From: a bacterium | Lineage (GTDB): Bacteria > Sysuimicrobiota > Sysuimicrobiia > Sysuimicrobiales > Segetimicrobiaceae | Assembly (NCBI GenBank): GCA_035691305.1 | Contig: DASSJF010000019.1 | Span: 1 to 53,920 of the forward strand | Direction of reading: 5' to 3' | Length of the DNA stretch: 53,920 nt | In this document: piece by piece, positions 1 through 53,920 of the stretch | How the letters are laid out: every line of letters begins with the position of its first letter | Numbering within the stretch: position 1 is the stretch's first letter | Made by a program: the position numbers and the translations under genes | The notes under the pieces: model-generated | Database searches by the model: none | Told to the model about the DNA's origin: nothing | What the model saw: only the letters and a program-made list of their open reading frames with translations

Positions 1-607
1 CCGCGGCGCGCGCGCCGGCGTCCTTCGGCCCGCCGCCGTCCGCGCCCGCGGCGTCGCGGGTGAGGCCGTCGGGCGGGCTGAGGCCGGCGCGTCCGGCGCG
101 CACCAGGATCTGCTGCACGAGCATCAGCGCGGGGAGCGTTCGAGCCAGTCCGGCCAGAGCGCCGGGCTCCACGTCCCCGGATTCCCCCGCCGTGTCCGCG
201 TCGGGCTCGCCGGCCGCGCGCGCGCCGGCGCGCTCCGCCTGCTTGATCGCCTCCCACCGCGTCACGACGGCGTCGGGTGTGGCCGCGGTCGCGCCGCCGA
301 AAACGTGGGGATGGCGGCGGATCAACTTCTCGACCAGCCCGGCGACGATGTCGTCGATCGTGAAGGCCCCGCGCTCCGCGGCGATTTCGGCGTGGAAGAC
401 CACCTGCAGCAGCAAGTCGCCGAGTTCTTCTTTCAACCGCGCGGGCGCGCCGCTGTCGATCGCCTCGAGCGTCTCGTAGGCTTCCTCGAGAAGAAACGGC
501 CGGAGCGACGCCGGCGTCTGCGCGCGGTCCCACGGGCAGCCGCCGGGGGCCCGCAGCCGCGCCATCGTCGCAACCAGATCCGAGAAATCGGGGCGCCGCG
601 CGCTCAT
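1..607 (-). CDS. mazG: MazG nucleoside triphosphate pyrophosphohydrolase (partial, C-terminus off the left edge)
   Basis: MazG hydrolyses (d)NTPs to NMP and pyrophosphate and is thought to clear abnormal nucleotides. About 202 residues are visible and the frame stays open to base 1. The N-terminus has the family opening (LRAPGGCPWD at 18-27). The metal-binding acidic signature follows as EEAYE (41-45) and EELGD (60-64), with RRHPHVFGG near 97-105. The family is usually about 260 residues, so roughly the last quarter is outside the window. The ATG at 607 overlaps the mfd stop in an ATGA junction, so the two are translationally coupled; mfd-mazG neighbourhood is also known from Firmicutes. After the first MazG domain there is an Ala/Gly-rich linker. 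Identification is secure from the motifs. Confidence 0.93.
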   Translation of the reverse strand, partial: MSARRPDFSDLVATMARLRAPGGCPWDRAQTPASLRPFLLEEAYETLEAIDSGAPARLKEELGDLLLQVVFHAEIAAERGAFTIDDIVAGLVEKLIRRHPHVFGGATAATPDAVVTRWEAIKQAERAGARAAGEPDADTAGESGDVEPGALAGLARTLPALMLVQQILVRAGRAGLSPPDGLTRDAAGADGGGPKDAGARAA

Positions 608-3600
608 TGCCTCACCCCGCGCACCGCCGCCGCGGGCGCCGGAGACGAGCCGACGGGTTCCGCCGGCGCGTCCGAGCCGTGCCGCGTCTCCGCGGCCAGC
701 CACTCCACGAAGCGCGCGACCGTCTGGAGCAGGGTTGCATCGTCGCGGCCCGCCGTGGGAATGACGATGCCTTCCGCGGTCCACCGCAGGCGGCCGCGTG
801 ACTGCGCGATCCGCGTGTGCACGCGCGGGCCGGCGGCGGCCGGGTTCAGGAGGCGCAGGAGGACTCCGCCCGCGCCGCGCGAGACCGCCGCGACTCCCGC
901 GCCGCGTGCGAGCGCCCGCAGGCGGATGATGTCGCCGAGGCGCTGCGCGGGCTCCGGCGGCGGGCCGTAGCGGTCGCGCAGCTCGTCCATCGCCGCCGCG
1001 GCGTCCTCGGGGGTGCGCGCCTCCGCGAGTCGCCGGTACGCCGCGATGCGCTGCGCCGGCACGTCCACGTACGGCTCCGGGAGGTAGGCCGGGACGCCGA
1101 GGTCGACGGTCGGGTCGGGCGTCTCCTCGACGATCTCGCCGCGCAGCTCGCGGATCGCCTCGTCCAAGAGTCGCATGTACAGATCGAACCCGACCGCGGC
1201 GAGGTGCCCGTGCTGCTCGGAACCGAGGATGTTGCCGGCGCCGCGGATCTCGAGATCCCGCATCGCGAGCCGCATCCCGGAACCGAGCTCCACGAACTCC
1301 CGCATCGCAACGAGGCGCTGCTCGGCCTCGGGCGTGAGACGCGCCTCGCGGGGATGCAGCAGGTACGCGTAGGCCTGGCGGTCCGCGCGGCCGACGCGGC
1401 CCCGCAGCTGGTAGAGTTGCGCGAGCCCCAGGAGGTGGGCGTTCTCGATCAAGATCGTGTTGACCCGCGGGATGTCGAGGCCGATTTCGACGATCGTCGT
1501 GCACACGAGCACGTCCGCCCGGCCGCCGAGGAACTCGAGCATGATCCGCTCGAGCTGCGTCTCCGGCATCTGGCCGTGCGCCACCACCACCCGCGCCTCC
1601 GGCACCAGCCGGCGGATCCGCTCTGCGGCGCGGTCGATCGTCTCGACCCGGTTGTGCACGACGTAGACTTGGCCGTCGCGGGCCAGTTCGCGCCGGATCG
1701 CGTCGGCGACGACCGCGGGATCGTCCTCGTGGATGAAGGTGCGGATCGGCTGCCGGGCCTCCGGCGGAGTCTCCATCACGGACAGGTCCCGCAGACCGGC
1801 GAGCGACATGTGCAGCGTGCGCGGGATCGGCGTCGCGGTCAGCGTCAGCACGTCGACCTGGGTGCGCAGCTGCTTGAGGCGCTCCTTATGGCGGACGCCG
1901 AACCGCTGCTCCTCGTCGACCACGACGAGCCCGAGGGAGCGGAACATCACGTTCTTGTTGAGCAGCGCGTGCGTCCCGATGACGACGTCGATCGTTCCGT
2001 CGCGAAGGCCCTCCAGCACCGCCTTCCGCTCCGCCGGCGACCGGAAGCGGCTCAGCATCTCGACGCGAACGGGGAAGGGCGCGAAGCGCTCGTGGAACAC
2101 CGAGTGGTGCTGCTGTGCGAGCAGCGTCGTCGGAACGAGCACCACGACCTGGCGGCCGTCCATCACCGCCTTGAAGGCGGCGCGCAGCGCCACTTCCGTC
2201 TTGCCGTAGCCGACGTCGCCCGCGACCAGGCGGTCCATCGGGCGCCCGGACTCCATGTCCCGCTTCACGTCCTCGATCGCCCTGCGCTGGTCCGGCGTTT
2301 CCTCGTAGAGGAACGTTTCCTCCATCTCGCGCTGCCACGGCGTGTCGGAGCCGAAGGCGTGGCCGCCGGCGCGCTCGCGCGCCGCGTAGAGGTCCAACAG
2401 CTCGCGGGCCATTTCGCGGGTCCGCTCGCGGACGCGGCGCTTCTCGCGCTCCCATTCCGTGCCGCCGAGGCGGTTGATCTGCGGCGCCTGTCCGTCGACG
2501 CCGACGTAGCGCTGGACGAGGGCGATCTGGTCGGTCGGCACGTACAGCGCGTCGCCCTGCGCGTATTCGAGGTGCAGGTAGTCGCGCGCGCCGCCGTCCA
2601 TCGCGAGCCGCTCGAAGCCGCGGTAGACGCCGATGCCGTGGTGCACGTGGACGACCAGGTCGCCGGGGACGAGCTCGGTCCAGCTGGCGAGGCGCGCGCC
2701 GTCCCGGAACCACCGCGGCCGGCTGCGCCGCCGGCGCCACCCCAGGATCTCGCTGTCGCTCACGACGACGAGATCGCCGATCGTAAAGCCCTGCGTCAGC
2801 GGCCGCCCGACGACGGCCGCCGTGCCGGGCTCCGGCGGGACGTCGAGCGTGTCGCGTTCGGCGGCGACGACGCCGTGTTCGGCCAGCAGCTCGCGCACCC
2901 GGTAGGCCTGGCGGCTGGCGACGACGATCCGCTGGCGCGCGGCGATCCACCGCTGCGCCTGCTCGGCAAAGCCTTCTACCTGTCCGGCGAACGACTCCAC
3001 CGTGCCGAACGGCACGGGCGCCGCGACGTAGCGGCTCGGGTCCGGCGGCGTCCGCAGCGTGGAGATCGCCGCTCCCCGGCGGGTCTCGAGCGCCGCGGCG
3101 ACGTCCTCCCACGCAAAGACCGCGAGCGGCGTGCCTTCCGGGATCTGCTCGGTCTCGACCGCGTGGTCGCGCGCCGCCTGCGCCTGCTTGACCAGCGCCG
3201 CGCCCTGTCGCGCCACTTCATCCGGTTCGTCGAGCACGACGACGGCCTCGTCGTCGAAGAGCGCCGGCAGCAGCGTCCCGCCGGGCGCGCCGTCCCGGCC
3301 CGCCGGGGCGGGCCCCGTGTCCCCGCGTGCCGGGAGGATCATGGCCGCCTCGATCGTCTGGGTCGTGCGCTGGGTCTCGGGGTCGAAGAGCCGTACGGAT
3401 TCGATCTCGTCTCCGACCCACTCCGCGCGCACCGGATGATCGTAGGCCGGAGGGTACACGTCGAGGATGCCGCCGCGGACGCTCATCTCGCCGGGCACGT
3501 GGACGAGGTCCACGCGTTCGTAGCCGCCTCCGGCGAGTCGCGCCGTTGCGGTCTCGAACCGGAGGTGCGCCCCGGCGCGGAGATCGACCCGGACGGCGTC

Positions 3601-4020
3601 GAGCCACCGGGGATCCGGCATCGGCACCGCGAGCCCGGCGGCCGACGCGACCGCGATGACCGGATCGGCGCGGCTCAGGGACTCGAGGAGACGATGGCGC
3701 GTGCGCTCGGCGTCGAGCGACAGCGGCTCGCCGGGGAGCGGGGGATCCCACACCTCGACGACGTGCACCGGCGGCGCGTCCGCCGGGAGGAAGGCGGCGA
3801 GATCGTCGGCGAGGCGCTCGGCGTGATCGCGGTCCGGGGCGACGGCGAGCCAGGCGGGGACACGCGGGCCGAGGCGCGTGATCAACGCGGCAAGCAGGCA
3901 TGCCTTTCCCGCGCCGGCCGGGCCCGTGACCCACGGGCGGCGGCCGGCCTCGACGGCCTCGCCAACGACAATAAACTCCCGTCTGCGTTGCAGGACCGGG
4001 AGCACACCGGACAGGGACAT
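604..4020 (-). CDS. mfd: Transcription-repair coupling factor Mfd
   Basis: Mfd is the DNA translocase that removes stalled RNA polymerase and recruits UvrA to lesions. The product has 1138 residues, normal for the family. In order it shows a UvrB-like N-terminal module, a CarD-like RNA-polymerase-interaction domain (about 446-502, WTELVPGDLVVHVHHGIGVY), Walker A GDVGYGKTE (about 601-609), DEEQ box (about 702-705), helicase motifs with QLRGRVGR, and the C-terminal TRCF domain after RGAGNILG. I chose the ATG at 4020 because GGAGG lies 7 nt upstream and the promoter predicted at 4040-4069 starts transcription near 4033, downstream of the two earlier in-frame ATGs at 4059 and 4041. It overlaps mazG by 4 nt and the two probably form one operon. 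Confidence 0.96.
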   Translation of the reverse strand: MSLSGVLPVLQRRREFIVVGEAVEAGRRPWVTGPAGAGKACLLAALITRLGPRVPAWLAVAPDRDHAERLADDLAAFLPADAPPVHVVEVWDPPLPGEPLSLDAERTRHRLLESLSRADPVIAVASAAGLAVPMPDPRWLDAVRVDLRAGAHLRFETATARLAGGGYERVDLVHVPGEMSVRGGILDVYPPAYDHPVRAEWVGDEIESVRLFDPETQRTTQTIEAAMILPARGDTGPAPAGRDGAPGGTLLPALFDDEAVVVLDEPDEVARQGAALVKQAQAARDHAVETEQIPEGTPLAVFAWEDVAAALETRRGAAISTLRTPPDPSRYVAAPVPFGTVESFAGQVEGFAEQAQRWIAARQRIVVASRQAYRVRELLAEHGVVAAERDTLDVPPEPGTAAVVGRPLTQGFTIGDLVVVSDSEILGWRRRRSRPRWFRDGARLASWTELVPGDLVVHVHHGIGVYRGFERLAMDGGARDYLHLEYAQGDALYVPTDQIALVQRYVGVDGQAPQINRLGGTEWEREKRRVRERTREMARELLDLYAARERAGGHAFGSDTPWQREMEETFLYEETPDQRRAIEDVKRDMESGRPMDRLVAGDVGYGKTEVALRAAFKAVMDGRQVVVLVPTTLLAQQHHSVFHERFAPFPVRVEMLSRFRSPAERKAVLEGLRDGTIDVVIGTHALLNKNVMFRSLGLVVVDEEQRFGVRHKERLKQLRTQVDVLTLTATPIPRTLHMSLAGLRDLSVMETPPEARQPIRTFIHEDDPAVVADAIRRELARDGQVYVVHNRVETIDRAAERIRRLVPEARVVVAHGQMPETQLERIMLEFLGGRADVLVCTTIVEIGLDIPRVNTILIENAHLLGLAQLYQLRGRVGRADRQAYAYLLHPREARLTPEAEQRLVAMREFVELGSGMRLAMRDLEIRGAGNILGSEQHGHLAAVGFDLYMRLLDEAIRELRGEIVEETPDPTVDLGVPAYLPEPYVDVPAQRIAAYRRLAEARTPEDAAAAMDELRDRYGPPPEPAQRLGDIIRLRALARGAGVAAVSRGAGGVLLRLLNPAAAGPRVHTRIAQSRGRLRWTAEGIVIPTAGRDDATLLQTVARFVEWLAAETRHGSDAPAEPVGSSPAPAAAVRGVRQ

Positions 4021-4039
4021 CACGCGGCCTCCGCCCGCC

Positions 4040-4069
4040 ATTGTACGAGAGGGCGGCAAAACGCGTCAA
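4040..4069 (-). promoter_or_regulatory. Sigma70-type promoter of mfd-mazG
   Basis: On the minus strand TTGACG (4069-4064) and TACAAT (4045-4040) are separated by 18 bp. Transcription would start near 4033, 13 nt before the chosen mfd start and just upstream of its GGAGG. This is sequence inspection only. Confidence 0.7.
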
Positions 4070-4093
4070 ATAAGATGCGGTCGGCGCGGGAAC

Positions 4094-5869
4094 TTACGAG
4101 CGCGTCGGTCGGGGGCGAGCCTCCTCCGTTACTCGGCGGCCCCGGTACCAATTCGTGATCGGCAGTCGGCGGTCGCGGCCGAAGGCCTTCGGCGTGATCT
4201 TGATTCCGGGCGGCGCCTGCCGGCGCTTGTATTCGCTCGCGTCCACCATGCGGATCACGCGCGCCACGGTGGCCGGATCGAAGCCGCGCGCCGCGATCTC
4301 CTCGGCGGAGCGATCGTCCTCGACGTAGAGGCGCAGGATCGGATCGAGGACCTCGTACGGAGGCAGCGTGTCCTGGTCGGTCTGCTGCGCCCGCAGTTCG
4401 GCGGTTGGCGCGCGCGCGATGACGCCGGCCGGGATCACCTCGCTCGGTCCGCGCCCGTTCCGCCAGCGCGCCAGCCGCCAGAGGAGCGTCTTGGGCACGT
4501 CTTTGACGACCGCGAACCCGCCCGCCATGTCTCCGTACAACGTCGCGTAGCCGACGCTCATCTCGCTCTTGTTGCCGGTCGTGAGCACGAGCCACCCGAA
4601 CTTGTTCGACAGCGCCATGAGGAGCGTGCCGCGGATTCGCGCCTGGACATTCTCTTCGGTCTCGTCGGGCGCCCGGCCGGCGAACGGGTCCGCGAGCGCG
4701 GCTCCGTACGCGTCGACGATCGGTTCGATCGGCAGTTCGACGGTCCGGATGCCGAGCGCCTGGGTGAGCGCCGCGGTGTACCGCCGGCTTTCGTCGGAGG
4801 TGAATCGCGACGGCATCGGCACGCCGGTCACGGCCTCGGGGCCGAGCGCGTCGACCGCGATCGCGGCGACCAGCGACGAGTCGACGCCGCCGCTGAGCGC
4901 AACGACGACGCCGCGGAACCGGTTCTTCCGGACGTAGTCGCGTGTCCCGAGCACGAGCGCGCGGTAGACTTCCTCCACCTCATCGGGCGGCGTGTTCTCG
5001 GCCGCGGCGGGCAGCGCCGGGCGCGCGGGGTCGGACGGTTCGGTGGAGAGCGTGTACACCGGCGCCCGCAGGCCCTCGTCCGCCGGCGCGTCGGCCGTGC
5101 GGATTGGATTGTAGCGGCGCAGCGTGCGGATCGCCTCGACGTCGATGTCGGTGACGATCAGGCTCTCCTCGAAGGCCGGACCCCGCGCCGGGATGTTGCC
5201 GGCCGCGTCGACGACGAAGCCCAGGCCGTCGAAGACAAGTTCGTCCTGTCCGCCGACCATGTTGTTGTAGGCGATCGCGATCGCGTAGTCGCGCGCGCGG
5301 ATCCGCAGCATCTCCTCGCGCTGCCGCCATTTGCCCATGTGGTAGGGCGACCCGTTGATGTTGACGGCGACGAGGGCGCCCGCCAGCGCCTGGGCAAGCA
5401 GCGGGCCGCCGGGCGACCAGACATCTTCGCACACCGTCACGCCCACCGGTACCCCGCGGACGACGAAGACCGGCGCGTCGGCGCCGGGTTGGAAGTAGCG
5501 CTTCTCGTCGAAGACGCCGTAGTTCGGGAGCCGCATCTTACGGTACATCCCGGCGATCCGGCCGCCGGCGAGAACCGCGGCGGCGTTGTACAGGTGCTCG
5601 CCCGAATCCACGCAACCCACGACCGCGGCGCTGCGGGTCGCGTGCCGGGCGATCTCCTGGAGGCACGCGGAGCTTTCTTCGATGAAGTCGGCTTTGATCA
5701 GCAGGTCTTCGGGCGGATAGCCGGGGACGGCCAGTTCCGGGAACGACACCACGTCGGCCCCGAGGGCCTGCGCCTCGTCGAGGCGCTCGATGATCTTGCG
5801 CGTGTTGCCCTCGAAGTCCCCGACGGTGGGGTTGATCTGGGCCATCGCGATCCGAAATCGCGGCGTCAT
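4094..5869 (-). CDS. nadE: Glutamine-dependent NAD+ synthetase
   Basis: It makes NAD+ from nicotinate adenine dinucleotide, ATP and glutamine-derived ammonia, the last step of NAD synthesis. The 591 residues hold two domains. The N-terminal nitrilase-type glutaminase has the triad Glu45 (FPELAVPGYPP), Lys111 (RKMRLPNYG) and Cys147 (GVTVCEDVW). The C-terminal synthetase has the ATP P-loop SGGVDS at 326-331 and TGNKSE and the GDMAGG motif further on. The presence of the glutaminase domain makes it the two-domain form rather than the ammonia-only NadE. A consensus -10 (TATAAT) ends 10 nt before the ATG, so the message is expected to have almost no 5' leader. It follows lysE at a distance of 24 nt, so read-through from the upstream operon is also possible. 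Confidence 0.95.
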   Translation of the reverse strand: MTPRFRIAMAQINPTVGDFEGNTRKIIERLDEAQALGADVVSFPELAVPGYPPEDLLIKADFIEESSACLQEIARHATRSAAVVGCVDSGEHLYNAAAVLAGGRIAGMYRKMRLPNYGVFDEKRYFQPGADAPVFVVRGVPVGVTVCEDVWSPGGPLLAQALAGALVAVNINGSPYHMGKWRQREEMLRIRARDYAIAIAYNNMVGGQDELVFDGLGFVVDAAGNIPARGPAFEESLIVTDIDVEAIRTLRRYNPIRTADAPADEGLRAPVYTLSTEPSDPARPALPAAAENTPPDEVEEVYRALVLGTRDYVRKNRFRGVVVALSGGVDSSLVAAIAVDALGPEAVTGVPMPSRFTSDESRRYTAALTQALGIRTVELPIEPIVDAYGAALADPFAGRAPDETEENVQARIRGTLLMALSNKFGWLVLTTGNKSEMSVGYATLYGDMAGGFAVVKDVPKTLLWRLARWRNGRGPSEVIPAGVIARAPTAELRAQQTDQDTLPPYEVLDPILRLYVEDDRSAEEIAARGFDPATVARVIRMVDASEYKRRQAPPGIKITPKAFGRDRRLPITNWYRGRRVTEEARPRPTRS

Positions 5870-5879
5870 GGCGCCTTCA

Positions 5880-5885
5880 ATTATA
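5880..5885 (-). promoter_or_regulatory. Consensus -10 box immediately upstream of nadE
   Basis: A perfect TATAAT on the minus strand ends 10 nt before the nadE ATG. The hexamer 17 bp further upstream (GAGGAG) does not resemble TTGACA and lies in the lysE 3' end. If used, the transcript would begin only a few bases before the start codon. Confidence 0.5.
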
Positions 5886-5893
5886 ACACGGGC

Positions 5894-6556
5894 CTACCGG
5901 CCCTCCTCCGCGGCGAGCCGCAGGCCCGCGCCGATCAGCACCGCGCCGGTGACGCGGTCGAGCGCGCGGGCGACCGCCGGACGGCGCAGCAGCCGGCCCA
6001 CCGAGCGGGTGGCGACGATCAGGAGGCCGAGCCAGAGCACGCTGAGCCCGACATGCACGGCCACGAGCAGCGCGATCCACGGCGCCACGGCGACGCCGGC
6101 CGGTACGAACTGGGGCAGGAAGCTGATGAAGAAGACACCGACCTTCGGGTTGGTCACGTTGGACAAGAGGCCCCGCCAGAACCAGACGCGGTCGTGGTCA
6201 TCGCCGCCCCCGGTCGGGCCCGCGGCGCGCGGAGAGACCGCGGCCGCGCCGGGGTCCGCCGGCATCCGCGGGCGGCGCACGAAGACGGTGAGGCCGAGCC
6301 AGACGAGCCAGGCCGCGCCGGCCGCGCGCAGCGCCGCGTACGCGGTGTGCGAAGCGGCCAGTACCGCGCTGATGCCGAGCGCCGCCGCGAGGCCCCACAC
6401 CAGCAGTCCGGTGCAGATGCCCGCGGAGGTATAGGCTCCGCGACGCGCGCCCTCGACGGCGGCGGTGCGCAGGACGAGCGCGGTGTCGGGGCCGGGCGTC
6501 GCGATCAGGACGCCGCCCGCGGCGACGAATGCCATCAGCGCGATCAGCGGGGTCAC
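5894..6556 (-). CDS. LysE/RhtB-family amino-acid exporter
   Basis: Predicted inner-membrane efflux protein of 220 residues, the usual length for LysE/RhtB translocators, which export amino acids or their derivatives. The N-terminus carries the family signature around residues 14-30 (AGGVLIATPGPD). The centre has SNVTNPKVGVFFISFLPQF, also typical, and about six hydrophobic segments are visible. Translation starts at a GTG (6556) that overlaps the TGA of the beta-lactamase-like gene (GTGA), so the two are coupled. It ends an apparent operon of peptide binding protein, two permeases, serine hydrolase and exporter. The substrate cannot be told from sequence. Confidence 0.87.
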   Translation of the reverse strand: MTPLIALMAFVAAGGVLIATPGPDTALVLRTAAVEGARRGAYTSAGICTGLLVWGLAAALGISAVLAASHTAYAALRAAGAAWLVWLGLTVFVRRPRMPADPGAAAVSPRAAGPTGGGDDHDRVWFWRGLLSNVTNPKVGVFFISFLPQFVPAGVAVAPWIALLVAVHVGLSVLWLGLLIVATRSVGRLLRRPAVARALDRVTGAVLIGAGLRLAAEEGR

Positions 6557-7344
6557 GACGCGCCGCCCGCCGCACAAAACTCCACGATCGCCCGCCCGAT
6601 ACGCTGGATCGCCAGCCATCCGAGGGGCGGCGCGCCGATCTCGTTGATGTACACCGACGCCACCACGGGGCCGGAGGGCAGGTACAGGATGCCGCTGTCG
6701 TTCTCGACGCCGGTCATGTTGCCGGTCTTGTTCGCCGCGGGGGTATCGGGCGGCAGCCACGCCGGGAGCTTGTAGAGCAGCTGCTGTCGGCGCAGCATCG
6801 TCAGCGCCACCTCGGTGGAGGCCGCCGACAGCAGCGTCCCGGCCTGGAGCCGCGCGAGCAGATCGGCGGTTTCGCGGGGCGTCGAAACGTTGTCGCGGCC
6901 GCGGGTGCGGGCCTCGAAATCGAACATCCGCCGGCCGAGAATCGTTCCCGGCCACCCGGACGTCCGGCAGTACTCGGTGATGCGGTCCAATCCCAGCAGG
7001 TCGATGATCATGTTCGTCGCGCGGTTGTCGCTCACGATGATCATGAGCGTCGCGGCGTCGCGCAGCGTGTACCCGCGCGGCGAGAGGTACTGGATCACGC
7101 CGCTCCCGGCGGCACGGTCGCCGGCATTGACCCGTACCGCCTCGTTCCAGCCGTGCTCGCCGCGGTCGACCGCCGCCGCGAGCGCGGCGAGGATCGGGAC
7201 CTTGATCACGCTGGCGGTCGAAAAGCGCTCGTCGGCCCTGTGGGACGCGAACACCCGCCCGCCGGGGTCGCAGATGTGGCACCCGAGCCGTCCCGGCGTC
7301 TCCTCCGCGACCTGGCGCACGACGTCGATCAGGGCCGGCTTCAT
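6553..7344 (-). CDS. Class A beta-lactamase-like serine hydrolase
   Basis: The 263 residues have the class A/PBP-like active-site set: S45-V-I-K48 (SxxK), S105-D-N107 (SDN) and K206-T-G208 (KTG). The usual ExxLN of the omega loop is not in place. The loop before the STP motif (154-156) is short, and its only glutamate is Glu144, so true beta-lactam hydrolysis is uncertain and another amide or ester substrate is possible. I see no signal peptide at the N-terminus (MKPALIDVVRQ), unusual for a periplasmic or extracellular lactamase. The gene lies 12 nt downstream of a peptide-importer permease and overlaps the next gene, lysE. A second homologue lies at 52692-53747. Confidence 0.82.
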   Translation of the reverse strand: MKPALIDVVRQVAEETPGRLGCHICDPGGRVFASHRADERFSTASVIKVPILAALAAAVDRGEHGWNEAVRVNAGDRAAGSGVIQYLSPRGYTLRDAATLMIIVSDNRATNMIIDLLGLDRITEYCRTSGWPGTILGRRMFDFEARTRGRDNVSTPRETADLLARLQAGTLLSAASTEVALTMLRRQQLLYKLPAWLPPDTPAANKTGNMTGVENDSGILYLPSGPVVASVYINEIGAPPLGWLAIQRIGRAIVEFCAAGGAS

Positions 7345-7356
7345 CGGTCTGCCTCC

Positions 7357-8181
7357 CTAAAGTCGGGGGTCGAGGATGTCCCGCAGTCCATCCCCGAGCA
7401 GATTGAATCCCAACACGGCGAGCGAGATCGCGAGCCCCGGGAACACGGCGACGTGCGGGGCCGAGACCATGAACTCCCGCGCTTCGTTCAGCATCGTGCC
7501 CCAGTCCGGCGCCGGCGGCGGCGTGCCCGCCCCGAGAAACGAGAGGCCGGCGTCGATCACGATCGCGCTTGCGAACCCCAGGGTCGCCTGCACCAGCACC
7601 GGCGCCACGCAGTTCGGCAGCACGTGCCGGCGCAGGATCGCGGCGTCCGTCTGGCCGAGCGCGCGGGCCGCCTCGACGTACTCTTCCTGGCGGCGCACGA
7701 GCACCGCGCCGCGGGTCACGCGCGCGAACACCGGCACGTAGACCACGCCGATCGCGATGATGCCGCTCACCGTGCCCAACCCGAGTGCCGCGACCAGCCC
7801 GATCGCCAGCAGCAGGCCGGGAAACGCGAGGATCGCGTCCATGCAGCGCATCACGAGGGCGTCGAAGGCCCCGCCGATATATCCCGCGGCCGCACCGAGC
7901 GGCACGCCCGACGCGGTGGCCAGGAGCATCGAGGCGAGGCCGACCGTGATCGAGAGCCGCGTGCCGTAGACGACCCGCGACCAGACGTCGCGCCCGAACT
8001 CGTCGGTGCCAAACCAGTGCTGCGCCGTTGGGGGCTGGAGCGCCTGGGACATCTGCATGCCGAGCGGGTCCTGGGTCCGCCACCAGGGCGCCCCCGCGGC
8101 GGCTGCGAGCATTACCGCCACCACGACCGCGCCGGCGATCCCGAGGCGGTGGCGGAGGAAGCGGGCCCGCCGCCGCTTCAT
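7357..8181 (-). CDS. Dipeptide/oligopeptide ABC transporter permease (DppC type)
   Basis: Inner-membrane permease of a PepT-family peptide importer, 274 residues. It has an N-terminal basic stretch and first membrane helix, then the family hallmark HWFGTDEFGRDVWSR. The cytoplasmic EAA loop is EYVEAARALGQTDAAILRRHVLPN, shown here in its key residues EAARALG. The C-terminus ends in GLRDILDPRL, typical for DppC/OppC. The ATG at 8181 overlaps the stop of the dppB-like gene (ATGA). No ATPase gene (DppD/DppF) follows; a serine hydrolase and an exporter come next. The ATPases must be encoded elsewhere. Confidence 0.93.
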   Translation of the reverse strand: MKRRRARFLRHRLGIAGAVVVAVMLAAAAGAPWWRTQDPLGMQMSQALQPPTAQHWFGTDEFGRDVWSRVVYGTRLSITVGLASMLLATASGVPLGAAAGYIGGAFDALVMRCMDAILAFPGLLLAIGLVAALGLGTVSGIIAIGVVYVPVFARVTRGAVLVRRQEEYVEAARALGQTDAAILRRHVLPNCVAPVLVQATLGFASAIVIDAGLSFLGAGTPPPAPDWGTMLNEAREFMVSAPHVAVFPGLAISLAVLGFNLLGDGLRDILDPRL

Positions 8182-9122
8182 CCGAAGCGGATCCGGGGGT
8201 TCATCACGGCGTACACCAGATCCACGAGCAGCTGGACGGCGGCCGCGAGTACGGCGACGACGAGAATGCCGCCCTGCAGCACGGGGTAGTCGCGGCTCTG
8301 CACCGACTGGACGATGAGCTGGCCGACCCCGGGCCAAGCGAAGATCTGTTCGGTGATGACTGCGCCGCCGAGCAGCACGCTCACCTGGACCCCAAGCACC
8401 GTAAGCGTCGGCAGGAGCGCGTTGCGGAGGATGTGGCGGGCGATGACGCGCGCGAACCGCAGGCCCTTGGCCCGCGCGGTGCGCACGTACTCGCGCCCGA
8501 GCTCTTCGAGGATGTCCGAGCGTACCATCCGCGTCAGCGCCCCGGCGAGGCCGAGCCCGAGCGTCACCGCGGGCAGCACCATGTGCCGCAGCGCGTCGCC
8601 GGGGTCGCGGCCGACCGGCACGTACCCGATCGACGGGAAGACGCGCCAGTGCAGCGAGAACAGCAAGATCAGCATCACGCCGAGCCAGAACGACGGAATC
8701 GACACGCCGCCGAGGGCGATCGCCATGGCGCCAAGGTCGAGGGCCGAGTTGCGGCGGACGGCGGCCAGAACGCCCGCCGGCAGCGCGATGCAGAGCCCGA
8801 CGATGATCGCCGCCGCGGTGAGTTCGAGCGTGACCGGCAGCTTCTGGCCCAGAATAACCGACACCGGCTGGTGCGTTCGCACCGACTCGCCGAGGTTGCC
8901 GCGCAGGGCCCCGCCGACCCACCCCGCGTACTGCTCGAGCAGCGGGCGGTCGAGGCCCATGGCGTGGCGCAGGCTCCGCTGCGTCGTCTGGTCTACCTCC
9001 GTGCCGAGGATCGCGACGACCGGATCGCCCGGGATGAGATGGACGAACGAAAAGACGATCACGGACATCAAGGCGAGGACCAGGGCGAGGGCGAGCAGGC
9101 GGCCCCGCAGGTAGCGGATCAC
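8178..9122 (-). CDS. Dipeptide/oligopeptide ABC transporter permease (DppB type)
   Basis: Inner-membrane permease partner of the DppC-like protein, 314 residues as usual. It opens with MIRYLRGRLL and a long hydrophobic helix, followed by the DppB signature HLIPGDPV. The EAA loop lies in the segment EYVRTARAKGL, and the C-terminus has VDLVYAVMNPRIRFG. About six transmembrane segments are visible. It starts 52 nt after the end of the substrate-binding-protein gene and overlaps the next permease by 4 nt, so the three form an operon. Confidence 0.94.
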   Translation of the reverse strand: MIRYLRGRLLALALVLALMSVIVFSFVHLIPGDPVVAILGTEVDQTTQRSLRHAMGLDRPLLEQYAGWVGGALRGNLGESVRTHQPVSVILGQKLPVTLELTAAAIIVGLCIALPAGVLAAVRRNSALDLGAMAIALGGVSIPSFWLGVMLILLFSLHWRVFPSIGYVPVGRDPGDALRHMVLPAVTLGLGLAGALTRMVRSDILEELGREYVRTARAKGLRFARVIARHILRNALLPTLTVLGVQVSVLLGGAVITEQIFAWPGVGQLIVQSVQSRDYPVLQGGILVVAVLAAAVQLLVDLVYAVMNPRIRFG

Positions 9123-9174
9123 GGGTCAGCGTGACGGGGAGCCGCGACGCGGCTCCCCCGGTCACACGGGCGCG

Positions 9175-10749
9175 TTACTTCGCCAGCCATGCCTCCTGCA
9201 GGCCGCCCCCGGCGTAGGACAGGGCGCCGATCAACTGCGGCGCGTAGCCCTGCACGTTCGAGCGCCAACCGGACGCGGAGTGGCCGCTGCCGAAGATCAG
9301 CATGGACGCCTGGTCCTGGAGAATCTCGACGACCCGCGTGTACGTGGTTTTGGCCTTCGCGACGTCGGCCTCCGTCCGGCCCTCATCCAGCAGCCGGTCG
9401 AGCTCGGAGTCGTTCAAGTAGCCGCTCAGCTGCCAGACGCCGCCGTTGGAATGCGAGTAGCGGTAGTACGCGTCATCCGGATCGACCTTGGCGAAGAAGC
9501 CGGTGAGGTCGATATCGAAGTTGCCGGTGTTGATGCGGTTGGCCCAGGACGGTACGTCGTAGACTTCGATCGACACGTCGACGCCGATCCGCCGCATCTG
9601 GGCCTGGAAGACCTGGGCCACGGCCGGTTGACCGTAGCCGTTCGCGATCGAGATCGTGATCTTGAAGCCGTTCGGCATGCCGGCCTCGGCCAGAAGCGAC
9701 TTGGCGTGCGCCACGTCGAACGGGCGGTCCTTGACCGGGAGGTACCACGGCGAGGTCGGGGAGAAGTTCTGGTTGTCGGTGACGCCCCAGCCGCGGTACG
9801 ACGCGTCCACCATCTCGCGCTTGTTCATCCCGTAGGCGACCGCCTGGCGAATCTTCACGTTGTCGAACGGCTTGTGGCGCGTGTTCAGCACGATCACGCC
9901 CTGGCCGCCGCCGCCGCGCACGAGCCGGACGACGTAGTCGCGCGACGGTTGGGCGAACAGCCCCTGCAGGCGCGCCTGCGGCACCGAGTCGATGAGCTGC
10001 ACGTCGCCGGTCTGCAGCGCCGTGAGCCGCACCGTCTCGTCCGGAATCGGCTTGAGCGCCACCTCGTCGAGGTACGGTTTGCCGGCGTCCCAGTAGCCGT
10101 CGAAGCGGCGCATCGTCAGATGGTCGTTCGTCACCCACTCCACGAACTGAAAGGGCCCGGTGCCGATGGGTTTTGTGACGTTGTTGCCCGTGTCGACGGC
10201 TTCCTGCGGAATGATCGCCTGGTACGACGTAGCCAGTTTGTTCGGGAAGAAACCGAACGGCGACTTCAGCCGGAAGACGACCGTGTTCGGGTTCGGCGTG
10301 GCGATCGACGTGATGGCGCTCAGGTCGCCGCGGCCGCGGGCGCCGGTCTTGGGGTCGAGGATCCGTTCGATGCTGAACTGTACGTCGCGCGACGTAAGCG
10401 CCTTCCCGTTGTGGAATTTGACGCCGCGCCGCAGGTTGAACGTCCAGGACAGTCCGTCCCCCGAGACCTGCCACGACGTCGCGAGCCGTGGACGGAGTTC
10501 GAGGTTGGGGCCCAGCTCCGTCAGCGCCTGGTACATCGGCGAGAGCGCCACGTAGGAAATCGTGAGCGCAGAGCGGTGCGGGTCGAGGTGCGGAATCTCG
10601 GCCTGCACGCCCGCCACGAGCCGTCCGCCGCGGACCGGGGCCGCCGCCCCCTCCGCCGCGCCGGCGAGCCAAGGGGCGGCCGCGAGGCCGGCGCCGGCCG
10701 CCGCCGCGCCGCACACGAAGTCCCTCCGTGTCAGCCTGCCTTGCGCCAT
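9175..10749 (-). CDS. Peptide ABC transporter substrate-binding protein, Tat-exported
   Basis: A family-5 extracellular solute-binding protein of 524 residues that delivers peptides (or nickel, opines or similar ligands in relatives) to the two permeases downstream. The N-terminus has a twin-arginine signal (LTRRDFV at about 6-12, then a hydrophobic Ala-rich stretch), so export is probably through Tat in folded form. Family motifs are visible: PHLDPHRSA, the RPRLATSW segment, FHNGKALTSRDV and GTGPFQF. An AGGGGGA-like purine run (GAGGGGGA) lies about 8 nt before the ATG. It is the first gene of the importer operon that ends with the beta-lactamase-like protein and LysE. The real ligand is unknown; the adjacent hydrolase would fit peptidoglycan-derived peptides, which is inference. 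Confidence 0.93.
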   Translation of the reverse strand: MAQGRLTRRDFVCGAAAAGAGLAAAPWLAGAAEGAAAPVRGGRLVAGVQAEIPHLDPHRSALTISYVALSPMYQALTELGPNLELRPRLATSWQVSGDGLSWTFNLRRGVKFHNGKALTSRDVQFSIERILDPKTGARGRGDLSAITSIATPNPNTVVFRLKSPFGFFPNKLATSYQAIIPQEAVDTGNNVTKPIGTGPFQFVEWVTNDHLTMRRFDGYWDAGKPYLDEVALKPIPDETVRLTALQTGDVQLIDSVPQARLQGLFAQPSRDYVVRLVRGGGGQGVIVLNTRHKPFDNVKIRQAVAYGMNKREMVDASYRGWGVTDNQNFSPTSPWYLPVKDRPFDVAHAKSLLAEAGMPNGFKITISIANGYGQPAVAQVFQAQMRRIGVDVSIEVYDVPSWANRINTGNFDIDLTGFFAKVDPDDAYYRYSHSNGGVWQLSGYLNDSELDRLLDEGRTEADVAKAKTTYTRVVEILQDQASMLIFGSGHSASGWRSNVQGYAPQLIGALSYAGGGLQEAWLAK

Positions 10750-10852
10750 GCAATCATCCCCCTCTCACGCCGCCGATCGTATCGTCGATCGAAGCGACGA
10801 AACCTTTCTGTTCGGTCCCGCGCCGCGAGGCCCTTGTCGCCGGCTAAAGGCC

Positions 10853-10880
10853 GAGGCCCGGGGCGCGCGCCCCGGGCCTC
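10853..10880 (-). terminator. Perfect GC palindrome downstream of glnA
   Basis: A 28-bp perfect inverted repeat (14-bp arms without spacer) lies 29 nt past the glnA stop and could fold into a very stable hairpin on either strand. No clear U-tract follows on the minus strand, so it is a weak candidate for an intrinsic terminator; it may protect the mRNA 3' end instead. The rest of the 159-bp gap to the next gene shows nothing else recognisable. Confidence 0.4.
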
Positions 10881-10908
10881 GTGCCGCGCCCGGTCATGCC
10901 GCTACCGG

Positions 10909-12348
10909 TTAGACGTCGTAGTAGAGGAAGAACTCGTACGGCACCGGCCGGATGTTGACCTCGTGCACTTCCTTGGTGCGCTTATAGTCCAGCCACGTAT
11001 CGACGAGGTCGCGCGTGAAGACGTCGCCCTCCAGCAGGAACTCATGGTCGTTCTCGAGCGCGTCGAGCGCGGCGGCGAGCGAGCCGGGCACGCTCTTGAT
11101 CTTCGCGGCCTCGTCCGGCGGCAGTTCGTACGTGTTCTTGTCGAGCGGACCGAAGCCGGCCTTTACGGGGTCGATCTTCCGCTTGACGCCGTCGAGGCCC
11201 GCCAGCAGCATCGCCGAAAACGCGAGGTACGGGTTGCAGGTCGCGTCCGGGCAGCGGAACTCGATGCGCTTCGCCGACGCGCCGGCCGGACCGCTGTGGT
11301 ACATCGGGATCCGGATTGCCGCGCTCCGGTTGCGCTTGCTGAACGCGATGTTGACCGGCGCCTCGTAGTGCGGCACGAGGCGCCGGTAGGAGTTGGTCGT
11401 GCACGCGCAGAGCCCGAGCAGCGCGTCGACGTGGGTCAGCACGCCGCCGATGTAGTAGAGCGCCTCCTGGCTGAGCTCGGCGTAGCCGCCCTCGCTGTAG
11501 AACAGGTTCTGGCCGCCCTTCCAAATGCTCTGGTGGCAGTGCATGCCGGTGCCGTTGTCGCCGAAGAGCGGCTTCGGCATGAACGTCGCGGTCATGCCGT
11601 GGCGGCGTGCGACGTTCTTCACGATGTACTTGTAGGCGAGCAGGCTATCGGCCATCCGGGTCAGCGTGTTGTACTTCATGTCGATCTCGCCCTGGGAGCT
11701 CGCGACCTCGTGGTGCTGCATCTCGACCTCGATGCCCCACTTCTCCATCTCGAGCGACATCTCGCTGCGGATGTCGAGCTGCGTGTCGGCGGGCGGAACC
11801 GGGAAGTACCCTTCCTTCGTGCGGATGCGGTGTGCCATGCCCGGCTGGCCGGAGTTCCAAATCCCCTCCGGCGAGTCGATGCTGTAGCCCATGCGGTACG
11901 GGTGGACGTCGTACTGGACGTTGCTGAAGAGGAAGAACTCCGCTTCGGGCCCCCAGTAGCTCACGTCGCCGACGCCGGACGCCTTGAGGTAGTCCTCGGC
12001 CTTCTGGGCGACGTAGCGCGGGTCACGCGTGTACGGCTTGCCGTTGATCGGGTCGAAGATGTTGCAGATCACCGACAGCGTCGGGATCTCGGCGAAGGGA
12101 TCGGGCCGGGCGGTCGCCGCGTCGGGCATGAGGAGCATGTCGCTCTCTTCAATCGCCTGGAAGCCGCGGATGCTGCTGCCGTCGAACCCGATGCCGCGTT
12201 TGAACGTCTTCTCGTCCACCTGGCTCGCGGGGATCGTGGCGTGCTGCCACGTGCCGGGCACGTCGACGAACTTGAAGTCGACCATCTTGACCCCGCGATC
12301 CTTGATGTACGCGACGACGTCCTGCGCCGTCATCTCCTTGCCCGCCAT
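10909..12348 (-). CDS. glnA: Type I glutamine synthetase
   Basis: Makes glutamine from glutamate, ammonia and ATP, the main ammonium-assimilating step. The 479 residues fit the GSI-beta length. Visible motifs are DGSSIRGF (56-63), the GPEAEFFLF glutamate-binding segment (133-141), the ATP segment KPLFGDNGTGMHCHQS (about 259-274), NRSAAIRIP (340-348) and the adenylylation region DKNTYELPP with Tyr407. A tyrosine here is the GlnE target in GSI-beta enzymes, so covalent control is possible, but no glnE is in the window. A strong GGAGGTGA lies just before the ATG. The 5' leader contains a promoter, a hairpin and an intrinsic terminator, implying attenuation before the gene is reached. Confidence 0.97.
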   Translation of the reverse strand: MAGKEMTAQDVVAYIKDRGVKMVDFKFVDVPGTWQHATIPASQVDEKTFKRGIGFDGSSIRGFQAIEESDMLLMPDAATARPDPFAEIPTLSVICNIFDPINGKPYTRDPRYVAQKAEDYLKASGVGDVSYWGPEAEFFLFSNVQYDVHPYRMGYSIDSPEGIWNSGQPGMAHRIRTKEGYFPVPPADTQLDIRSEMSLEMEKWGIEVEMQHHEVASSQGEIDMKYNTLTRMADSLLAYKYIVKNVARRHGMTATFMPKPLFGDNGTGMHCHQSIWKGGQNLFYSEGGYAELSQEALYYIGGVLTHVDALLGLCACTTNSYRRLVPHYEAPVNIAFSKRNRSAAIRIPMYHSGPAGASAKRIEFRCPDATCNPYLAFSAMLLAGLDGVKRKIDPVKAGFGPLDKNTYELPPDEAAKIKSVPGSLAAALDALENDHEFLLEGDVFTRDLVDTWLDYKRTKEVHEVNIRPVPYEFFLYYDV

Positions 12349-12380
12349 GCCTCACCTCCCGGGAGGATGCGGTGCCGCCC

Positions 12381-12418
12381 AAAAACAAAGACGCCCTCTG
12401 GAAATCCCAGAGGGCGTC
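12381..12418 (-). terminator. Promoter-proximal intrinsic terminator in the glnA leader (attenuator)
   Basis: On the minus strand a perfect 12-bp stem (12418-12407 with 12401-12390, 5-nt loop) is followed by TTTGTTTTT (12389-12381). It lies between the glnA promoter (12451-12479) and the glnA ATG (12348), so it should stop transcripts early unless an alternative structure forms. Confidence 0.8.
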
Positions 12419-12445
12419 CCGGCCCGCGGTACCTCTTGGTACCGC
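12412..12445 (-). promoter_or_regulatory. Hairpin pair upstream of the glnA terminator, possible antiterminator
   Basis: Right at the predicted transcript start, GCGGTACC (12445-12438) pairs with GGTACCGC (12433-12426) across an AAGA loop. A second small hairpin can form directly after it: GGGC (12425-12422), six-base loop CGGGAC, GCCC (12415-12412). Its 3' strand is part of the terminator's 5' arm, so hairpin and terminator exclude each other. The layout resembles the two-hairpin targets of ANTAR antiterminators, but the loop bases match that consensus only at position 4 (G), not at position 1 (C instead of A). Confidence 0.45.
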
Positions 12446-12450
12446 CTCAA

Positions 12451-12479
12451 GATATACCACGGGGGCAGAGCGCCGTCAA
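12451..12479 (-). promoter_or_regulatory. Sigma70-type promoter of glnA
   Basis: Minus strand TTGACG (12479-12474), 17-bp spacer, TATATC (12456-12451). Predicted start near 12444, giving a leader of about 95 nt. The remaining intergenic sequence up to the VOC gene stop at 12584 shows nothing I recognise. Confidence 0.7.
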
Positions 12480-12583
12480 CGTCATCTCTACCGAGATTTT
12501 TGGCCGTTTCCTGTCGTTCGGCCTACCCGATCAACCTCGGCTTGCCAGCAGCGCGCGCAGCGTAGCGATCTTGTCGACGGCGG

Positions 12584-13033
12584 TCACTTGATGATCCCGA
12601 TGCGGTTGCCCTCCGGATCCGTGAACACGGCGAACGTGACCATGTTGGGAATCTCCGTCGGCGGCACGACCGTGCTGGCGCCCAACTGCCCCGCTTTCCG
12701 CAGCGTGGCGTCGAGGTCGGCGACCCGCACGTAGAAGGTCACGTGCGACGGGCCGCCCTGGGCGGGACCGATCCCGCCGTTGATCCCGTCTCCGCCGGCC
12801 GTGACGAGTCCGTAGCCCATCGGGTTGTCCGCGTTGATCTTCCAGCCGAAGAGATCCCCGTAGAACGCGTGCAGCGCCTTCGGGTCCTGGGCGTTGATCT
12901 CCCAGTGCACCACCGGATGGCCCGCGGCGCCGCGGCGTCCCTTCGGCGGGCGCCGCGAGGCCCGGGTGCGCGATCGGGTGCCTGTCGCCCGCTTGGGTGT
13001 CCTTCGTGCCGGTCGAGAGCGGCGCTGAGCCAT
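12584..13033 (-). CDS. VOC-family (glyoxalase/bleomycin-resistance fold) protein with basic N-terminal tail
   Basis: A 149-residue protein. Residues about 40-149 form a single VOC domain (VVHWEINAQDPKALHAFYGDLFGW at its start; FTDPEGNRIGI at its end), the compact metal-binding fold of glyoxalases and dioxygenases. Relatives with this start are often called VOC family proteins of unknown function. The first 35 residues are unusual: 15 are Arg or Lys, with Ala, Pro and Thr, giving a histone-like tail that could bind nucleic acid or be disordered. AGGAG lies about 10 nt upstream of the ATG. It sits between the SRPBCC gene and glnA on the same strand. Substrate unknown. Confidence 0.8.
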   Translation of the reverse strand: MAQRRSRPARRTPKRATGTRSRTRASRRPPKGRRGAAGHPVVHWEINAQDPKALHAFYGDLFGWKINADNPMGYGLVTAGGDGINGGIGPAQGGPSHVTFYVRVADLDATLRKAGQLGASTVVPPTEIPNMVTFAVFTDPEGNRIGIIK

Positions 13034-13109
13034 CTACATCACGCTCCTGTTGAAAACGATTTGGGCGGATCTGTCGAGCGGAGGCTGCGTTGAGTCTCCC
13101 TCCAGTGTG

Positions 13110-13592
13110 TCACGAATCTGTCGCGTCCGCACCCCAGGGATCCGGACCCGGATCGCGCCCGGCGGCCGCCGTCGCGAGCCGCGGCAGGTAGTGATCCCAG
13201 ACCTCGGCGTGGCCTTCGCGCGCGGCGTCGGGCAGCCCCGCGTGGGCCACCGACAGCAGCGTCCCGCCGTCTTGGGCGGCCAGGTCGAATTCGACGGCGC
13301 TGGACCCGGGCGGGATTCGCGGGCTGTCGACCCAGCCCCACGTGCAGACCACCCTGCGGTTGGGGAGCACCTCGACGTACGCGCCGCTCACGACGTGGCC
13401 CGCGTTGATCACGGTGCGGTGCGCGCCCCCCGGACGGGGGTCGCTTTCGGTCTGCGCGCCGGCCCAGCGGATTCGCCTTAGGGGGTCGGTCAGGAATGCG
13501 AAGACGACGTCGGGAGGCGCGGCGATCCACGCTTCGCGGCGGACGGCCGGGGGTGCCCCGGGCGTTGATTGCATCGCGGCGCCGCGGTCCAC
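13110..13592 (-). CDS. SRPBCC/AHSA1-family ligand-binding protein
   Basis: A 160-residue protein with the START/SRPBCC fold, seen from the AHSA1-type pattern: VRREAWIAAPPDVVFAFLTDP near the start, WAGAQTESDPRPGG, then VVCTWGW and the GGTLLSVAHAGLP segment. Such proteins bind hydrophobic ligands or act as small accessory proteins; no enzyme function can be assigned. The start could be the GTG at 13592 (8 nt after the ANTAR regulator stop, with TAAGG a few bases before it) or the ATG at 13574. The close spacing suggests it is cotranscribed with the kinase-regulator pair. Confidence 0.75.
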   Translation of the reverse strand: MDRGAAMQSTPGAPPAVRREAWIAAPPDVVFAFLTDPLRRIRWAGAQTESDPRPGGAHRTVINAGHVVSGAYVEVLPNRRVVCTWGWVDSPRIPPGSSAVEFDLAAQDGGTLLSVAHAGLPDAAREGHAEVWDHYLPRLATAAAGRDPGPDPWGADATDS

Positions 13593-13599
13593 GGTGACC

Positions 13600-15384
13600 T
13601 TACCGGCGGCGGGCGGTGCGGCGGCCGGGGGCGCGCGCCCGCGCGGGGGCGCGGCGTGTCGCCGCTTTCTTGCGAGCGCGGCCCGAAGAGCGCTTGGCGG
13701 GATTCCGGGATGGCTTTGCCGCCTTCGCCCGCGCCTTCTTGCGCCGCGACTCGGCGCGGCGGCCCTTTGCGGCGACCGTGCGCGCCGCCGGCGCGGGCGG
13801 CACGCCGCCCACCGGCACCAACTCGAACCGCGCCGTCGGCGCGGGCACCCCGGCCCCTTTCACGGTTCCCGGCAGGATCCGGAAGACGGGGCAGAGCACG
13901 ACGTCGATGCGCCCGCCCCCCGGCGCAAACAGCGCCGGAATCTGCAGCGTGCGCTGTCCGACGAGCGTCATCGGTCCGGTCGGCGGGGCCGACAGCCACC
14001 GGCGCACCATATCGTAGGCCGGCGTGTCGGGGACGGCGACCGCGGTGACTCGAGTACGCCCGGGCGCGTCGCCGAAGGCGAACAAGAACGGACGGCCCTC
14101 GACGAACTGGCTGCGCCCGCCGTAGAAGCGTCCCGTCATGTAGACGTAGGCGGTCTCCTCGGCGGGCGCGTGCCGGAACGTCAGCGCCGCGCCGGTGATC
14201 GCGAGGCGCGTCGGCGACTGGAAGTCCGGGAACGGCATCGGGTGGACCGTCTCGATCTGCGTCCACTCCTCGCCGCCGGGCGCGTCCAGGGCGATCGGCG
14301 GGAAGACGAGCCCTCGCTCCGTCGTCACGCTGCGCACCGGGTGGATTTCCAAGAGGTGCGGCAGGTCGGGATGGTCCGCCGACGCGTGGTCGGGCAGAAT
14401 GCGGAGAAAACCGCTGACGGTGACGCGCTGCTGGGTCGTGATGATCTCGTCGAGCAGTTGCGCGTAGGCGCTGTGCGCCGTTCCGCCCGCCTCGAGCGCG
14501 CCCGGCCGCACGGCGTTCTGGATGACGGCCGCGACGATGCCCTCACGCTCGCCCGGCGACGGCGCGAGACCGAATATGATGCCGAGCCCGTACGCGCCTT
14601 CGGCCGTCCGGCCGGTGACGTACCCTTCGACGGTCACTTCCGCTCCCGGCCCCAGGCGCAGGTACCCGAGCGGCTCGAGTCCGGAGCCCATGATATCGGT
14701 CTCGGCCGAGCCGCCCGGCACGATCCGGATGCCGGACAGGACCCGCAGGAGGTCGGCGGGCGTGCGGATGACGATGCGGGTCGCGGGCTGCGAGGGCACC
14801 GTGCGCCGCAGCTCGTCGGAGACCAGGATCGCGCGCGCGATCTCCCGCATCGGCGTCCGGGTGTTGCGGCTCTGGCGTTGGATGCGCTGGAAGGCCTCCT
14901 GTTCGTCGATGCCTTCCCGCGACATCAGGATGCCCTTGGCGCGCTCCACGAGCTTGCGGGTCTCCAGGGTGTCCTTGAGGTTGCCGACCTCCGCCTGCAG
15001 CGTCCGCAGCTCGGCGAAGCGGGCCATCGCGATCTCGATCGCCGGCACCAGCTCGGCCTCCCGCACCGGCTTGACGAGGTACGCGAGCACGCCGGCCTCC
15101 TGCGCGCGCTGGACGAGGTCGCGCTCGCTCCACGCGGTGAGCAGGATGATCGGCCGCGGCGAGCGCGACATAATCGTCGCGGCCGCGGAGATGCCGTCGA
15201 GCCCCGGCATCTTGATGTCCATGAAGATCAGGTCGGGCGACGTCTTGTGCGCCAGCGCGACGGCCTCTTCGCCGTCCGGCGCCTCCGCGACGACCTTGTA
15301 CCCGTGCTCCTCCAGCATGGCCTTGAGGCCCATGCGAATCACGGGCTCATCGTCGGCGATCAGGATCTTCAGCGCGTCCGGCAT
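13600..15384 (-). CDS. ANTAR-domain response regulator with a large C-terminal extension
   Basis: Residues 1-120 are a receiver domain: acidic pair Asp11/Asp12, phosphoacceptor Asp56 (FMDIKMPG), Thr83 and Lys105. Residues about 128-190 form an ANTAR RNA-binding domain (KLVERAKGILMSREGIDEQEA region). ANTAR proteins bind paired hairpins in nascent RNA and block intrinsic terminators. Typical PdtaR-like regulators stop near residue 200, but here one open frame runs to residue 594. Residues about 195-535 are beta-rich and match no family I can name. Residues about 540-594 are a Lys/Arg/Ala-rich histone-like tail. It starts 1 nt after the histidine kinase stop, so the kinase is its likely partner. 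Receiver and ANTAR assignment is firm; the extension is unexplained. Confidence 0.9.
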   Translation of the reverse strand: MPDALKILIADDEPVIRMGLKAMLEEHGYKVVAEAPDGEEAVALAHKTSPDLIFMDIKMPGLDGISAAATIMSRSPRPIILLTAWSERDLVQRAQEAGVLAYLVKPVREAELVPAIEIAMARFAELRTLQAEVGNLKDTLETRKLVERAKGILMSREGIDEQEAFQRIQRQSRNTRTPMREIARAILVSDELRRTVPSQPATRIVIRTPADLLRVLSGIRIVPGGSAETDIMGSGLEPLGYLRLGPGAEVTVEGYVTGRTAEGAYGLGIIFGLAPSPGEREGIVAAVIQNAVRPGALEAGGTAHSAYAQLLDEIITTQQRVTVSGFLRILPDHASADHPDLPHLLEIHPVRSVTTERGLVFPPIALDAPGGEEWTQIETVHPMPFPDFQSPTRLAITGAALTFRHAPAEETAYVYMTGRFYGGRSQFVEGRPFLFAFGDAPGRTRVTAVAVPDTPAYDMVRRWLSAPPTGPMTLVGQRTLQIPALFAPGGGRIDVVLCPVFRILPGTVKGAGVPAPTARFELVPVGGVPPAPAARTVAAKGRRAESRRKKARAKAAKPSRNPAKRSSGRARKKAATRRAPARARAPGRRTARRR

Positions 15385-15385
15385 C

Positions 15386-17038
15386 CTACGCCGCCGCCGG
15401 GCGGGGCATCGTGATGACGACGCGCGCGCCGCCGGCGTTCGTGAACCAGATGCGCCCCTTCAGATCGTCCTGCACCAGCGTGCGCACGATCTCCAGCCCG
15501 AGGTCGCTCGACCGCTCGAGCGCGAACCCGTCGGGCAGCCCGACCCCGTCGTCGCGCACCTCGACGCGCAGCGCCTCCGGCCCGAGCATCAGCACGATCA
15601 CGACCTGGCCGGCCGCGCGTCCGGGGAAGGCGTGCTCCATCGCGTTCTGCAGCAACTCGTTCACGACGAGCGCGAGGGACGTGGCCTGCTGCGTCGGGAG
15701 ATGCACGTCGTCGCCGCTGACGCGCGCGTCGAAGCGGAAGCCCGGCGGCGCCATCGTCTGCGTCACCGTGTGCACGACCCGGTCGAGCATCTCGCGGACG
15801 CTCACGGTCCCGAGCCCTTCGGCGGCCAGGATCTCGTGCACCGCGGCGATGCTGAGGATCCGGTTGATCGTCTCGGTCAGCACCTCGCGGCCGGACACTT
15901 CGCGCCCGTCCCGCATCTGCAGGCGCAGCAGCATGGCGATCATCTGGAGGTTGTTCTTGACCCGGTGGTGCATCTCGCGCACCATCGCGGACTTGACGAC
16001 GAGGCCGGCGTTCTCGATCGCGAGCGCGGTCTGGTTGGCCAGCGTCTGGAGCATCGTGGTCTCCGGCGGCGTAAACACGTGCGGCCGGCCGAGGTAGACC
16101 GTCACCACGCCGAGCGTGCGGTCCCGAACCCGGAGCGGGACCGCGAGCGCCGAGCGTGCCGGGCCGCGGCCGAGCATCTCCCCCGGCGCGACGCGCCGGT
16201 CGCCGGCGGCGTCCTCGCTGCTGAGCGGCTCGCCGGACTGCGCGGCGCGTCCGGGCAGGCCTTCGCCGAGCCGGAGCGTGACCCGCGGACCCGGCGCCGC
16301 CTCGGGTTCCGTCGGATGGGCGGCGGCGAGGGCCAGCCCGTTGCCGTCCGCGAGCATCAGCGTGCACAGCGACGCGTCGAACACCCGCGCCGCCATTTCC
16401 ACCAGCAGCCGGAAGATCTGTTCGAGGTAGAGAGGCGAGGTGAGCGTTTCGCTCACCTCGGCGAGGGTGCGCAGCTCGAGAATCTGGCGCCGCATGCTGT
16501 CGTGGAGCCGTGCCTTCTCCAGCGCGCCGCCGGCGAGGTCGGCGATGATGCTGAGCAGCTCCACTTCGTCGTCCGCCCAGGCGTGGACGCCCGTCGTCTG
16601 GACGTTGACCGCGCCGAGCACCCGCCCGGTCACCGTCAGGGGCAGAGCCAGCAGCGACTGGAACAGCGTTTCGTGCGTCTCCGGCAGGTACTTGAAGCGG
16701 GGGTCCGCGGTGGCGTTGCTGGAGGCGACCGCCTCGCCGTGCTCGGCGGCCCAACCGGTGAGGCCCTCGCCGTACCGGAGGCGCGCGCGGCCCACCGCTT
16801 CCGCCGCCAGCCCGGTCGTCGCCCTGAGGACCAGGTACTCGCCGGACGCGTCGAGCAGGTAGATCGAGCAGCTGTCGACCCGCATCACCTCGGCGGTCTT
16901 GCGCGTAATCAGCGTGAGGGTGGTGTCGAGGTCGACCGCCGCGCCGATCGCGCGGCTGATCTCGCGCAGCGCGGAGAGCTCCTCGGCCTTGCGCGCGAGC
17001 TGCGCCTCGGCGTCGGCCGCCACGCGCTGCGCCGTCAA
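15386..17038 (-). CDS. GAF-domain sensor histidine kinase, HisKA_2 type (PdtaS-like)
   Basis: A soluble 550-residue kinase with no membrane segment. It has a short coiled coil (about 5-30), two GAF domains (about 30-175 and 190-345), a HisKA_2 dimerisation/phosphoacceptor segment EMHHRVKNNLQ with His357/His358, and a HATPase_c domain (N box NELLQNAMEH near 460-469, DDGVGLP at 496-502). HisKA_2 kinases paired with ANTAR regulators are the PdtaS/PdtaR type. The start is judged to be the TTG at 17038, which overlaps the hppA stop (TTGA), with GAGG about 10 nt upstream; a GTG at 17023 is the alternative. It is therefore coupled to hppA upstream and to the ANTAR regulator downstream. The GAF ligand is unknown. 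Confidence 0.88.
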   Translation of the reverse strand: MTAQRVAADAEAQLARKAEELSALREISRAIGAAVDLDTTLTLITRKTAEVMRVDSCSIYLLDASGEYLVLRATTGLAAEAVGRARLRYGEGLTGWAAEHGEAVASSNATADPRFKYLPETHETLFQSLLALPLTVTGRVLGAVNVQTTGVHAWADDEVELLSIIADLAGGALEKARLHDSMRRQILELRTLAEVSETLTSPLYLEQIFRLLVEMAARVFDASLCTLMLADGNGLALAAAHPTEPEAAPGPRVTLRLGEGLPGRAAQSGEPLSSEDAAGDRRVAPGEMLGRGPARSALAVPLRVRDRTLGVVTVYLGRPHVFTPPETTMLQTLANQTALAIENAGLVVKSAMVREMHHRVKNNLQMIAMLLRLQMRDGREVSGREVLTETINRILSIAAVHEILAAEGLGTVSVREMLDRVVHTVTQTMAPPGFRFDARVSGDDVHLPTQQATSLALVVNELLQNAMEHAFPGRAAGQVVIVLMLGPEALRVEVRDDGVGLPDGFALERSSDLGLEIVRTLVQDDLKGRIWFTNAGGARVVITMPRPAAA

Positions 17039-19401
17039 CGCGGTCGCGGCCTCGCCGAGACGACCGGCGTCTCGGCCACGCCCCGCTCCGCCGCGGCCAT
17101 GTCTGCCGGCGAAACGGAGCTGCGCCGGTTGATCGCGACCGCCCACGCCATCAAGGCCAGCGTGAGGACGACGACCGCCGCCCGCACCCCCCAGCCGATC
17201 GGCAGGATCACGACGGGCGCGACCAGGATGCTGACGAGGTTCATGACTTTGATCAGCGGGTTGAGGGCCGGGCCCGCGGTGTCTTTGAGCGGGTCGCCGA
17301 CGGTGTCGCCGATGACGCCGGCCTTGTGGTACTCGGTACCCTTGCCGCCGAGGAAACCGTCCTCGATCTTCTTCTTGGCGTTGTCCCAGGCGCCGCCGGT
17401 GTTGGCCATGAAGACCGCCATCAACTGACCGGTGAGGATCGCCCCGGCGAGGAAGGCGCCCAGCGGCGCCGCGCCGAGCGCGAACCCGACCATGATCGGC
17501 GCGCAGATCGCCACCACGGCGGGAGACAGCAGCTCGCGCTGCGCGGCTTGGGTCACGATATCGACGCAGCGCTGGTAGTCCGGCCGGCCGGTGCCCTGCA
17601 TGATGCCGGGGATCGTCCGGAACTGCCGGCGGACTTCTTCCACCACGTCGAACGCCGACCGGCCGACGGCGCGGATGAGGAACGCGGAGACGAGGAACGG
17701 GACGGCGCCGCCGATCAGCATGCCGATGAAGACCAAGGGCAGGTTGACCTGGATGCCGACGCGCTCGAGCGCCGCCGTCATCGCCTCGCCGCCCCGCGCG
17801 AGCACCGCGCCGACCGCCCCCGCCGACGGCAGCAGCTGCGCCTGGTCGACGAACGACCGGAACAACGCGGTCGCGGCGATCACCGCGGTTGCGATCGCGA
17901 AGCCTTTGGTGAGCGCCTTCGTGGTGTTCCCGGCCTGGTCGAGGTGGGCGATGATGCGGCCCGGCTCCTCGCCGCCCACGCGGGACATCTCGAAAATGCC
18001 GTTCGCGTTGTCGACGATCGGGCCGAACGTGTCCATCGCCAGGATGTAGCCGGTGACCGACAGCAGCCCGAGCCCGGCCAGCGCGATGCCGTAGCCCGCG
18101 AGCGCGACGTCCCCCTGGAAGATCGTGAACGACGCGAGGATCGTTGCGCTGATCGCGAGGATCGCCCATACCGACGACTCGAGGCCGAAGCCGAGGCCCG
18201 ACAGAATGAGCGTGGCCGGGCCGGTTTTGGTGGCGTAGGCCATCTCGCCGACCGGATGGCGGTTCGCGCCGGTGTACTGATCGGTCAGCCAGCGGATCAC
18301 GCCGGCGAGCACGAGGCCGGTGAGCGTCGCGAACGTGAAACGCCAGTCGGGCGCGCCGGTCCGCGGGTCCGTGAGATAGAAGGCGTTGACCGCGGCGAAG
18401 CCGATCACCGACGCCGCGCTGGCGACCCAGAAGCCGCGCGTGATCGGACGCATCGGGTCGGCCTCGGTCTCGCGGGCGCGCACGGCCCAGGTGCCGATGA
18501 TCGAGGCGAAGACGCCCATCGCCTGGACGAGCAGCGGGAAGAGGATCAGCTTGAGCGCGAAGCCGCCGGCCGCCGCGCCGTAGGTTGCGCGGAAGTGCGG
18601 GTCGAGCAGCGTTCCGGCGCCGAGGATGATCGCGGCGACAAGCGTGACCTCGTACGATTCAAAGACGTCCGCGGCCATGCCGGCGCAGTCGCCGACGTTG
18701 TCGCCGACGTTGTCGGCGATGGTCGCGGGGTTGCGCGGGTCGTCCTCCGGGATGCCGGCTTCGACCTTGCCGACGAGGTCGGCGCCGACGTCCGCCGCCT
18801 TCGTGTAGATGCCGCCGCCGATCCGCATGAACGACGCGACCAGCGACCCGCCGAACCCGAAACCGATCAGCACGCGCGTAGCGTCCCCGCGGAAAATGAC
18901 GAAGATGATCGTTGCGCCGAGCAGGCCGAGCCCGACGGTGAACATCCCCGAGACGGTGCCGGCCTGGAACGCCGTCTCGAGCGCCTCGCGGAAACCTCGC
19001 GTCGCGGCGTGCGCGGTCCGGACGTTGCCGCGGACCGCGAGCTGCATGCCGACGGACCCGGCGCCGTAGCTCGCGAGGCAGCCCATCAAGAACGCGAGCG
19101 CGATGCCGATGGAGAGGGCGGGATTGGTGTAGATCGGACGGTACAGGATGTAGAGGACGATCGTGATGGCCACGATGAACAGCGCCATCGTCCGGAACTG
19201 CCGCGTCAGGTACGCGCGCGCGCCTTCTTGGATCGCGGCGGCGACATTCTGCATCGACGCCGGTCCCGGGCTGCGGCGGAGGACCCTCGCCACGAGCCAC
19301 CATCCATACAGGAGGGCGGCGGCCGCGGCGGCAAGGACCAGCCACAGCAGCAGTGACTCGAGGCCGCCGAAGGATGGCAGGGTAATGGCGGATTCGCTCA
19401 T
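17035..19401 (-). CDS. hppA: Membrane-bound proton-pumping pyrophosphatase, K+-independent type
   Basis: Couples pyrophosphate hydrolysis to proton (or sodium) transport across the membrane. The 788 residues have about 16 hydrophobic segments. The substrate-binding signatures are KAADVGADLVGKVE (about 201-214), EDDPRNPATIADNVGDN (about 219-235) and the later GGAWDNAKKKIE and DTVGDPLKDTAGPALN. Lys495 in GNTTKA marks the K+-independent class; K+-dependent enzymes have Ala there. GGAGG lies 6 nt before the ATG, and a promoter is visible further up. A ten-codon reading frame (MRRARFVREA) ends immediately before the ATG. The 3' end overlaps the start of the histidine kinase gene. Confidence 0.97.
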   Translation of the reverse strand: MSESAITLPSFGGLESLLLWLVLAAAAAALLYGWWLVARVLRRSPGPASMQNVAAAIQEGARAYLTRQFRTMALFIVAITIVLYILYRPIYTNPALSIGIALAFLMGCLASYGAGSVGMQLAVRGNVRTAHAATRGFREALETAFQAGTVSGMFTVGLGLLGATIIFVIFRGDATRVLIGFGFGGSLVASFMRIGGGIYTKAADVGADLVGKVEAGIPEDDPRNPATIADNVGDNVGDCAGMAADVFESYEVTLVAAIILGAGTLLDPHFRATYGAAAGGFALKLILFPLLVQAMGVFASIIGTWAVRARETEADPMRPITRGFWVASAASVIGFAAVNAFYLTDPRTGAPDWRFTFATLTGLVLAGVIRWLTDQYTGANRHPVGEMAYATKTGPATLILSGLGFGLESSVWAILAISATILASFTIFQGDVALAGYGIALAGLGLLSVTGYILAMDTFGPIVDNANGIFEMSRVGGEEPGRIIAHLDQAGNTTKALTKGFAIATAVIAATALFRSFVDQAQLLPSAGAVGAVLARGGEAMTAALERVGIQVNLPLVFIGMLIGGAVPFLVSAFLIRAVGRSAFDVVEEVRRQFRTIPGIMQGTGRPDYQRCVDIVTQAAQRELLSPAVVAICAPIMVGFALGAAPLGAFLAGAILTGQLMAVFMANTGGAWDNAKKKIEDGFLGGKGTEYHKAGVIGDTVGDPLKDTAGPALNPLIKVMNLVSILVAPVVILPIGWGVRAAVVVLTLALMAWAVAINRRSSVSPADMAAAERGVAETPVVSARPRPR

Positions 19402-19437
19402 TCAGGCCTCCCGAACGAAACGTGCGCGGCGCATTTC

Positions 19438-19466
19438 ATCATAACAATGGAGCCGGGCCGCTTCAA
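19438..19466 (-). promoter_or_regulatory. Promoter of the hppA-kinase-regulator operon
   Basis: Minus strand TTGAAG (19466-19461), 17-bp spacer, TATGAT (19443-19438), about 30 nt before the hppA start. The 142-bp gap between hppA and the DUF192 gene shows nothing else. Confidence 0.6.
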
Positions 19467-19543
19467 GCAATTTTGGACCAAAAACGTCGAAAATCCGCGA
19501 TTTTACGCCGTCCGGCGCGGCTTTTCGGGCTTTCGAGGCCGGG

Positions 19544-20062
19544 TTACGGCTTAGGCGGTTCGGTGGGGGTGAATCGCACCACGGCCCGGTCGTCGAGGCC
19601 GTGCGCCTTGAAGAACCCCTGGTTCACTTCGAGCGCGTAGCGGTAGGCCTTGTTGGGCGCCCACAGGTCGCTGAGCGGCGGGTCCGCGGGGTTGGGCGCA
19701 ACGCGCATGTCGTCGAGGCCGACCACGTGCCAGCGATTGTCGAGAAACGCGATCGAGAGCGGGATGAGCGTGTTCTTCATCCAGAACGGCGCGCGCGTCA
19801 GGTCCGCGAAGATGAACAGCATGCCGGCGTCGGGATCGAGGGCGCGGCGGCACATCAGGCCGACCTCGCGCGCTTCCTCGGTGTCGGCGATCTCGACGCG
19901 CACGCCGGCCGTCGTGCCGTGCTCCGTGAACGAGACGACCCCGTGCCGGTACCGGAACGCCGGCACCGTGCAGTCCTCGGCGCCGGCGGGACGCGCGGGC
20001 AAGACCGCGCCCGCCGCGGCGGCGAGCGCGGCGAGCGCGGCGAGGATGCGGCGCAGCCTCAT
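19544..20062 (-). CDS. Exported DUF192-family protein
   Basis: A 172-residue protein with an Ala-rich signal peptide (cleavage likely after about residue 28, PARPAGA). It then has the DUF192 domain: GLMCRRALDPDAGMLFIF, FWMKNTLIPLSIAF, and AYRYALEVNQGFF. These proteins are small, exported and of unknown function. It lies 40 nt downstream of an alpha/beta-hydrolase gene on the same strand, which suggests cotranscription. A role cannot be assigned from sequence. Confidence 0.88.
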   Translation of the reverse strand: MRLRRILAALAALAAAAGAVLPARPAGAEDCTVPAFRYRHGVVSFTEHGTTAGVRVEIADTEEAREVGLMCRRALDPDAGMLFIFADLTRAPFWMKNTLIPLSIAFLDNRWHVVGLDDMRVAPNPADPPLSDLWAPNKAYRYALEVNQGFFKAHGLDDRAVVRFTPTEPPKP

Positions 20063-20102
20063 GTCGCGAACAACGCGGCGGCACAGGCGAAAGTTCCGCG
20101 TC

Positions 20103-21728
20103 TCATTCGCCCGTCCGGCGCGCCGCCCCCGGCAGCCAGTCCGAGATCTCGCCGACCGCCAGGTTGTCGACCGCGTCCTCGATATCGAGATGCGAGTACT
20201 GCGGGAAGACCTTGATGCGCACGCGGCCGCGGGGCGTGGCGATGTGGTTCAGGTAGAAGTTCGCCAGGCCCGGCGACCGGATGAGGCCGCGCCCCGCGCC
20301 GAGCAGCAGAATCGGCACGTTCACGTACTGCACCTGCGTCAGGCTGACGTACCGGCGCGCGAAGTCGCCGCTCGTGTCGAGGTTCAGCGAGAGGCCGAGG
20401 TCGAGCACGAGCCGCCACGGCATATACCACTCGGTGAAGTCGCCGTCCGGTCTCAAGATCGCCGCCTCCAGCGCGCGCAGGTCGACGAGACCGCGCGGCG
20501 TGCTGCGGTCGTAGGGGATCCACTTGATCAGACGCTCGCCCGGGACCGGCCGTCCGGTCGAGAGCTTGAGAAGTCCGTTTGGTGAGATGTTGGCGGGATC
20601 GGGCATCCGGTCGAAGACGCCGAGCGGGCTGCCGATCGAGGCCCGAATGAACATGTCCGGCTCCATTTGGTCGGACAGGATCGCGGCGAGCAGCGCCTCG
20701 TTCGTGATCGACAGGCCGTTGCGCGGGTAGCCCGGGATCGTGCTCGGCGCGTCCGGGCGCAGGTACGCGTACACCGCGAGGGTGTCGAAGAGGATGCTGT
20801 CCTGTGTCCGCGCGATGCTCGAGGTGTCGGTAAAGGGGCTCACCCGCTTGTTGGGGTCCTGGGCGAGCAGCGCGTTGATGCCCGGGACCCGCCCGACGAG
20901 CGGGATCGCGAGGCCGTCGAGGTACTGCAACGGCTGAAACGAGACGGGCAGGTGGAGCGGGATGCCGTCGATCAGGACGAGGCCGTCGATGTCCTTGTAG
21001 CCGGCCTGCGGCGAGGGCGCGATCTTGTCCCCGATTATCGCCACCGGCTGCGGGCCCGGGACGCGCCCGAAGTCGTAGCCGGCGTACAGCGCCGCGTACA
21101 TCGCCCCAAGGGAGTGGCCGCCGAGGAACAGCCGCGCGTACGGGAACCGCTTGCGTACCTCCGTCACCACGACGCGCACGTCGCGCAGGTGCAGGTCGAG
21201 GCCCCAGTACGCCGCCGACGGCACCGTTTTCGGATCCAGCGCCTTGAACCTCTGTCCGTCGATCGCGAGGTCGCCGTAGTAGTAGCCGAGCGCGAAATCC
21301 GGGTTGCGGGCGGCGAGCGCCGCGATGACGCCCCGGCGGTCCTGCAGGATGCCGGACCGCGGTTCCGCGATCCATACTTCGAGGGTGGGGTCGCGGCTGA
21401 CGAGGGCGCGGGCCAACAGGTCGAGCGTGTTGGGTCCGGAATTGAGGCCCGGGATCAGGACGAGCACGGTGTCGGGCCGGCCGTTCAGGTTGGCCGTCAG
21501 ATCCGCCGCATAGCGGTAGGCGTCCACGCGGTTGAGGGCGGCCGGAGTGTGCGGCTCCTCGGCGCCCCGGAAGGACAGCCGCTCGCGTTGGACGCTTTCG
21601 GGGGTAACGGCGGCGGCCTGTGCGGGCCGCATCGGCCCAGCCGCGCCGGCGAGGGTCAGCGCGAGGAACAGGCAGGCCGCCGGCGCAGTGAATCGCGCGA
21701 GAACACCCGCCCGGCCGGAGTACACCAT
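20103..21728 (-). CDS. Exported alpha/beta hydrolase
   Basis: A 541-residue protein with an N-terminal signal peptide or anchor (hydrophobic 9-30, then PAQAAA). The alpha/beta-hydrolase core has VLIPGLNSGPN (about 90-98) as the oxyanion region and the nucleophile elbow G203-G-H-S206-L-G. A late YSHLD could supply the catalytic histidine. The middle of the protein (about 230-480) is a long lid-like insertion. Lipase, esterase or depolymerase activity is possible but not resolved. A TAGAAT -10 box ends 6 nt before the ATG, so the transcript may be leaderless. It is divergent from the flavoprotein gene with only 33 bp between. Confidence 0.8.
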   Translation of the reverse strand: MVYSGRAGVLARFTAPAACLFLALTLAGAAGPMRPAQAAAVTPESVQRERLSFRGAEEPHTPAALNRVDAYRYAADLTANLNGRPDTVLVLIPGLNSGPNTLDLLARALVSRDPTLEVWIAEPRSGILQDRRGVIAALAARNPDFALGYYYGDLAIDGQRFKALDPKTVPSAAYWGLDLHLRDVRVVVTEVRKRFPYARLFLGGHSLGAMYAALYAGYDFGRVPGPQPVAIIGDKIAPSPQAGYKDIDGLVLIDGIPLHLPVSFQPLQYLDGLAIPLVGRVPGINALLAQDPNKRVSPFTDTSSIARTQDSILFDTLAVYAYLRPDAPSTIPGYPRNGLSITNEALLAAILSDQMEPDMFIRASIGSPLGVFDRMPDPANISPNGLLKLSTGRPVPGERLIKWIPYDRSTPRGLVDLRALEAAILRPDGDFTEWYMPWRLVLDLGLSLNLDTSGDFARRYVSLTQVQYVNVPILLLGAGRGLIRSPGLANFYLNHIATPRGRVRIKVFPQYSHLDIEDAVDNLAVGEISDWLPGAARRTGE

Positions 21729-21734
21729 GCGCTC

Positions 21735-21740
21735 ATTCTA
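21735..21740 (-). promoter_or_regulatory. -10 box of the alpha/beta hydrolase gene
   Basis: TAGAAT on the minus strand (21740-21735) is separated from the ATG (21728) by 6 nt, so transcription would begin about at the A of the start codon. No good -35 hexamer is seen 17 bp upstream. Confidence 0.4.
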
Positions 21741-21761
21741 ACGTAAGCGTAAGGGCAGGAA

Positions 21762-23033
21762 ATGCCCTCGTGTTCTATCGAACCCGGTTGCCCCGTGGCG
21801 GGCTATGACGTCGTCGTCGTGGGCGGCGGGCCCGGGGGAGCCGAAGCGGCCCGGGCCGCGGCGGGTCAGGGTCTCCGGACGCTGCTGGTGGAGGAGCACC
21901 ACACCGTCGGCATTCCCACGCACTGCACCGGCAAACTCTCGCTGCACGCATTTCGCGAGTTCGACCTGCCCCGGACGCTGGCCGTGAACGCGCTGAGCGC
22001 CGCCGTCTTCCACTCGCCGGGCGGAGTCGCCGTGCGCGTCCGGCGCGCGTCCGCCGATTCGTACGTCGTCGACCGCATCGCGTTTGATCAGTGGCTGGTC
22101 GCGCGCGCGGCGCGGGCCGGCGCGGAGGTCGTCACCGGCGTGCGGGTAACGGAGGCCTCCGAACACGACGGCCGGCTGCGCGTTGCCGGCTCGTTCGCGG
22201 GGCGGTCCGGCGCGTTTCAGGTGGAGGCGCGCACCGTGATCGACGCCGAGGGCGCCTCTCCCCGGCTGCCGGCCGCGCTCGGGCTGCGCCTGGTGCGAAC
22301 GTACGCGAACGGCCTGCAGTACGAGATGCGCGGCGTCGGCGGTCTGGAAGCGGACACGCCCGAGATGTTCTTCGGGCGCGAGATCGCCCCGGGATTCTTC
22401 GCGTGGCTGCTGCCGGTGGGCCGGGATCGCGCGCGGGTCGGCCTCGCGGTGGATCCGCGGGAGACCCGGTACGCGCCGGTGCACTTTCTCGAGCGGCTGC
22501 TGGCCACGCACCCGGCGCTGCGCCTGCGGGCCGCCGGCGCGTCGGTGGTACGCAAGGTGGCCGGCCGGATCCCGATGCTGACCGGCCGCGCGCCCGCGTC
22601 GCGCGGCGGCATGCTGGTGGTCGGCGATGCCGCGGGCCAGGTCAAGGCGACGTCGGGCGGCGGCATTTACTTCGCGATGATCGCCGGCCGCCTCGCCGGG
22701 ACCGCGGCGGCGCGGTACGCGGCGGGCGACCGAGGCGCGGCCGCGGCCTACGACCGCGCGTGGCGGAGGGCGTTCGGCCGCGAGGTGGCCTTCACGGCCC
22801 TGGGCCGCCGCGTGATCAACCGGGTCGCGGATCGGGAGCTCGACCTCGTGATGCGCTTCATTCACGCGAGCCCCGCCGTGCGGGCGAGCGTGGAGGCCGA
22901 CGGCGACACGCAGTATCAATCGCGGATCTTTGTGCCGCTGCTGCGCTCGCTCGCGGCCGCGGCGCTCAGGCGCCCGGCGCTGCTGCCGGTCGTCGGGCAG
23001 GCGCTCGTGCACGGCATGCTCGTGCAGATGTAG
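21762..23033 (+). CDS. FAD-dependent geranylgeranyl reductase-family oxidoreductase
   Basis: A 423-residue flavoprotein. The N-terminal dinucleotide-binding motif is VVVGGGPGGAEAARAAA (about 17-33), and the second FAD-binding stretch is GGMLVVGDAAGQVKATSGGGIYFAM, with a GDAAG core. This pattern belongs to the geranylgeranyl reductase/digeranylgeranylglycerophospholipid reductase family, which saturates isoprenoid chains of lipids, quinones or chlorophyll. The substrate here is unknown; a menaquinone side chain or carotenoid is as plausible as a lipid. The ATG at 21762 follows AGGAA directly; a GTG at 21795, just before the FAD motif, is an alternative start. It precedes the endonuclease Q gene on the same strand. 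Confidence 0.82.
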   Translation: MPSCSIEPGCPVAGYDVVVVGGGPGGAEAARAAAGQGLRTLLVEEHHTVGIPTHCTGKLSLHAFREFDLPRTLAVNALSAAVFHSPGGVAVRVRRASADSYVVDRIAFDQWLVARAARAGAEVVTGVRVTEASEHDGRLRVAGSFAGRSGAFQVEARTVIDAEGASPRLPAALGLRLVRTYANGLQYEMRGVGGLEADTPEMFFGREIAPGFFAWLLPVGRDRARVGLAVDPRETRYAPVHFLERLLATHPALRLRAAGASVVRKVAGRIPMLTGRAPASRGGMLVVGDAAGQVKATSGGGIYFAMIAGRLAGTAAARYAAGDRGAAAAYDRAWRRAFGREVAFTALGRRVINRVADRELDLVMRFIHASPAVRASVEADGDTQYQSRIFVPLLRSLAAAALRRPALLPVVGQALVHGMLVQM

Positions 23034-23052
23034 AGGAGAAGATCTCCACCGC

Positions 23053-24336
23053 GTGCAACCATCTCACATGCAGGGGTCTCAAAGAGTCATCGCCGACCTG
23101 CACCTCCACTCGAAATTCAGCCGCGCCACCAGCCGGGACATGGACGTCGAGAATCTGGCCCGGTGGTGCGGGTTCAAGGGCATCACCGTCGTCGGCACGG
23201 GCGACTTCACGCACCCGGTGTGGCTGCGCGAGCTCAAGGCGAAGCTCAAGCCCAACGGCCGCGGCCTCTTCACGTACGGCGAGCAGCACTTCATGCTGAC
23301 CGTCGAGGTCAGCAACATCTATCCGCAGGCGGGACGGTTGCGGAAGATCCACATCGTCATCCTCGCCCCGAGCTTCGAGGTCGTGGACAAGATCAACGCC
23401 GTTCTGGCCCGGTTCGGCAGCCTGATGGCGGACGGCCGGCCGACGCTGTCGCTCCCGAGCAACAAGCTGGTCGAGTACGTGATGGAGATCTCGCCGGACT
23501 GCATGGTTATTCCGGCCCACGTCTGGACCCCGTGGTTCTCGCTCTACGGCAGCAACTCGGGGTTCGACGCGCTGTCGGAGTGCTTCGGGGACCAGGCGCG
23601 CCACATCAAGGCCGTCGAAACGGGGCTCAGCAGCGACCCGCCGATGAACTGGCGGCTCTCCCAGCTCGACGGCGTGATGCTGGTCAGCAACTCGGACGCG
23701 CACTCGCCCGCCAAGCTCGGACGCGAGGCGAACGTCCTCGACTGCGAACTCGACTACGCGGACATGCTGCGCGTGCTGCGGGGCGAGGACCGGACGCGGT
23801 TTCTGTTCACGATCGAGTTCTTTCCCGAGGAGGGCAAGTACCACTTCGACGGCCACCGGGCGTGCGGGCAGCGGCTGTCCCCGGCCGAGACGCGCGCGGC
23901 GGGCGGCCGGTGCCCCGGCTGCGGCCGGCCCGTCACGGTCGGCGTGATGTCGCGCGTGGACGCGCTCGCGGACCGGCCGGAGGGCGGCGGCGCCGAAGGA
24001 CGCATGCCCTTCCGGAACCTGATTCCCCTCGAGGAGATCATCGCCGCGGCCTTCGGGTCGCAGCCCGGCACGGGCGCCGTGCGCGAGGAGTACTTCAAGA
24101 TCGTCCGCTCACTCGGCGGCGAGTTCAACGTGCTGCTGGACGTGCCGCTCGGCGAGCTGGCGCGGCACACCCGGCCGCGCGTCGTCGACGGCGTGCGGCG
24201 CGTGCGCGAGGGGCGGGTCGAGATCCGCCCCGGGTACGACGGCCTCTTCGGCGAGATCAACGTTTTCGGAGGAGCGGCGGACGACGAACGCCGCGCCGCG
24301 GCAGCGGCGCAGCCGGCGCAGACCAGCCTCTTCTAA
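23053..24336 (+). CDS. Endonuclease Q-family DNA repair nuclease (PHP domain)
   Basis: EndoQ nicks DNA on the 5' side of deaminated bases such as hypoxanthine and uracil; it is best known from Thermococcales and some bacteria. The protein (427 residues from the GTG at 23053; 422 from an ATG at 23068) starts with a PHP metal site: ADLHLHSKFSRATS, GTGDFTHP, HVWTPWFSLYG and NSDAHSPAKLG. A zinc-finger-like stretch follows: CGQRL, then CPGCGRP about 20 residues later. The last residues are AQTSLF, a good match to the bacterial beta-clamp-binding motif QxxLF, suggesting recruitment to the sliding clamp. GGAGAA lies about 13 nt before the GTG, so the start is uncertain. Confidence 0.85.
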   Translation: MQPSHMQGSQRVIADLHLHSKFSRATSRDMDVENLARWCGFKGITVVGTGDFTHPVWLRELKAKLKPNGRGLFTYGEQHFMLTVEVSNIYPQAGRLRKIHIVILAPSFEVVDKINAVLARFGSLMADGRPTLSLPSNKLVEYVMEISPDCMVIPAHVWTPWFSLYGSNSGFDALSECFGDQARHIKAVETGLSSDPPMNWRLSQLDGVMLVSNSDAHSPAKLGREANVLDCELDYADMLRVLRGEDRTRFLFTIEFFPEEGKYHFDGHRACGQRLSPAETRAAGGRCPGCGRPVTVGVMSRVDALADRPEGGGAEGRMPFRNLIPLEEIIAAAFGSQPGTGAVREEYFKIVRSLGGEFNVLLDVPLGELARHTRPRVVDGVRRVREGRVEIRPGYDGLFGEINVFGGAADDERRAAAAAQPAQTSLF

Positions 24337-24394
24337 GGAACCCCGCGAAGGCGGCCGAGACAGGACCTCGATCCGTCCGCAGACGCGCCCGACC

Positions 24395-25591
24395 GTGGTG
24401 CTCCGGCCCGGGCGCGAGGCGCGGCTGCGCGCCGGCCACCTCTGGGTCTACCGGGGCGAGATCGCCCGCGTGCTCGGCGACCCCCGGGACGGCGACGCGG
24501 TTACCGTCCACGACGCCGGCGGCCGCCACCTCGGCGCCGGCTTCATCAACACCCGCTCGCTGATCACCGTCCGCCTGCTGACCGCCGACGACCGCGACCT
24601 CGACGAGGCGTTCTTTCGGGAGCGGCTCGAGCGCGCGGCCGCGTTCCGGCGCGACGTGGTCGTGGACACCGCCGCCTACCGGCTCGTGTTCGGCGAAAGC
24701 GATCTGCTGCCCGGGCTGGTCGTCGACCGCTACGCGGGCACGCTCGTCGTGCAGACGCTCACGGCCGGCATGGACCGCCGAAAGACGATGCTCGCGCGGC
24801 TGTTGCTGGAGGTCACCGGCGCCGCGTCGGTCTACGCCCGCAACGATCCCGCGGTGCGGCGGCTGGAGGGGTTGCCGCGCGAGCGGGGCTGGCTCGCCGG
24901 CGCGCCGTCCCGGGGGGCGCCGGGCGGCATGACCGCCACCGGCGGGCCGATCGACGTCGTGATCGAGGAGGCCGGGGCGACGTTCGTGGTCGACATCGCC
25001 GGGGGCCAGAAGACCGGGTTCTTCCTCGACCAGCGCGAGAATCGCGTCTACGCGGCGGGGCTTGTGCGCGGCGAGGTGCTGGACGTCTTCGCCTATACCG
25101 GCGCGTGGGCGGTGCACGCGGCCCGCCGCGGCGCGGAGGTCACCGCGGTCGAGATTTCCGACCCGGCCGCCGCCGCGATCGCCCGGCACGCGGCGTTGAA
25201 CGGGGTGGGAGCCCGGTGCCGGGCGGTGACCGCGAACGCCTTCGACGAGCTCCGCCGCCTGGACCGCGGGCGGGCGCGGTTCGACGCGGTCATCCTCGAC
25301 CCGCCGGCGTTTGTGAAGACGCGCGCGGCGCTCGAGCGCGGCCTCGCCGGGTACAAAGAGATCAATCTTCGGGCGCTCAAGATTCTGCGCCCCGGCGGGT
25401 GGCTGGTGACGTGCTCGTGTTCGTATCACGTCGACGAGGCGGCGCTGGAGGCCGTCGTACAGGACGCCGCGCGGGACGCCGGGCGGTGGGTCCGGCTTGT
25501 GGAGCGCCGCGCCCAGGCACGCGACCACCCGGTTTCGCTCGGGGTGCCGGAGACGCGGTACCTCAAGTGCCTGATCTTAGAGGTGGAATAG
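24395..25591 (+). CDS. RlmI-like class I SAM-dependent 23S rRNA methyltransferase
   Basis: A 398-residue protein with an N-terminal PUA-like RNA-binding domain (about 1-80, GHLWVYRGEI) and a Rossmann methyltransferase domain. Motif I region is VLDVFAYTGAWAVHAARRGAEV, and the catalytic segment is DAVILDPPAFVK with TCSCSYHV near the C-terminus. GGQKTGFFLDQREN is the RlmI/RlmK family signature. RlmI makes m5C1962 in E. coli 23S rRNA; the exact target here is inferred by family only. Translation begins at a GTG without a clear Shine-Dalgarno, 58 nt after the EndoQ stop. Confidence 0.88.
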   Translation: MVLRPGREARLRAGHLWVYRGEIARVLGDPRDGDAVTVHDAGGRHLGAGFINTRSLITVRLLTADDRDLDEAFFRERLERAAAFRRDVVVDTAAYRLVFGESDLLPGLVVDRYAGTLVVQTLTAGMDRRKTMLARLLLEVTGAASVYARNDPAVRRLEGLPRERGWLAGAPSRGAPGGMTATGGPIDVVIEEAGATFVVDIAGGQKTGFFLDQRENRVYAAGLVRGEVLDVFAYTGAWAVHAARRGAEVTAVEISDPAAAAIARHAALNGVGARCRAVTANAFDELRRLDRGRARFDAVILDPPAFVKTRAALERGLAGYKEINLRALKILRPGGWLVTCSCSYHVDEAALEAVVQDAARDAGRWVRLVERRAQARDHPVSLGVPETRYLKCLILEVE

Positions 25592-25609
25592 CCGGCGGGT
25601 GGAAAATCG

Positions 25610-25638
25610 TTGCAGGGCAGGGCGGGGAAACCTATAAT
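25610..25638 (+). promoter_or_regulatory. Promoter of the R3H ATPase operon
   Basis: TTGCAG (25610-25615), 17-bp spacer, perfect TATAAT (25633-25638). Start expected near 25645, followed by a terminator after about 65 nt. Confidence 0.75.
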
Positions 25639-25648
25639 GATGATAGCG

Positions 25649-25753
25649 ATGTTTCGCCGATATCGGTGGACTCGACGGGAGGAGAACCCGCGTGGTTCTC
25701 CTCCTTGTCTTTTCCGAGGCCCCGCCGGCCCGTTTCCCGGCCGGCAATCGTAG
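25649..25753 (+). other. Possible Arg-rich leader ORF in the R3H ATPase leader
   Basis: An ATG at 25649, about 4 nt into the predicted transcript, opens a 34-codon frame ending at TAG (25751-25753). It starts MFRRYRWTRREENPRG, with five Arg among the first ten residues. The terminator stem (25678-25704) lies inside this frame, so translation would disturb it. Without conservation data this may be chance. Confidence 0.3.
25678..25713 (+). terminator. Promoter-proximal intrinsic terminator before the R3H ATPase gene
   Basis: Perfect 11-bp stem GGAGGAGAACC / GGTTCTCCTCC (25678-25688 with 25694-25704, 5-nt loop) followed by TTGTCTTTT. It lies between the promoter at 25610-25638 and the gene start at 25801, so it is an attenuator rather than an end-of-gene terminator. 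The next 87 bases up to the gene show only the ribosome binding site. Confidence 0.8.
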
Positions 25754-25800
25754 CACCTCGACGCCGCCGGGGCATCGAAGACGAACTGGTGAGGTGACAG

Positions 25801-27348
25801 ATGGTGGTGGCAAGCCACCAGATTCGGATTACCGATAACCTGGATCTGTTGCTCGAAATCCTGCCGCCGGAGATCCGCCGGCAGATCGAAATGCAGGGCG
25901 ATCTCGATACGCTGCTGGAGATCGTGCTGGATCTGGGCCGCGAGCCCGAGGCTCGCTTCCCGACGCGAGTGGTTCGGATCTCGGACGGATTCGTCTCCCG
26001 TGAAGACCTCCACCACGTCGCCAGCCGCGTCGGCGCCTTCGGCAAGGACAACCGCGCCGGCATCGAGCGCACCCTCCACCGCATCTCCGCGATCCGCAAC
26101 CGCGCCGGCGACGTGATCGGTCTTACGCTGCGCGTCGGCCGCGCGGTCTTCGGCACCGTCGACATCGTGCGCGACGTGATCGAGGCCGGGCAGAGCGTGC
26201 TGCTGGTCGGACGCCCCGGCGTCGGCAAGACGACGCTGCTGCGCGAGGCCGCGCGCGTGCTCTCCGACGAGGCGGACAAGCGCGTCGTGGTCGTCGACAC
26301 CAGCAACGAGATCGCCGGCGACGGCGACATCCCGCATCGCGGCATCGGCCGGGCGCGGCGCATGCAGGTGCCGTACCCTGAACTGCAGCACGCGGTGATG
26401 ATCGAGGCCGTCGAGAACCACATGCCCGAGGTCATCGTCATCGACGAGATCGGCACCGAGGCGGAGGCACAGGCCGCGCGGACGATCGCCGAGCGCGGGG
26501 TGCAGCTGATCGCGACCGCGCACGGGAACACACTCGACAATCTGCTCCAGAACCCGACCCTGTCGGATCTCGTCGGTGGGATTCAGGCCGTGACGCTCGG
26601 CGACGAGGAAGCGCGGCGCCGCGGGACCCAGAAGACCGTGCTCGAGCGCAAGGCGCCGCCGACGTTCGATGTGGTGATCGAGATCCAGGACAAAGACCGG
26701 CTCGCCGTGCACCACGACGTGGCGCACGTCGTGGACCGGTTCCTGCGGGGTGCCTTGCCGCGGCCGGAGATCCGCACGCGGACCGCGGAGGGCGAGGTGC
26801 GGATCACGAGCGGCGAGATGGCGGCGGAAGCCGCCGCGGCCGCAAACGGCAACGGCCAGAACGGGCATCACGCGCCGGTCGCGCCGCCCCAAAAGGTCGT
26901 GCGCATCTACCCCTACGCGGTCAGCCGCAACCGGCTCGAACGGGCGATCCGCGAGCTGCGGGTGCCGGCGATGATCGCCGAGGCGCTGCACGACGCCGAC
27001 GTGCTGCTGACGCTCAAGTCGCAGGAGCGGCGGCAGCCGAAGCGCCTGCGCGAGGCCGGGACCCGGGGTCTCCCGACGCACATCATCAAGAGCAACACGC
27101 TGTCGCAAATCGAGGGCGTGCTGCGCGAGATCTTCGGCGTGCAGGACCGCATGAGCCCGGAAGAGCAGGCGATGCGGGAGGCCGAAGAGGCGATTTCGGA
27201 AGTGATGGCCGCGGCCCAGCCGGTGGAACTGGGCCCGCAGAACTCCTACCTCCGCCGGCTGCAGCATCAGCTGATCCAGCGGTACGGTCTCGCGTCGGAG
27301 AGCAAGGGGACCGACCCGTTCCGCCGCGTGGTGATCTATCCCCAATAG
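25801..27348 (+). CDS. R3H-domain P-loop ATPase (Ycf45/SpoIIIAA-like)
   Basis: A 515-residue AAA-type ATPase. It has Walker A GRPGVGKTT (137-145), Walker B VIVIDEIG (about 211-218), and the TAHGNTLDNLLQNPTL sensor region typical of the Ycf45/SpoIIIAA relatives. After a Gly/Asn-rich linker (about 350-365) come a second domain and an R3H single-stranded nucleic-acid-binding domain at the very C-terminus (RRLQHQLIQRYGL, RVVIYP). The biochemical role of this family is not established. GAGGTGA lies 5 nt before the ATG. Its promoter is followed by an intrinsic terminator, so expression is probably gated. tmk, darA and holB follow within a few bases, suggesting one operon. Confidence 0.9.
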   Translation: MVVASHQIRITDNLDLLLEILPPEIRRQIEMQGDLDTLLEIVLDLGREPEARFPTRVVRISDGFVSREDLHHVASRVGAFGKDNRAGIERTLHRISAIRNRAGDVIGLTLRVGRAVFGTVDIVRDVIEAGQSVLLVGRPGVGKTTLLREAARVLSDEADKRVVVVDTSNEIAGDGDIPHRGIGRARRMQVPYPELQHAVMIEAVENHMPEVIVIDEIGTEAEAQAARTIAERGVQLIATAHGNTLDNLLQNPTLSDLVGGIQAVTLGDEEARRRGTQKTVLERKAPPTFDVVIEIQDKDRLAVHHDVAHVVDRFLRGALPRPEIRTRTAEGEVRITSGEMAAEAAAAANGNGQNGHHAPVAPPQKVVRIYPYAVSRNRLERAIRELRVPAMIAEALHDADVLLTLKSQERRQPKRLREAGTRGLPTHIIKSNTLSQIEGVLREIFGVQDRMSPEEQAMREAEEAISEVMAAAQPVELGPQNSYLRRLQHQLIQRYGLASESKGTDPFRRVVIYPQ

Positions 27349-27370
27349 CGAGCGGGCGGCCCCTCGCGGC

Positions 27371-28051
27371 GTGTTCATCACGCTCGAGGGGCCCGACGGC
27401 GCCGGCAAGACCACGCAGGCGGCCCTCCTCGTGGAATATTTGGTCGCGGCGGGCCGCGACGTCGTGCCGGTGCGCGAGCCCGGGGGGACCGCGATCGGCG
27501 AGCAGATCCGCGCGCTCCTGATCGACCCCCGCCACGCCGAACTGACCCCCCGGACGGAAATGCTGCTCTTTGCCGCCTCGCGGGCGCAGCTCGTCGCCGA
27601 GGTCATCGCGCCCGCGCTGGCGCGGGGGCGGGTCGTCGTCTGCGAGCGGTACGTCGACGCGTCGCTCGCCTACCAGGGGGTGGCCCGCGGTCTGGGCGTC
27701 GACGTCGTCCGTGCCGTCAACGACGCGGCGACCGGCGGGCTGCGGCCGGACCTGACCCTCCTCCTCGACCTGGACCCGGAGACGGGCCTGCGGCGGGCCC
27801 GCGCCGCCACCGCCCGCACGCGGCCGGAGGGCGCACGGGCCGCCCGCTGGGAGGGCGGGGACCGCCTGGAGCGCGAGACGCTCGCGTTTCACGCGCGGGT
27901 CCGGGAGGGGTTTCTCACGCTTGCCAGAATTGACCCGCAACGCATCCGGGTGCTCGACGCTCGCCGGCCCGTCGCGGACGTGCAGCGGGAGATCGCGGCG
28001 GCGGTCGACGGTGTGCTCCGAGAGCGGGCCCGTGCGGGAGGCGCGTCGTGA
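27371..28051 (+). CDS. tmk: Thymidylate kinase
   Basis: Phosphorylates dTMP to dTDP. The 226 residues have P-loop GPDGAGKTT (7-15), REPGGT (36-41), the CERYVDASLAYQG motif of the DR(Y/H) region, and an Arg-containing lid segment (TARTRPEGA). The start is a GTG at 27371, 22 nt after the ATPase gene. Its TGA overlaps the next gene's GTG. The order tmk-darA-holB is the same as in Bacillus (tmk-yaaQ-yaaR-holB). Confidence 0.95.
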   Translation: MFITLEGPDGAGKTTQAALLVEYLVAAGRDVVPVREPGGTAIGEQIRALLIDPRHAELTPRTEMLLFAASRAQLVAEVIAPALARGRVVVCERYVDASLAYQGVARGLGVDVVRAVNDAATGGLRPDLTLLLDLDPETGLRRARAATARTRPEGARAARWEGGDRLERETLAFHARVREGFLTLARIDPQRIRVLDARRPVADVQREIAAAVDGVLRERARAGGAS

Positions 28052-28377
28052 AGCTGATCCTGGCGATCGTGCAGGAAAAGGACCAGCGCCGGCTCATGGA
28101 AGGCCTCGTCGCCGCCGAGTTCCAGGCGACGATGCTGGCCAGCACGGGCGGGTTCCTCCGCGAGGGCAACGCGACGATCCTGATCGGCGTCGAGGAGCAC
28201 CGCGTCGAAGACGTGATGGCCGTGATCCAGAAGTACTGCCACGTCCGCGAGCAGCTCGTGAGCCCGCTGCCGCCGGTCGTCGAGCCCGTCGACTCGTACA
28301 TCTCGTACCCGGTCAAAGTGCAGGTCGGCGGCGCGATCGTCTTCGTGCTCGACGTCGAGCGTATGGTGAAGGTGTAG
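28048..28377 (+). CDS. darA: Cyclic-di-AMP receptor protein DarA (PII-like)
   Basis: A 109-residue PII-like protein; DarA/PstA homologues bind cyclic di-AMP as trimers, though their downstream partner is not settled. Family hallmarks are ILAIVQEKDQ at the start, ASTGGFLREGNATILIGVE (about 31-49) in the nucleotide-binding loop, and the C-terminal VGGAIVFVLDVE strand. It begins with a GTG overlapping the tmk stop (GTGA). Its presence shows that this organism uses cyclic di-AMP, although no cyclase is in the window. Confidence 0.93.
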   Translation: MKLILAIVQEKDQRRLMEGLVAAEFQATMLASTGGFLREGNATILIGVEEHRVEDVMAVIQKYCHVREQLVSPLPPVVEPVDSYISYPVKVQVGGAIVFVLDVERMVKV

Positions 28378-28406
28378 GCCGCGCTCCACCGCCCGGCCCG
28401 CCCCGC

Positions 28407-29486
28407 ATGTTCTTTCGCGACCTGATCGGCCAGCGCGACGCCCGCGCGGTGCTCCAGGGCGCGCTTCGGAGCGGATGCGTCGGACACGCGTATCTGTTCG
28501 TCGGCCCGGAGGGCGTCGGCCGGCGCGCGGCGGCGCTCGCCTTCGCCCAGGCGCTGCTCTGCGAGACCGGCGGCGACGACGCGTGCGGGCGCTGCGCCGC
28601 CTGCCGCAAGGTGGCCGCGGGCGCGCATCCGGACCTAAAGATCGTCGCGCCGGGCGGGAGGACGGAATCGGGGGCGGAGCGGCGCGCGGTCGGAATCGAG
28701 CAGATCCGCGACCTGAAGCACGACGCCGCGTACCCGCCCTACGAGGCGCGGTGGAAGGTATTCGTCGTCGAGGACGCCGAGGCGATGCGCGCCGAGGCGG
28801 CCAACAGCCTCCTCAAAGTGCTCGAGGAGCCGCCCGCGCACAGCGTGATCATCCTGATCTCCGAGTCGGCCTCCGCGCTGCTGCCCACGATCGTCTCCCG
28901 ATCGCAGATCGTTCGCTTTACCTTCGTGCCGGCGGCGGAGATCGCCGCCGCGCTCACCGAGCGGGCGGGCGTGCCCGCGGAGCAGGCGCCGTTCATGGGC
29001 GCGCTGGCCGGCGGGCGGCCGGGGCTCGCGCTGCGCGAGTCGGCCCAGGCCGCGGCGGCGCTCGAGTTCCGGCAGGACGTGGTGAAGACGCTCGGGGCCG
29101 TCGCCGGCGGGGGACCCGTCAAGCGGCTCGAGGCGGCCGAAGCGGTCTCGCGTCAGAAGGACGAGATCGAGCGGTGGCTCGACACGGCGCTCCTCTGGGT
29201 CCGGGACGTGGCGGTCTGGCAGGCGGTGCGTGACGCGGGGCTGCTCGTGAACCTCGATCGCCGCGATCAGGTCGCGGCGTGGGCGGAGCGCGCCCGGCCG
29301 GACGGGGTGCGCGACGCCGCCGCGGCGATCGAAGCGGCCAAGACGCGCCTGCGCGAGAACGTGAACCCGCGTCTCGTGCTCGAGCACCTCTTCGCCGGCA
29401 TCCGGCTGGCCCCGGACGCGGGCCGGCCGGTCAGTGGACCACGACCCGCACCAGCACGAACAGCGCCCCCGCCCCCGCGACAATAA
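28407..29486 (+). CDS. holB: DNA polymerase III delta' subunit
   Basis: Clamp-loader subunit, 359 residues. The P-loop-like GPEGVGRR (33-40) has Arg in place of the essential Lys, as expected for the non-hydrolysing delta' subunit. A four-cysteine zinc site follows (Cys52, Cys60, Cys63, Cys66). LLKVLEEPPAHSVIILIS and the SRSQ variant of the SRC motif lie in the AAA core. The C-terminal 20 residues are Pro/Ala/Arg-rich and overlap, tail to tail, the end of the B-box gene on the other strand. The start is the ATG at 28407, 29 nt after darA. Confidence 0.92.
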   Translation: MFFRDLIGQRDARAVLQGALRSGCVGHAYLFVGPEGVGRRAAALAFAQALLCETGGDDACGRCAACRKVAAGAHPDLKIVAPGGRTESGAERRAVGIEQIRDLKHDAAYPPYEARWKVFVVEDAEAMRAEAANSLLKVLEEPPAHSVIILISESASALLPTIVSRSQIVRFTFVPAAEIAAALTERAGVPAEQAPFMGALAGGRPGLALRESAQAAAALEFRQDVVKTLGAVAGGGPVKRLEAAEAVSRQKDEIERWLDTALLWVRDVAVWQAVRDAGLLVNLDRRDQVAAWAERARPDGVRDAAAAIEAAKTRLRENVNPRLVLEHLFAGIRLAPDAGRPVSGPRPAPARTAPPPPRQ

Positions 29487-29652
29487 GCCACCACGGTACG
29501 GCGCGCCGCGGCCGTGCCGCGGCGCCTGGGTTCGCGCACGTGTCGCAGAAGTTGCCGGTCGAGAGCCGGACGAGGCATTCCGAGCACAGCGCTTTCCCGC
29601 AGCTCGAACAATAGCCGAGCGCGTTGCGGTCGGGGTGGTTTGCGCACTTCAT
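29431..29652 (-). CDS. Small B-box zinc-finger protein with one transmembrane helix
   Basis: A 73-residue protein. Residues 1-40 are a compact zinc-binding B-box-like module (MKCANHPDRNALGYCSSCG, then CSECLVRL and FCDTCA, giving the Cys/His spacing of two metal sites). Residues about 52-73 are a single membrane helix (WWLIVAGAGALFVLVRVVV). The ATG overlaps the stop of the nfo gene (ATGA), so it is coupled to nfo. Its last 56 nt overlap holB on the opposite strand. Function unknown; similar small proteins are common in bacteria as membrane-anchored zinc fingers. Confidence 0.75.
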   Translation of the reverse strand: MKCANHPDRNALGYCSSCGKALCSECLVRLSTGNFCDTCANPGAAARPRRAVPWWLIVAGAGALFVLVRVVVH

Positions 29653-30590
29653 CGCGCGCGTCCCGATCCCGCCGCCCGAAGCGGGCGCTTCGCCGCGGCG
29701 GTGTTCCTCGCGGACGCGGCTCTTGCCGGACGGGCCGGCCGCGCCGCGCGCACCGCCGCCGCCCGGAGCGTCTTCAGGATCATGACGTTGCGGCGGTCCG
29801 GGCCCTGCCGGTCGAACCCCGGCGTCTCGATGAGGCCGGGCAGCTCGCGCAAGGCGGGGTGCCGGAAGACCGCACGGAATCCGCCGCGGCCGATCTGGCC
29901 TTCCCCGATATTCTCGTGCCGGTCGAGCCGCGACCCGAGCGCGCTCTTGGAGTCGTTGAGGTGCAGCACCCGCAGCCGCGGCAGCCCCACGCGGCGGTCG
30001 AAGGCGTCCACCATCCCGGCGACTCCCGCCGGGGTACGGATGTCCCAGCCGGCCGCGAAGAGATGCGCGGTGTCGAGGCAGACGCCGAGGCGCGGGCTGC
30101 CGCCCGCGGCGTGGATGATCTCGCGCAGCTGCTCGAACGTGCCGCCGATCGTCGCGCCGGCGCTGCCCTCGAGGAGCACCAGCGTTTTCGAGGTCCGCGC
30201 GAGCACGGTGCGCAGCGCAAGCGCGACCCGGTCGCAGCACTCGTTCCACCCCGTGCCGAGCGTGCTGCCGAGATGCGTGACCGCGCCCAGCCCGCCGAGC
30301 ATTTCCATTCCGCGCACGGTGTGGGTCAGCGAGTCGACCGACCGGCGGAACAGCTCCGGGTCGGCGGTGGCGAAGTTGACGAGGTACGACGCGTGCGCAA
30401 CCAGCGGGTCGAGGCCGGCGCGTGCGCGGCGCCGCCGGAACTCCGCGGCGTCGGCCGGATCGTAGTCGACGAGGCGCCACTGCCGCGGGCTGCCGACGAA
30501 GATCTGCAGACACTCGCAGCCGATCGCGACGGCGCGCGGGATCGCGTCGTGGACGCGGCCGGCGATCGATACGTGCGCGCCGACGGGCAT
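29649..30590 (-). CDS. nfo: Endonuclease IV (AP endonuclease)
   Basis: Cleaves abasic sites in DNA, using three zinc ions in a TIM barrel. The 313 residues have GAHVSIAGRVHDA (4-16), GCECLQIF, HASYLVNFA, the LLEGSAG metal segment, LGVCLDTAHLFAAGWD, LHLNDSK and DRHENIGEGQIG. All are family signatures. The last 35 residues or so are an Ala/Arg/Pro-rich basic tail not present in E. coli Nfo. No clear Shine-Dalgarno lies before the ATG at 30590. It is divergent from the DMT transporter and coupled to the small B-box gene. With EndoQ elsewhere in the window it could complete repair of deaminated bases. Confidence 0.94.
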   Translation of the reverse strand: MPVGAHVSIAGRVHDAIPRAVAIGCECLQIFVGSPRQWRLVDYDPADAAEFRRRRARAGLDPLVAHASYLVNFATADPELFRRSVDSLTHTVRGMEMLGGLGAVTHLGSTLGTGWNECCDRVALALRTVLARTSKTLVLLEGSAGATIGGTFEQLREIIHAAGGSPRLGVCLDTAHLFAAGWDIRTPAGVAGMVDAFDRRVGLPRLRVLHLNDSKSALGSRLDRHENIGEGQIGRGGFRAVFRHPALRELPGLIETPGFDRQGPDRRNVMILKTLRAAAVRAARPARPARAASARNTAAAKRPLRAAGSGRAR

Positions 30591-30617
30591 GGCGGGGGCT
30601 TCGCGGAGGAGCGACGT

Positions 30618-31571
30618 TTGGACCTCCCGAACTGCGCTCCTATGTCTCCACCGGTGCTGCGTGCCGCCGCCGCGCTGTCGCTGGCGGGCGTCGCGGTCGT
30701 GTGGGGCGCGACGTTTCCGCTCGGCAAGCTCGTGCTCCGCCACCTCGGTCCGTTTCAGTACCTGGCCCTGCGCTTCGGTCTGGCCGCGCTGCTGATGGCG
30801 CCGCTCGCGTGGCGGGGCCGCGGACGCCTGGGCGCGCGCGGTCTGCGCGCGGGCGCGCTCGCGGGCGCGGTGCTCTTTGCCGGGTACGCGCTGCAGACGG
30901 TCGGGCTGCGGCTGACCACCGCGAGCCACGCGGGTCTCATCACCGGGCTGAACGTCGTCATGATTCCGCTGATGCTGCTGGCCTGGCGCCGCCGCGCGCC
31001 GGGCCCCGCGCTCGGTCCGGCGGTGCTCCTCGCCGTCGCGGGGTTATGGCTGCTGCTCTGGCAGGGTGGCGGGCTGGGCGCCGGCGATGTGCTGGTGCTG
31101 GGGTGCGCCGCCGCCCTGGCGCTGCAGGCGATCCTCGTCGGGCGGGTCGCGCGCGACGTGCCCGCGGCCGCGTTCGCCTGTGCGCAGGTCGCGACGGTCG
31201 CCGTGCTCGCCGGTCTGTGGGCCGCGGCCGCGGAGGCGGCACCCCGGACGGTGCCGGTCGCGGCGGCCGCCGCGATCGCGTTCATGGCCGTGGCCGCGAC
31301 CCTCGGAGCGTACGTCGCGCAGGCGTGGGCCCAGCGCGCCGTTTCGCCGACCCGCACCGGCCTGCTGTTCGCCATCGAGCCCGTAGCCGCCGTCGGGTTC
31401 GGCGTCGCGTGGCTCGGAGAGCCGCTCGGCTCGCGCCAGGCGGCCGGCGCGGTGCTGATCCTATCGAGCGTGGTGATCGGCGCACTGGGGCGGGATGCCG
31501 CCTTCGACGCGGTCGCGTCCGCGTCGCCCCCGGCGGCCGACAAAGGAGGACGCATCCATGGCATCGCGTGA
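30618..31571 (+). CDS. DMT-superfamily (EamA) transporter
   Basis: A membrane protein of 317 residues from the TTG at 30618, or 309 from the ATG at 30642. I prefer the TTG because GGAGGA lies 7 nt upstream; the ATG has no ribosome site. About ten hydrophobic segments and the two EamA repeats are visible (VVWGATFPLGKLVLRHLGP at the start; LLFAIEPVAAVGFGVAWLGEPL in the second half, a strong family signature). Substrate unknown; EamA proteins export amino acids or metabolites. The 3' end overlaps the trans-sulfuration gene by 14 nt, so the two are probably cotranscribed and may share sulfur-amino-acid function. Confidence 0.88.
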   Translation: MDLPNCAPMSPPVLRAAAALSLAGVAVVWGATFPLGKLVLRHLGPFQYLALRFGLAALLMAPLAWRGRGRLGARGLRAGALAGAVLFAGYALQTVGLRLTTASHAGLITGLNVVMIPLMLLAWRRRAPGPALGPAVLLAVAGLWLLLWQGGGLGAGDVLVLGCAAALALQAILVGRVARDVPAAAFACAQVATVAVLAGLWAAAAEAAPRTVPVAAAAAIAFMAVAATLGAYVAQAWAQRAVSPTRTGLLFAIEPVAAVGFGVAWLGEPLGSRQAAGAVLILSSVVIGALGRDAAFDAVASASPPAADKGGRIHGIA

Positions 31572-32742
31572 ACGGCGCGGCTTTACCACGACCGCGATCC
31601 ACGGCGGGCGCATCGAGGATGCCAACAAGTCGGTGGTCGCGCCGATCTATCAGACGGCGACGTTCAAGTACGACAGCGTCGAAGACGGCGCGCGGCTCGC
31701 CGCGGAGAAGGGGCCGGGATACCTCTACACGCGCTGGGGCAACCCGACGACCGATCTCTTCGAGCAGAAGGTCGCCCTGCTCGAGGGCGCCGAGGCCGCG
31801 CTGGCCGCGTCGTCGGGCATGGCGGCGATCGCGACGGCGGTCGTCGGGCTGCTCAAGCGGGGCGATCACCTGATCGCGCCGAAGGCCGTGTACCAGGCGT
31901 CGTTTCAGCTCTTTACGGACGTGTTGCCGCGGTTCGGGGTCGAGGCGACCGTGCTCGACGACCCGGACGTGTCCGCCTACGAGCGGGGGCTGCGCCCCAA
32001 TACGCGCCTTCTCTACATCGAGACGCCGAACAACCCGCTGCTCGGCATCATCGACATCGCCGGCGTGGCCTCGCTCGCCCGGGCGCACGGCGCGCGCACG
32101 GTTGCGGACAACACCTTCGCAACCCCGTACAACCAGCGGCCGCTGTCGCTCGGCGTGGATCTCGTCTGCCACAGCGCGACGAAGTACCTCGGCGGCCATC
32201 ACGACGTCACGGCCGGCGTGATCGCCGGCTCCCGCGAGGCGCTCCGGTCGTGCGTGGCGACGCTGCGCGTGTTCGGCGGGGTGCTCGACCCGTTCGCCGC
32301 GTTCCTGCTGACCCGCGGCGTCGCCACGCTGGGACTCCGCGTCGAGCGGCACAACGCGAACGCACTCGCGCTCGCGCGCCACCTCGCCGCGCACCCGAAG
32401 GTCGCGCGCGTGCACTACCCGGGGTTGCCCGGCCATCCGCGGCACGAGATCGCGGCGCGGCAGATGCCCGGCGGCTTCGGCGGGATGATGAGCATCGAAG
32501 TGAAGGGCGATGTCGCCGCGGGCGCGCGCTGCGTCGAGGCGCTGCAGGTCGCGAAGCTCGCCGTCAGCCTCGGCGGGATCTGCACGCTGGTGACGCATCC
32601 GGCCTCGACGACGAGCGTCAACATGCCGCGCGAAGTGCGGCTCGAGGCCGGCATCAGCGACGGCCTGATCCGGATTTCAGTCGGGATCGAGGATATCGAC
32701 GACCTGATCGGCGATTTCGATCAGGCGCTCACAACGGTCTAG
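31558..32742 (+). CDS. PLP-dependent trans-sulfuration enzyme (cystathionine gamma-synthase/lyase family)
   Basis: A 394-residue Cys/Met-metabolism PLP enzyme. Family motifs are TTAIHGG at the start, YTRWGNPT, ASSGMAAIATAVVGLLKRGDH, YIETPNNP, DNTFATPYNQRPL, the PLP lysine in HSATKYLGGH, and SLGGICTLVTHPASTT near the C-terminus. Cystathionine gamma-synthase, gamma-lyase, O-acetylhomoserine sulfhydrylase and methionine gamma-lyase share this fold and I cannot choose among them. AAAGGAGG lies 8 nt before the ATG, inside the end of the DMT transporter gene. Its stop overlaps, tail to tail, that of the HAD gene (CTAG at 32739-32742). Confidence 0.9.
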   Translation: MASRERRGFTTTAIHGGRIEDANKSVVAPIYQTATFKYDSVEDGARLAAEKGPGYLYTRWGNPTTDLFEQKVALLEGAEAALAASSGMAAIATAVVGLLKRGDHLIAPKAVYQASFQLFTDVLPRFGVEATVLDDPDVSAYERGLRPNTRLLYIETPNNPLLGIIDIAGVASLARAHGARTVADNTFATPYNQRPLSLGVDLVCHSATKYLGGHHDVTAGVIAGSREALRSCVATLRVFGGVLDPFAAFLLTRGVATLGLRVERHNANALALARHLAAHPKVARVHYPGLPGHPRHEIAARQMPGGFGGMMSIEVKGDVAAGARCVEALQVAKLAVSLGGICTLVTHPASTTSVNMPREVRLEAGISDGLIRISVGIEDIDDLIGDFDQALTTV

Positions 32743-33488
32743 CCCCGCCGTCCGTCCTCGTCGCGGTTCCACTCCTGGATCACCGCCGGGATCTCGTCGA
32801 GGCGCGTGACCGTTACGTTGGGCCGCGCCCGCGTCGCGAACCTCGGATTGTCCGGATTCGGCTCGATGTCGACGAGGATCGCGCGCATCCCCACCGTGTT
32901 CGCGCCGAGCACGTCCGCCCCCAGGGTGTCGCCGATCATCACCGCCGCCCCGGGCGCAATGCCCCAATCCTCCAGCACATACCGGAAGATGCCCGGGTGA
33001 GGTTTCGGACGGCCGAAGCCCATCGAGGTGACGATCGGGTCGAAATAGCGGTGGATGCCGTGCCGGCGCGCGATGTCGACCACGAGCTGATGGCTCGTGG
33101 CGTTGCTGATCATCCCGAGGCGCAGACCCATCCCCGCCAGCGCCTCGAGCATCTCGACCGCCGACGGGTACAGGCGGCTCATCGTCAGCTCCGGCTCGAA
33201 GAAGACCGCCTCCGCCCGCGCCAGGACGTCGTCGGTGATCTCGAGGCCCGACGCGGTGAACGCTTCCACGAAGGCCGCCGCGGCCGGGACCTCGACCAGC
33301 TCCGCCTCGGAGCGTTTCCAGCCGGCGAGCCGGATCTCGAGCAGGCGCGCCGCGAACGCCTCGGGCTCGCGGCATCCGCAGTCGGACGCGGCGTACGACG
33401 CGAGCGCCGCGCACTTTACGCGCTCGAGCTCGAGGCCCGTCCGGCGGATGAGCGTGCTGCCGAGGTCGAAGATCGCTCCGCGAATCAT
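32739..33488 (-). CDS. HAD-superfamily hydrolase
   Basis: A 249-residue haloacid dehalogenase-like phosphatase from the ATG at 33488; a longer frame with an upstream start exists but its extra N-terminus is not family-like. Motif I is FDLGSTL, where the usual second Asp is Gly, a variant found in some HAD members. Motif II region is MISNATS, and motifs III/IV are RPKPHPGIF and MIGDTLGADVLGA. Residues 20-100 form the cap. Substrate unknown. It is divergent from ddl with 66 bp between and convergent with the trans-sulfuration gene. Confidence 0.85.
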   Translation of the reverse strand: MIRGAIFDLGSTLIRRTGLELERVKCAALASYAASDCGCREPEAFAARLLEIRLAGWKRSEAELVEVPAAAAFVEAFTASGLEITDDVLARAEAVFFEPELTMSRLYPSAVEMLEALAGMGLRLGMISNATSHQLVVDIARRHGIHRYFDPIVTSMGFGRPKPHPGIFRYVLEDWGIAPGAAVMIGDTLGADVLGANTVGMRAILVDIEPNPDNPRFATRARPNVTVTRLDEIPAVIQEWNRDEDGRRG

Positions 33489-33554
33489 GATCGCCCGTCT
33501 CGTACGCTGCCGGAGGGGAACCGTCCTTTGTCCCCGAATACGGCGGCGCATCCC

Positions 33555-34727
33555 ATGGCATCGGCTTCCCAGCGTTCGTCACGGCGGCGGCTTCGCGTCG
33601 CCGTCTTGTTTGGCGGCCCGTCGGCCGAGCGGGAGGTCTCGCTGTGGAGCGGCACCCGCGTGCTCGGCGCTCTCGATCCCGCAAAGTACGACGCGCTGCC
33701 CGTTGAGATCACGGTCGAGGGGAAGTGGCTGCCGCGGCCGGATCTGCTGAAGCTGCCGGCACCGGGGTCCGGCGGCGCCGGCGGGCGCAAGTCTCCTCAG
33801 CACGGCTCCTTCCAACCGAGCCCATCGTCCGCGGTCCCGACGCTCGCCGCCGCGTCCCATCACATCGATGAGGTCGTGCGCGAAGGCGAGGTCGACGTCG
33901 TGTTTGTCGCACTGCACGGGCAGTACGGTGAGGACGGTACCGTGCAGGGATTGCTCGAGCTTCTCGGCATCCCGTACACCGGCTCCGGCGTGCTCGCGAG
34001 CGCGCTCGCGATGGACAAGCTGCGCAGCCGGCAGGTGCTGCAGGCGAGCGGCCTCCCGGTGCCCGCGTGGATCCAGCTCGACGGCGATCAGTGGGCCGCC
34101 GGGCCCGCGGAGCTTGCCCGCCGCGTGGCCAGGGACCTCGGCTATCCGTGCGCCGTCAAGCCGAATGCCCAGGGATCGAGCATCGGCGTGACAATCGTGC
34201 GGGACGAGGCCGGACTCGGCGCCGCCGTCGCCGCCGCGCTCGAATTCGGGAACGTCGTCCTGGTGGAAGAGTACCTGCGCGGCACGGAGCTGACGTGCGG
34301 CATCCTTGAGGACCCGGACACCGGTGTTCCACAGCCGCTGCCGGTGATCGAGATCGTGCCGAAGCGCGAGTTCTTCACGTACGAGGCGAAGTATCAAGGC
34401 GCGTCCGAGGAGATCTGTCCCGCGCGCATTCCCGGCCCGATGGCCGAGAAGGCGCAGCAGCTCGCGCTGCGGGCGCACCAGGTGCTCGGCTGCGAAGGAT
34501 TCTCACGCGTGGACCTGTTTCTCTGCGGCACCGACGTGGTCGTGCTCGAGGTCAACACGATCCCGGGTCTGGCGGAGGGCAGCCTCATCCCGCTCGCGGC
34601 GCGGACCGCGGGCATCGAGTACGCGGACCTGCTGGACCGGATGGTGGCCGCGGCGCTCCGGCGCGATCGCGTCCGGCGCCGCAGCCGCCGGGGCGGACCG
34701 CCCTCCGGGTCCGCCGGCACGTCCTGA
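33555..34727 (+). CDS. ddl: D-alanine--D-alanine ligase
   Basis: Makes the D-Ala-D-Ala dipeptide of peptidoglycan. The 390 residues start with VAVLFGGPSAEREVSLWSG, then ALHGQYGEDGTVQGLLELLGIPYTGSGVLASALAMDK (key residues HGQYGEDG and DK), KPNAQGSSIGV, and LEVNTIPG near the C-terminus. An Arg-rich tail ends the protein. No strong Shine-Dalgarno is visible. dapF follows after 2 nt, consistent with an operon for cell-wall precursors. Confidence 0.95.
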   Translation: MASASQRSSRRRLRVAVLFGGPSAEREVSLWSGTRVLGALDPAKYDALPVEITVEGKWLPRPDLLKLPAPGSGGAGGRKSPQHGSFQPSPSSAVPTLAAASHHIDEVVREGEVDVVFVALHGQYGEDGTVQGLLELLGIPYTGSGVLASALAMDKLRSRQVLQASGLPVPAWIQLDGDQWAAGPAELARRVARDLGYPCAVKPNAQGSSIGVTIVRDEAGLGAAVAAALEFGNVVLVEEYLRGTELTCGILEDPDTGVPQPLPVIEIVPKREFFTYEAKYQGASEEICPARIPGPMAEKAQQLALRAHQVLGCEGFSRVDLFLCGTDVVVLEVNTIPGLAEGSLIPLAARTAGIEYADLLDRMVAAALRRDRVRRRSRRGGPPSGSAGTS

Positions 34728-34729
34728 CC

Positions 34730-35605
34730 ATGCCGCGCCTCCGCCGCGACGAGTACGTACGCTCCCACGCGCTCGGCAACGACTACCTCGTGATGGACCC
34801 GCGCACGCTCTCGCTGCGCCTCACGCCCGAGCGTATCCGCGCGATCTGCGACCGGCACCACGGGGTCGGATCGGACGGCATCCTGACGCTCGAGCGGAGC
34901 CGGCGCGCGGATGCCGGCCTGCGGATCTTCAATCCGGACGGTAGCGAGGCGGAGAAGAGCGGCAACGGCATCCGGATCTTCGCGAAGTGTCTGTGGGACC
35001 ACGGCTACGTGCGGCGGCGGTCGTTCACGATCGACACGAAGGGCGGCATCGTCGGGGTGGCGCTCCACGTCCGCGCTCGCGCGGTGCGGTCGATCACCGC
35101 GGAGATGGGCCGCGCGACGTTTCGGAGCCGGGAGATCCCGGTGGCCGGCCCGGACCGCGAGGTCGTGGGCGAGACGATCGAGGCCGCGGGTGAGCGGCTG
35201 GAGTTCAGCGCCGTGTCCGTCGGCAACCCGCACTGCGTCGTTTTCGTGGACGACCCGGCCGCGGTCGACCTCGCGCGCCTCGGGCCCGCGCTGGAGCACC
35301 ACCCGATGTTTCCCAACCGCATCAACGTGCAGTTCGTGCGCGTCGACGCCCCGGGGAAGGTGACGATCCGGATCTGGGAGCGGGGGGCCGGCGAGACGAC
35401 GGCGTCGGGCACGAGCTCGAGCGCGGTGGCCGCGGTCTGCGTGCGGCGGAGCCGGACCGGACGGGATCTCGCCGTGCACAGTCCGGGCGGGGTGCTGCGC
35501 GTCGAGGTGGAGCCGGACTACGCGCTGCGGCTCACCGGCCCGGTCGAGGAAGTGTCGCGCGGAACGCTGAGCGCGGACCTGCTGGCGCGGCTCCGGCGCC
35601 GTTGA
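34730..35605 (+). CDS. dapF: Diaminopimelate epimerase homologue with Ser at both catalytic Cys positions
   Basis: A DapF/proline-racemase-fold protein of 291 residues. The fold signatures are clear: HALGNDYLVMD, GVGSDGIL, NPDGSEAEKSGNGIR (68-82), GNPHCVVF and WERGAGETTASGT (216-228). In known DapF two cysteines do the acid/base chemistry, in MCGNG and ACGTG. Here both are serine (Ser77, codon AGC; Ser226, codon TCG). Either this homologue uses serines, or it is not a DAP epimerase. Position after ddl favours a cell-wall or lysine role. Fold identification is firm; activity is inference. Confidence 0.85.
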   Translation: MPRLRRDEYVRSHALGNDYLVMDPRTLSLRLTPERIRAICDRHHGVGSDGILTLERSRRADAGLRIFNPDGSEAEKSGNGIRIFAKCLWDHGYVRRRSFTIDTKGGIVGVALHVRARAVRSITAEMGRATFRSREIPVAGPDREVVGETIEAAGERLEFSAVSVGNPHCVVFVDDPAAVDLARLGPALEHHPMFPNRINVQFVRVDAPGKVTIRIWERGAGETTASGTSSSAVAAVCVRRSRTGRDLAVHSPGGVLRVEVEPDYALRLTGPVEEVSRGTLSADLLARLRRR

Positions 35606-35646
35606 AGACATAGTGGCCGGCGAGTCCGCCGGCAGGCGGTGACCTG

Positions 35647-36927
35647 ATGGCGCACATTCTGTATACGGTGCTCGACGGGCTCGGCGACCGGCCGGTCCCG
35701 GCCTTCGACGGCCGCACACCGCTCGAAGCGGCGGCCGTGCCGTTTCTCGGCGCCTTGACCCTCGACGGGCGCACCGGGCTCGTGCAGACGGTCGGACAGG
35801 GCATCGCGCCGGAGTCGGACGTCGCGGTGATGGCGATCCTCGGTTACGATCCATTCAAGTACCACACCGGCCGCGGAGTCTTCGAAGTCGTCGGCTCCGG
35901 CATGCGCTTCGGCGACGGGGATCTCGCCCTGCGCGGCAACTTCGCGACCGGCGGCGAAGGGCGGACGATTCTGGACCGCCGCGCCGGCCGAAATCTGTCG
36001 ACCGAAGAGGCGCACGCCCTCGCCGACGGGGTGACCCGCGAAGTCCGTCTCACGGCCGTCCCGGCGGAGCTCGAAGTGCGCGGCAGCGTGGCGCATCGGG
36101 CCGCGGTCGTGATCCGGCGCCGCGGCGGCCGGCTGTCGGCCAACATCTCCAACACCGACCCCGCGTACGCCCGCGTCCAGGGCCTCGGCGTCGCCCGCGA
36201 GCACGTCGGCAACGAGGTCGAACGCTGCGAGCCGCTCGACCAGAGCGAGGAAGCCAAGGTGGCCGCCGCGCTCGTCAACGAGTTCACGGAGCAGGCGCAC
36301 CGCATTCTGGACGCGCATCCCGTCAACGCGCGGCGCCGGGCGGACGGCCGGCCGCCGGCGAACCTGATTCTCGTCCGCGACGCGGGGGACCACGCGCCGC
36401 AGCTGCCGCCGATCGCCGAGCGGTTCGGGGCGCGCTTCGGCTGCTTCGTCGAGATGCCGGTCGAGCGGGGAATCGCGCAGCTCACCGGGATGCAGGTCAT
36501 CCCGGTCCCGCCGAGCGGCGCCGACAAGGAGCGGGTGTACCGAGAGTGGGCGGAGACCGCGGCGCGGGAGTACGCGAATTTCGACGGCCTCTACATGCAC
36601 CTCAAGGGTCCGGACGAGCCCGGGCACGACGGGGACGCCGAGGCGAAGCGCGCCGTCATCGAGTTGATCGACCGTGCGTTCTTCGGCACGCTGCTGGAAC
36701 GGGTGCCGCTCGACGACGTCGTGGTCGCCGTGACGGCGGATCACGCGACGCCTGTTACGCTCGGCCGGCACTCCGACGATCCGGTGCCGCTTCTCGTCGC
36801 CGGCGACGGCGTTGAGCCGGACGGGACACGGGTCTTCAACGAGAAGGCCTGCGCCAAGGGCGCGCTGGGGATGCTTAAAGGGACCGATCTGATGCCGCTG
36901 TTCGTCCGGCTCGCGCGCGGCGGATAG
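35647..36927 (+). CDS. apgM: Archaeal-type cofactor-independent phosphoglycerate mutase
   Basis: Interconverts 3- and 2-phosphoglycerate in glycolysis. The 426 residues have the alkaline-phosphatase-like metal sites of the aPGM family: VLDGLGDRP at the start, the catalytic Ser in GIAPESDVAVMAILGYDP, HLKGPDEPGHDGD and TADHATP near the C-terminus. This form is common in archaea and in scattered bacteria. GGTGA lies just before the ATG; a GC hairpin occupies the 41-bp gap after dapF. The stop abuts that of rlmD on the other strand with no gap. Confidence 0.92.
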   Translation: MAHILYTVLDGLGDRPVPAFDGRTPLEAAAVPFLGALTLDGRTGLVQTVGQGIAPESDVAVMAILGYDPFKYHTGRGVFEVVGSGMRFGDGDLALRGNFATGGEGRTILDRRAGRNLSTEEAHALADGVTREVRLTAVPAELEVRGSVAHRAAVVIRRRGGRLSANISNTDPAYARVQGLGVAREHVGNEVERCEPLDQSEEAKVAAALVNEFTEQAHRILDAHPVNARRRADGRPPANLILVRDAGDHAPQLPPIAERFGARFGCFVEMPVERGIAQLTGMQVIPVPPSGADKERVYREWAETAAREYANFDGLYMHLKGPDEPGHDGDAEAKRAVIELIDRAFFGTLLERVPLDDVVVAVTADHATPVTLGRHSDDPVPLLVAGDGVEPDGTRVFNEKACAKGALGMLKGTDLMPLFVRLARGG

Positions 36928-38325
36928 CTACCCGCGTTCCGCCAGCACCACGCACTCGACGTGGTAGGTGTGCGGAAATAGATCCAGCGGCTGCGCATGC
37001 CGCGCGATGTAGCCCGCGGCGATCAGTTCCTTGAGGTCCGGCGCAAGCGTCGTCGGATTGCACGACACGTAGACGATGCGGCGCGCGCCGGTGGCGGCGA
37101 CCTTGCGCATCACCCGGCCTCCGGCGCCGGAGCGCGGCGGGTCAAGGACGAGCACGTCGGGCCGGCCGGCGCGCTCGAGTATCTGCGGCAGCATCAGCCG
37201 CGCGTCGCCGCTCGCGAACTCGGCGTTCGCGATCCCGTTGAGCACCGCGTTCTCGCGCGCGGCCTCGATCGCCGGCGCGACGATCTCGATCCCGAGCACC
37301 CGCGCCGCCCGGCGCGCGAGCGCCAGCGAAAACGTGCCCACCCCGCAGTAGAGGTCGAACACCGTCTCGCCCCCCCGGAGACCGGCGTCGGCCTCGACGG
37401 CCCGGACGAGGTGCTCGGCCTGGACGGTGTTCGTCTGGAAGAACGTCTCGAGCCCGATCCGGAACGTGAGGCCGGATAGGATCTCGCGGATGTGCGGCCG
37501 CCCGGCGACGATCGTGACGTCCGTGAGCGGCACGCCGTCCGACGGCCCGGCGTTGATGCCGTGCGCCACGCTCACGATCTCCGGGACGGCGGCGCGCAGC
37601 CGGTCCGCGAGCCCCCGGAGCCCGGGCACTTCGCGCGCGGCCGTCACGAGGGCGACCATGACCTCGCCGGTGTTCTTGGCCTCCCGGATCACCACCTGGC
37701 GGAGCATGCCCGTGTGGGTGCGCGGATCGTAGCACGAGAGGCCCGACGTCCGGGCAAACGCGTCGACTTCCTGGAGAATGATGTTGGTGCGCGGCGACTC
37801 CAGGTAGCAGGATGCGATCGGCACGATCTTGTCGAACGCGCCGCGCCGGTGGAGGCCGATGCCGCCTGGATGGAACGAAAACTCCATCTTGTTGCGGTAG
37901 TACCAGGGCGCGGCCATGCGGACGATCGGCCGAACCTCGACGTCCCGCAGGCCTCCGAGATGCGCGAGGCTTTCGCGGACGATCGACTCCTTCGCCGCCG
38001 TCTGCGCGTCGTAGGTGAGATGCTGCCAGGTGCAGCCGCCGCACGGCCCGAAGTGCGGGCAGGGGGCCGCCGTGCGGACGTGCGAGGGGGACTCGATCCC
38101 CACGAGATCGGCCTCGCCGTAGCCGGACCGTACCCGCCACAGCCGCGCCCGTACCCGGTCACCCGGCGCCGTATCGGGCACGAAGACGACGAAGCCGTCG
38201 AGCCGTCCGACGCCGCGCCCCCCGTATGCGAGCCGGTCGATCGTCAGCGTGATCTCGTCGCCGCGCCTCGGCCGCGGCGCACGTGATGCCGCCGCCGTTC
38301 GCTGATCCCGTTCTTGAACGCTCAT
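36928..38325 (-). CDS. 23S rRNA (uracil-C5)-methyltransferase, RlmD/TrmA family
   Basis: A 465-residue TrmA/RlmD-type enzyme. An N-terminal TRAM domain (about 24-85, GGRGVGRLDGFVVFVPD) is followed by an iron-sulfur-type cysteine cluster CPHFGPCGGC (about 89-98). The methyltransferase domain has FDLYCGVGTFSLALARR, VLDPPRSGAG and the catalytic VSCNPTTLAPDL. E. coli RlmD targets U1939 in 23S rRNA; the site here is inferred only. The promoter's -10 ends 9 nt before the ATG, so the message is nearly leaderless. Confidence 0.92.
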   Translation of the reverse strand: MSVQERDQRTAAASRAPRPRRGDEITLTIDRLAYGGRGVGRLDGFVVFVPDTAPGDRVRARLWRVRSGYGEADLVGIESPSHVRTAAPCPHFGPCGGCTWQHLTYDAQTAAKESIVRESLAHLGGLRDVEVRPIVRMAAPWYYRNKMEFSFHPGGIGLHRRGAFDKIVPIASCYLESPRTNIILQEVDAFARTSGLSCYDPRTHTGMLRQVVIREAKNTGEVMVALVTAAREVPGLRGLADRLRAAVPEIVSVAHGINAGPSDGVPLTDVTIVAGRPHIREILSGLTFRIGLETFFQTNTVQAEHLVRAVEADAGLRGGETVFDLYCGVGTFSLALARRAARVLGIEIVAPAIEAARENAVLNGIANAEFASGDARLMLPQILERAGRPDVLVLDPPRSGAGGRVMRKVAATGARRIVYVSCNPTTLAPDLKELIAAGYIARHAQPLDLFPHTYHVECVVLAERG

Positions 38326-38334
38326 TGCGCAGCC

Positions 38335-38363
38335 ATCATAGCGCGCGTAGGGGATATAGGTAA
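38335..38363 (-). promoter_or_regulatory. Promoter of the RlmD-type gene
   Basis: Minus strand TTACCT (38363-38358), 17-bp spacer, TATGAT (38340-38335), only 9 nt before the ATG. The short gap also carries the ribosome site of the divergent sugar-binding-protein gene (GGAGGTG). Confidence 0.5.
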
Positions 38364-38382
38364 GTGCAGGAGGTGATGCCGC

Positions 38383-39678
38383 GTGGCGACGGAACGCCGC
38401 ACGGCTCTCGCATTGGTGTCCGCCTTGACGGTCCTGCTGGCCGCGGGCGCCGGCAATTCCGCCGCGGCGGGCCAGATGGGCGGGACGGTCAGCGTGCTGG
38501 CCACCTGGGGCGGGGCCGAGCTCGACAGCTTCAACGCGATGGTCAAGCCCTTCGAAGAGCGCACGGGCGTGCGCGTCGAGTTTCAGGGTACGCGCGATCT
38601 CAGCGCGGTGCTGCAGACGCGCGTCCAAGGCGGCAATCCGCCGGACGTGGCCGGGCTGCCGAACCCCGGCGCGCTCCCGTCGCTGGCGCGGTCGCACGCT
38701 CTCAAGCCGCTCGCGGGGGTACTCGACATGGCGCACGTGGACCGCGACTATCCGGCGGCCTGGCGAGACATCGGTCGGATCGGCGGCCGGCCGTACGCGA
38801 TCGTTGTCAAGGCGGCGCTGAAGGGCCTTGTCTGGTACGATCCCAAGACACTTGCATCCGAGCACGTTGCGCTGCCGCCGACGTGGGACGCGATGATGGC
38901 GCTGACCGGCCGGTTGGCGGGTCGCGGCACGACGGCTTGGTGCCTCGGGCTCGGCAGCGGCGCGACGACCGGCTGGCCGGCCACCGACTGGATCGACATG
39001 CTGCTGCTGCGCGCCTCCGGGCCCGCGGCACACGACGCCTGGGTGCAGCACAAGGTCGGGTGGGATTCCGCCCCGGTGCGGCAGGCGTGGCAGCAGTTCG
39101 GGCGGATCGCCACCAACCCGAAGTACGTCTACGGCGGGCCGCAGGCGGTCCTCGCGACCGACTTCGGCGAGGCCCCGTTCCCGATGTTCGCGAAGCCTCC
39201 GCGCTGCCTCTTCCACATGCAGGCCACGTTCGTCGAGGACATGATTCAGAAACAGTTCTCATGGGTGCGGCCCGGCAGCGACCTGACGTTCGTGCCGGTG
39301 CCGCGGATCGCGCCGCAGTACGCCGGGGTCGCGCAGATCGCCGGGGATGTCTTCGGCATGTTCCACGATACGCCGCAGGCCCGCGCGCTCATCCGCTATC
39401 TCGTCTCCGCCGAAGCGCAGGCGATCTGGGTGAAGCGCGGCGGAGCGCTGTCCGCCAACAAGGGCGTGCCGCTCGGCGACTATCCCGACGTGCTCAGCCG
39501 CCGCGCGGCGGACCTGCTGGTCCACGCGTCCGTGGCCCGCTTCGGCGCCGCCGATATGATGCCGCCGGAGATGACGGCCGCGTTTTACACGGGCACGCTC
39601 GACTACGTCTCGCATCCGGATCAGCTGCGCAGCATCTTGGGACACCTCGAGGCCGTCGCCCGGGACGCCTACAAGTAG
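38383..39678 (+). CDS. Sugar ABC transporter substrate-binding protein (AglE-like)
   Basis: A 431-residue family-1 solute-binding protein with a signal peptide (hydrophobic 8-30, AAGAGNSAAAG). The mature start is TVSVLATWGGAELDSFNAMVKPFEERTGV, shown by key residues WGGAE and PFEERTGV. Later segments such as GGALSANKGVP are typical of alpha-glucoside binding proteins of the AglE group. GGAGGTG lies 7 nt upstream of the GTG start. Two permease genes follow at 3 nt and with overlap. The ligand is probably an alpha-glucoside or another di/oligosaccharide, by family. Confidence 0.88.
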   Translation: MATERRTALALVSALTVLLAAGAGNSAAAGQMGGTVSVLATWGGAELDSFNAMVKPFEERTGVRVEFQGTRDLSAVLQTRVQGGNPPDVAGLPNPGALPSLARSHALKPLAGVLDMAHVDRDYPAAWRDIGRIGGRPYAIVVKAALKGLVWYDPKTLASEHVALPPTWDAMMALTGRLAGRGTTAWCLGLGSGATTGWPATDWIDMLLLRASGPAAHDAWVQHKVGWDSAPVRQAWQQFGRIATNPKYVYGGPQAVLATDFGEAPFPMFAKPPRCLFHMQATFVEDMIQKQFSWVRPGSDLTFVPVPRIAPQYAGVAQIAGDVFGMFHDTPQARALIRYLVSAEAQAIWVKRGGALSANKGVPLGDYPDVLSRRAADLLVHASVARFGAADMMPPEMTAAFYTGTLDYVSHPDQLRSILGHLEAVARDAYK

Positions 39679-39681
39679 ACG

Positions 39682-40656
39682 GTGCGCGCGCTGCTGCTCG
39701 CCGTAGCGGCGCTGGCCGGCGCCCCGGCCGCGTCGGTGGCGTACATCCTGACGGTGGAGTGGGCGCTTGCACGGCTGCCCGCCCGCCGCCGCCGCACGCT
39801 CCGTCCGTGGGCGTGGCTGTGTCCCGCGCTGGCCTTCCTCGCGGTTTTCCTCGTCTATCCCACGCTCGATACCATGGCGCTGAGCCTGCGCGACGCGGGC
39901 GGCGCCGCCTGGGCGGGGTTCGGCAACTACGCGTACGCGTTCCAGAGCCGGGAGGCGCTCCTCGCGCTGCGCAACACACTGCTCTGGCTGGTGCTCTTTA
40001 CCGGGCTGGTCGTGGCCGGCGGGCTCGCCGTCGCCGCGCTCGCCGAGCGGGTGCGATACGAGGCCGCCGTCCGCGGTATCGTCTTTCTGCCGATGGCGCT
40101 GTCGTTTACCGCGGCCGCGGTGATCTGGAAGTTCGTCTACGAGTTCAGGCCGGCCGGTGCGCCGCAGATCGGCTTACTGAACGCGGTGCTGAGCACCGTC
40201 GTTCCCGGCTTCGAACCGCGCGCCTGGCTGGTCGGCGCGCCGTGGAACACGCTCCTGTTGATCGCCGCCGGCGTCTGGATCTGGGTCGGGTTCGCCGCGG
40301 TCGTCTTCGCCGCGGCGTTGAAGGCGGTGCCGGCCGGCATCGTCGAGGCGGCCCGGGTCGACGGCGCCGGAGAGTGGCGCGTCTTCCGGCAGGTCACGCT
40401 GCCGGTGATCGGTCCGACCGTCGGGGCGGTGGCCACGGCGATGGTCGTCACCGCGCTCAAGGTCTTTGACGTCGTCTACGTGATGACGAGCGGCAACTTC
40501 GACACCGAGGTGCTGGCGACGCGGATGTACCATGCGCTGTTCGTGGATCAGCACCTCGGCCGGGCCGCGGCGCTGGCCGTGATCCTGCTGGCGGCCACGG
40601 TGCCGGTCATGGCGGTCACCCTGCGCCGGTTGCGCCGCGAGGAGGCGGCCCGATGA
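39682..40656 (+). CDS. Sugar ABC transporter permease (AglF/MalF-like)
   Basis: A 324-residue membrane protein with about eight hydrophobic segments. The cytoplasmic coupling loop is IVEAARVDGAGEWRVFRQVTLP, with the EAA motif. It starts with GTG at 39682, 3 nt after the binding-protein gene, and its stop overlaps the next permease (ATGA). FLVYPTLDTMALSLRDA and the P-loop-free architecture agree with MalF-type permeases. Confidence 0.92.
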   Translation: MRALLLAVAALAGAPAASVAYILTVEWALARLPARRRRTLRPWAWLCPALAFLAVFLVYPTLDTMALSLRDAGGAAWAGFGNYAYAFQSREALLALRNTLLWLVLFTGLVVAGGLAVAALAERVRYEAAVRGIVFLPMALSFTAAAVIWKFVYEFRPAGAPQIGLLNAVLSTVVPGFEPRAWLVGAPWNTLLLIAAGVWIWVGFAAVVFAAALKAVPAGIVEAARVDGAGEWRVFRQVTLPVIGPTVGAVATAMVVTALKVFDVVYVMTSGNFDTEVLATRMYHALFVDQHLGRAAALAVILLAATVPVMAVTLRRLRREEAAR

Positions 40657-41531
40657 CGCGCCCCGGGGGCGCGGGATCGGCCGTCGGGAGGCGACGGCGT
40701 CGCTCGCTGCGCGCGCTCCCCGTGCATCTCGTGCTGTGGCTGGTGTGCACGGCGTGGCTCGCGCCGGTGGTCGGGCTCTTGGTAAGTTCGCTGCGCCCCG
40801 CGGCCGACGTGGCGGCAAGCGGCTGGTGGACCATCCTCCGGCATCCCGCCCTGACCCTCGACAACTATCGGGCCGTGCTCGGGACCCAGAGGCTCGCCGC
40901 GGGTTTCTTCAACAGTATGGTGATCGCGGCGCCCTCAACCGCGATTCCGCTGCTCATCGCGGCGTACGCGGCCTACGCGCTGTCCTGGATGGAGTTTCGC
41001 GGACGCGGCGCCCTGTTTGCGGTGATCGTCCTCCTCCTCGTCGTCCCGATCCAGACGACGCTCGTCCCGGTGCTGCGGCTGTTTACGGCGGCGCGGCTGA
41101 CGGGCACGTTTCCCGCGCTGTGGCTCGCGCACGCGGGCTACGGGCTCCCGCTCGCCGTCTTTCTGTTGAGAAACTTCGTCGCCGGACTGCCGGCCGACGT
41201 GCTGGACTCCGCGGCGATCGACGGGGCGGACGCCGTGCAGACGTTCTTTCGGATGGTGCTGCCGCTGTCGTTGCCGGCGCTCGCCTCGCTCGCGATCTTC
41301 CAGTTTCTGTGGGTGTGGAACGATCTGCTCGTCGCGCTGAGCTACCTCGGCGGCCGGCCGAGCGTGGCGCCGCTGACCGTGACGATCGCCGGGCTGGTGA
41401 GCTCGCTCGGGAGCGGGTGGAACCTGCTCACGGCCGCGGCGTTCGTCTCGGTGGCGCTGCCGCTCGCGGTGTTCTTCGCGCTGCAGCGGTACTTCATCCG
41501 CGGTCTCGTTGCGGGCGCGGTCAAAGACTAG
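40653..41531 (+). CDS. Sugar ABC transporter permease (AglG/MalG-like)
   Basis: A 292-residue MalG-type permease with six hydrophobic segments. The EAA loop is VLDSAAIDGADAVQTFFRMVLPLSLP, and the C-terminus is YFIRGLVAGAVKD, typical for the family. It completes an AglEFG-like importer whose ATPase is not in this operon. The next gene is a GntR regulator 249 nt downstream with its own promoter. Confidence 0.93.
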   Translation: MTRPGGAGSAVGRRRRRSLRALPVHLVLWLVCTAWLAPVVGLLVSSLRPAADVAASGWWTILRHPALTLDNYRAVLGTQRLAAGFFNSMVIAAPSTAIPLLIAAYAAYALSWMEFRGRGALFAVIVLLLVVPIQTTLVPVLRLFTAARLTGTFPALWLAHAGYGLPLAVFLLRNFVAGLPADVLDSAAIDGADAVQTFFRMVLPLSLPALASLAIFQFLWVWNDLLVALSYLGGRPSVAPLTVTIAGLVSSLGSGWNLLTAAAFVSVALPLAVFFALQRYFIRGLVAGAVKD

Positions 41532-41705
41532 CGGCAAACTGCTTCCGTCCCGCGTGTAGAATGGTTCCCGCGCGCACATATGTTTCAGCTGGCCCGCGAG
41601 CTATGAGGAGGGTAGGCGGCCTATGTCGAGTTTGGCCCTGTCGCGAAAAGATCAGTGAAACTCGATAGAGATGCCACTTTATGACTTCGTCCATCATTAG
41701 GCCTG
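41532..41705 (+). other. Intergenic region before the gntR promoter, with an inverted repeat
   Basis: No gene is evident. TCGAGTTT (41626-41633) and AAACTCGA (41658-41665) form an 8-bp inverted repeat with a 24-nt loop. Two very short frames exist: ATG 41580 (8 codons), and ATG 41622 with GGAGGG upstream (11 codons, MSSLALSRKDQ). A TAGAAT at 41557-41562 lacks a good -35. I see no clear terminator for the sugar importer. Confidence 0.4.
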
Positions 41706-41734
41706 TTGACTTGACCCAGCCAGTCGGGCATACT
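41706..41734 (+). promoter_or_regulatory. Promoter of the gntR-oxidoreductase operon
   Basis: TTGACT (41706-41711), 17-bp spacer, CATACT (41729-41734); start expected near 41741, just before the palindromic operator. Confidence 0.6.
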
Positions 41735-41747
41735 GGGGCCAGCAGCA

Positions 41748-41760
41748 GTGGTCTGACCAC
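41748..41760 (+). promoter_or_regulatory. GntR/FadR-type operator
   Basis: GTGGTCTGACCAC is a perfect 13-bp palindrome and matches the FadR-subfamily operator pattern TGGTnnnACCA. It lies about +8 to +20 from the predicted start and just upstream of the gntR gene, so a bound repressor would block transcription of its own operon. Confidence 0.7.
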
Positions 41761-41780
41761 CGGGCCAGTGTTAGGGCTCG

Positions 41781-42554
41781 GTGCAGGGGGCGGTGTCGAT
41801 CGCGTCCGGCACGGTGTCATCCATTCAAGCCGATCTCGGCCCGGTCCGGAAGACCAAGGTCTATGCCGAGGTCGCGGCGCAAATTCATCGCCTGATCGCC
41901 GAGGGCCGTCTCAAGCCCGGCGACAAACTTCCTCCCGAACGTGAGCTCGCCGAGATCTTCGGCGTTAGCCGTAGTTCCGTCCGCGACGCGATCCGTGTCC
42001 TCGAAATGCAGGGGCTCGTCGAGCCGCGCCACGGCGACGGCACGGTCGTGCGTGAGATTCCGATCGACCGGATCGTGCGGCCGCTCGCGGACGCGGTGAG
42101 CGCCGGCAAGGACCAGGTCGCGGACCTCTTTGACATGCGCAAGATGCTGGAACCACCCCTTGCGCGCGCCGCGGCCTTTCGCGCGACGGACGAGGACGTA
42201 CACGCGCTCGAGCAGATCGTCGAGCGCCAGACCCGGCGCATCCGCGCCGGGGAAATCGCTCTCGAGGACGACAGCGAGTTCCACTATCGGATCGCCGCCG
42301 CCGCCAAGAACCAGGTTGTCTTGCGCACCATCGACACCCTGATGGATCTGCTGCGCGACAGCCGGGTCCGTTCGTTGCAGGGTCCCGGCCGCGCGGAGAA
42401 GTCGCTCCAAGGCCACCGCCGGATTCTCGACGCGATCAAACGGCGCGACCCCGAGGCGGCGGCGCAGCAGATGCGCCGGCACATCGACGAGATCGAAGGC
42501 ACACTGTTTCCGGACAGACGTCAGGCGGAATCGACAGCCGGTTCGCGCGGGTAG
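41781..42554 (+). CDS. GntR-family regulator, FadR subfamily (FCD domain)
   Basis: A 257-residue transcription regulator. The winged helix (about 25-90) has PGDKLPPERELAEIFGVSRSSVRDAIRVLEMQGLVEPRHGDGTVV, where the core PPERELAE-GVSRSSVRDAIR is diagnostic. Residues about 95-240 form an all-helical FCD ligand-binding domain with the His residues that bind metal in relatives (FHYRIA, GHRRILDAI, RRHIDEIE). FadR-type regulators often sense small carboxylates. The start is a GTG at 41781 (or 41793). The palindrome at 41748-41760 suggests autoregulation, and the oxidoreductase genes 56 nt downstream are its likely targets. Confidence 0.9.
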   Translation: MQGAVSIASGTVSSIQADLGPVRKTKVYAEVAAQIHRLIAEGRLKPGDKLPPERELAEIFGVSRSSVRDAIRVLEMQGLVEPRHGDGTVVREIPIDRIVRPLADAVSAGKDQVADLFDMRKMLEPPLARAAAFRATDEDVHALEQIVERQTRRIRAGEIALEDDSEFHYRIAAAAKNQVVLRTIDTLMDLLRDSRVRSLQGPGRAEKSLQGHRRILDAIKRRDPEAAAQQMRRHIDEIEGTLFPDRRQAESTAGSRG

Positions 42555-42610
42555 ACGGGCGACGCCCGCGCATGCCGCGGGCTCGTAACCGAAGGATGGA
42601 GGAGACAGGG

Positions 42611-43801
42611 ATGGCTCGGACGATTTCGGTCGAGGTGGTCTACCGGGGTATCTTCCAGACCAACCTCGCCAAGAACATCTGCCGCGGCATCGTGCTCGCG
42701 GCACGCAAGGAAGGCAAGATCGGGATCGCCTTCGGCCGCTACGGCGACTCGCCGCAGCGTAACGGCATCCCCGCGAAGAACTTCGCGATCGTCTCTCCGG
42801 ACGAGGAAGAGCTGCAGCTCAGCATGGCGCAGTACGAGCCGGCCGAGACCGACATCACGATCAACCTCGACGACATGCTCTGCAAGGGCGTCGAGTCGTG
42901 GGCCTGGTACGGTCTGCAGCCGATCAACGAGAAAGTGCGCGAGAACGGCGTGCTGATTGTGACCTCGACGCTGCCGGCGGACCAGATCGTCAAGTTCTGC
43001 CACACCAGGAAGACGCCCTACCGCGTGGCCGTGCTGCCGGCGCTCCCGAGCTTCTCCGGCCTCTGGGTCTACAAGGACGACCACACCGACGTGCGGGTGC
43101 TCGGCTCGCTGCCGAAGCTGTGCCCCGAGCTCGTCAGCGTCGACGCGATGCTGGCCGCGGTGAAGGAAGAGTGGAAGGACGATCTCAAGGTCGCGTCGGC
43201 CCGGCGCGCCTACGAGTCGATCGAGGGGCAGACCGTGCCGGCCGGCCGGGGCAACCCCGAGGTGCCGTACAAGTTCGATCTACCCGGCTGGACGAAGATG
43301 CGCGAGGGCGTGACGATCGACAGCATGACCCTCGGCGAGCCGATCAAGTTCGGCGACCAAGTCGGCGGCTACCGCCCGGCGCGCAACCCGTACTTCAAAA
43401 AGTACTCCACGCGCACCATGCGCCCGGTCGTCGACTTCGACAAGTGCATCAAGTGCACGCTGTGCTGGCTGCAGTGCCCCGACTCCTGCTTCGACGTGAC
43501 GCCCGACCAGACGTACGACCTCAACGCCGAGGCGTGTTGCGGCTGCGGCGTCTGCGAGGCGGTCTGTCCCGTCGACGACTGCATCACGATGGTCAACGAG
43601 CAGGCCTTCGCGGACAACAAGAGCCAGTGGGAAGCGTACAAGACCGACAAGAAGACGTACGCGAAGTGGGTGCAGAGCAAGATCCAGGACCGGCCCGAGC
43701 GGTCGCACGGGTTCCGGTACAAGGGCCAGTACCAGCAGGAACTCGCCCAGGCGGAGGGCCCGGGCGCGGGCCGGGCCGGGCTGTCCGGAGGTGAGGAATA
43801 G
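42611..43801 (+). CDS. 2-oxoacid:ferredoxin oxidoreductase, fused gamma-delta subunit
   Basis: A 396-residue fusion. Residues about 5-190 form the gamma domain of PFOR-type enzymes. Residues about 265-330 form the ferredoxin-like delta domain with two [4Fe-4S] motifs: Cys279/282/285/289 and Cys309/312/315/319. A further 65-residue Lys/Tyr-rich tail follows. Gamma and delta are fused in this way in oxalate oxidoreductase, which makes CO2 and low-potential electrons from oxalate, but fusion also occurs elsewhere. GGAGGAG precedes the ATG at 42611. The alpha gene overlaps its stop by one base. Electrons go from TPP through these clusters to ferredoxin. Confidence 0.87.
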   Translation: MARTISVEVVYRGIFQTNLAKNICRGIVLAARKEGKIGIAFGRYGDSPQRNGIPAKNFAIVSPDEEELQLSMAQYEPAETDITINLDDMLCKGVESWAWYGLQPINEKVRENGVLIVTSTLPADQIVKFCHTRKTPYRVAVLPALPSFSGLWVYKDDHTDVRVLGSLPKLCPELVSVDAMLAAVKEEWKDDLKVASARRAYESIEGQTVPAGRGNPEVPYKFDLPGWTKMREGVTIDSMTLGEPIKFGDQVGGYRPARNPYFKKYSTRTMRPVVDFDKCIKCTLCWLQCPDSCFDVTPDQTYDLNAEACCGCGVCEAVCPVDDCITMVNEQAFADNKSQWEAYKTDKKTYAKWVQSKIQDRPERSHGFRYKGQYQQELAQAEGPGAGRAGLSGGEE

Positions 43802-45033
43802 TGGACGCGGATAGCGCAACCGCCACCCGCACCGCGGTTGCCGAGCAGGAGGCGCTGATCAGCGGGAGCGAGGCCGTCGCCGTCGCCTCCAAACTCGCGG
43901 ACGTCGACGTCGTCACGGCCTACCCGATCCGGCCGTACGATACGATGATGCAGTTCGTGGCGAAGCAGATCGCCAACGGCGAACAGGACGCCGAGTACAT
44001 CGTCGCCGAGAGCGAGCACAGCCAGTTCGAGATCGCCAAGCACGCCAACGTCACCGGCGCCCGCACGTTGTGCGGCTCGAGCGGCGTCGGCTGGTGCTAC
44101 GCGTTCGAGGCGATCGCGGTCACGCCAGCACTGCGGCTGCCGATGCTGGCGATGGTCGGCAACCGCGCGCTCGACGACCCGGGCGCCTTCGGCACCGAGC
44201 ACAACGACGCGCTGGCCGCCCGCGACCTCGGGTGGATGCACATCTGGGTCGACACCGCGCAGGAGGCGCTCGACACTACGCTGATCGCCTACCGCGTCGC
44301 GGAGGACCGGCGGGTCTTTCTGCCGTGCGCCATCAGCACGGACGGAGCGTTCCTCACCCACTCGCAGTCGCTGGTCAAGATCCCGCCGAAGGCGTGGGTG
44401 GACGAGTTCCTCCCCAAGTATGACCGCCGGGACCTCCGGTTCCATCCCGACAACCCGATCACGATCGCCCCGCAGGTCAACGAAGACTGGCTGATGGAGA
44501 TCCGCCGCCAGACCGACGCGGCGATGCGCAACGCGCGCACGGTGGTCGAGGAGGCCTACCGTGACTTTGAGCGGATCTTCCATCGCGGCTACGGCAATCC
44601 GTTCTTCGAGGAGTACATGACCGACGACGCCGAGATCGTGCTCGTCGGCATGGGCACGCTCTCGATGCCGGTGAAGGTCGCGGTCCGCAAGATGCGCGAG
44701 AAAGGCGAGAAGGTCGGGTTCGTGCGCATCCGGTGGTTCCGGCCGTTCGACTACGAGCGGTTCGGGGCGCTGCTCTCGCGGTTCGCCGCGATCGGCGTCG
44801 CGGACCGGGACTTCTCGATGGGCTCGCCCTTCAACAGCGGCGTCGTCGCGAACGAGGTCCGCGCCGCGCTGTACAACCAGCCGAAGCACCCGCCGGTGGT
44901 GAGCTTCATCACCGGGCTCGGCGGCCGGGAGGTCACGATTCCCGGCATCCGGGAGATGTTCGAGCACACGCGCAAGGCGGCCGAAGCCGGCCGCGCGCCC
45001 AACGACACGCTGTGGATCGGCGTGCGGGCCTAA
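43801..45033 (+). CDS. 2-oxoacid:ferredoxin oxidoreductase, alpha subunit (oxalate-type active site suggested)
   Basis: A 410-residue alpha subunit with the pyrimidine-binding TPP domain at the N-terminus and domain II at the C-terminus. In pyruvate enzymes the substrate loop reads YPITPSS; here it is YPIRPYD with Arg44 in place of Thr. The second site residue is conserved (NRAL, Arg122) but followed by DDPGAFGTEHND rather than the usual SAP segment. Added positive charge at the Thr position is what is described for oxalate oxidoreductase, which must bind a dianion. The start is a GTG overlapping the gamma-delta stop (TAGTG). Enzyme class is firm; oxalate specificity is inference at about even odds. 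Confidence 0.87.
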   Translation: MDADSATATRTAVAEQEALISGSEAVAVASKLADVDVVTAYPIRPYDTMMQFVAKQIANGEQDAEYIVAESEHSQFEIAKHANVTGARTLCGSSGVGWCYAFEAIAVTPALRLPMLAMVGNRALDDPGAFGTEHNDALAARDLGWMHIWVDTAQEALDTTLIAYRVAEDRRVFLPCAISTDGAFLTHSQSLVKIPPKAWVDEFLPKYDRRDLRFHPDNPITIAPQVNEDWLMEIRRQTDAAMRNARTVVEEAYRDFERIFHRGYGNPFFEEYMTDDAEIVLVGMGTLSMPVKVAVRKMREKGEKVGFVRIRWFRPFDYERFGALLSRFAAIGVADRDFSMGSPFNSGVVANEVRAALYNQPKHPPVVSFITGLGGREVTIPGIREMFEHTRKAAEAGRAPNDTLWIGVRA

Positions 45034-45051
45034 CCAGGGAGGGGACGAGCA

Positions 45052-46080
45052 ATGGACAGTCCTGAACTCACGGCGATGCCCATTCCGGTGCTGGAGCCGA
45101 TCAAGGGCGTCAAGCGCGCGCCGCTCGAGGAGTACTTCACCTCCGGCCACCGCACGTGCCAGGGATGCGAGTCGGCACTCGTGATGAAGCTGATGGTGAA
45201 GGCCGCGGGACCGCGCACGGTCGTCCTCGGCAGCACGGGCTGCATGTACGTCGCAAACACGACCTACTACAGCACGCCCTGGGTCGTGCCGTGGATGCAC
45301 ACGCAGCTCGGCTCGTCCGGCTCCGCGGCGGTCGGCACCGCGGCCGGCTACACCGCGCTGATGCGCAAGGGCCGGATCAAGAAGGAGCCGATCAACATCA
45401 TCTCGTTCTGCGGCGACGGCGGCGGGGCGGACATGGGGCTGTCCGCGATCTCCGCGGCGCTGCAGCACGTCGACTACAATCACCTGATTCTCCTGTACGA
45501 CAACGAGTCGTACGCCAACACCGACATTCAGGCCTCCGGCAGCACCCCGTACGGCGCGCACACGACGTTCTCGCCGCCCGGCAAGGCAAAGCGGATTCTC
45601 CACAAGCGCTGGAAGAAGAACATGGCCGCGATGCTGGCGGCGGGGCATCCCGAGTGTAAGTACGTCGGCACGGTCGACGCGTCGTACGCCGTCGACTTCA
45701 TGAACCGTATCCGCAAGGCGCTCAGCATCGGCGGGCCCACGTTCATCCATTCGCTGGACCCCTGCCCGAAAGGCTGGGACTACGATCCGATGCTCTCGCA
45801 CGAGCTCGGCGAGCTCGCCGTGCTGTCGGGCGTGTGGCCGCTGTTCGAAGTCGAGAATCACGTGCTCAAGCTCTACGGCAAGAGCAAGGCGATCGTCGAG
45901 GGGCGCCAGAAGCGGTTGCCGGTGCGAGATTACCTCCTCAAGCAGGGCCGGTTCGCGCACTTCACCGAAGACGACCTCGACTACTTCCAGGCCAAAATCG
46001 ACGACATGTGGACGAAGTGGCTCGTGCCGGGCGTGCTGCCGTTTGCGACCGAGGTGTTGAACGACAAGCCGCCCGCCTGA
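45052..46080 (+). CDS. 2-oxoacid:ferredoxin oxidoreductase, beta subunit
   Basis: A 342-residue beta subunit that binds the TPP diphosphate and one [4Fe-4S] cluster. Cluster ligands are Cys36 and Cys39 (HRTCQGCESAL), Cys64 (STGCMY) and a late Cys in SLDPCPKGWD. The TPP motif is FCGDGGGADMGLSAI, ending in LLYDNESYANT. The region STPYGAHTTFSPPG is the conserved substrate-side loop. GGGAGGGG lies before the ATG, 18 nt after alpha. It closes the three-gene set. Confidence 0.92.
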   Translation: MDSPELTAMPIPVLEPIKGVKRAPLEEYFTSGHRTCQGCESALVMKLMVKAAGPRTVVLGSTGCMYVANTTYYSTPWVVPWMHTQLGSSGSAAVGTAAGYTALMRKGRIKKEPINIISFCGDGGGADMGLSAISAALQHVDYNHLILLYDNESYANTDIQASGSTPYGAHTTFSPPGKAKRILHKRWKKNMAAMLAAGHPECKYVGTVDASYAVDFMNRIRKALSIGGPTFIHSLDPCPKGWDYDPMLSHELGELAVLSGVWPLFEVENHVLKLYGKSKAIVEGRQKRLPVRDYLLKQGRFAHFTEDDLDYFQAKIDDMWTKWLVPGVLPFATEVLNDKPPA

Positions 46081-46367
46081 TGTCTCGCCGCCGCAAGGCG
46101 GGAGGCCGCGGGTGTGGACCGCCGTGGCGCCGAGGGGCCACGAAACTGGAGAACGGTCCGGCCCCCACAACTGAATAGTGCGTGATGCGGCAACCACGAC
46201 GTGACCGCATGATCGCCGTGTTCGAAGGGCTTCCGCGCGACGTCCGGGGGGACCAAGAGTTTCTTCCGGCTCGACGGGAGCCCTTTGACGCTCCGGGGGG
46301 ACGCGGCCTGGTCCGGAGACGGAGGGGCGGCGCAAGCGGGGCGGCGGGACGCACGCCCGCTGTTGCC
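46081..46367 (+). other. Non-coding stretch after the oxidoreductase operon
   Basis: About 290 bases without a convincing gene. A 32-codon frame starts at an ATG overlapping the beta-subunit stop (46080) and begins MSRRRKAGGRGCGPPWRRG; it has no family resemblance and is probably chance. I see a weak GC hairpin near 46120-46140 but no U-tract, so no clear terminator. Confidence 0.4.
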
Positions 46368-46396
46368 TTGACAGGCGTCCGATCGGTTGCTAGGTA
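46368..46396 (+). promoter_or_regulatory. Promoter of the rhodanese gene
   Basis: Perfect TTGACA (46368-46373), 17-bp spacer, TAGGTA (46391-46396). The start is expected near 46403, giving a leader of about 245 nt before the rhodanese ATG. Confidence 0.75.
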
Positions 46397-46406
46397 CTAG
46401 GTGACC

Positions 46407-46472
46407 ATGACACGCGTGCGATCGGCGTACGTTCCTCGTCAATGTATCTGTCCTGAGCGGAGGCCGGACTAG
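46407..46472 (+). CDS. Candidate Cys-containing leader peptide of the rhodanese gene
   Basis: A 21-codon frame beginning with ATG about 4 nt into the predicted transcript (an in-frame GTG at 46401 is even closer) and ending in TAG. The peptide starts MTRVRSAYVPRQ and has Cys13-Ile-Cys15-Pro. In mycobacteria and other actinobacteria, leaderless short ORFs with Cys codons lie upstream of cysA2/rhodanese and other sulfur genes and act as cysteine-responsive attenuators. The same arrangement here is the reason for the call. There are only two Cys codons, fewer than in the mycobacterial examples, so this is a candidate only. Confidence 0.5.
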   Translation: MTRVRSAYVPRQCICPERRPD

Positions 46473-46527
46473 CCTTCGCCGGGACCGACGATCCCCCGTC
46501 TGTCCCTCGCTCGGCGGTTTTCGAAGG
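46473..46527 (+). terminator. Hairpin directly after the leader peptide (possible attenuator)
   Basis: CCTTCG (46473-46478) can pair with CGAAGG (46522-46527). Inside, CGCCG (46477-46481) can pair with CGGCG (46512-46516), with GGAC/GTCC and GAC/GTC helices further in. The inner version is followed by GTTTTCG, so it could terminate; the outer one would include that U-run. The hairpin begins at the base after the leader stop, so a ribosome reaching the stop would melt it. From 46528 to 46646 I see only a small stem (GGAAA/TTTCC) next to AGGAGG. Confidence 0.4.
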
Positions 46528-46646
46528 TACCCTGACGGTCCGGTCTCCGCGCCTACGTTGCCGGGGCGGCGGGTTCGTCCGGCGTCGAGGTCACGCGCGC
46601 CGGCGCCCGTGCGGAAACCTGCGATTTCCCAAGGAGGAATGAATCG

Positions 46647-47507
46647 ATGCCACACGGCTACGCGCAGGACGTGCTGGTGGAGACCGGCTGGCTCGCGGAG
46701 CACCTTGACGATCCGGCCGTCCGAATCGCCGAGATCTCCGAGGATACGACGCTCTACGGGCAGGGCCACATCCCGGGGGCGGTGCACTTCAACTGGCAGT
46801 CGCAGTTACAAGATCCGGTCCGCCGGGACTGGATCGATCAGGGGCAGGTCGAGGCGCTGCTCGGCGGGCACGGGGTCGGCAACGGCACGACGCTGGTGCT
46901 GTACGGCGACAAGAACAACTGGTTCGCGACGTATACGTTCTGGCTGTTCACGATGTACGGCGCGGACAGGCTGCGCGTGTTGAACGGCGGCCGGGCGAGA
47001 TGGATCGCGGAAGGCCGGGAGCTCACGACCGAAGTGCCCGCGCATCCCAAGGCCCGGTACCGTGCCAAGCCGGCCGATCAGAGCATCCGGGCGTTCCGCG
47101 ACCAGGTGCTGGCCGCGATCGGCAAGTCCGCGCTCGTAGACGTGCGCTCGCCGCAGGAGTACAGCGGCGAGTTGATCGCGATGCCGGCCTACCCGCAGGA
47201 GGGCGCGCAGCGCGGCGGCCACATCCCGAGCGCCCAGAGCATCCCGTGGGGGCAGAACGTGCGCGACGATGGGACGTTCAAGTCGCCGGACGAACTGAAG
47301 AAGCTCTACGAGGGGAAGGGCGTCACGCCGGATAAGCCGGTGATCGCCTATTGCCGGATCGGCGAGCGCTCGTCGCTCACGTGGTTCACGTTGAAGTACC
47401 TGCTCGGGTACCCCAACGTCCGGAACTACGACGGCTCGTGGACCGAGTGGGGCAGCCTCGTCGGGGCGCCGATCGAGAAGCCGGCCTCGGAGTCCGTGAA
47501 GCGGTAG
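46647..47507 (+). CDS. Thiosulfate sulfurtransferase (rhodanese), CysA/SseA type
   Basis: A 286-residue two-domain rhodanese that moves sulfane sulfur from thiosulfate to an acceptor. The inactive N-terminal domain is residues about 8-125. The C-terminal domain holds the active-site loop C236-R-I-G-E-R-S, a perfect match to thiosulfate-specific enzymes. [23 protein letters not shown] and the final [15 protein letters not shown] are also typical. AGGAGG lies 9 nt before the ATG. The long leader with a Cys-containing short ORF suggests cysteine- or sulfur-dependent control, as for actinobacterial cysA2. Confidence 0.94.
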
Positions 47508-47537
47508 GGGAGCCCGGGCGATCGAGGGATGGGGGGC

Positions 47538-47559
47538 GGGGGCGGCGAAGGCCGCCCCC
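47538..47559 (+). terminator. GC hairpin after the rhodanese gene
   Basis: A perfect 9-bp stem GGGGGCGGC / GCCGCCCCC with a GAAG loop, 30 nt past the rhodanese stop and 32 nt before mscL. The U-tract is poor (CCGCGTTATC), so termination would be partial. Confidence 0.5.
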
Positions 47560-47590
47560 GCCGCGTTATCACAAACGAGGAGGGCCTACG

Positions 47591-48028
47591 GTGCTCAAGG
47601 AGTTTCGCGAGTTCCTGATGCGGGGCAACGTGGTAGACATGGCGGTCGGCTTCATCGTCGGCGTGGCGTTCGGCCGGGTCGTTACGTCGCTGGTCAACGA
47701 TATCATCATGCCGCCGGTCGGTCTCGCGCTCAAGGGCATCGACTTCGCCAATCTGTTCATCGCGCTGCGCGGCGGGCCGTACCCGTCGCTCGCTGCGGCA
47801 AAGGCCGCCGGCGCTCCGACGATCAACTACGGCGTCTTCATCAACACCGTCGCGGATTTTGTGATCGTCGCGGCGGTGATCTTCCTGCTGGTGCGGTCGA
47901 TCAACCGCCTGCATCCGGCGCCGCCCGCCGCCGCGCCGGCAACCCGCGAGTGTCCGTACTGTCTGTCGCAGATCCCGGTGAAGGCGCGGCGCTGCGCCTA
48001 CTGCACTTCGGAGTTGCAGCCCGCCTGA
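47591..48028 (+). CDS. mscL: Large-conductance mechanosensitive channel with C-terminal zinc ribbon
   Basis: MscL opens under membrane tension to release solutes in osmotic downshock. The 145 residues start with [27 protein letters not shown] (N-terminal helix and TM1, about 14-40). A periplasmic loop follows, then TM2 (about 79-103, [20 protein letters not shown]). After a Pro/Ala linker comes a zinc-ribbon: Cys121-x2-Cys124 and Cys135-x2-Cys138. E. coli MscL ends in a cytoplasmic helix instead. The start is a GTG with GGAGG 7 nt upstream. The proS promoter lies in its last codons. Confidence 0.93.
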
Positions 48029-48043
48029 CGCGCGTGCTAGAAT
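48014..48043 (+). promoter_or_regulatory. Promoter of proS
   Basis: TTGCAG (48014-48019), 18-bp spacer, TAGAAT (48038-48043); the -35 lies in the end of mscL. The -35 sequence is the same as that of the R3H ATPase promoter. Start expected near 48050. Confidence 0.65.
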
Positions 48044-48058
48044 CGCCGTGTTCCAGAG

Positions 48059-48087
48059 GCCTCCCCGTCCCCGGGGGACGTGGAGGC
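48059..48087 (+). terminator. Terminator-like hairpin in the proS leader
   Basis: GCCTCC (48059-48064) pairs with GGAGGC (48082-48087), one C/T mismatch, then CGTCC with GGACG around a 5-nt loop. TTCGTTATTGCTT follows. It lies between the promoter and the gene. In the frame of proS the 5' arm spells Pro-Pro-Arg-Pro (CCT CCC CGT CCC, 48060-48071). Confidence 0.55.
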
Positions 48088-48116
48088 TTCGTTATTGCTT
48101 ACGCGGAGGCGCCGTG

Positions 48117-49577
48117 ATGTCGCGGCCGGCCGCTCGTCCCGAGGATGAGCGTGAGTTCGTCAAAGAGATTCCCTCGAAGGCCGAGCACTTTTCCGACTGG
48201 TACACCGCCGTCGTGCTCAAGGCCGAGCTGGCGGACTACTCGCCGGTCCGCGGCTGCATCGTGGTCCGGCCCTACGGCTACGCGATTTGGGAGCAGATTC
48301 AGCAGGGTCTCGATCGCCGGTTCAAGGCCACGGGCCACGTCAACGCGTACTTTCCACTGTTCATCCCGCGCAGCTTCCTCGAGCGCGAGGCGAAGCACGT
48401 CGAAGGGTTCGCGCCCGAGGTCGCGTGGGTCACCCGCGGCGGCGGGGAGGAGTTGAGCGAGCCGCTCGCAGTCCGTCCGACGTCCGAGACCGTGATCGGG
48501 CACATGTACGCGCGATGGATCCGCTCCTACCGCGACCTGCCCGTGCTGATCAACCAGTGGTGCAACGTGGTGCGCTGGGAGAAGGCGACGCGGCCGTTCC
48601 TGCGTACGATGGAGTTCCTCTGGCAGGAGGGGCACACCGCGCACCGGACCGCGGACGAAGCGGAGGCCGAGGCGCGCCAGATGCTGGAGGTCTACCGCGA
48701 CTTCGCCGAAACCGACGCGGCGATCCCCGTGCTCTCGGGGCGCAAGCCCGAGAGCGAAAAGTTTCCTGGCGCGGAGCGCTCGTACACGATCGAGGCGCTG
48801 ATGCCCGACGGACAGGCGCTGCAGTCGGGCACCTCCCACAACCTCGGCCAGAACTTCGCGCGGGCGTTCGACATCAAGTTCCTCGACAGCGACAACGTCG
48901 AAAAGCACGCCTACACCACCTCGTGGGGGGTGAGCTGGCGGATCTTCGGCGGAATGATCATGGTCCACGGCGACGACCGCGGCCTGGTGGTGCCGCCCGC
49001 GCTCGCACCGTTTCAGGCGGTCGTCGTGCCGATCCTGACCGGACCGAAGCGCGACGACGTGCTGGCCGCGGCGCGCGACCTCACGAAGCGGCTGAGCGCG
49101 ACCGCGCGCGTGCGGCTCGACGACCGCACGGAAGTCACGCCCGGCTGGAAGTACAATGACTGGGAGATGCGCGGCGTGCCGCTGCGGGTCGAGATCGGGC
49201 CGCGCGATCTGGCGCAGCAGCAGGTGGTGCTCGCGCCGCGCGCCGGGGGCGCGAAGCGGACGGCGCCGCTCGACGGGCTCGACCGGGCGGTGCCCGCCGC
49301 GCTCGCGGAGGTCCAGCGCGCGCTCTTCGATCAGGCCCGGGCCTACCTCGACGCCCACATCGTCCCGGCTTCGTCGCTAGCCGAGCTGGTCGAGGCGGTC
49401 GCCGCCCGGCGCGGGTTTGTGCGCGCGGTGTGGTGCGGCTCGGCCGCGTGCGAGCAGTCGATCCGCAAGGCCAGCGGGGCATCGCCGCGCGTCATCACCG
49501 AGGAGCGCGCGGGCGGACCGTGCATCGCCTGCGGCGCCGCGGGCAAAGATGTCGTCTACTTCGCCCGCGCCTACTGA
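48117..49577 (+). CDS. proS: Prolyl-tRNA synthetase, archaeal/eukaryotic type (ProS type 3)
   Basis: Charges tRNA-Pro with proline. The 486 residues match the class IIa short form without the bacterial insertion editing domain: motif 2 region [30 protein letters not shown], motif 3 [13 protein letters not shown], and the C-terminal zinc-binding domain of this type (WCGSAAC, then CIAC, ending ...YFARAY). GGAGG lies 7 nt before the ATG at 48117; a GTG at 48048 in the same frame is almost at the transcription start and would add 23 residues, which I judge unlikely. The lack of an internal editing domain may be compensated by the YbaK-type deacylase encoded nearby. Confidence 0.95.
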
Positions 49578-50274
49578 GACCGCGGGCACGCCGCGCCGAG
49601 CGGGCCGCCGCTTTGTGGTGCTGCTCGCGATCGCGGCGGCCGCGGCGGCCGGCGCCGCCGTGTTGTGGGTGGCGCCGCCGCACACGCGCTCGCTGCGCGG
49701 CACGCCGGGCGCCGTCATCGGCGAGCCCGGCAGCCCCGTTCCGCCGGGCCTGATTCCGCCGGGTTCGGCCGGCGAGGTGAAACCCGTTCCGGCCCCCGCG
49801 TTTGCGCTGACCGTGCTGTCCCGCGGCGCGCCGCCGTCCTCGCCGTCCACCGGTCCGGCGGCCGCCGTCCCTGCGGCGGGGTCGCGTCTTGTGTTGTCCG
49901 CGCTGCGCGGCCACCCGGTCGTCGTCAATTTCTGGGGATCGTGGTGCGCCCCGTGCCGGGCCGAGATGCCGCTGCTCGTCAAAGCGTGGCACGCCTACGC
50001 GGCCCGCGGCGTGATGGTCGTCGGATTGGACGTCGACGATACGCCCGGTGAGGCGCGCCGGTTCCTGAACGAGTACGGCGTCGATTACCCGATCGTCACG
50101 GTGCCGGACGACCGGTTGCCGCGCGCCTACGGCGTGATCGGCCTCCCGACGACGGTCTTCGTCGACGCGTCGGGGATGATCCGCGCCCGGCAGCTCGGCG
50201 GTTTCGTCGGCGCGGACGGTGAGAAAACGCTCACGCAGCGGCTCGAAGCCCTGCTCGCGGCCGGTCGCCGCTAG
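49549..50274 (+). CDS. Membrane-anchored TlpA-like thiol-disulfide oxidoreductase
   Basis: A 241-residue protein. Residues about 20-42 are an N-terminal membrane anchor ([22 protein letters not shown]). After a Pro/Ala-rich linker comes a thioredoxin-fold domain with the active site [20 protein letters not shown] and the cis-Pro region GLPTTVFVD. TlpA/ResA/CcmG proteins reduce periplasmic disulfides, often those of apocytochrome c. It overlaps proS by 29 nt, and a cytochrome c gene follows 112 nt later, which fits a cytochrome maturation role. Confidence 0.88.
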
Positions 50275-50289
50275 CACGGCCGTCGCCGA

Positions 50290-50308
50290 GCGCAGGGAAG
50301 TCCTGCGC
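50290..50308 (+). terminator. Short GC hairpin between tlpA-like and cytochrome genes
   Basis: GCGCAGG / CCTGCGC with a 5-nt loop, perfect 7-bp stem. No U-tract follows, so its role is unclear. The rest of the 112-bp gap shows only the ribosome site of the next gene and a weak TAAGAT. Confidence 0.3.
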
Positions 50309-50386
50309 CGCCGTCTAAGATCGTGTCCCGGAAACCCGCGCACGACTTTCGTGTGCCAATCCTCGCGTGACGATCGGGGGTGAGGG

Positions 50387-50941
50387 ATGTCTTCGCGCTC
50401 GCTGGCGGGGGCGCTGTTGCTCTTGTGTGCCGGCTTGACTGGGTGCACGGGGCGGCAGATCCAGTCGATGCGCGAACGCCCGGCGCAGGCGCCGGGCGGC
50501 CCCACCGCCGCGGGCACCGCCAAACCGTGGGAAGGGCCCGCCGTCGTCGCCAACAGCAACTATCCCAAGGACATCAACGCCGCGCGCCCGACGCCGCCGG
50601 CGCAGTTTGCCTCGATGAAGAACCCGCTGCCGCCGTCGCCGGACAACCTGGCGAAGGGCAAGGAGCTGTTCAACGCCAACTGCGCGCCCTGCCACGGCGC
50701 GAACGGGGCCGGCGACGGACCCGCCGCCGCCTCGCTCAACCCGAAGCCGGCCGATTTCCAGACGCCCATCCACCAGAAGCTGCCCGACGGCTACTGGTTC
50801 TGGCGGCTGTCGGTCGGCGGCACCGTGGCGCCGTTCAAAGACGTCGGCTCCGCGATGCCGCCGTGGGAAGGCGCGCTCGACGAGCAGCAGCGCTGGCTGA
50901 TCATTCTCTACGAGCACACGTTTTCAGCCCCGTCGAAGTGA
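50387..50941 (+). CDS. Lipoprotein cytochrome c
   Basis: A 184-residue exported heme protein. Residues 1-19 form a lipoprotein signal peptide with Cys20 as the lipid-anchored residue (GLTGC). The class I cytochrome c domain has one heme site C99-A-P-C-H103, a GAGDGPAA stretch, and Met157 (SAMPPW) as the likely second iron ligand. It probably carries electrons at the outer face of the membrane. GGGGTGAGGG lies before the ATG. The stop overlaps the next gene (GTGA). Confidence 0.92.
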   Translation: MSSRSLAGALLLLCAGLTGCTGRQIQSMRERPAQAPGGPTAAGTAKPWEGPAVVANSNYPKDINAARPTPPAQFASMKNPLPPSPDNLAKGKELFNANCAPCHGANGAGDGPAAASLNPKPADFQTPIHQKLPDGYWFWRLSVGGTVAPFKDVGSAMPPWEGALDEQQRWLIILYEHTFSAPSK

Positions 50942-51447
50942 CGGCCCTCGACCGCGCCGGAACGCCGGGTGAGCAGGTCCGGTCCGACGCGGTGGCGCGT
51001 GTGCGGGCCGCGCTCGCGGCCGCCGGCGTCGAGGCGAGGGTCGTCGAGTTCGCGGAGAGCACGCGCACAGCGCGGGACGCCGCGCGCGCCGTCGGGACGT
51101 CGATCGGACAGATCGTGAAGTCCCTGACTTTCCTCGCGGACGGACGGCCGGTGCTCGTGCTCGCGTCGGGCGCCAACCGCGTCGACACCGCCAAGGTGGC
51201 GCGGCTGGCCGGGGCTGCGCGCGTCGAAAAGGCCACCGCCGACGCGACCCGCGAGGCGACCGGCTTCAGCATCGGCGGCGTGCCGCCGGTCGGACACCGC
51301 ACCGCCCTCCCGGTCTACGTGGACGCGGCGCTGCTCGCGTACGACGTCGTGTACGCCGCGGCGGGCACCCCCCACGCCGTCTTTCCGATCGAGCCTTCCG
51401 CGCTGGTCCGCGTCACCGCGGGCACCGTCGGCGACATCGCCGAGTAA
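50938..51447 (+). CDS. YbaK/ProX-family aminoacyl-tRNA deacylase
   Basis: A 169-residue YbaK/EbsC domain protein. Family features are GTSIGQIVKSLTFLADGRPVLVLASGANRVD (the catalytic Lys in QIVKSL), TGFSIGGVPPVGH and the final AGTPHAVFPIEPSALV. YbaK and ProX proteins hydrolyse mischarged Cys- or Ala-tRNA-Pro. The proS gene nearby encodes a form without an internal editing domain, so trans-editing is a plausible role, by inference. The start is a GTG overlapping the cytochrome stop. It is convergent with the MFS gene, 10 nt away. Confidence 0.9.
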   Translation: MTALDRAGTPGEQVRSDAVARVRAALAAAGVEARVVEFAESTRTARDAARAVGTSIGQIVKSLTFLADGRPVLVLASGANRVDTAKVARLAGAARVEKATADATREATGFSIGGVPPVGHRTALPVYVDAALLAYDVVYAAAGTPHAVFPIEPSALVRVTAGTVGDIAE

Positions 51448-51457
51448 TTCCCCGCCG

Positions 51458-52657
51458 TCACGACGGAGCCGCGGCGCCGGCGGCCGCCGCGTGTGCGCGC
51501 TCTTCGCGCCGCAGCGCCACCGCCGGCGCGAACCCCGCCGCCGCGATGCCGAGGCCGAGCAGCCAGACCGGCGTGAAGCTGTGCGTCGCGTCCAGCACGT
51601 AGCCGAACAGCACGCCGGAGATCGTCGAGGCGACCTGGCCGACGGCGAGGTTGAGTGAGACGGCCACGCCGGCGCGGTGGATGCCGAACAACTCCGTCGT
51701 GAGCGTCGTGAGGACCGGTAGCGTCAACGCCAGGCCGGTTCCCGCCAGCACCGCGCTCGCGGCGACACCCGGCGCCGTGCGGACGCCGGCGAGCAGCGCA
51801 AAGGACGCCACCAGCACCCCGAAGCCCGCCAGGATGACCGGGGCGCGCGCGCCGAGGCGGTCCGAGACGTTGCCCGCGAGGGGCGACGCGGCGAGAAGCG
51901 CTACGTTGACGACCGCGGCGAGGCCGCCCGCCGCCGTACGGTTGAACCCGAAGACGTTGGCGAGATAGGTGGGCAGCCATGCGGTGATGCCGTAGGCGCT
52001 GAAGAGCGCGAGAAACACGGAGCCGGACAGGGCGAGGAACGTCCGCCGTCCCGCGATGCCCGCGATCTGACGCAGCGCGGGCTCTCCCCCCGGGCCGCGC
52101 GGCGCGCCGGGCGGGAGCCACAGGGCGCCGCCGGCGAGAACGGCGGCCGTTGCGGCCGCGAGCGCCAGAAACGCCGCGGGGACGCCGGCCCATCCGCTCA
52201 CGAGCGGCATCAAGAACAGCCCCGCCACCATGCCGGCGCCCGCGCCGGATTGGAGGACGCCCATGGCGGCGCCGCGGTTTCGCGCCACGCCCAGCATCAG
52301 CTTGACCGTCGAAGAGTAGAGCGCCGCCGCGCTGAGGCCCATCAGGAACCGCAGCACGAGCGCGGCCGCGTACCGGCCGGTCAGCGCGAAGAGCGCCGAG
52401 GTGAGCGTCATGCAGGCAAGTCCGGCCACCGTGACCCGGCGCGCCGGCACGTTGTCCGCGGCGAGGCCCGCGGGGATCTGCGCGAGCACGTAGCCGAGGA
52501 GGTAGGCGGAGAGGAGTCCCCCGACCCCGGCGTAGTCCACGTGGTAGGCGGCCCGGAGGTCGTTGAAGAACGGGACGACGTCGATCCGCTGCGCGTTGGC
52601 GATGAAGAGCACGCCCCACCCCGCGGCGGCGGCGGTCCGCAGCGGTTCGCCCATCAC
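51458..52657 (-). CDS. MFS transporter
   Basis: A 399-residue major facilitator with twelve hydrophobic segments. The motif-A-like loop after TM2 reads GLAADNVPARRV, and the pattern repeats in the second half (GNVSDRLGARAPV). ITAWLPTYLANVFGF is seen in organic-anion and cyanate-type MFS proteins. Substrate unknown; oxalate or another organic anion would fit the neighbourhood, but nothing in the sequence shows it. The start could be the GTG at 52657 or the ATG at 52654; neither has a clear ribosome site. Confidence 0.88.
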   Translation of the reverse strand: MMGEPLRTAAAAGWGVLFIANAQRIDVVPFFNDLRAAYHVDYAGVGGLLSAYLLGYVLAQIPAGLAADNVPARRVTVAGLACMTLTSALFALTGRYAAALVLRFLMGLSAAALYSSTVKLMLGVARNRGAAMGVLQSGAGAGMVAGLFLMPLVSGWAGVPAAFLALAAATAAVLAGGALWLPPGAPRGPGGEPALRQIAGIAGRRTFLALSGSVFLALFSAYGITAWLPTYLANVFGFNRTAAGGLAAVVNVALLAASPLAGNVSDRLGARAPVILAGFGVLVASFALLAGVRTAPGVAASAVLAGTGLALTLPVLTTLTTELFGIHRAGVAVSLNLAVGQVASTISGVLFGYVLDATHSFTPVWLLGLGIAAAGFAPAVALRREERAHAAAAGAAAPS

Positions 52658-52691
52658 GCCGACGTTGCCGCCGCGCGCGGCGGACGTCCGG

Positions 52692-53747
52692 TCAGGCGTA
52701 GGCGTCGTAGACGGCGCGGCCTACCTCCGCGATCGCCAGTCGTCCCTTGAGATCGTCCGCCAGGTCGCGGGTGAAGACGCTCACCACGCACGGCCCGGCG
52801 GCGGTGTACAGCACGCCGGCGTCGTTGCTGACGCGCGTGAGCGACCCCGTCTTGTGCGCCATTTCGATCCCCGGCGGCAGCAGCAGCGGCAGCCGGTCGC
52901 GTACCTGCTGGCGGCGCATGATGTCGAGCATGAGGCGGCACGCCTCGCGCGGGATCGGCCCGTCGGTCCCGTTCCCGAGGACCGGCCGCACGATCAGCTC
53001 GATCAGGCGTCCCATCTCGCGCGGCGTGGTCATGTTCGCGCGCGCGTCGTGGTAGACGCGCGCGTTCCAATCCAGCTGCCGGAGGCGGAGGCGCTCCGCG
53101 GCGAGCCGGCGGGTCTCCGACGTGTCCGGCGCGTCTCCGAGTCCGACGAGGTCGCGGAGCAGGCCGCGGCAGCCCATCGTCACGACGGTGCGGCGCAACC
53201 CGCAGGCCGCGAGCCGCGCGTTGACGGCGTCCGCGCCGATGAGGTCGAGCAGAATGTCGGTCGCGGTGTTGTCGCTGACGATGATCATCAGCACCGCGAG
53301 ATCGCGGACCGTGAGCCGCGTGCCGCCGGACAGCTCCTTGAGCACGCCGGAGCCGGGCGCCTTCATGTCGTCGGTCACGGCGATCTGTTCGTCGAGCGAC
53401 CGCCGGCCGGCCACCGCCTGCGACATCAGCTCGGCGAGGAGCGGTACCTTGAACACGCTGGCCATCTGGAAGGGCCGGTCCGCCTCGAGCGCCACCGTAT
53501 CGCCGCGCGTGAGGTGATGAACGTACACGCCCATCGTGCCGTCGAGTCGACCGGCGATGCGGCGAACGCGGGCCAGCAATCCGTCCGGCCCGAGCGCGCC
53601 GGCGCGCTTCGCCCCCGCGCTCTCCGTCGCGGCGCGAGATCCCCGCGCGGCGGGTCGTGGTGCGTGTGTTCGCGCCGCGCGCGATCGCGGCGTGCGGGTC
53701 TTCGACGTGCGCCGTGCGGAGGTTCGCGTGCGTCGGGGCGTCGTCAT
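52692..53747 (-). CDS. Second class A beta-lactamase-like serine hydrolase, with basic N-terminal tail
   Basis: A 351-residue protein from the ATG at 53747; an in-frame start at 53852 exists but would lie upstream of the only plausible -10 of this region. The core has S97-V-F-K100, S158-D-N160 and K299-T-G301, the class A/PBP-like set. The omega-loop ExxLN is not visible; the segment before TTP reads VYHDARANM without a Glu. The first 50 residues are Arg/Thr/Ala-rich and strongly basic, and no signal peptide is seen. It is a paralogue of the hydrolase at 6553-7344 (shared LMIIVSDN, MRRQQ, LLPP, KTG stretches). Substrate unknown. Confidence 0.82.
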   Translation of the reverse strand: MTTPRRTRTSARRTSKTRTPRSRAARTHAPRPAARGSRAATESAGAKRAGALGPDGLLARVRRIAGRLDGTMGVYVHHLTRGDTVALEADRPFQMASVFKVPLLAELMSQAVAGRRSLDEQIAVTDDMKAPGSGVLKELSGGTRLTVRDLAVLMIIVSDNTATDILLDLIGADAVNARLAACGLRRTVVTMGCRGLLRDLVGLGDAPDTSETRRLAAERLRLRQLDWNARVYHDARANMTTPREMGRLIELIVRPVLGNGTDGPIPREACRLMLDIMRRQQVRDRLPLLLPPGIEMAHKTGSLTRVSNDAGVLYTAAGPCVVSVFTRDLADDLKGRLAIAEVGRAVYDAYA

Positions 53748-53794
53748 ACGCGCGTGCTTCGTCTCCGCCGGGCCGCGCTCCCGCCCGCCGCCGG

Positions 53795-53824
53795 TTGCCC
53801 GCGGGCTTTCGCGCGTGCTATAGT
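53795..53824 (+). promoter_or_regulatory. Promoter of the FMN-riboswitch transcript
   Basis: TTGCCC (53795-53800), 18-bp spacer, TATAGT (53819-53824), reading out of the right edge. Divergent from the beta-lactamase-like gene. Confidence 0.6.
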
Positions 53825-53847
53825 GTCTACACAACTGAAGAGAACAC

Positions 53848-53920
53848 GCCACGGACCTTCGGGGCAGGGTGAGCCGGGGATCTCGCGCCGCGAGGCGCGC
53901 CCGGCAATTCCCGATCGGCG
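53848..53920 (+). ncRNA. FMN riboswitch (RFN element), 5' part only
   Basis: The conserved core is visible as CCTTCGGGGCAGGGTG, then AATTCCCGATCGGCG at the window end, the diagnostic RFN segments around helix P2. An extra GC stem (GCCGGG...CCCGGC with an inner CGCGCC/GGCGCG helix) fills the variable loop between them. FMN riboswitches control riboflavin synthesis or transport genes by termination or by hiding the ribosome site. The 3' half and the controlled gene (rib operon or a riboflavin transporter) are outside the window. Confidence 0.9.

Follow-up and report, generated by a model that had tools for sequence, protein, structure and literature searches.

Response regulators of the ANTAR class use RNA binding as their output, and their usual, though not strictly defining, architecture ends soon after the ANTAR domain. 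The window analyzed here (the whole stretch of 53,920 nucleotides) encodes a regulator that continues for more than 400 residues beyond that domain. This raises the questions of whether the fusion is genuine, which transcript the protein controls and what the additional residues contribute. The reading frame, running on the minus strand from 15384 to 13600, comprises 594 codons without interruption. Residues 7–116 matched the Pfam family Response_reg (E 2.7e-29) and contain the key receiver residues Asp11/Asp12, Asp56, Thr83 and Lys105, while residues 135–187 matched PF03861 (E 8.8e-22; 77.1 bits against a cut-off of 27.3). Frame and Pfam boundaries agree with an earlier note, made from the letters alone, that described one uninterrupted 594-residue frame with receiver and ANTAR at its N-terminus. 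Residues 195–540 gave no Pfam or NCBIfam match at E <= 1, and among 11 homologous extensions compared with Pfam no family matched more than one. The note's further description, of an ANTAR regulator fused to a domain of about 340 residues from no known family, is thus borne out by both libraries, and its alternative, that the extension is a known domain in a common architecture, finds no Pfam or NCBIfam family to support it. Coordinates of the locus are collected below.

Features of the regulator locus and the glnA leader in the window
Feature	Positions	Strand	Basis or remark
REC-ANTAR-extension-basic tail response regulator	13600..15384	-	594 aa, uninterrupted frame; same fusion kept in further species of the family
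Receiver domain (residues 7-116)	15037..15366	-	Pfam PF00072; Asp56 phosphoacceptor, Thr83 and Lys105 kept
ANTAR RNA-binding domain (residues 135-187)	14824..14982	-	Pfam PF03861
C-terminal extension (residues 195-535)	13780..14802	-	Lineage-specific, beta-rich, possibly OB-like
Arg/Lys/Ala-rich basic tail (residues 536-594)	13603..13779	-	Composition
GAF-GAF-HisKA_2-HATPase histidine kinase, presumed partner	15386..17035 (domain extent)	-	Pfam; adjacency
glnA, type I glutamine synthetase, probable target	10909..12348	-	NCBIfam TIGR00653 over cut-off
Promoter-like TTGACG-17-TATATC of glnA leader	12451..12479	-	TTGAC and TATA-like box conserved in 10 species
P1 hairpin GGTAC[CAAGAG]GTACC, hexaloop with G4	12428..12443	-	
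P2 hairpin GGGC[CGGGAC]GCCC, hexaloop with G4	12412..12425	-	3' arm within terminator 5' arm
Intrinsic terminator of glnA leader	12381..12418	-	

A frame of this length could be an artifact in which a sequencing or assembly error fused two genes, an objection that the earlier note itself had raised and for which nothing beyond the unusual length speaks. When 61 genomes were searched with residues 195–540, each of the 12 belonging to the window's family, its own among them, gave a match to the extension, and none of the others did. Wherever the family locus is complete on its contig (a few contigs are cut), receiver, ANTAR domain, extension and tail lie in one frame. Because other genomes of the family, with assemblies from separate projects among them, show the same in-frame fusion, the idea of a sequencing join was dismissed. 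There are also no internal stops, and dN/dS is low on either side of the junction; we consider the chance of an artifact negligible. Across 11 further family species, identity to the window's extension was 70–91%. Nei-Gojobori dN/dS relative to the window was 0.04–0.14 for REC-ANTAR, 0.10–0.25 for the extension and 0.28–1.2 for the tail; by this measure the extension is under purifying selection. The regulator is a real, conserved ANTAR fusion to an unannotated domain, confined to a single family within a soil phylum on which there has been little work.

ANTAR proteins were found in 39 of 43 genomes of the phylum. Unlike the window's regulator, those read outside the family end 0–12 residues past the ANTAR domain, and three of these extension-less regulators sit directly behind an orthologue of the GAF-GAF-HisKA_2 kinase. 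Since regulators of other families, kinase-linked orthologues included, stop right after ANTAR, their comparison suggests that an ancient kinase-regulator pair probably acquired the extension at the base of this single family. An extension profile searched against 386 genomes found nothing outside the family except one marginal match (E 9.5e-4), which covers the same profile stretch as matches in other long frames. Weak profile matches in frames of 800–1186 aa were rejected as chance; the single frame inspected encodes DnaE, and the matched segment is helical and lies outside the OB domain of that protein. When contigs of approximately 85,000 species were scanned, the only relatives came from metagenome-assembled genomes that belong to the same group and bear the label ANGP1 or 'Bacillota', and viral contigs contained no relatives of the extension. 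Sequence matches in the PDB to TM1086 (E 0.44) and to an MCM N-terminal domain, which contains an OB fold (E 0.089), were too weak to use. The profile search for the same fusion elsewhere, proposed in the earlier note, returned the window's family and group alone in the genomes and contigs covered, apart from the marginal match. Four genomes of genus g9 (G016, G029, G035 and G037) showed neither an ANTAR protein nor this glnA type at the thresholds used, and joint loss of the two is possible.

The genomic setting points to a partner and a target. In the family members read, the gene order is H+-pyrophosphatase, kinase, regulator, zero to two small genes and glnA, which puts glnA on the downstream side of the regulator. 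The kinase adjoins the regulator not only in this family but also in three that lack the extension (four in all), and kinases read from three extension-less families are 55–62% identical to that of the window. Apart from this regulator, no ANTAR protein was found in the genome.

Antitermination by ANTAR proteins has a recognizable RNA layout, with two hexaloop hairpins, G4 in each, and the second hairpin exclusive with a terminator (PMC3369931, PMC8934654). Judged by its sequence, the glnA leader shows this layout. P2 (12412–12425) overlaps the terminator (12381–12418), making the two structures mutually exclusive, and the terminator displays compensatory changes at five pairs. G4 is found in every P1 loop of genera g1, g3 and g4 and in the aligned P2 loops. 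In the window, folding alone shrinks the P1 loop to 4 nt via a C-G pair. Where known ANTAR targets have A1 (PMC3369931), the hexaloops of the family begin with C or T; in the EutV crystal, G4 is specifically contacted and A1 is without specific contact (PMC8934654). A consensus promoter scan made no call at the promoter-like element of the leader.

We built a covariance model of P1 plus P2 from six glnA leaders, with genome G001 held out. The model recovered the held-out leader at 46.8 bits, 78 nt upstream of glnA in that genome, and made a single match in the window's own genome (E 1.5e-8), the runner-up (0.79) being at chance level. Genera g1, g3 and g4 each yielded one strong site per genome, always before glnA. 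Six sites in the window's genome fit the P2 pattern, and only that of glnA is then followed by such a terminator. P2 with an overlapping terminator precedes glnA in all 12 family members as well as at 12 of 18 loci of other families (24 of 30 in total), the extension-less families concerned being f2, f4, f5 and f6. Occurrence of G4 in this phylum-wide P2 set is not independent evidence, as the search pattern itself required G4. Other families of the phylum resemble the window's in this leader and, in the three read, also in the kinase neighbor of the regulator.

An attenuator read by a metabolite-binding RNA or by another protein, with the regulator acting on targets elsewhere, would account for the missing A1 and for the uneven occurrence of P1, which is not evident in most other families and is unrecognizable in most leaders of genus g2, where P2, the terminator and the fused regulator are all present. 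Rfam returned only chance matches on the leader, none above gathering score, and the covariance model finds no second site in the genome. Dual G4 hexaloops over a terminator, a lone ANTAR protein and gene linkage all suit ANTAR, and we regard a different reader as improbable. Two further features of the P1 region were seen. Leaders of g2 (e.g., L103, L104, L106 and L107) carry a GAATAG/GATAG-like stretch in P1's place, with similar stretches in f2, f4 and f6. The glnA leader of G015 (L109), from an extension-less family, has a long P1, GAGGTAC[CGTGCC]GTACCTC, approximately 20 nt before P2, with the same GGTAC stem as the window's genus.

Two characterized systems resemble the N-terminal part of the regulator. 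The best match among solved structures is PdtaR (Rv1626) of M. tuberculosis, the partner of PdtaS (1s8n, E 2.7e-56, residues 6–187). PdtaS is a HisKA_2-type kinase, like the presumed partner in the window; in contrast to the window's regulator, PdtaR is a 205-residue chain, with the match ending at its residue 196, and has neither extension nor basic tail. EutV/EutW of Enterococcus faecalis share the REC-ANTAR core (6wsh, E 1e-40), and their leader resembles that of glnA in having a pair of hexaloop hairpins with G4 in both loops and in the overlap of the second hairpin with a terminator. The systems differ in that EutV/EutW loops start with A where those here start with C or T, and EutV is without a C-terminal extension. 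Six of seven EutV RNA-contact positions are kept or conservatively replaced, with a numbering offset of 2 deduced from the chain. Among the positions contacting G4 (PMC8934654), Arg142, Lys149 and Glu160 are kept in the window's regulator and Tyr164 is Phe. Met172, essential in EutV, is Arg in the window's regulator; Arg is usual also in extension-less relatives.

Collectively, these data make it quite likely that the kinase phosphorylates the receiver, an ANTAR dimer captures P1 and P2, P2 keeps the terminator from forming and transcription continues into glnA. In the proposed sequence of events, the adjacent GAF-GAF-HisKA_2 kinase would phosphorylate Asp56, consistent with kinase-regulator adjacency across four families. 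The regulator would then dimerize, and its ANTAR domains would bind the G4 hexaloops of P1 and P2 in the nascent glnA leader. We infer this step from motif, gene order and uniqueness, namely a single ANTAR protein in the genome, a single covariance-model site and gene linkage to glnA. Formation of P2 would exclude the terminator, allowing RNA polymerase to read into glnA; the mutual exclusion is seen in the sequence, and its effect on read-through is what we infer. The absent A1, the Met172-to-Arg difference and the unrecognizable P1 in most of g2 count against antitermination of glnA. As a target, glnA is not new in kind, because glutamine synthetase genes are already listed among the predicted ANTAR targets of other bacteria (PMC3369931).

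The extension itself was approached through structure prediction. AlphaFold models, based on an alignment of six sequences, had a pLDDT of 37.5 for the whole extension (first model) and 54.4 for its first half (second model). The order of strands and helices in the first model, at that pLDDT, resembles b-b-b-a-b-b twice over. Foldseek neighbors of both models were almost all OB folds, among them AspRS/AsnRS anticodon-binding domains, SSB, Cdc13 and engineered OBodies, with best E values of 0.016 (first) and 0.14 (second) and no match at E <= 0.001 for either. Nucleic-acid-binding domains of this kind are like the extension in predicted strand-helix order, but differ from it in that no significant E-value and no sequence relationship was found. 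An OB-like fold is therefore suggested only. The earlier note had guessed at such a fold for the middle part; the recurrence of OB neighbors for both models favors that guess, whereas the models are poor and no E value falls below 0.016. The repeated strand-like phrases it described are visible by eye, but duplication gains no profile support. Internal tandem duplication was rejected as a candidate after hhalign comparison of the two halves gave no meaningful alignment, a weak test given the shallow profiles (Neff 1.5).

The tail (residues 536–594) contains 18 Arg, 8 Lys, 16 Ala and one acidic residue, for a net charge of +25. With 26 basic residues against one acidic among the last 59, the Lys/Arg/Ala-rich C-terminus had been read correctly by eye. 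Net charge was +14 to +26 in 11 of 11 tails examined, while their sequence drifts. Very G+C-rich DNA gives other frames some positive charge too, so tail charge alone is moderate evidence. The composition fits an H1/AlgP-type Lys/Ala/Pro-rich basic C-terminus, but with Arg exceeding Lys. Other proteins of the genome showed no match to the tail, in a type of search by which low-complexity tails are hard to find. A Glyoxalase/VOC-like protein encoded near the regulator (12584–13033, minus strand) has its own Arg/Lys-rich N-terminal segment of approximately 36 residues.

Our first choice, held tentatively, is that extension and tail form an accessory nucleic-acid anchor, preferred over a ligand sensor and then over a protein-interaction platform. 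In a last step of the mechanism, the possibly OB-like extension and the basic tail may tether the regulator to the transcription complex or to RNA as it emerges. The OB neighbors of both models, many of them anticodon-binding or SSB, and the basic tail in all 11 cases argue for this role; the predicted pI of the extension alone (6.2) and the lack of a significant fold or sequence match argue against it. A stronger version, in our view rather unlikely, is a bipartite antiterminator in which ANTAR reads the hexaloops and the extension constitutes a nucleic-acid-binding domain of a new kind, its OB-like part and the tail holding RNA or single-stranded DNA of the transcription bubble. This arrangement, if true, would allow read-through of a strong G+C-rich terminator. 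The earlier note had proposed a second nucleic-acid-binding half in a new architecture. The conserved fusion to a new domain survives from that proposal, whereas the pI of the extension and the retention of the P2-terminator leader without it weigh against the binding half. Because families lacking the extension share this leader, the extension is not essential to the leader design.

We give similarly low credence to the extension being a ligand-sensing or allosteric domain, responding for example to a nitrogen-status metabolite and adding an input beside the kinase, with the tail a polyanion-binding or low-complexity appendage. To our knowledge, sensor fusions to ANTAR are all N-terminal to it; moreover, no known sensor domain in Pfam or NCBIfam resembles the extension, and its top fold matches, though weak, are mostly nucleic-acid-binding OB folds. 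A sensor would nonetheless be in keeping with the good conservation of the extension (dN/dS as above), its near-neutral pI, the adjacent glutamine synthetase target gene and the presence of sensor domains in other ANTAR fusions, for example NIT in NasR (PMC3369931). Somewhat less likely again is a platform for interaction with glutamine synthetase, the kinase or RNA polymerase, without nucleic-acid contact. OB and small-barrel folds can bind proteins, and the order of kinase, regulator and glnA is kept in the family, yet extension-less families keep the same kinase beside the regulator.

Taken as a whole, our reading of the locus is a two-component glnA antitermination regulator of the PdtaR/EutV kind with a lineage-specific C-terminal module, perhaps an accessory anchor, a composite that we hold with evenly balanced confidence. 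How ANTAR proteins achieve antitermination in vivo is debated, as one dimer binds per hexaloop, yet both loops are needed (PMC8934654). A natural ANTAR protein with a large conserved module, situated beside a single probable target, would test whether a second contact aids antitermination. The locus would also add a soil phylum that has received little study to the range of ANTAR control over glnA, and its extension represents a domain family missing from Pfam and NCBIfam.

What the first reader, a model, noticed from the sequence alone, without database searches (positions are those of the whole stretch)
34730..35605. DapF homologue with both catalytic cysteines replaced by serine
The two motifs read EKSGNGIR (Ser77, AGC) and ETTASGTSSS (Ser226, TCG), where DapF uses Cys in MCGNG and ACGTG. 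Both changes are single clean codons in an otherwise intact fold. In the proline-racemase fold, Cys-to-Ser/Thr changes accompany other reactions such as hydroxyproline dehydration. So this may be a weak epimerase or a different enzyme, while meso-DAP may be made by another route (for example a dehydrogenase).
Basis: partly seen in the sequence, partly recalled or inferred. Interest (0 to 1): 0.6.

Follow-up and report, generated by a model that had tools for sequence, protein, structure and literature searches.

The report
Cysteine-free diaminopimelate epimerase (Ser/Ser DapF)
An essential cell-wall and lysine enzyme, known for working with two cysteines, is found here and in many unrelated bacterial groups with both cysteines replaced by serine, yet it is usually the organism's only copy, so it probably does the same job by a different chemistry.

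Summary
In detail: window 34730-35605 encodes an intact 291-aa DapF-family protein with Ser77 (AGC) and Ser226 (TCG) at the two catalytic-cysteine positions. It is not an error or decay. All 37 order-mates read in full are Ser/Ser. A genome-wide scan and a sampled census find the same Ser/Ser protein in many other phyla. It forms one clade (SH-aLRT 94) with its own signature (Lys76, Ile83, Gln201, Ser229), while the DAP-binding residues are kept. In the window's order, in 10 of 10 near-complete genomes of seven other families, and in 32 of 49 named genomes, it is the only DapF found. The window's genome has an LL-DAP aminotransferase (DapL), LysA and a DAP-type MurE, but no detectable DAP dehydrogenase. 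In some Bacteroidetes the gene sits beside lysA and dapL. Best reading: a real DAP epimerase that runs its two proton transfers on serine hydroxyls, perhaps helped by the invariant Lys76. Activity is inferred, not shown; single Cys-to-Ser mutants of related enzymes are poor catalysts. I found no published description in the searches I ran. New variant of a known kind.

The parts
34730..35605 (+). Ser/Ser DapF-family protein (291 aa), the sole DapF found in its genome
34955..34957 (+). Lys76 codon (AAG), invariant in the Ser/Ser clade, never seen with Cys at position 77 in the rows examined
34958..34960 (+). Ser77 codon (AGC), place of the first catalytic Cys (Cys75 in 9mro), N-terminus of helix 78-90 in the model
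35405..35407 (+). Ser226 codon (TCG), place of the second catalytic Cys (Cys224 in 9mro), N-terminus of helix 227-239 in the model
35414..35416 (+). Ser229 codon (AGC), replaces the Gly whose backbone NH contacts the second catalytic Cys in 9mro
33600..34727 (+). D-alanine--D-alanine ligase (ddl) ending just before dapF (2 bases between); cell-wall context (the true start codon was not determined)

Best explanation
It is the organism's diaminopimelate epimerase, of a distinct ancient Ser/Ser subfamily (this much: about 0.8). LL-DAP made by DapL binds as in ordinary DapF: distal end to Asn68, Asn166, Asn199, Glu217 and Arg218, proximal carboxylate to the N-termini of two helices. One active-site hydroxyl (Ser77 or Ser226), made more basic by the helix ends, the closed dry pocket and perhaps Lys76 next to Ser77, takes the alpha proton. 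The opposite serine gives a proton back, producing meso-DAP for LysA and MurE (with this chemistry: the confidence given below). Shown here: sequence, conservation, sole-copy status, pathway context and predicted fold. Inferred: the activity, serine as base and acid, and the helper role of Lys76 and Ser229.
For: (1) Conservation: 37 of 37 order-mates Ser/Ser; 80 of 80 scanned loci Ser at the first site and 74 of 74 readable at the second; one clade, SH-aLRT 94, across many phyla; dN/dS 0.11-0.18. (2) Sole copy: one DapF in the window's genome; 10 of 10 Ser/Ser genomes of seven other families, 93-100% complete, have a single DapF; 32 of 49 named genomes have only this one. (3) Pathway: own DapL 584.6 bits (cut-off 507), LysA 434 (298), DAP-type MurE 553 (373) with the DNPR motif; LysA over cut-off in 36 of 44 relatives and 19 of 32 sole-copy genomes, 29 of 32 at E<=0.001; DAP dehydrogenase over cut-off in 0 of 44 and 0 of 32. 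(4) Neighbours: lysA and/or a convincing dapL within the fetched DNA (at most 8 kb) in 10 of 80 loci; lysA-dapF and divergent dapL in L105/L274. (5) Binding residues: Asn166, His168, Asn199, Glu217 and Arg218 in 123 of 123, Asn68 in 122 of 123. (6) Fold: pLDDT 96.9, best PDB match a DapF, Z 36.9. (7) Serine as a base in this fold is known: a Ser/Cys 4-hydroxyproline epimerase (PMC4113996). (8) Other sole DapFs with Ser/Cys, Cys/Ser, or Ser/Ser without Lys76 exist.
Against: No activity has been measured. Engineered Cys-to-Ser mutants of a relative (HisR C67S, C209S) lose most activity (PMC11602996, passages), and such mutations hinder catalysis in DapF and its relatives (PMC12039745). Serine is far less acidic than cysteine. 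In 17 of 49 named genomes further DapF genes occur beside Ser/Ser; second copies read as Cys/Cys in 16 of the 17, so there Ser/Ser could do something else; one such Ser/Ser copy is broken (G402). The Ser/Ser protein L215 has neither Lys76 nor Ser229, so these are not needed for every Ser/Ser enzyme. Cys40 is invariant in the clade (121 of 121 alignable); I judge it non-catalytic, but that was not tested.
Confidence: 0.62

Rival explanations
1. It is an epimerase of DAP, but the proton-abstracting base on at least one face is Lys76 (or a water held by it) rather than a serine; the serines only donate protons or position groups.
For: Lys76 is in 123 of 123 clade members and 0 of 33 Cys/Cys proteins (the 123 were grouped by having it, but only 1 of 124 Ser/Ser proteins lacks it). 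In the listed census rows K at that place goes with Ser in 9 of 9 and with Cys in 0 of 133. The matching residue of 9mro (Met) lies in the loop that curves around the substrate, and no basic residue lies within 4 A of the cysteines there (PMC12039745, sections 6 and 9).
Against: The residues of that loop are said not to touch the substrate directly. A side chain one residue before the serine may point away; no coordinates of the model could be measured here. L215 is Ser/Ser without Lys.
Confidence: 0.18
2. It is a racemase, epimerase or eliminating enzyme for another amino acid, and meso-DAP is made by an unknown route.
For: Other DapF-fold enzymes with changed cysteines catalyse other reactions (PMC4113996). 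In 17 of 49 genomes it accompanies further DapF genes, nearly all Cys/Cys where read. DapF look-alikes can prefer another substrate (histidine in Fusobacterium, PMC11602996).
Against: It is the sole DapF in the window's order and in 10 of 10 near-complete outside genomes. LysA and a DAP-type MurE are present and DAP dehydrogenase absent. Residues for the distal end of DAP are invariant or nearly so. It adjoins lysA and dapL in Bacteroidetes.
Confidence: 0.12
3. It is a dead or decaying gene, or a sequencing artefact.
For: Both catalytic cysteines of the textbook enzyme are gone.
Against: Same residues in 37 of 37 order-mates and across many phyla; dN/dS 0.11-0.18; confident intact fold; no second DapF to replace it.
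Confidence: 0.01

Closest known systems
Diaminopimelate epimerase DapF (TIGR00652; PDB 9mro, 8qzy, 1gqz, 5m47)
   Same: Fold (Z 29-37), whole-length similarity over the curated cut-off, all DAP-binding residues, pathway context.
   Different: Both catalytic cysteines are serine; Lys76, Ile83, Gln201 and Ser229 replace Met/Gln, Cys, Glu/Asn and Gly of most Cys/Cys enzymes.
Ser/Cys 4R-hydroxyproline 2-epimerase and Ser/Thr trans-3-hydroxyproline dehydratase of the proline racemase superfamily (PMC4113996)
   Same: Same general fold; serine used in place of the first catalytic cysteine, in the epimerase with two-base chemistry.
   Different: Other substrates and family (Pro_racemase 14.7 bits, below the cut-off of 27); only one serine with a Cys or Thr opposite, not two serines.
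O-ureidoserine racemase (7vdy)
   Same: Fold, Z 36.5; DapF-like sequence, E 5e-43.
   Different: Another substrate, and PMC8142540 refers to the roles of its Cys residues. Residue by residue comparison was not done.
Histidine racemases CntK and HisR
   Same: DapF-like fold; HisR had been predicted to be a DapF (PMC11602996).
   Different: NF033599 12.8 bits, cut-off 300; Cys/Cys enzymes acting on histidine.

Membership tests
DapF, diaminopimelate epimerase | whole-length similarity over the curated model cut-offs (TIGR00652, PF01678) | tested here: met
   241.5 vs 114.65 and 189.3 vs 34.7 bits
DapF, diaminopimelate epimerase | two catalytic cysteines, one at the head of each central helix | tested here: not met
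   Ser77 and Ser226; hence a variant, not an ordinary member
DapF, diaminopimelate epimerase | residues that bind the distal and proximal ends of DAP | tested here: met
   Asn17, Asn68, Asn166, Asn199, Glu217, Arg218, Gly78, Asn79, Gly227 kept; roles from PMC12039745
DapF, diaminopimelate epimerase | place in a pathway that needs LL-DAP to meso-DAP conversion | tested here: met
   DapL, LysA and DAP-type MurE present, no DAP dehydrogenase over cut-off, one DapF
DapF, diaminopimelate epimerase | LL-DAP/meso-DAP epimerase activity | not testable with these tools
   needs the purified enzyme
Proline racemase superfamily (ProR, 4HypE, t3HypD) | match to Pfam Pro_racemase over its cut-off | tested here: not met
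   14.7 bits, cut-off 27
Histidine racemase CntK | match to NF033599 over its cut-off | tested here: not met
   12.8 bits, cut-off 300
Bifunctional DapF/glutamate racemase | match to NF038284 over its cut-off | tested here: not met
   82.9 bits, cut-off 350

The most novel reading that the evidence does not exclude
A trans-phylum subfamily of amino-acid epimerases does cofactor-free, metal-free two-base proton transfer at an unactivated amino-acid alpha carbon with no thiol at all: Ser77 and Ser226, tuned by an invariant neighbouring Lys76 and by Ser229, replace the thiol/thiolate pair held to be essential in DapF. It would be immune to oxidation of the cysteine pair and to thiol-directed inhibitors.
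Probability: 0.55. Interest if true: 0.82.

Novelty: new variant of a known kind. Interest (0 to 1): 0.66.

Why it matters
DapF is a textbook case of a thiolate pair removing a very weakly acidic proton and a proposed antibiotic target attacked through its cysteines. A natural, apparently essential version with hydroxyls at both places makes a basic question testable: is the thiol needed, or do the helix ends and the closed pocket do the work? It also shows that the curated DapF model names proteins without checking the catalytic pair, and that thiol-directed DapF inhibitors would miss whole bacterial groups.

Tried and rejected
Artefact or decay: rejected by conservation and low dN/dS. DAP dehydrogenase route: none over cut-off (the weak E<=0.001 rows in 8 of 44 and 15 of 32 genomes are mostly short N-terminal stretches under 28 bits, which I read as other NAD(P)-binding proteins). 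A second DapF in the window's genome: none; the only other PF01678 row is 22.7 bits, below the cut-off.

Replacement cysteine as the base: Cys169 is Ala in 6 of 123. Cys40 is present in 121 of 121 alignable rows, but two proteins (L089, L148) have only that one cysteine, and 10 of 33 Cys/Cys proteins lack it; I did not pursue it further. Conserved gene neighbourhood across all loci: none (8 of 80 loci lost their target in that script); lysA/dapL adjacency is seen mainly in Bacteroidetes. In the ten Ser/Ser-plus-other-DapF contexts listed I saw no obvious partner gene; those neighbours were not annotated by profile. Plasmid records hold only DapF under 60% identity; their motifs were not read.

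Literature: searches (PMC open-licence library only) found no report of a Ser/Ser DapF; subscription journals are not held, so this is weak evidence of absence. One search (C73S with diaminopimelate epimerase) found 0 papers, although PDB titles show that C73S and C217S mutants of DapF were crystallised.

Chance hits of the EK[S]GNG pattern: 3 of 13 matches outside the order (G096, G145, G146) do not lie in a DapF and were dropped; the other 10 do. In one search, rows D-S, G-S and H-T (3 of 150) were taken for non-DapF hits without reading them. The listing was cut by the tool, so one search counts the 150 rows listed only. Organism: from memory the order resembles CSP1-3/Sysuimicrobiota; not tested (one search was a literature search on that guess and proves nothing).

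Full report
WHAT IS THERE. Window 34730-35605 (+) is an intact 291-codon gene that starts just after a D-alanine--D-alanine ligase gene (2 bases between). It scores as DapF over the curated cut-offs of NCBIfam and Pfam. The two places of the catalytic cysteines carry Ser77 (AGC) and Ser226 (TCG). By alignment they match Cys75 and Cys224 of the Anabaena enzyme 9mro (numbering and roles from PMC12039745, sections 6 and 9 and passages). An AlphaFold2 model made from the window protein and 48 scanned relatives has mean pLDDT 96.9 and puts both serines at the N-terminal ends of the two central helices (78-90 and 227-239). The best PDB matches are DapF structures (Foldseek; VIA-align Z 36.9 for 8qzy, rmsd 1.9 over 272 residues).

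HOW WIDESPREAD. Of 43 genomes of the window's order (own included), 40 give a match to the protein. I read 37 in full, and all 37 are Ser/Ser. A 38th, split over two contigs (G015), shows Ser in both pieces; G030 shows the Ser codon in its N-terminal half; G011 was not read. Among 386 relatives spread over about 250 family groups, the pattern EK[S/C/T/R/W]GNG met 13 further genomes outside the order; 10 of them are DapF genes, all Ser/Ser, in seven families, and three are chance matches. In those, the first site is Ser in 80 of 80 and the second in 74 of 74 that could be read. By record titles they come from Verrucomicrobia, Chloroflexi, Bacteroidetes, Deltaproteobacteria, Planctomycetes, Nitrospira, Methylomirabilota/Rokubacteria, Spirochaetes, Aquificota, Dadabacteria, Latescibacteria, Armatimonadota, Actinobacteria, Clostridia, Gammaproteobacteria and one cyanobacterium.

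ONE ANCIENT CLADE WITH A SIGNATURE. In an alignment of 163 proteins (124 Ser/Ser, 123 of them with Lys76; 33 Cys/Cys; 5 Ser/Cys; 1 Cys/Ser) Lys76 stands where the Cys/Cys proteins have Met, Gln or others (0 of 33 Lys). The clade also has Ile83 for Cys (122 of 123), Gln201 (121 of 123) and Ser229 for Gly (120 of 123). On a tree of 106 of these rows, built without columns 76, 77, 226 and 229, the clade is one side of a branch (SH-aLRT 94; a quick tree with some long branches). In the 150 listed rows of a broader census (listing cut by the tool), Lys before the catalytic place goes with Ser in 9 of 9 and with Cys in 0 of 133. Serine also occurs without this signature: Ser/Cys in five proteins, Cys/Ser in one, and Ser/Ser with Ile76 and Gly229 in one (L215). 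All seven are the single DapF found in their genomes (G051, G265, G382, G253, G112, G197, G181). The catalytic pair of DapF is thus more changeable than the textbook suggests.

IS IT A DAP EPIMERASE. Pathway: the window's genome has one DapF, an LL-DAP aminotransferase (584.6 bits, cut-off 507), a LysA (434, cut-off 298) and a DAP-type MurE (553, cut-off 373) with the sequence SDNPR; that DNPR marks meso-DAP ligases is recalled. The motif was found in 27 of 31 MurE loci searched. LysA is over cut-off in 36 of 44 relatives, MurE in 41 of 43. Full-length DapL-like proteins of 545-595 bits are present in 35 of 43 relatives (one passes the strict cut-off of 593; a further one, G041, scores 449). 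A DAP dehydrogenase over cut-off is in 0 of 44. Of 49 named genomes with a Ser/Ser gene, 32 have no other DapF match; of these, 0 of 32 have a DAP dehydrogenase over cut-off and 19 of 32 a LysA over cut-off, 29 of 32 at E<=0.001. Many of these named genomes are drafts of unstated completeness. The 10 outside Ser/Ser genomes with known completeness (93-100%) each have one DapF. Neighbours: in the 80 loci (580 kb) tblastn finds lysA in 7; dapL genes that I take as convincing lie in L081, L095, L097, L105, L146 and L156, so 10 of 80 loci have one or both. In L105/L274 lysA, dapF and a divergent dapL stand side by side. Residues that hold DAP in 9mro are invariant or nearly so. Together this makes an ordinary biological role, LL-DAP to meso-DAP, the best reading (about 0.8).

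HOW IT MAY WORK. In Cys/Cys enzymes the thiols sit at helix ends, contact the backbone NH of Gly76 and Gly227 (9mro numbering), and no basic residue lies within 4 A. The Ser/Ser clade keeps the helix ends, puts Ser229 in the place of that Gly227, and has Lys76 directly before Ser77, in the loop that curves around the substrate. I infer that a serine, or Lys76 through a serine, removes the alpha proton and the opposite serine returns one. A Ser/Cys pair is known to epimerise 4-hydroxyproline in this fold (PMC4113996, passages). Against this stand the poor activity of engineered Cys-to-Ser mutants and the Ser/Ser protein without Lys76.

WHAT IS NOT EXPLAINED. In 17 of 49 named genomes (among them Ewingella americana, Pseudomonas sp. 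21, Westiellopsis prolifica and Clostridium sp. LS) the Ser/Ser gene is an extra copy; the other copies read are Cys/Cys in 16 of the 17 and unread fragments in G424. What it does there is open. In one of them (G402) the Ser/Ser copy is broken.

NOVELTY. I know of no report of a Ser/Ser DapF, and searches in the open-licence library listed none. It is a new variant of a known kind: it fails the two-cysteine feature of DapF while meeting the similarity, binding-site and pathway features.

Noticed in passing
L216-L219, L039 (Ser/Cys), L234 (Cys/Ser), L215 (Ser/Ser without Lys76): Natural DapF proteins with one serine, or with two serines but without the Lys76 signature; each is the only DapF found in its genome.
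   Followed up: partly
L122, L108, L138, L117 and their genomes G418, G408, G428, G415: Ser/Ser DapF as an extra gene beside Cys/Cys DapF in Ewingella americana, Pseudomonas sp. 21, Westiellopsis prolifica and Clostridium sp. LS, with no obvious partner gene.
   Followed up: partly
L101 / L210 (G402:C281:3710-4523): A Ser/Ser dapF broken by frame changes and stops in a Spirochaetes genome that also has an intact Cys/Cys dapF.
   Followed up: no
window 35647-36927 (+): Phosphoglycerate-mutase-like protein after dapF that scores higher with the phosphonoformyl transferase model PhpG (446 bits, below its cut-off of 545) than with apgM (392, above its cut-off of 320).
   Followed up: no
L123 (G419) and L084 (G389): An Armatimonadota and a Sedimentisphaerales genome carry both DapF types, so the two kinds coexist in those groups too.
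   Followed up: no
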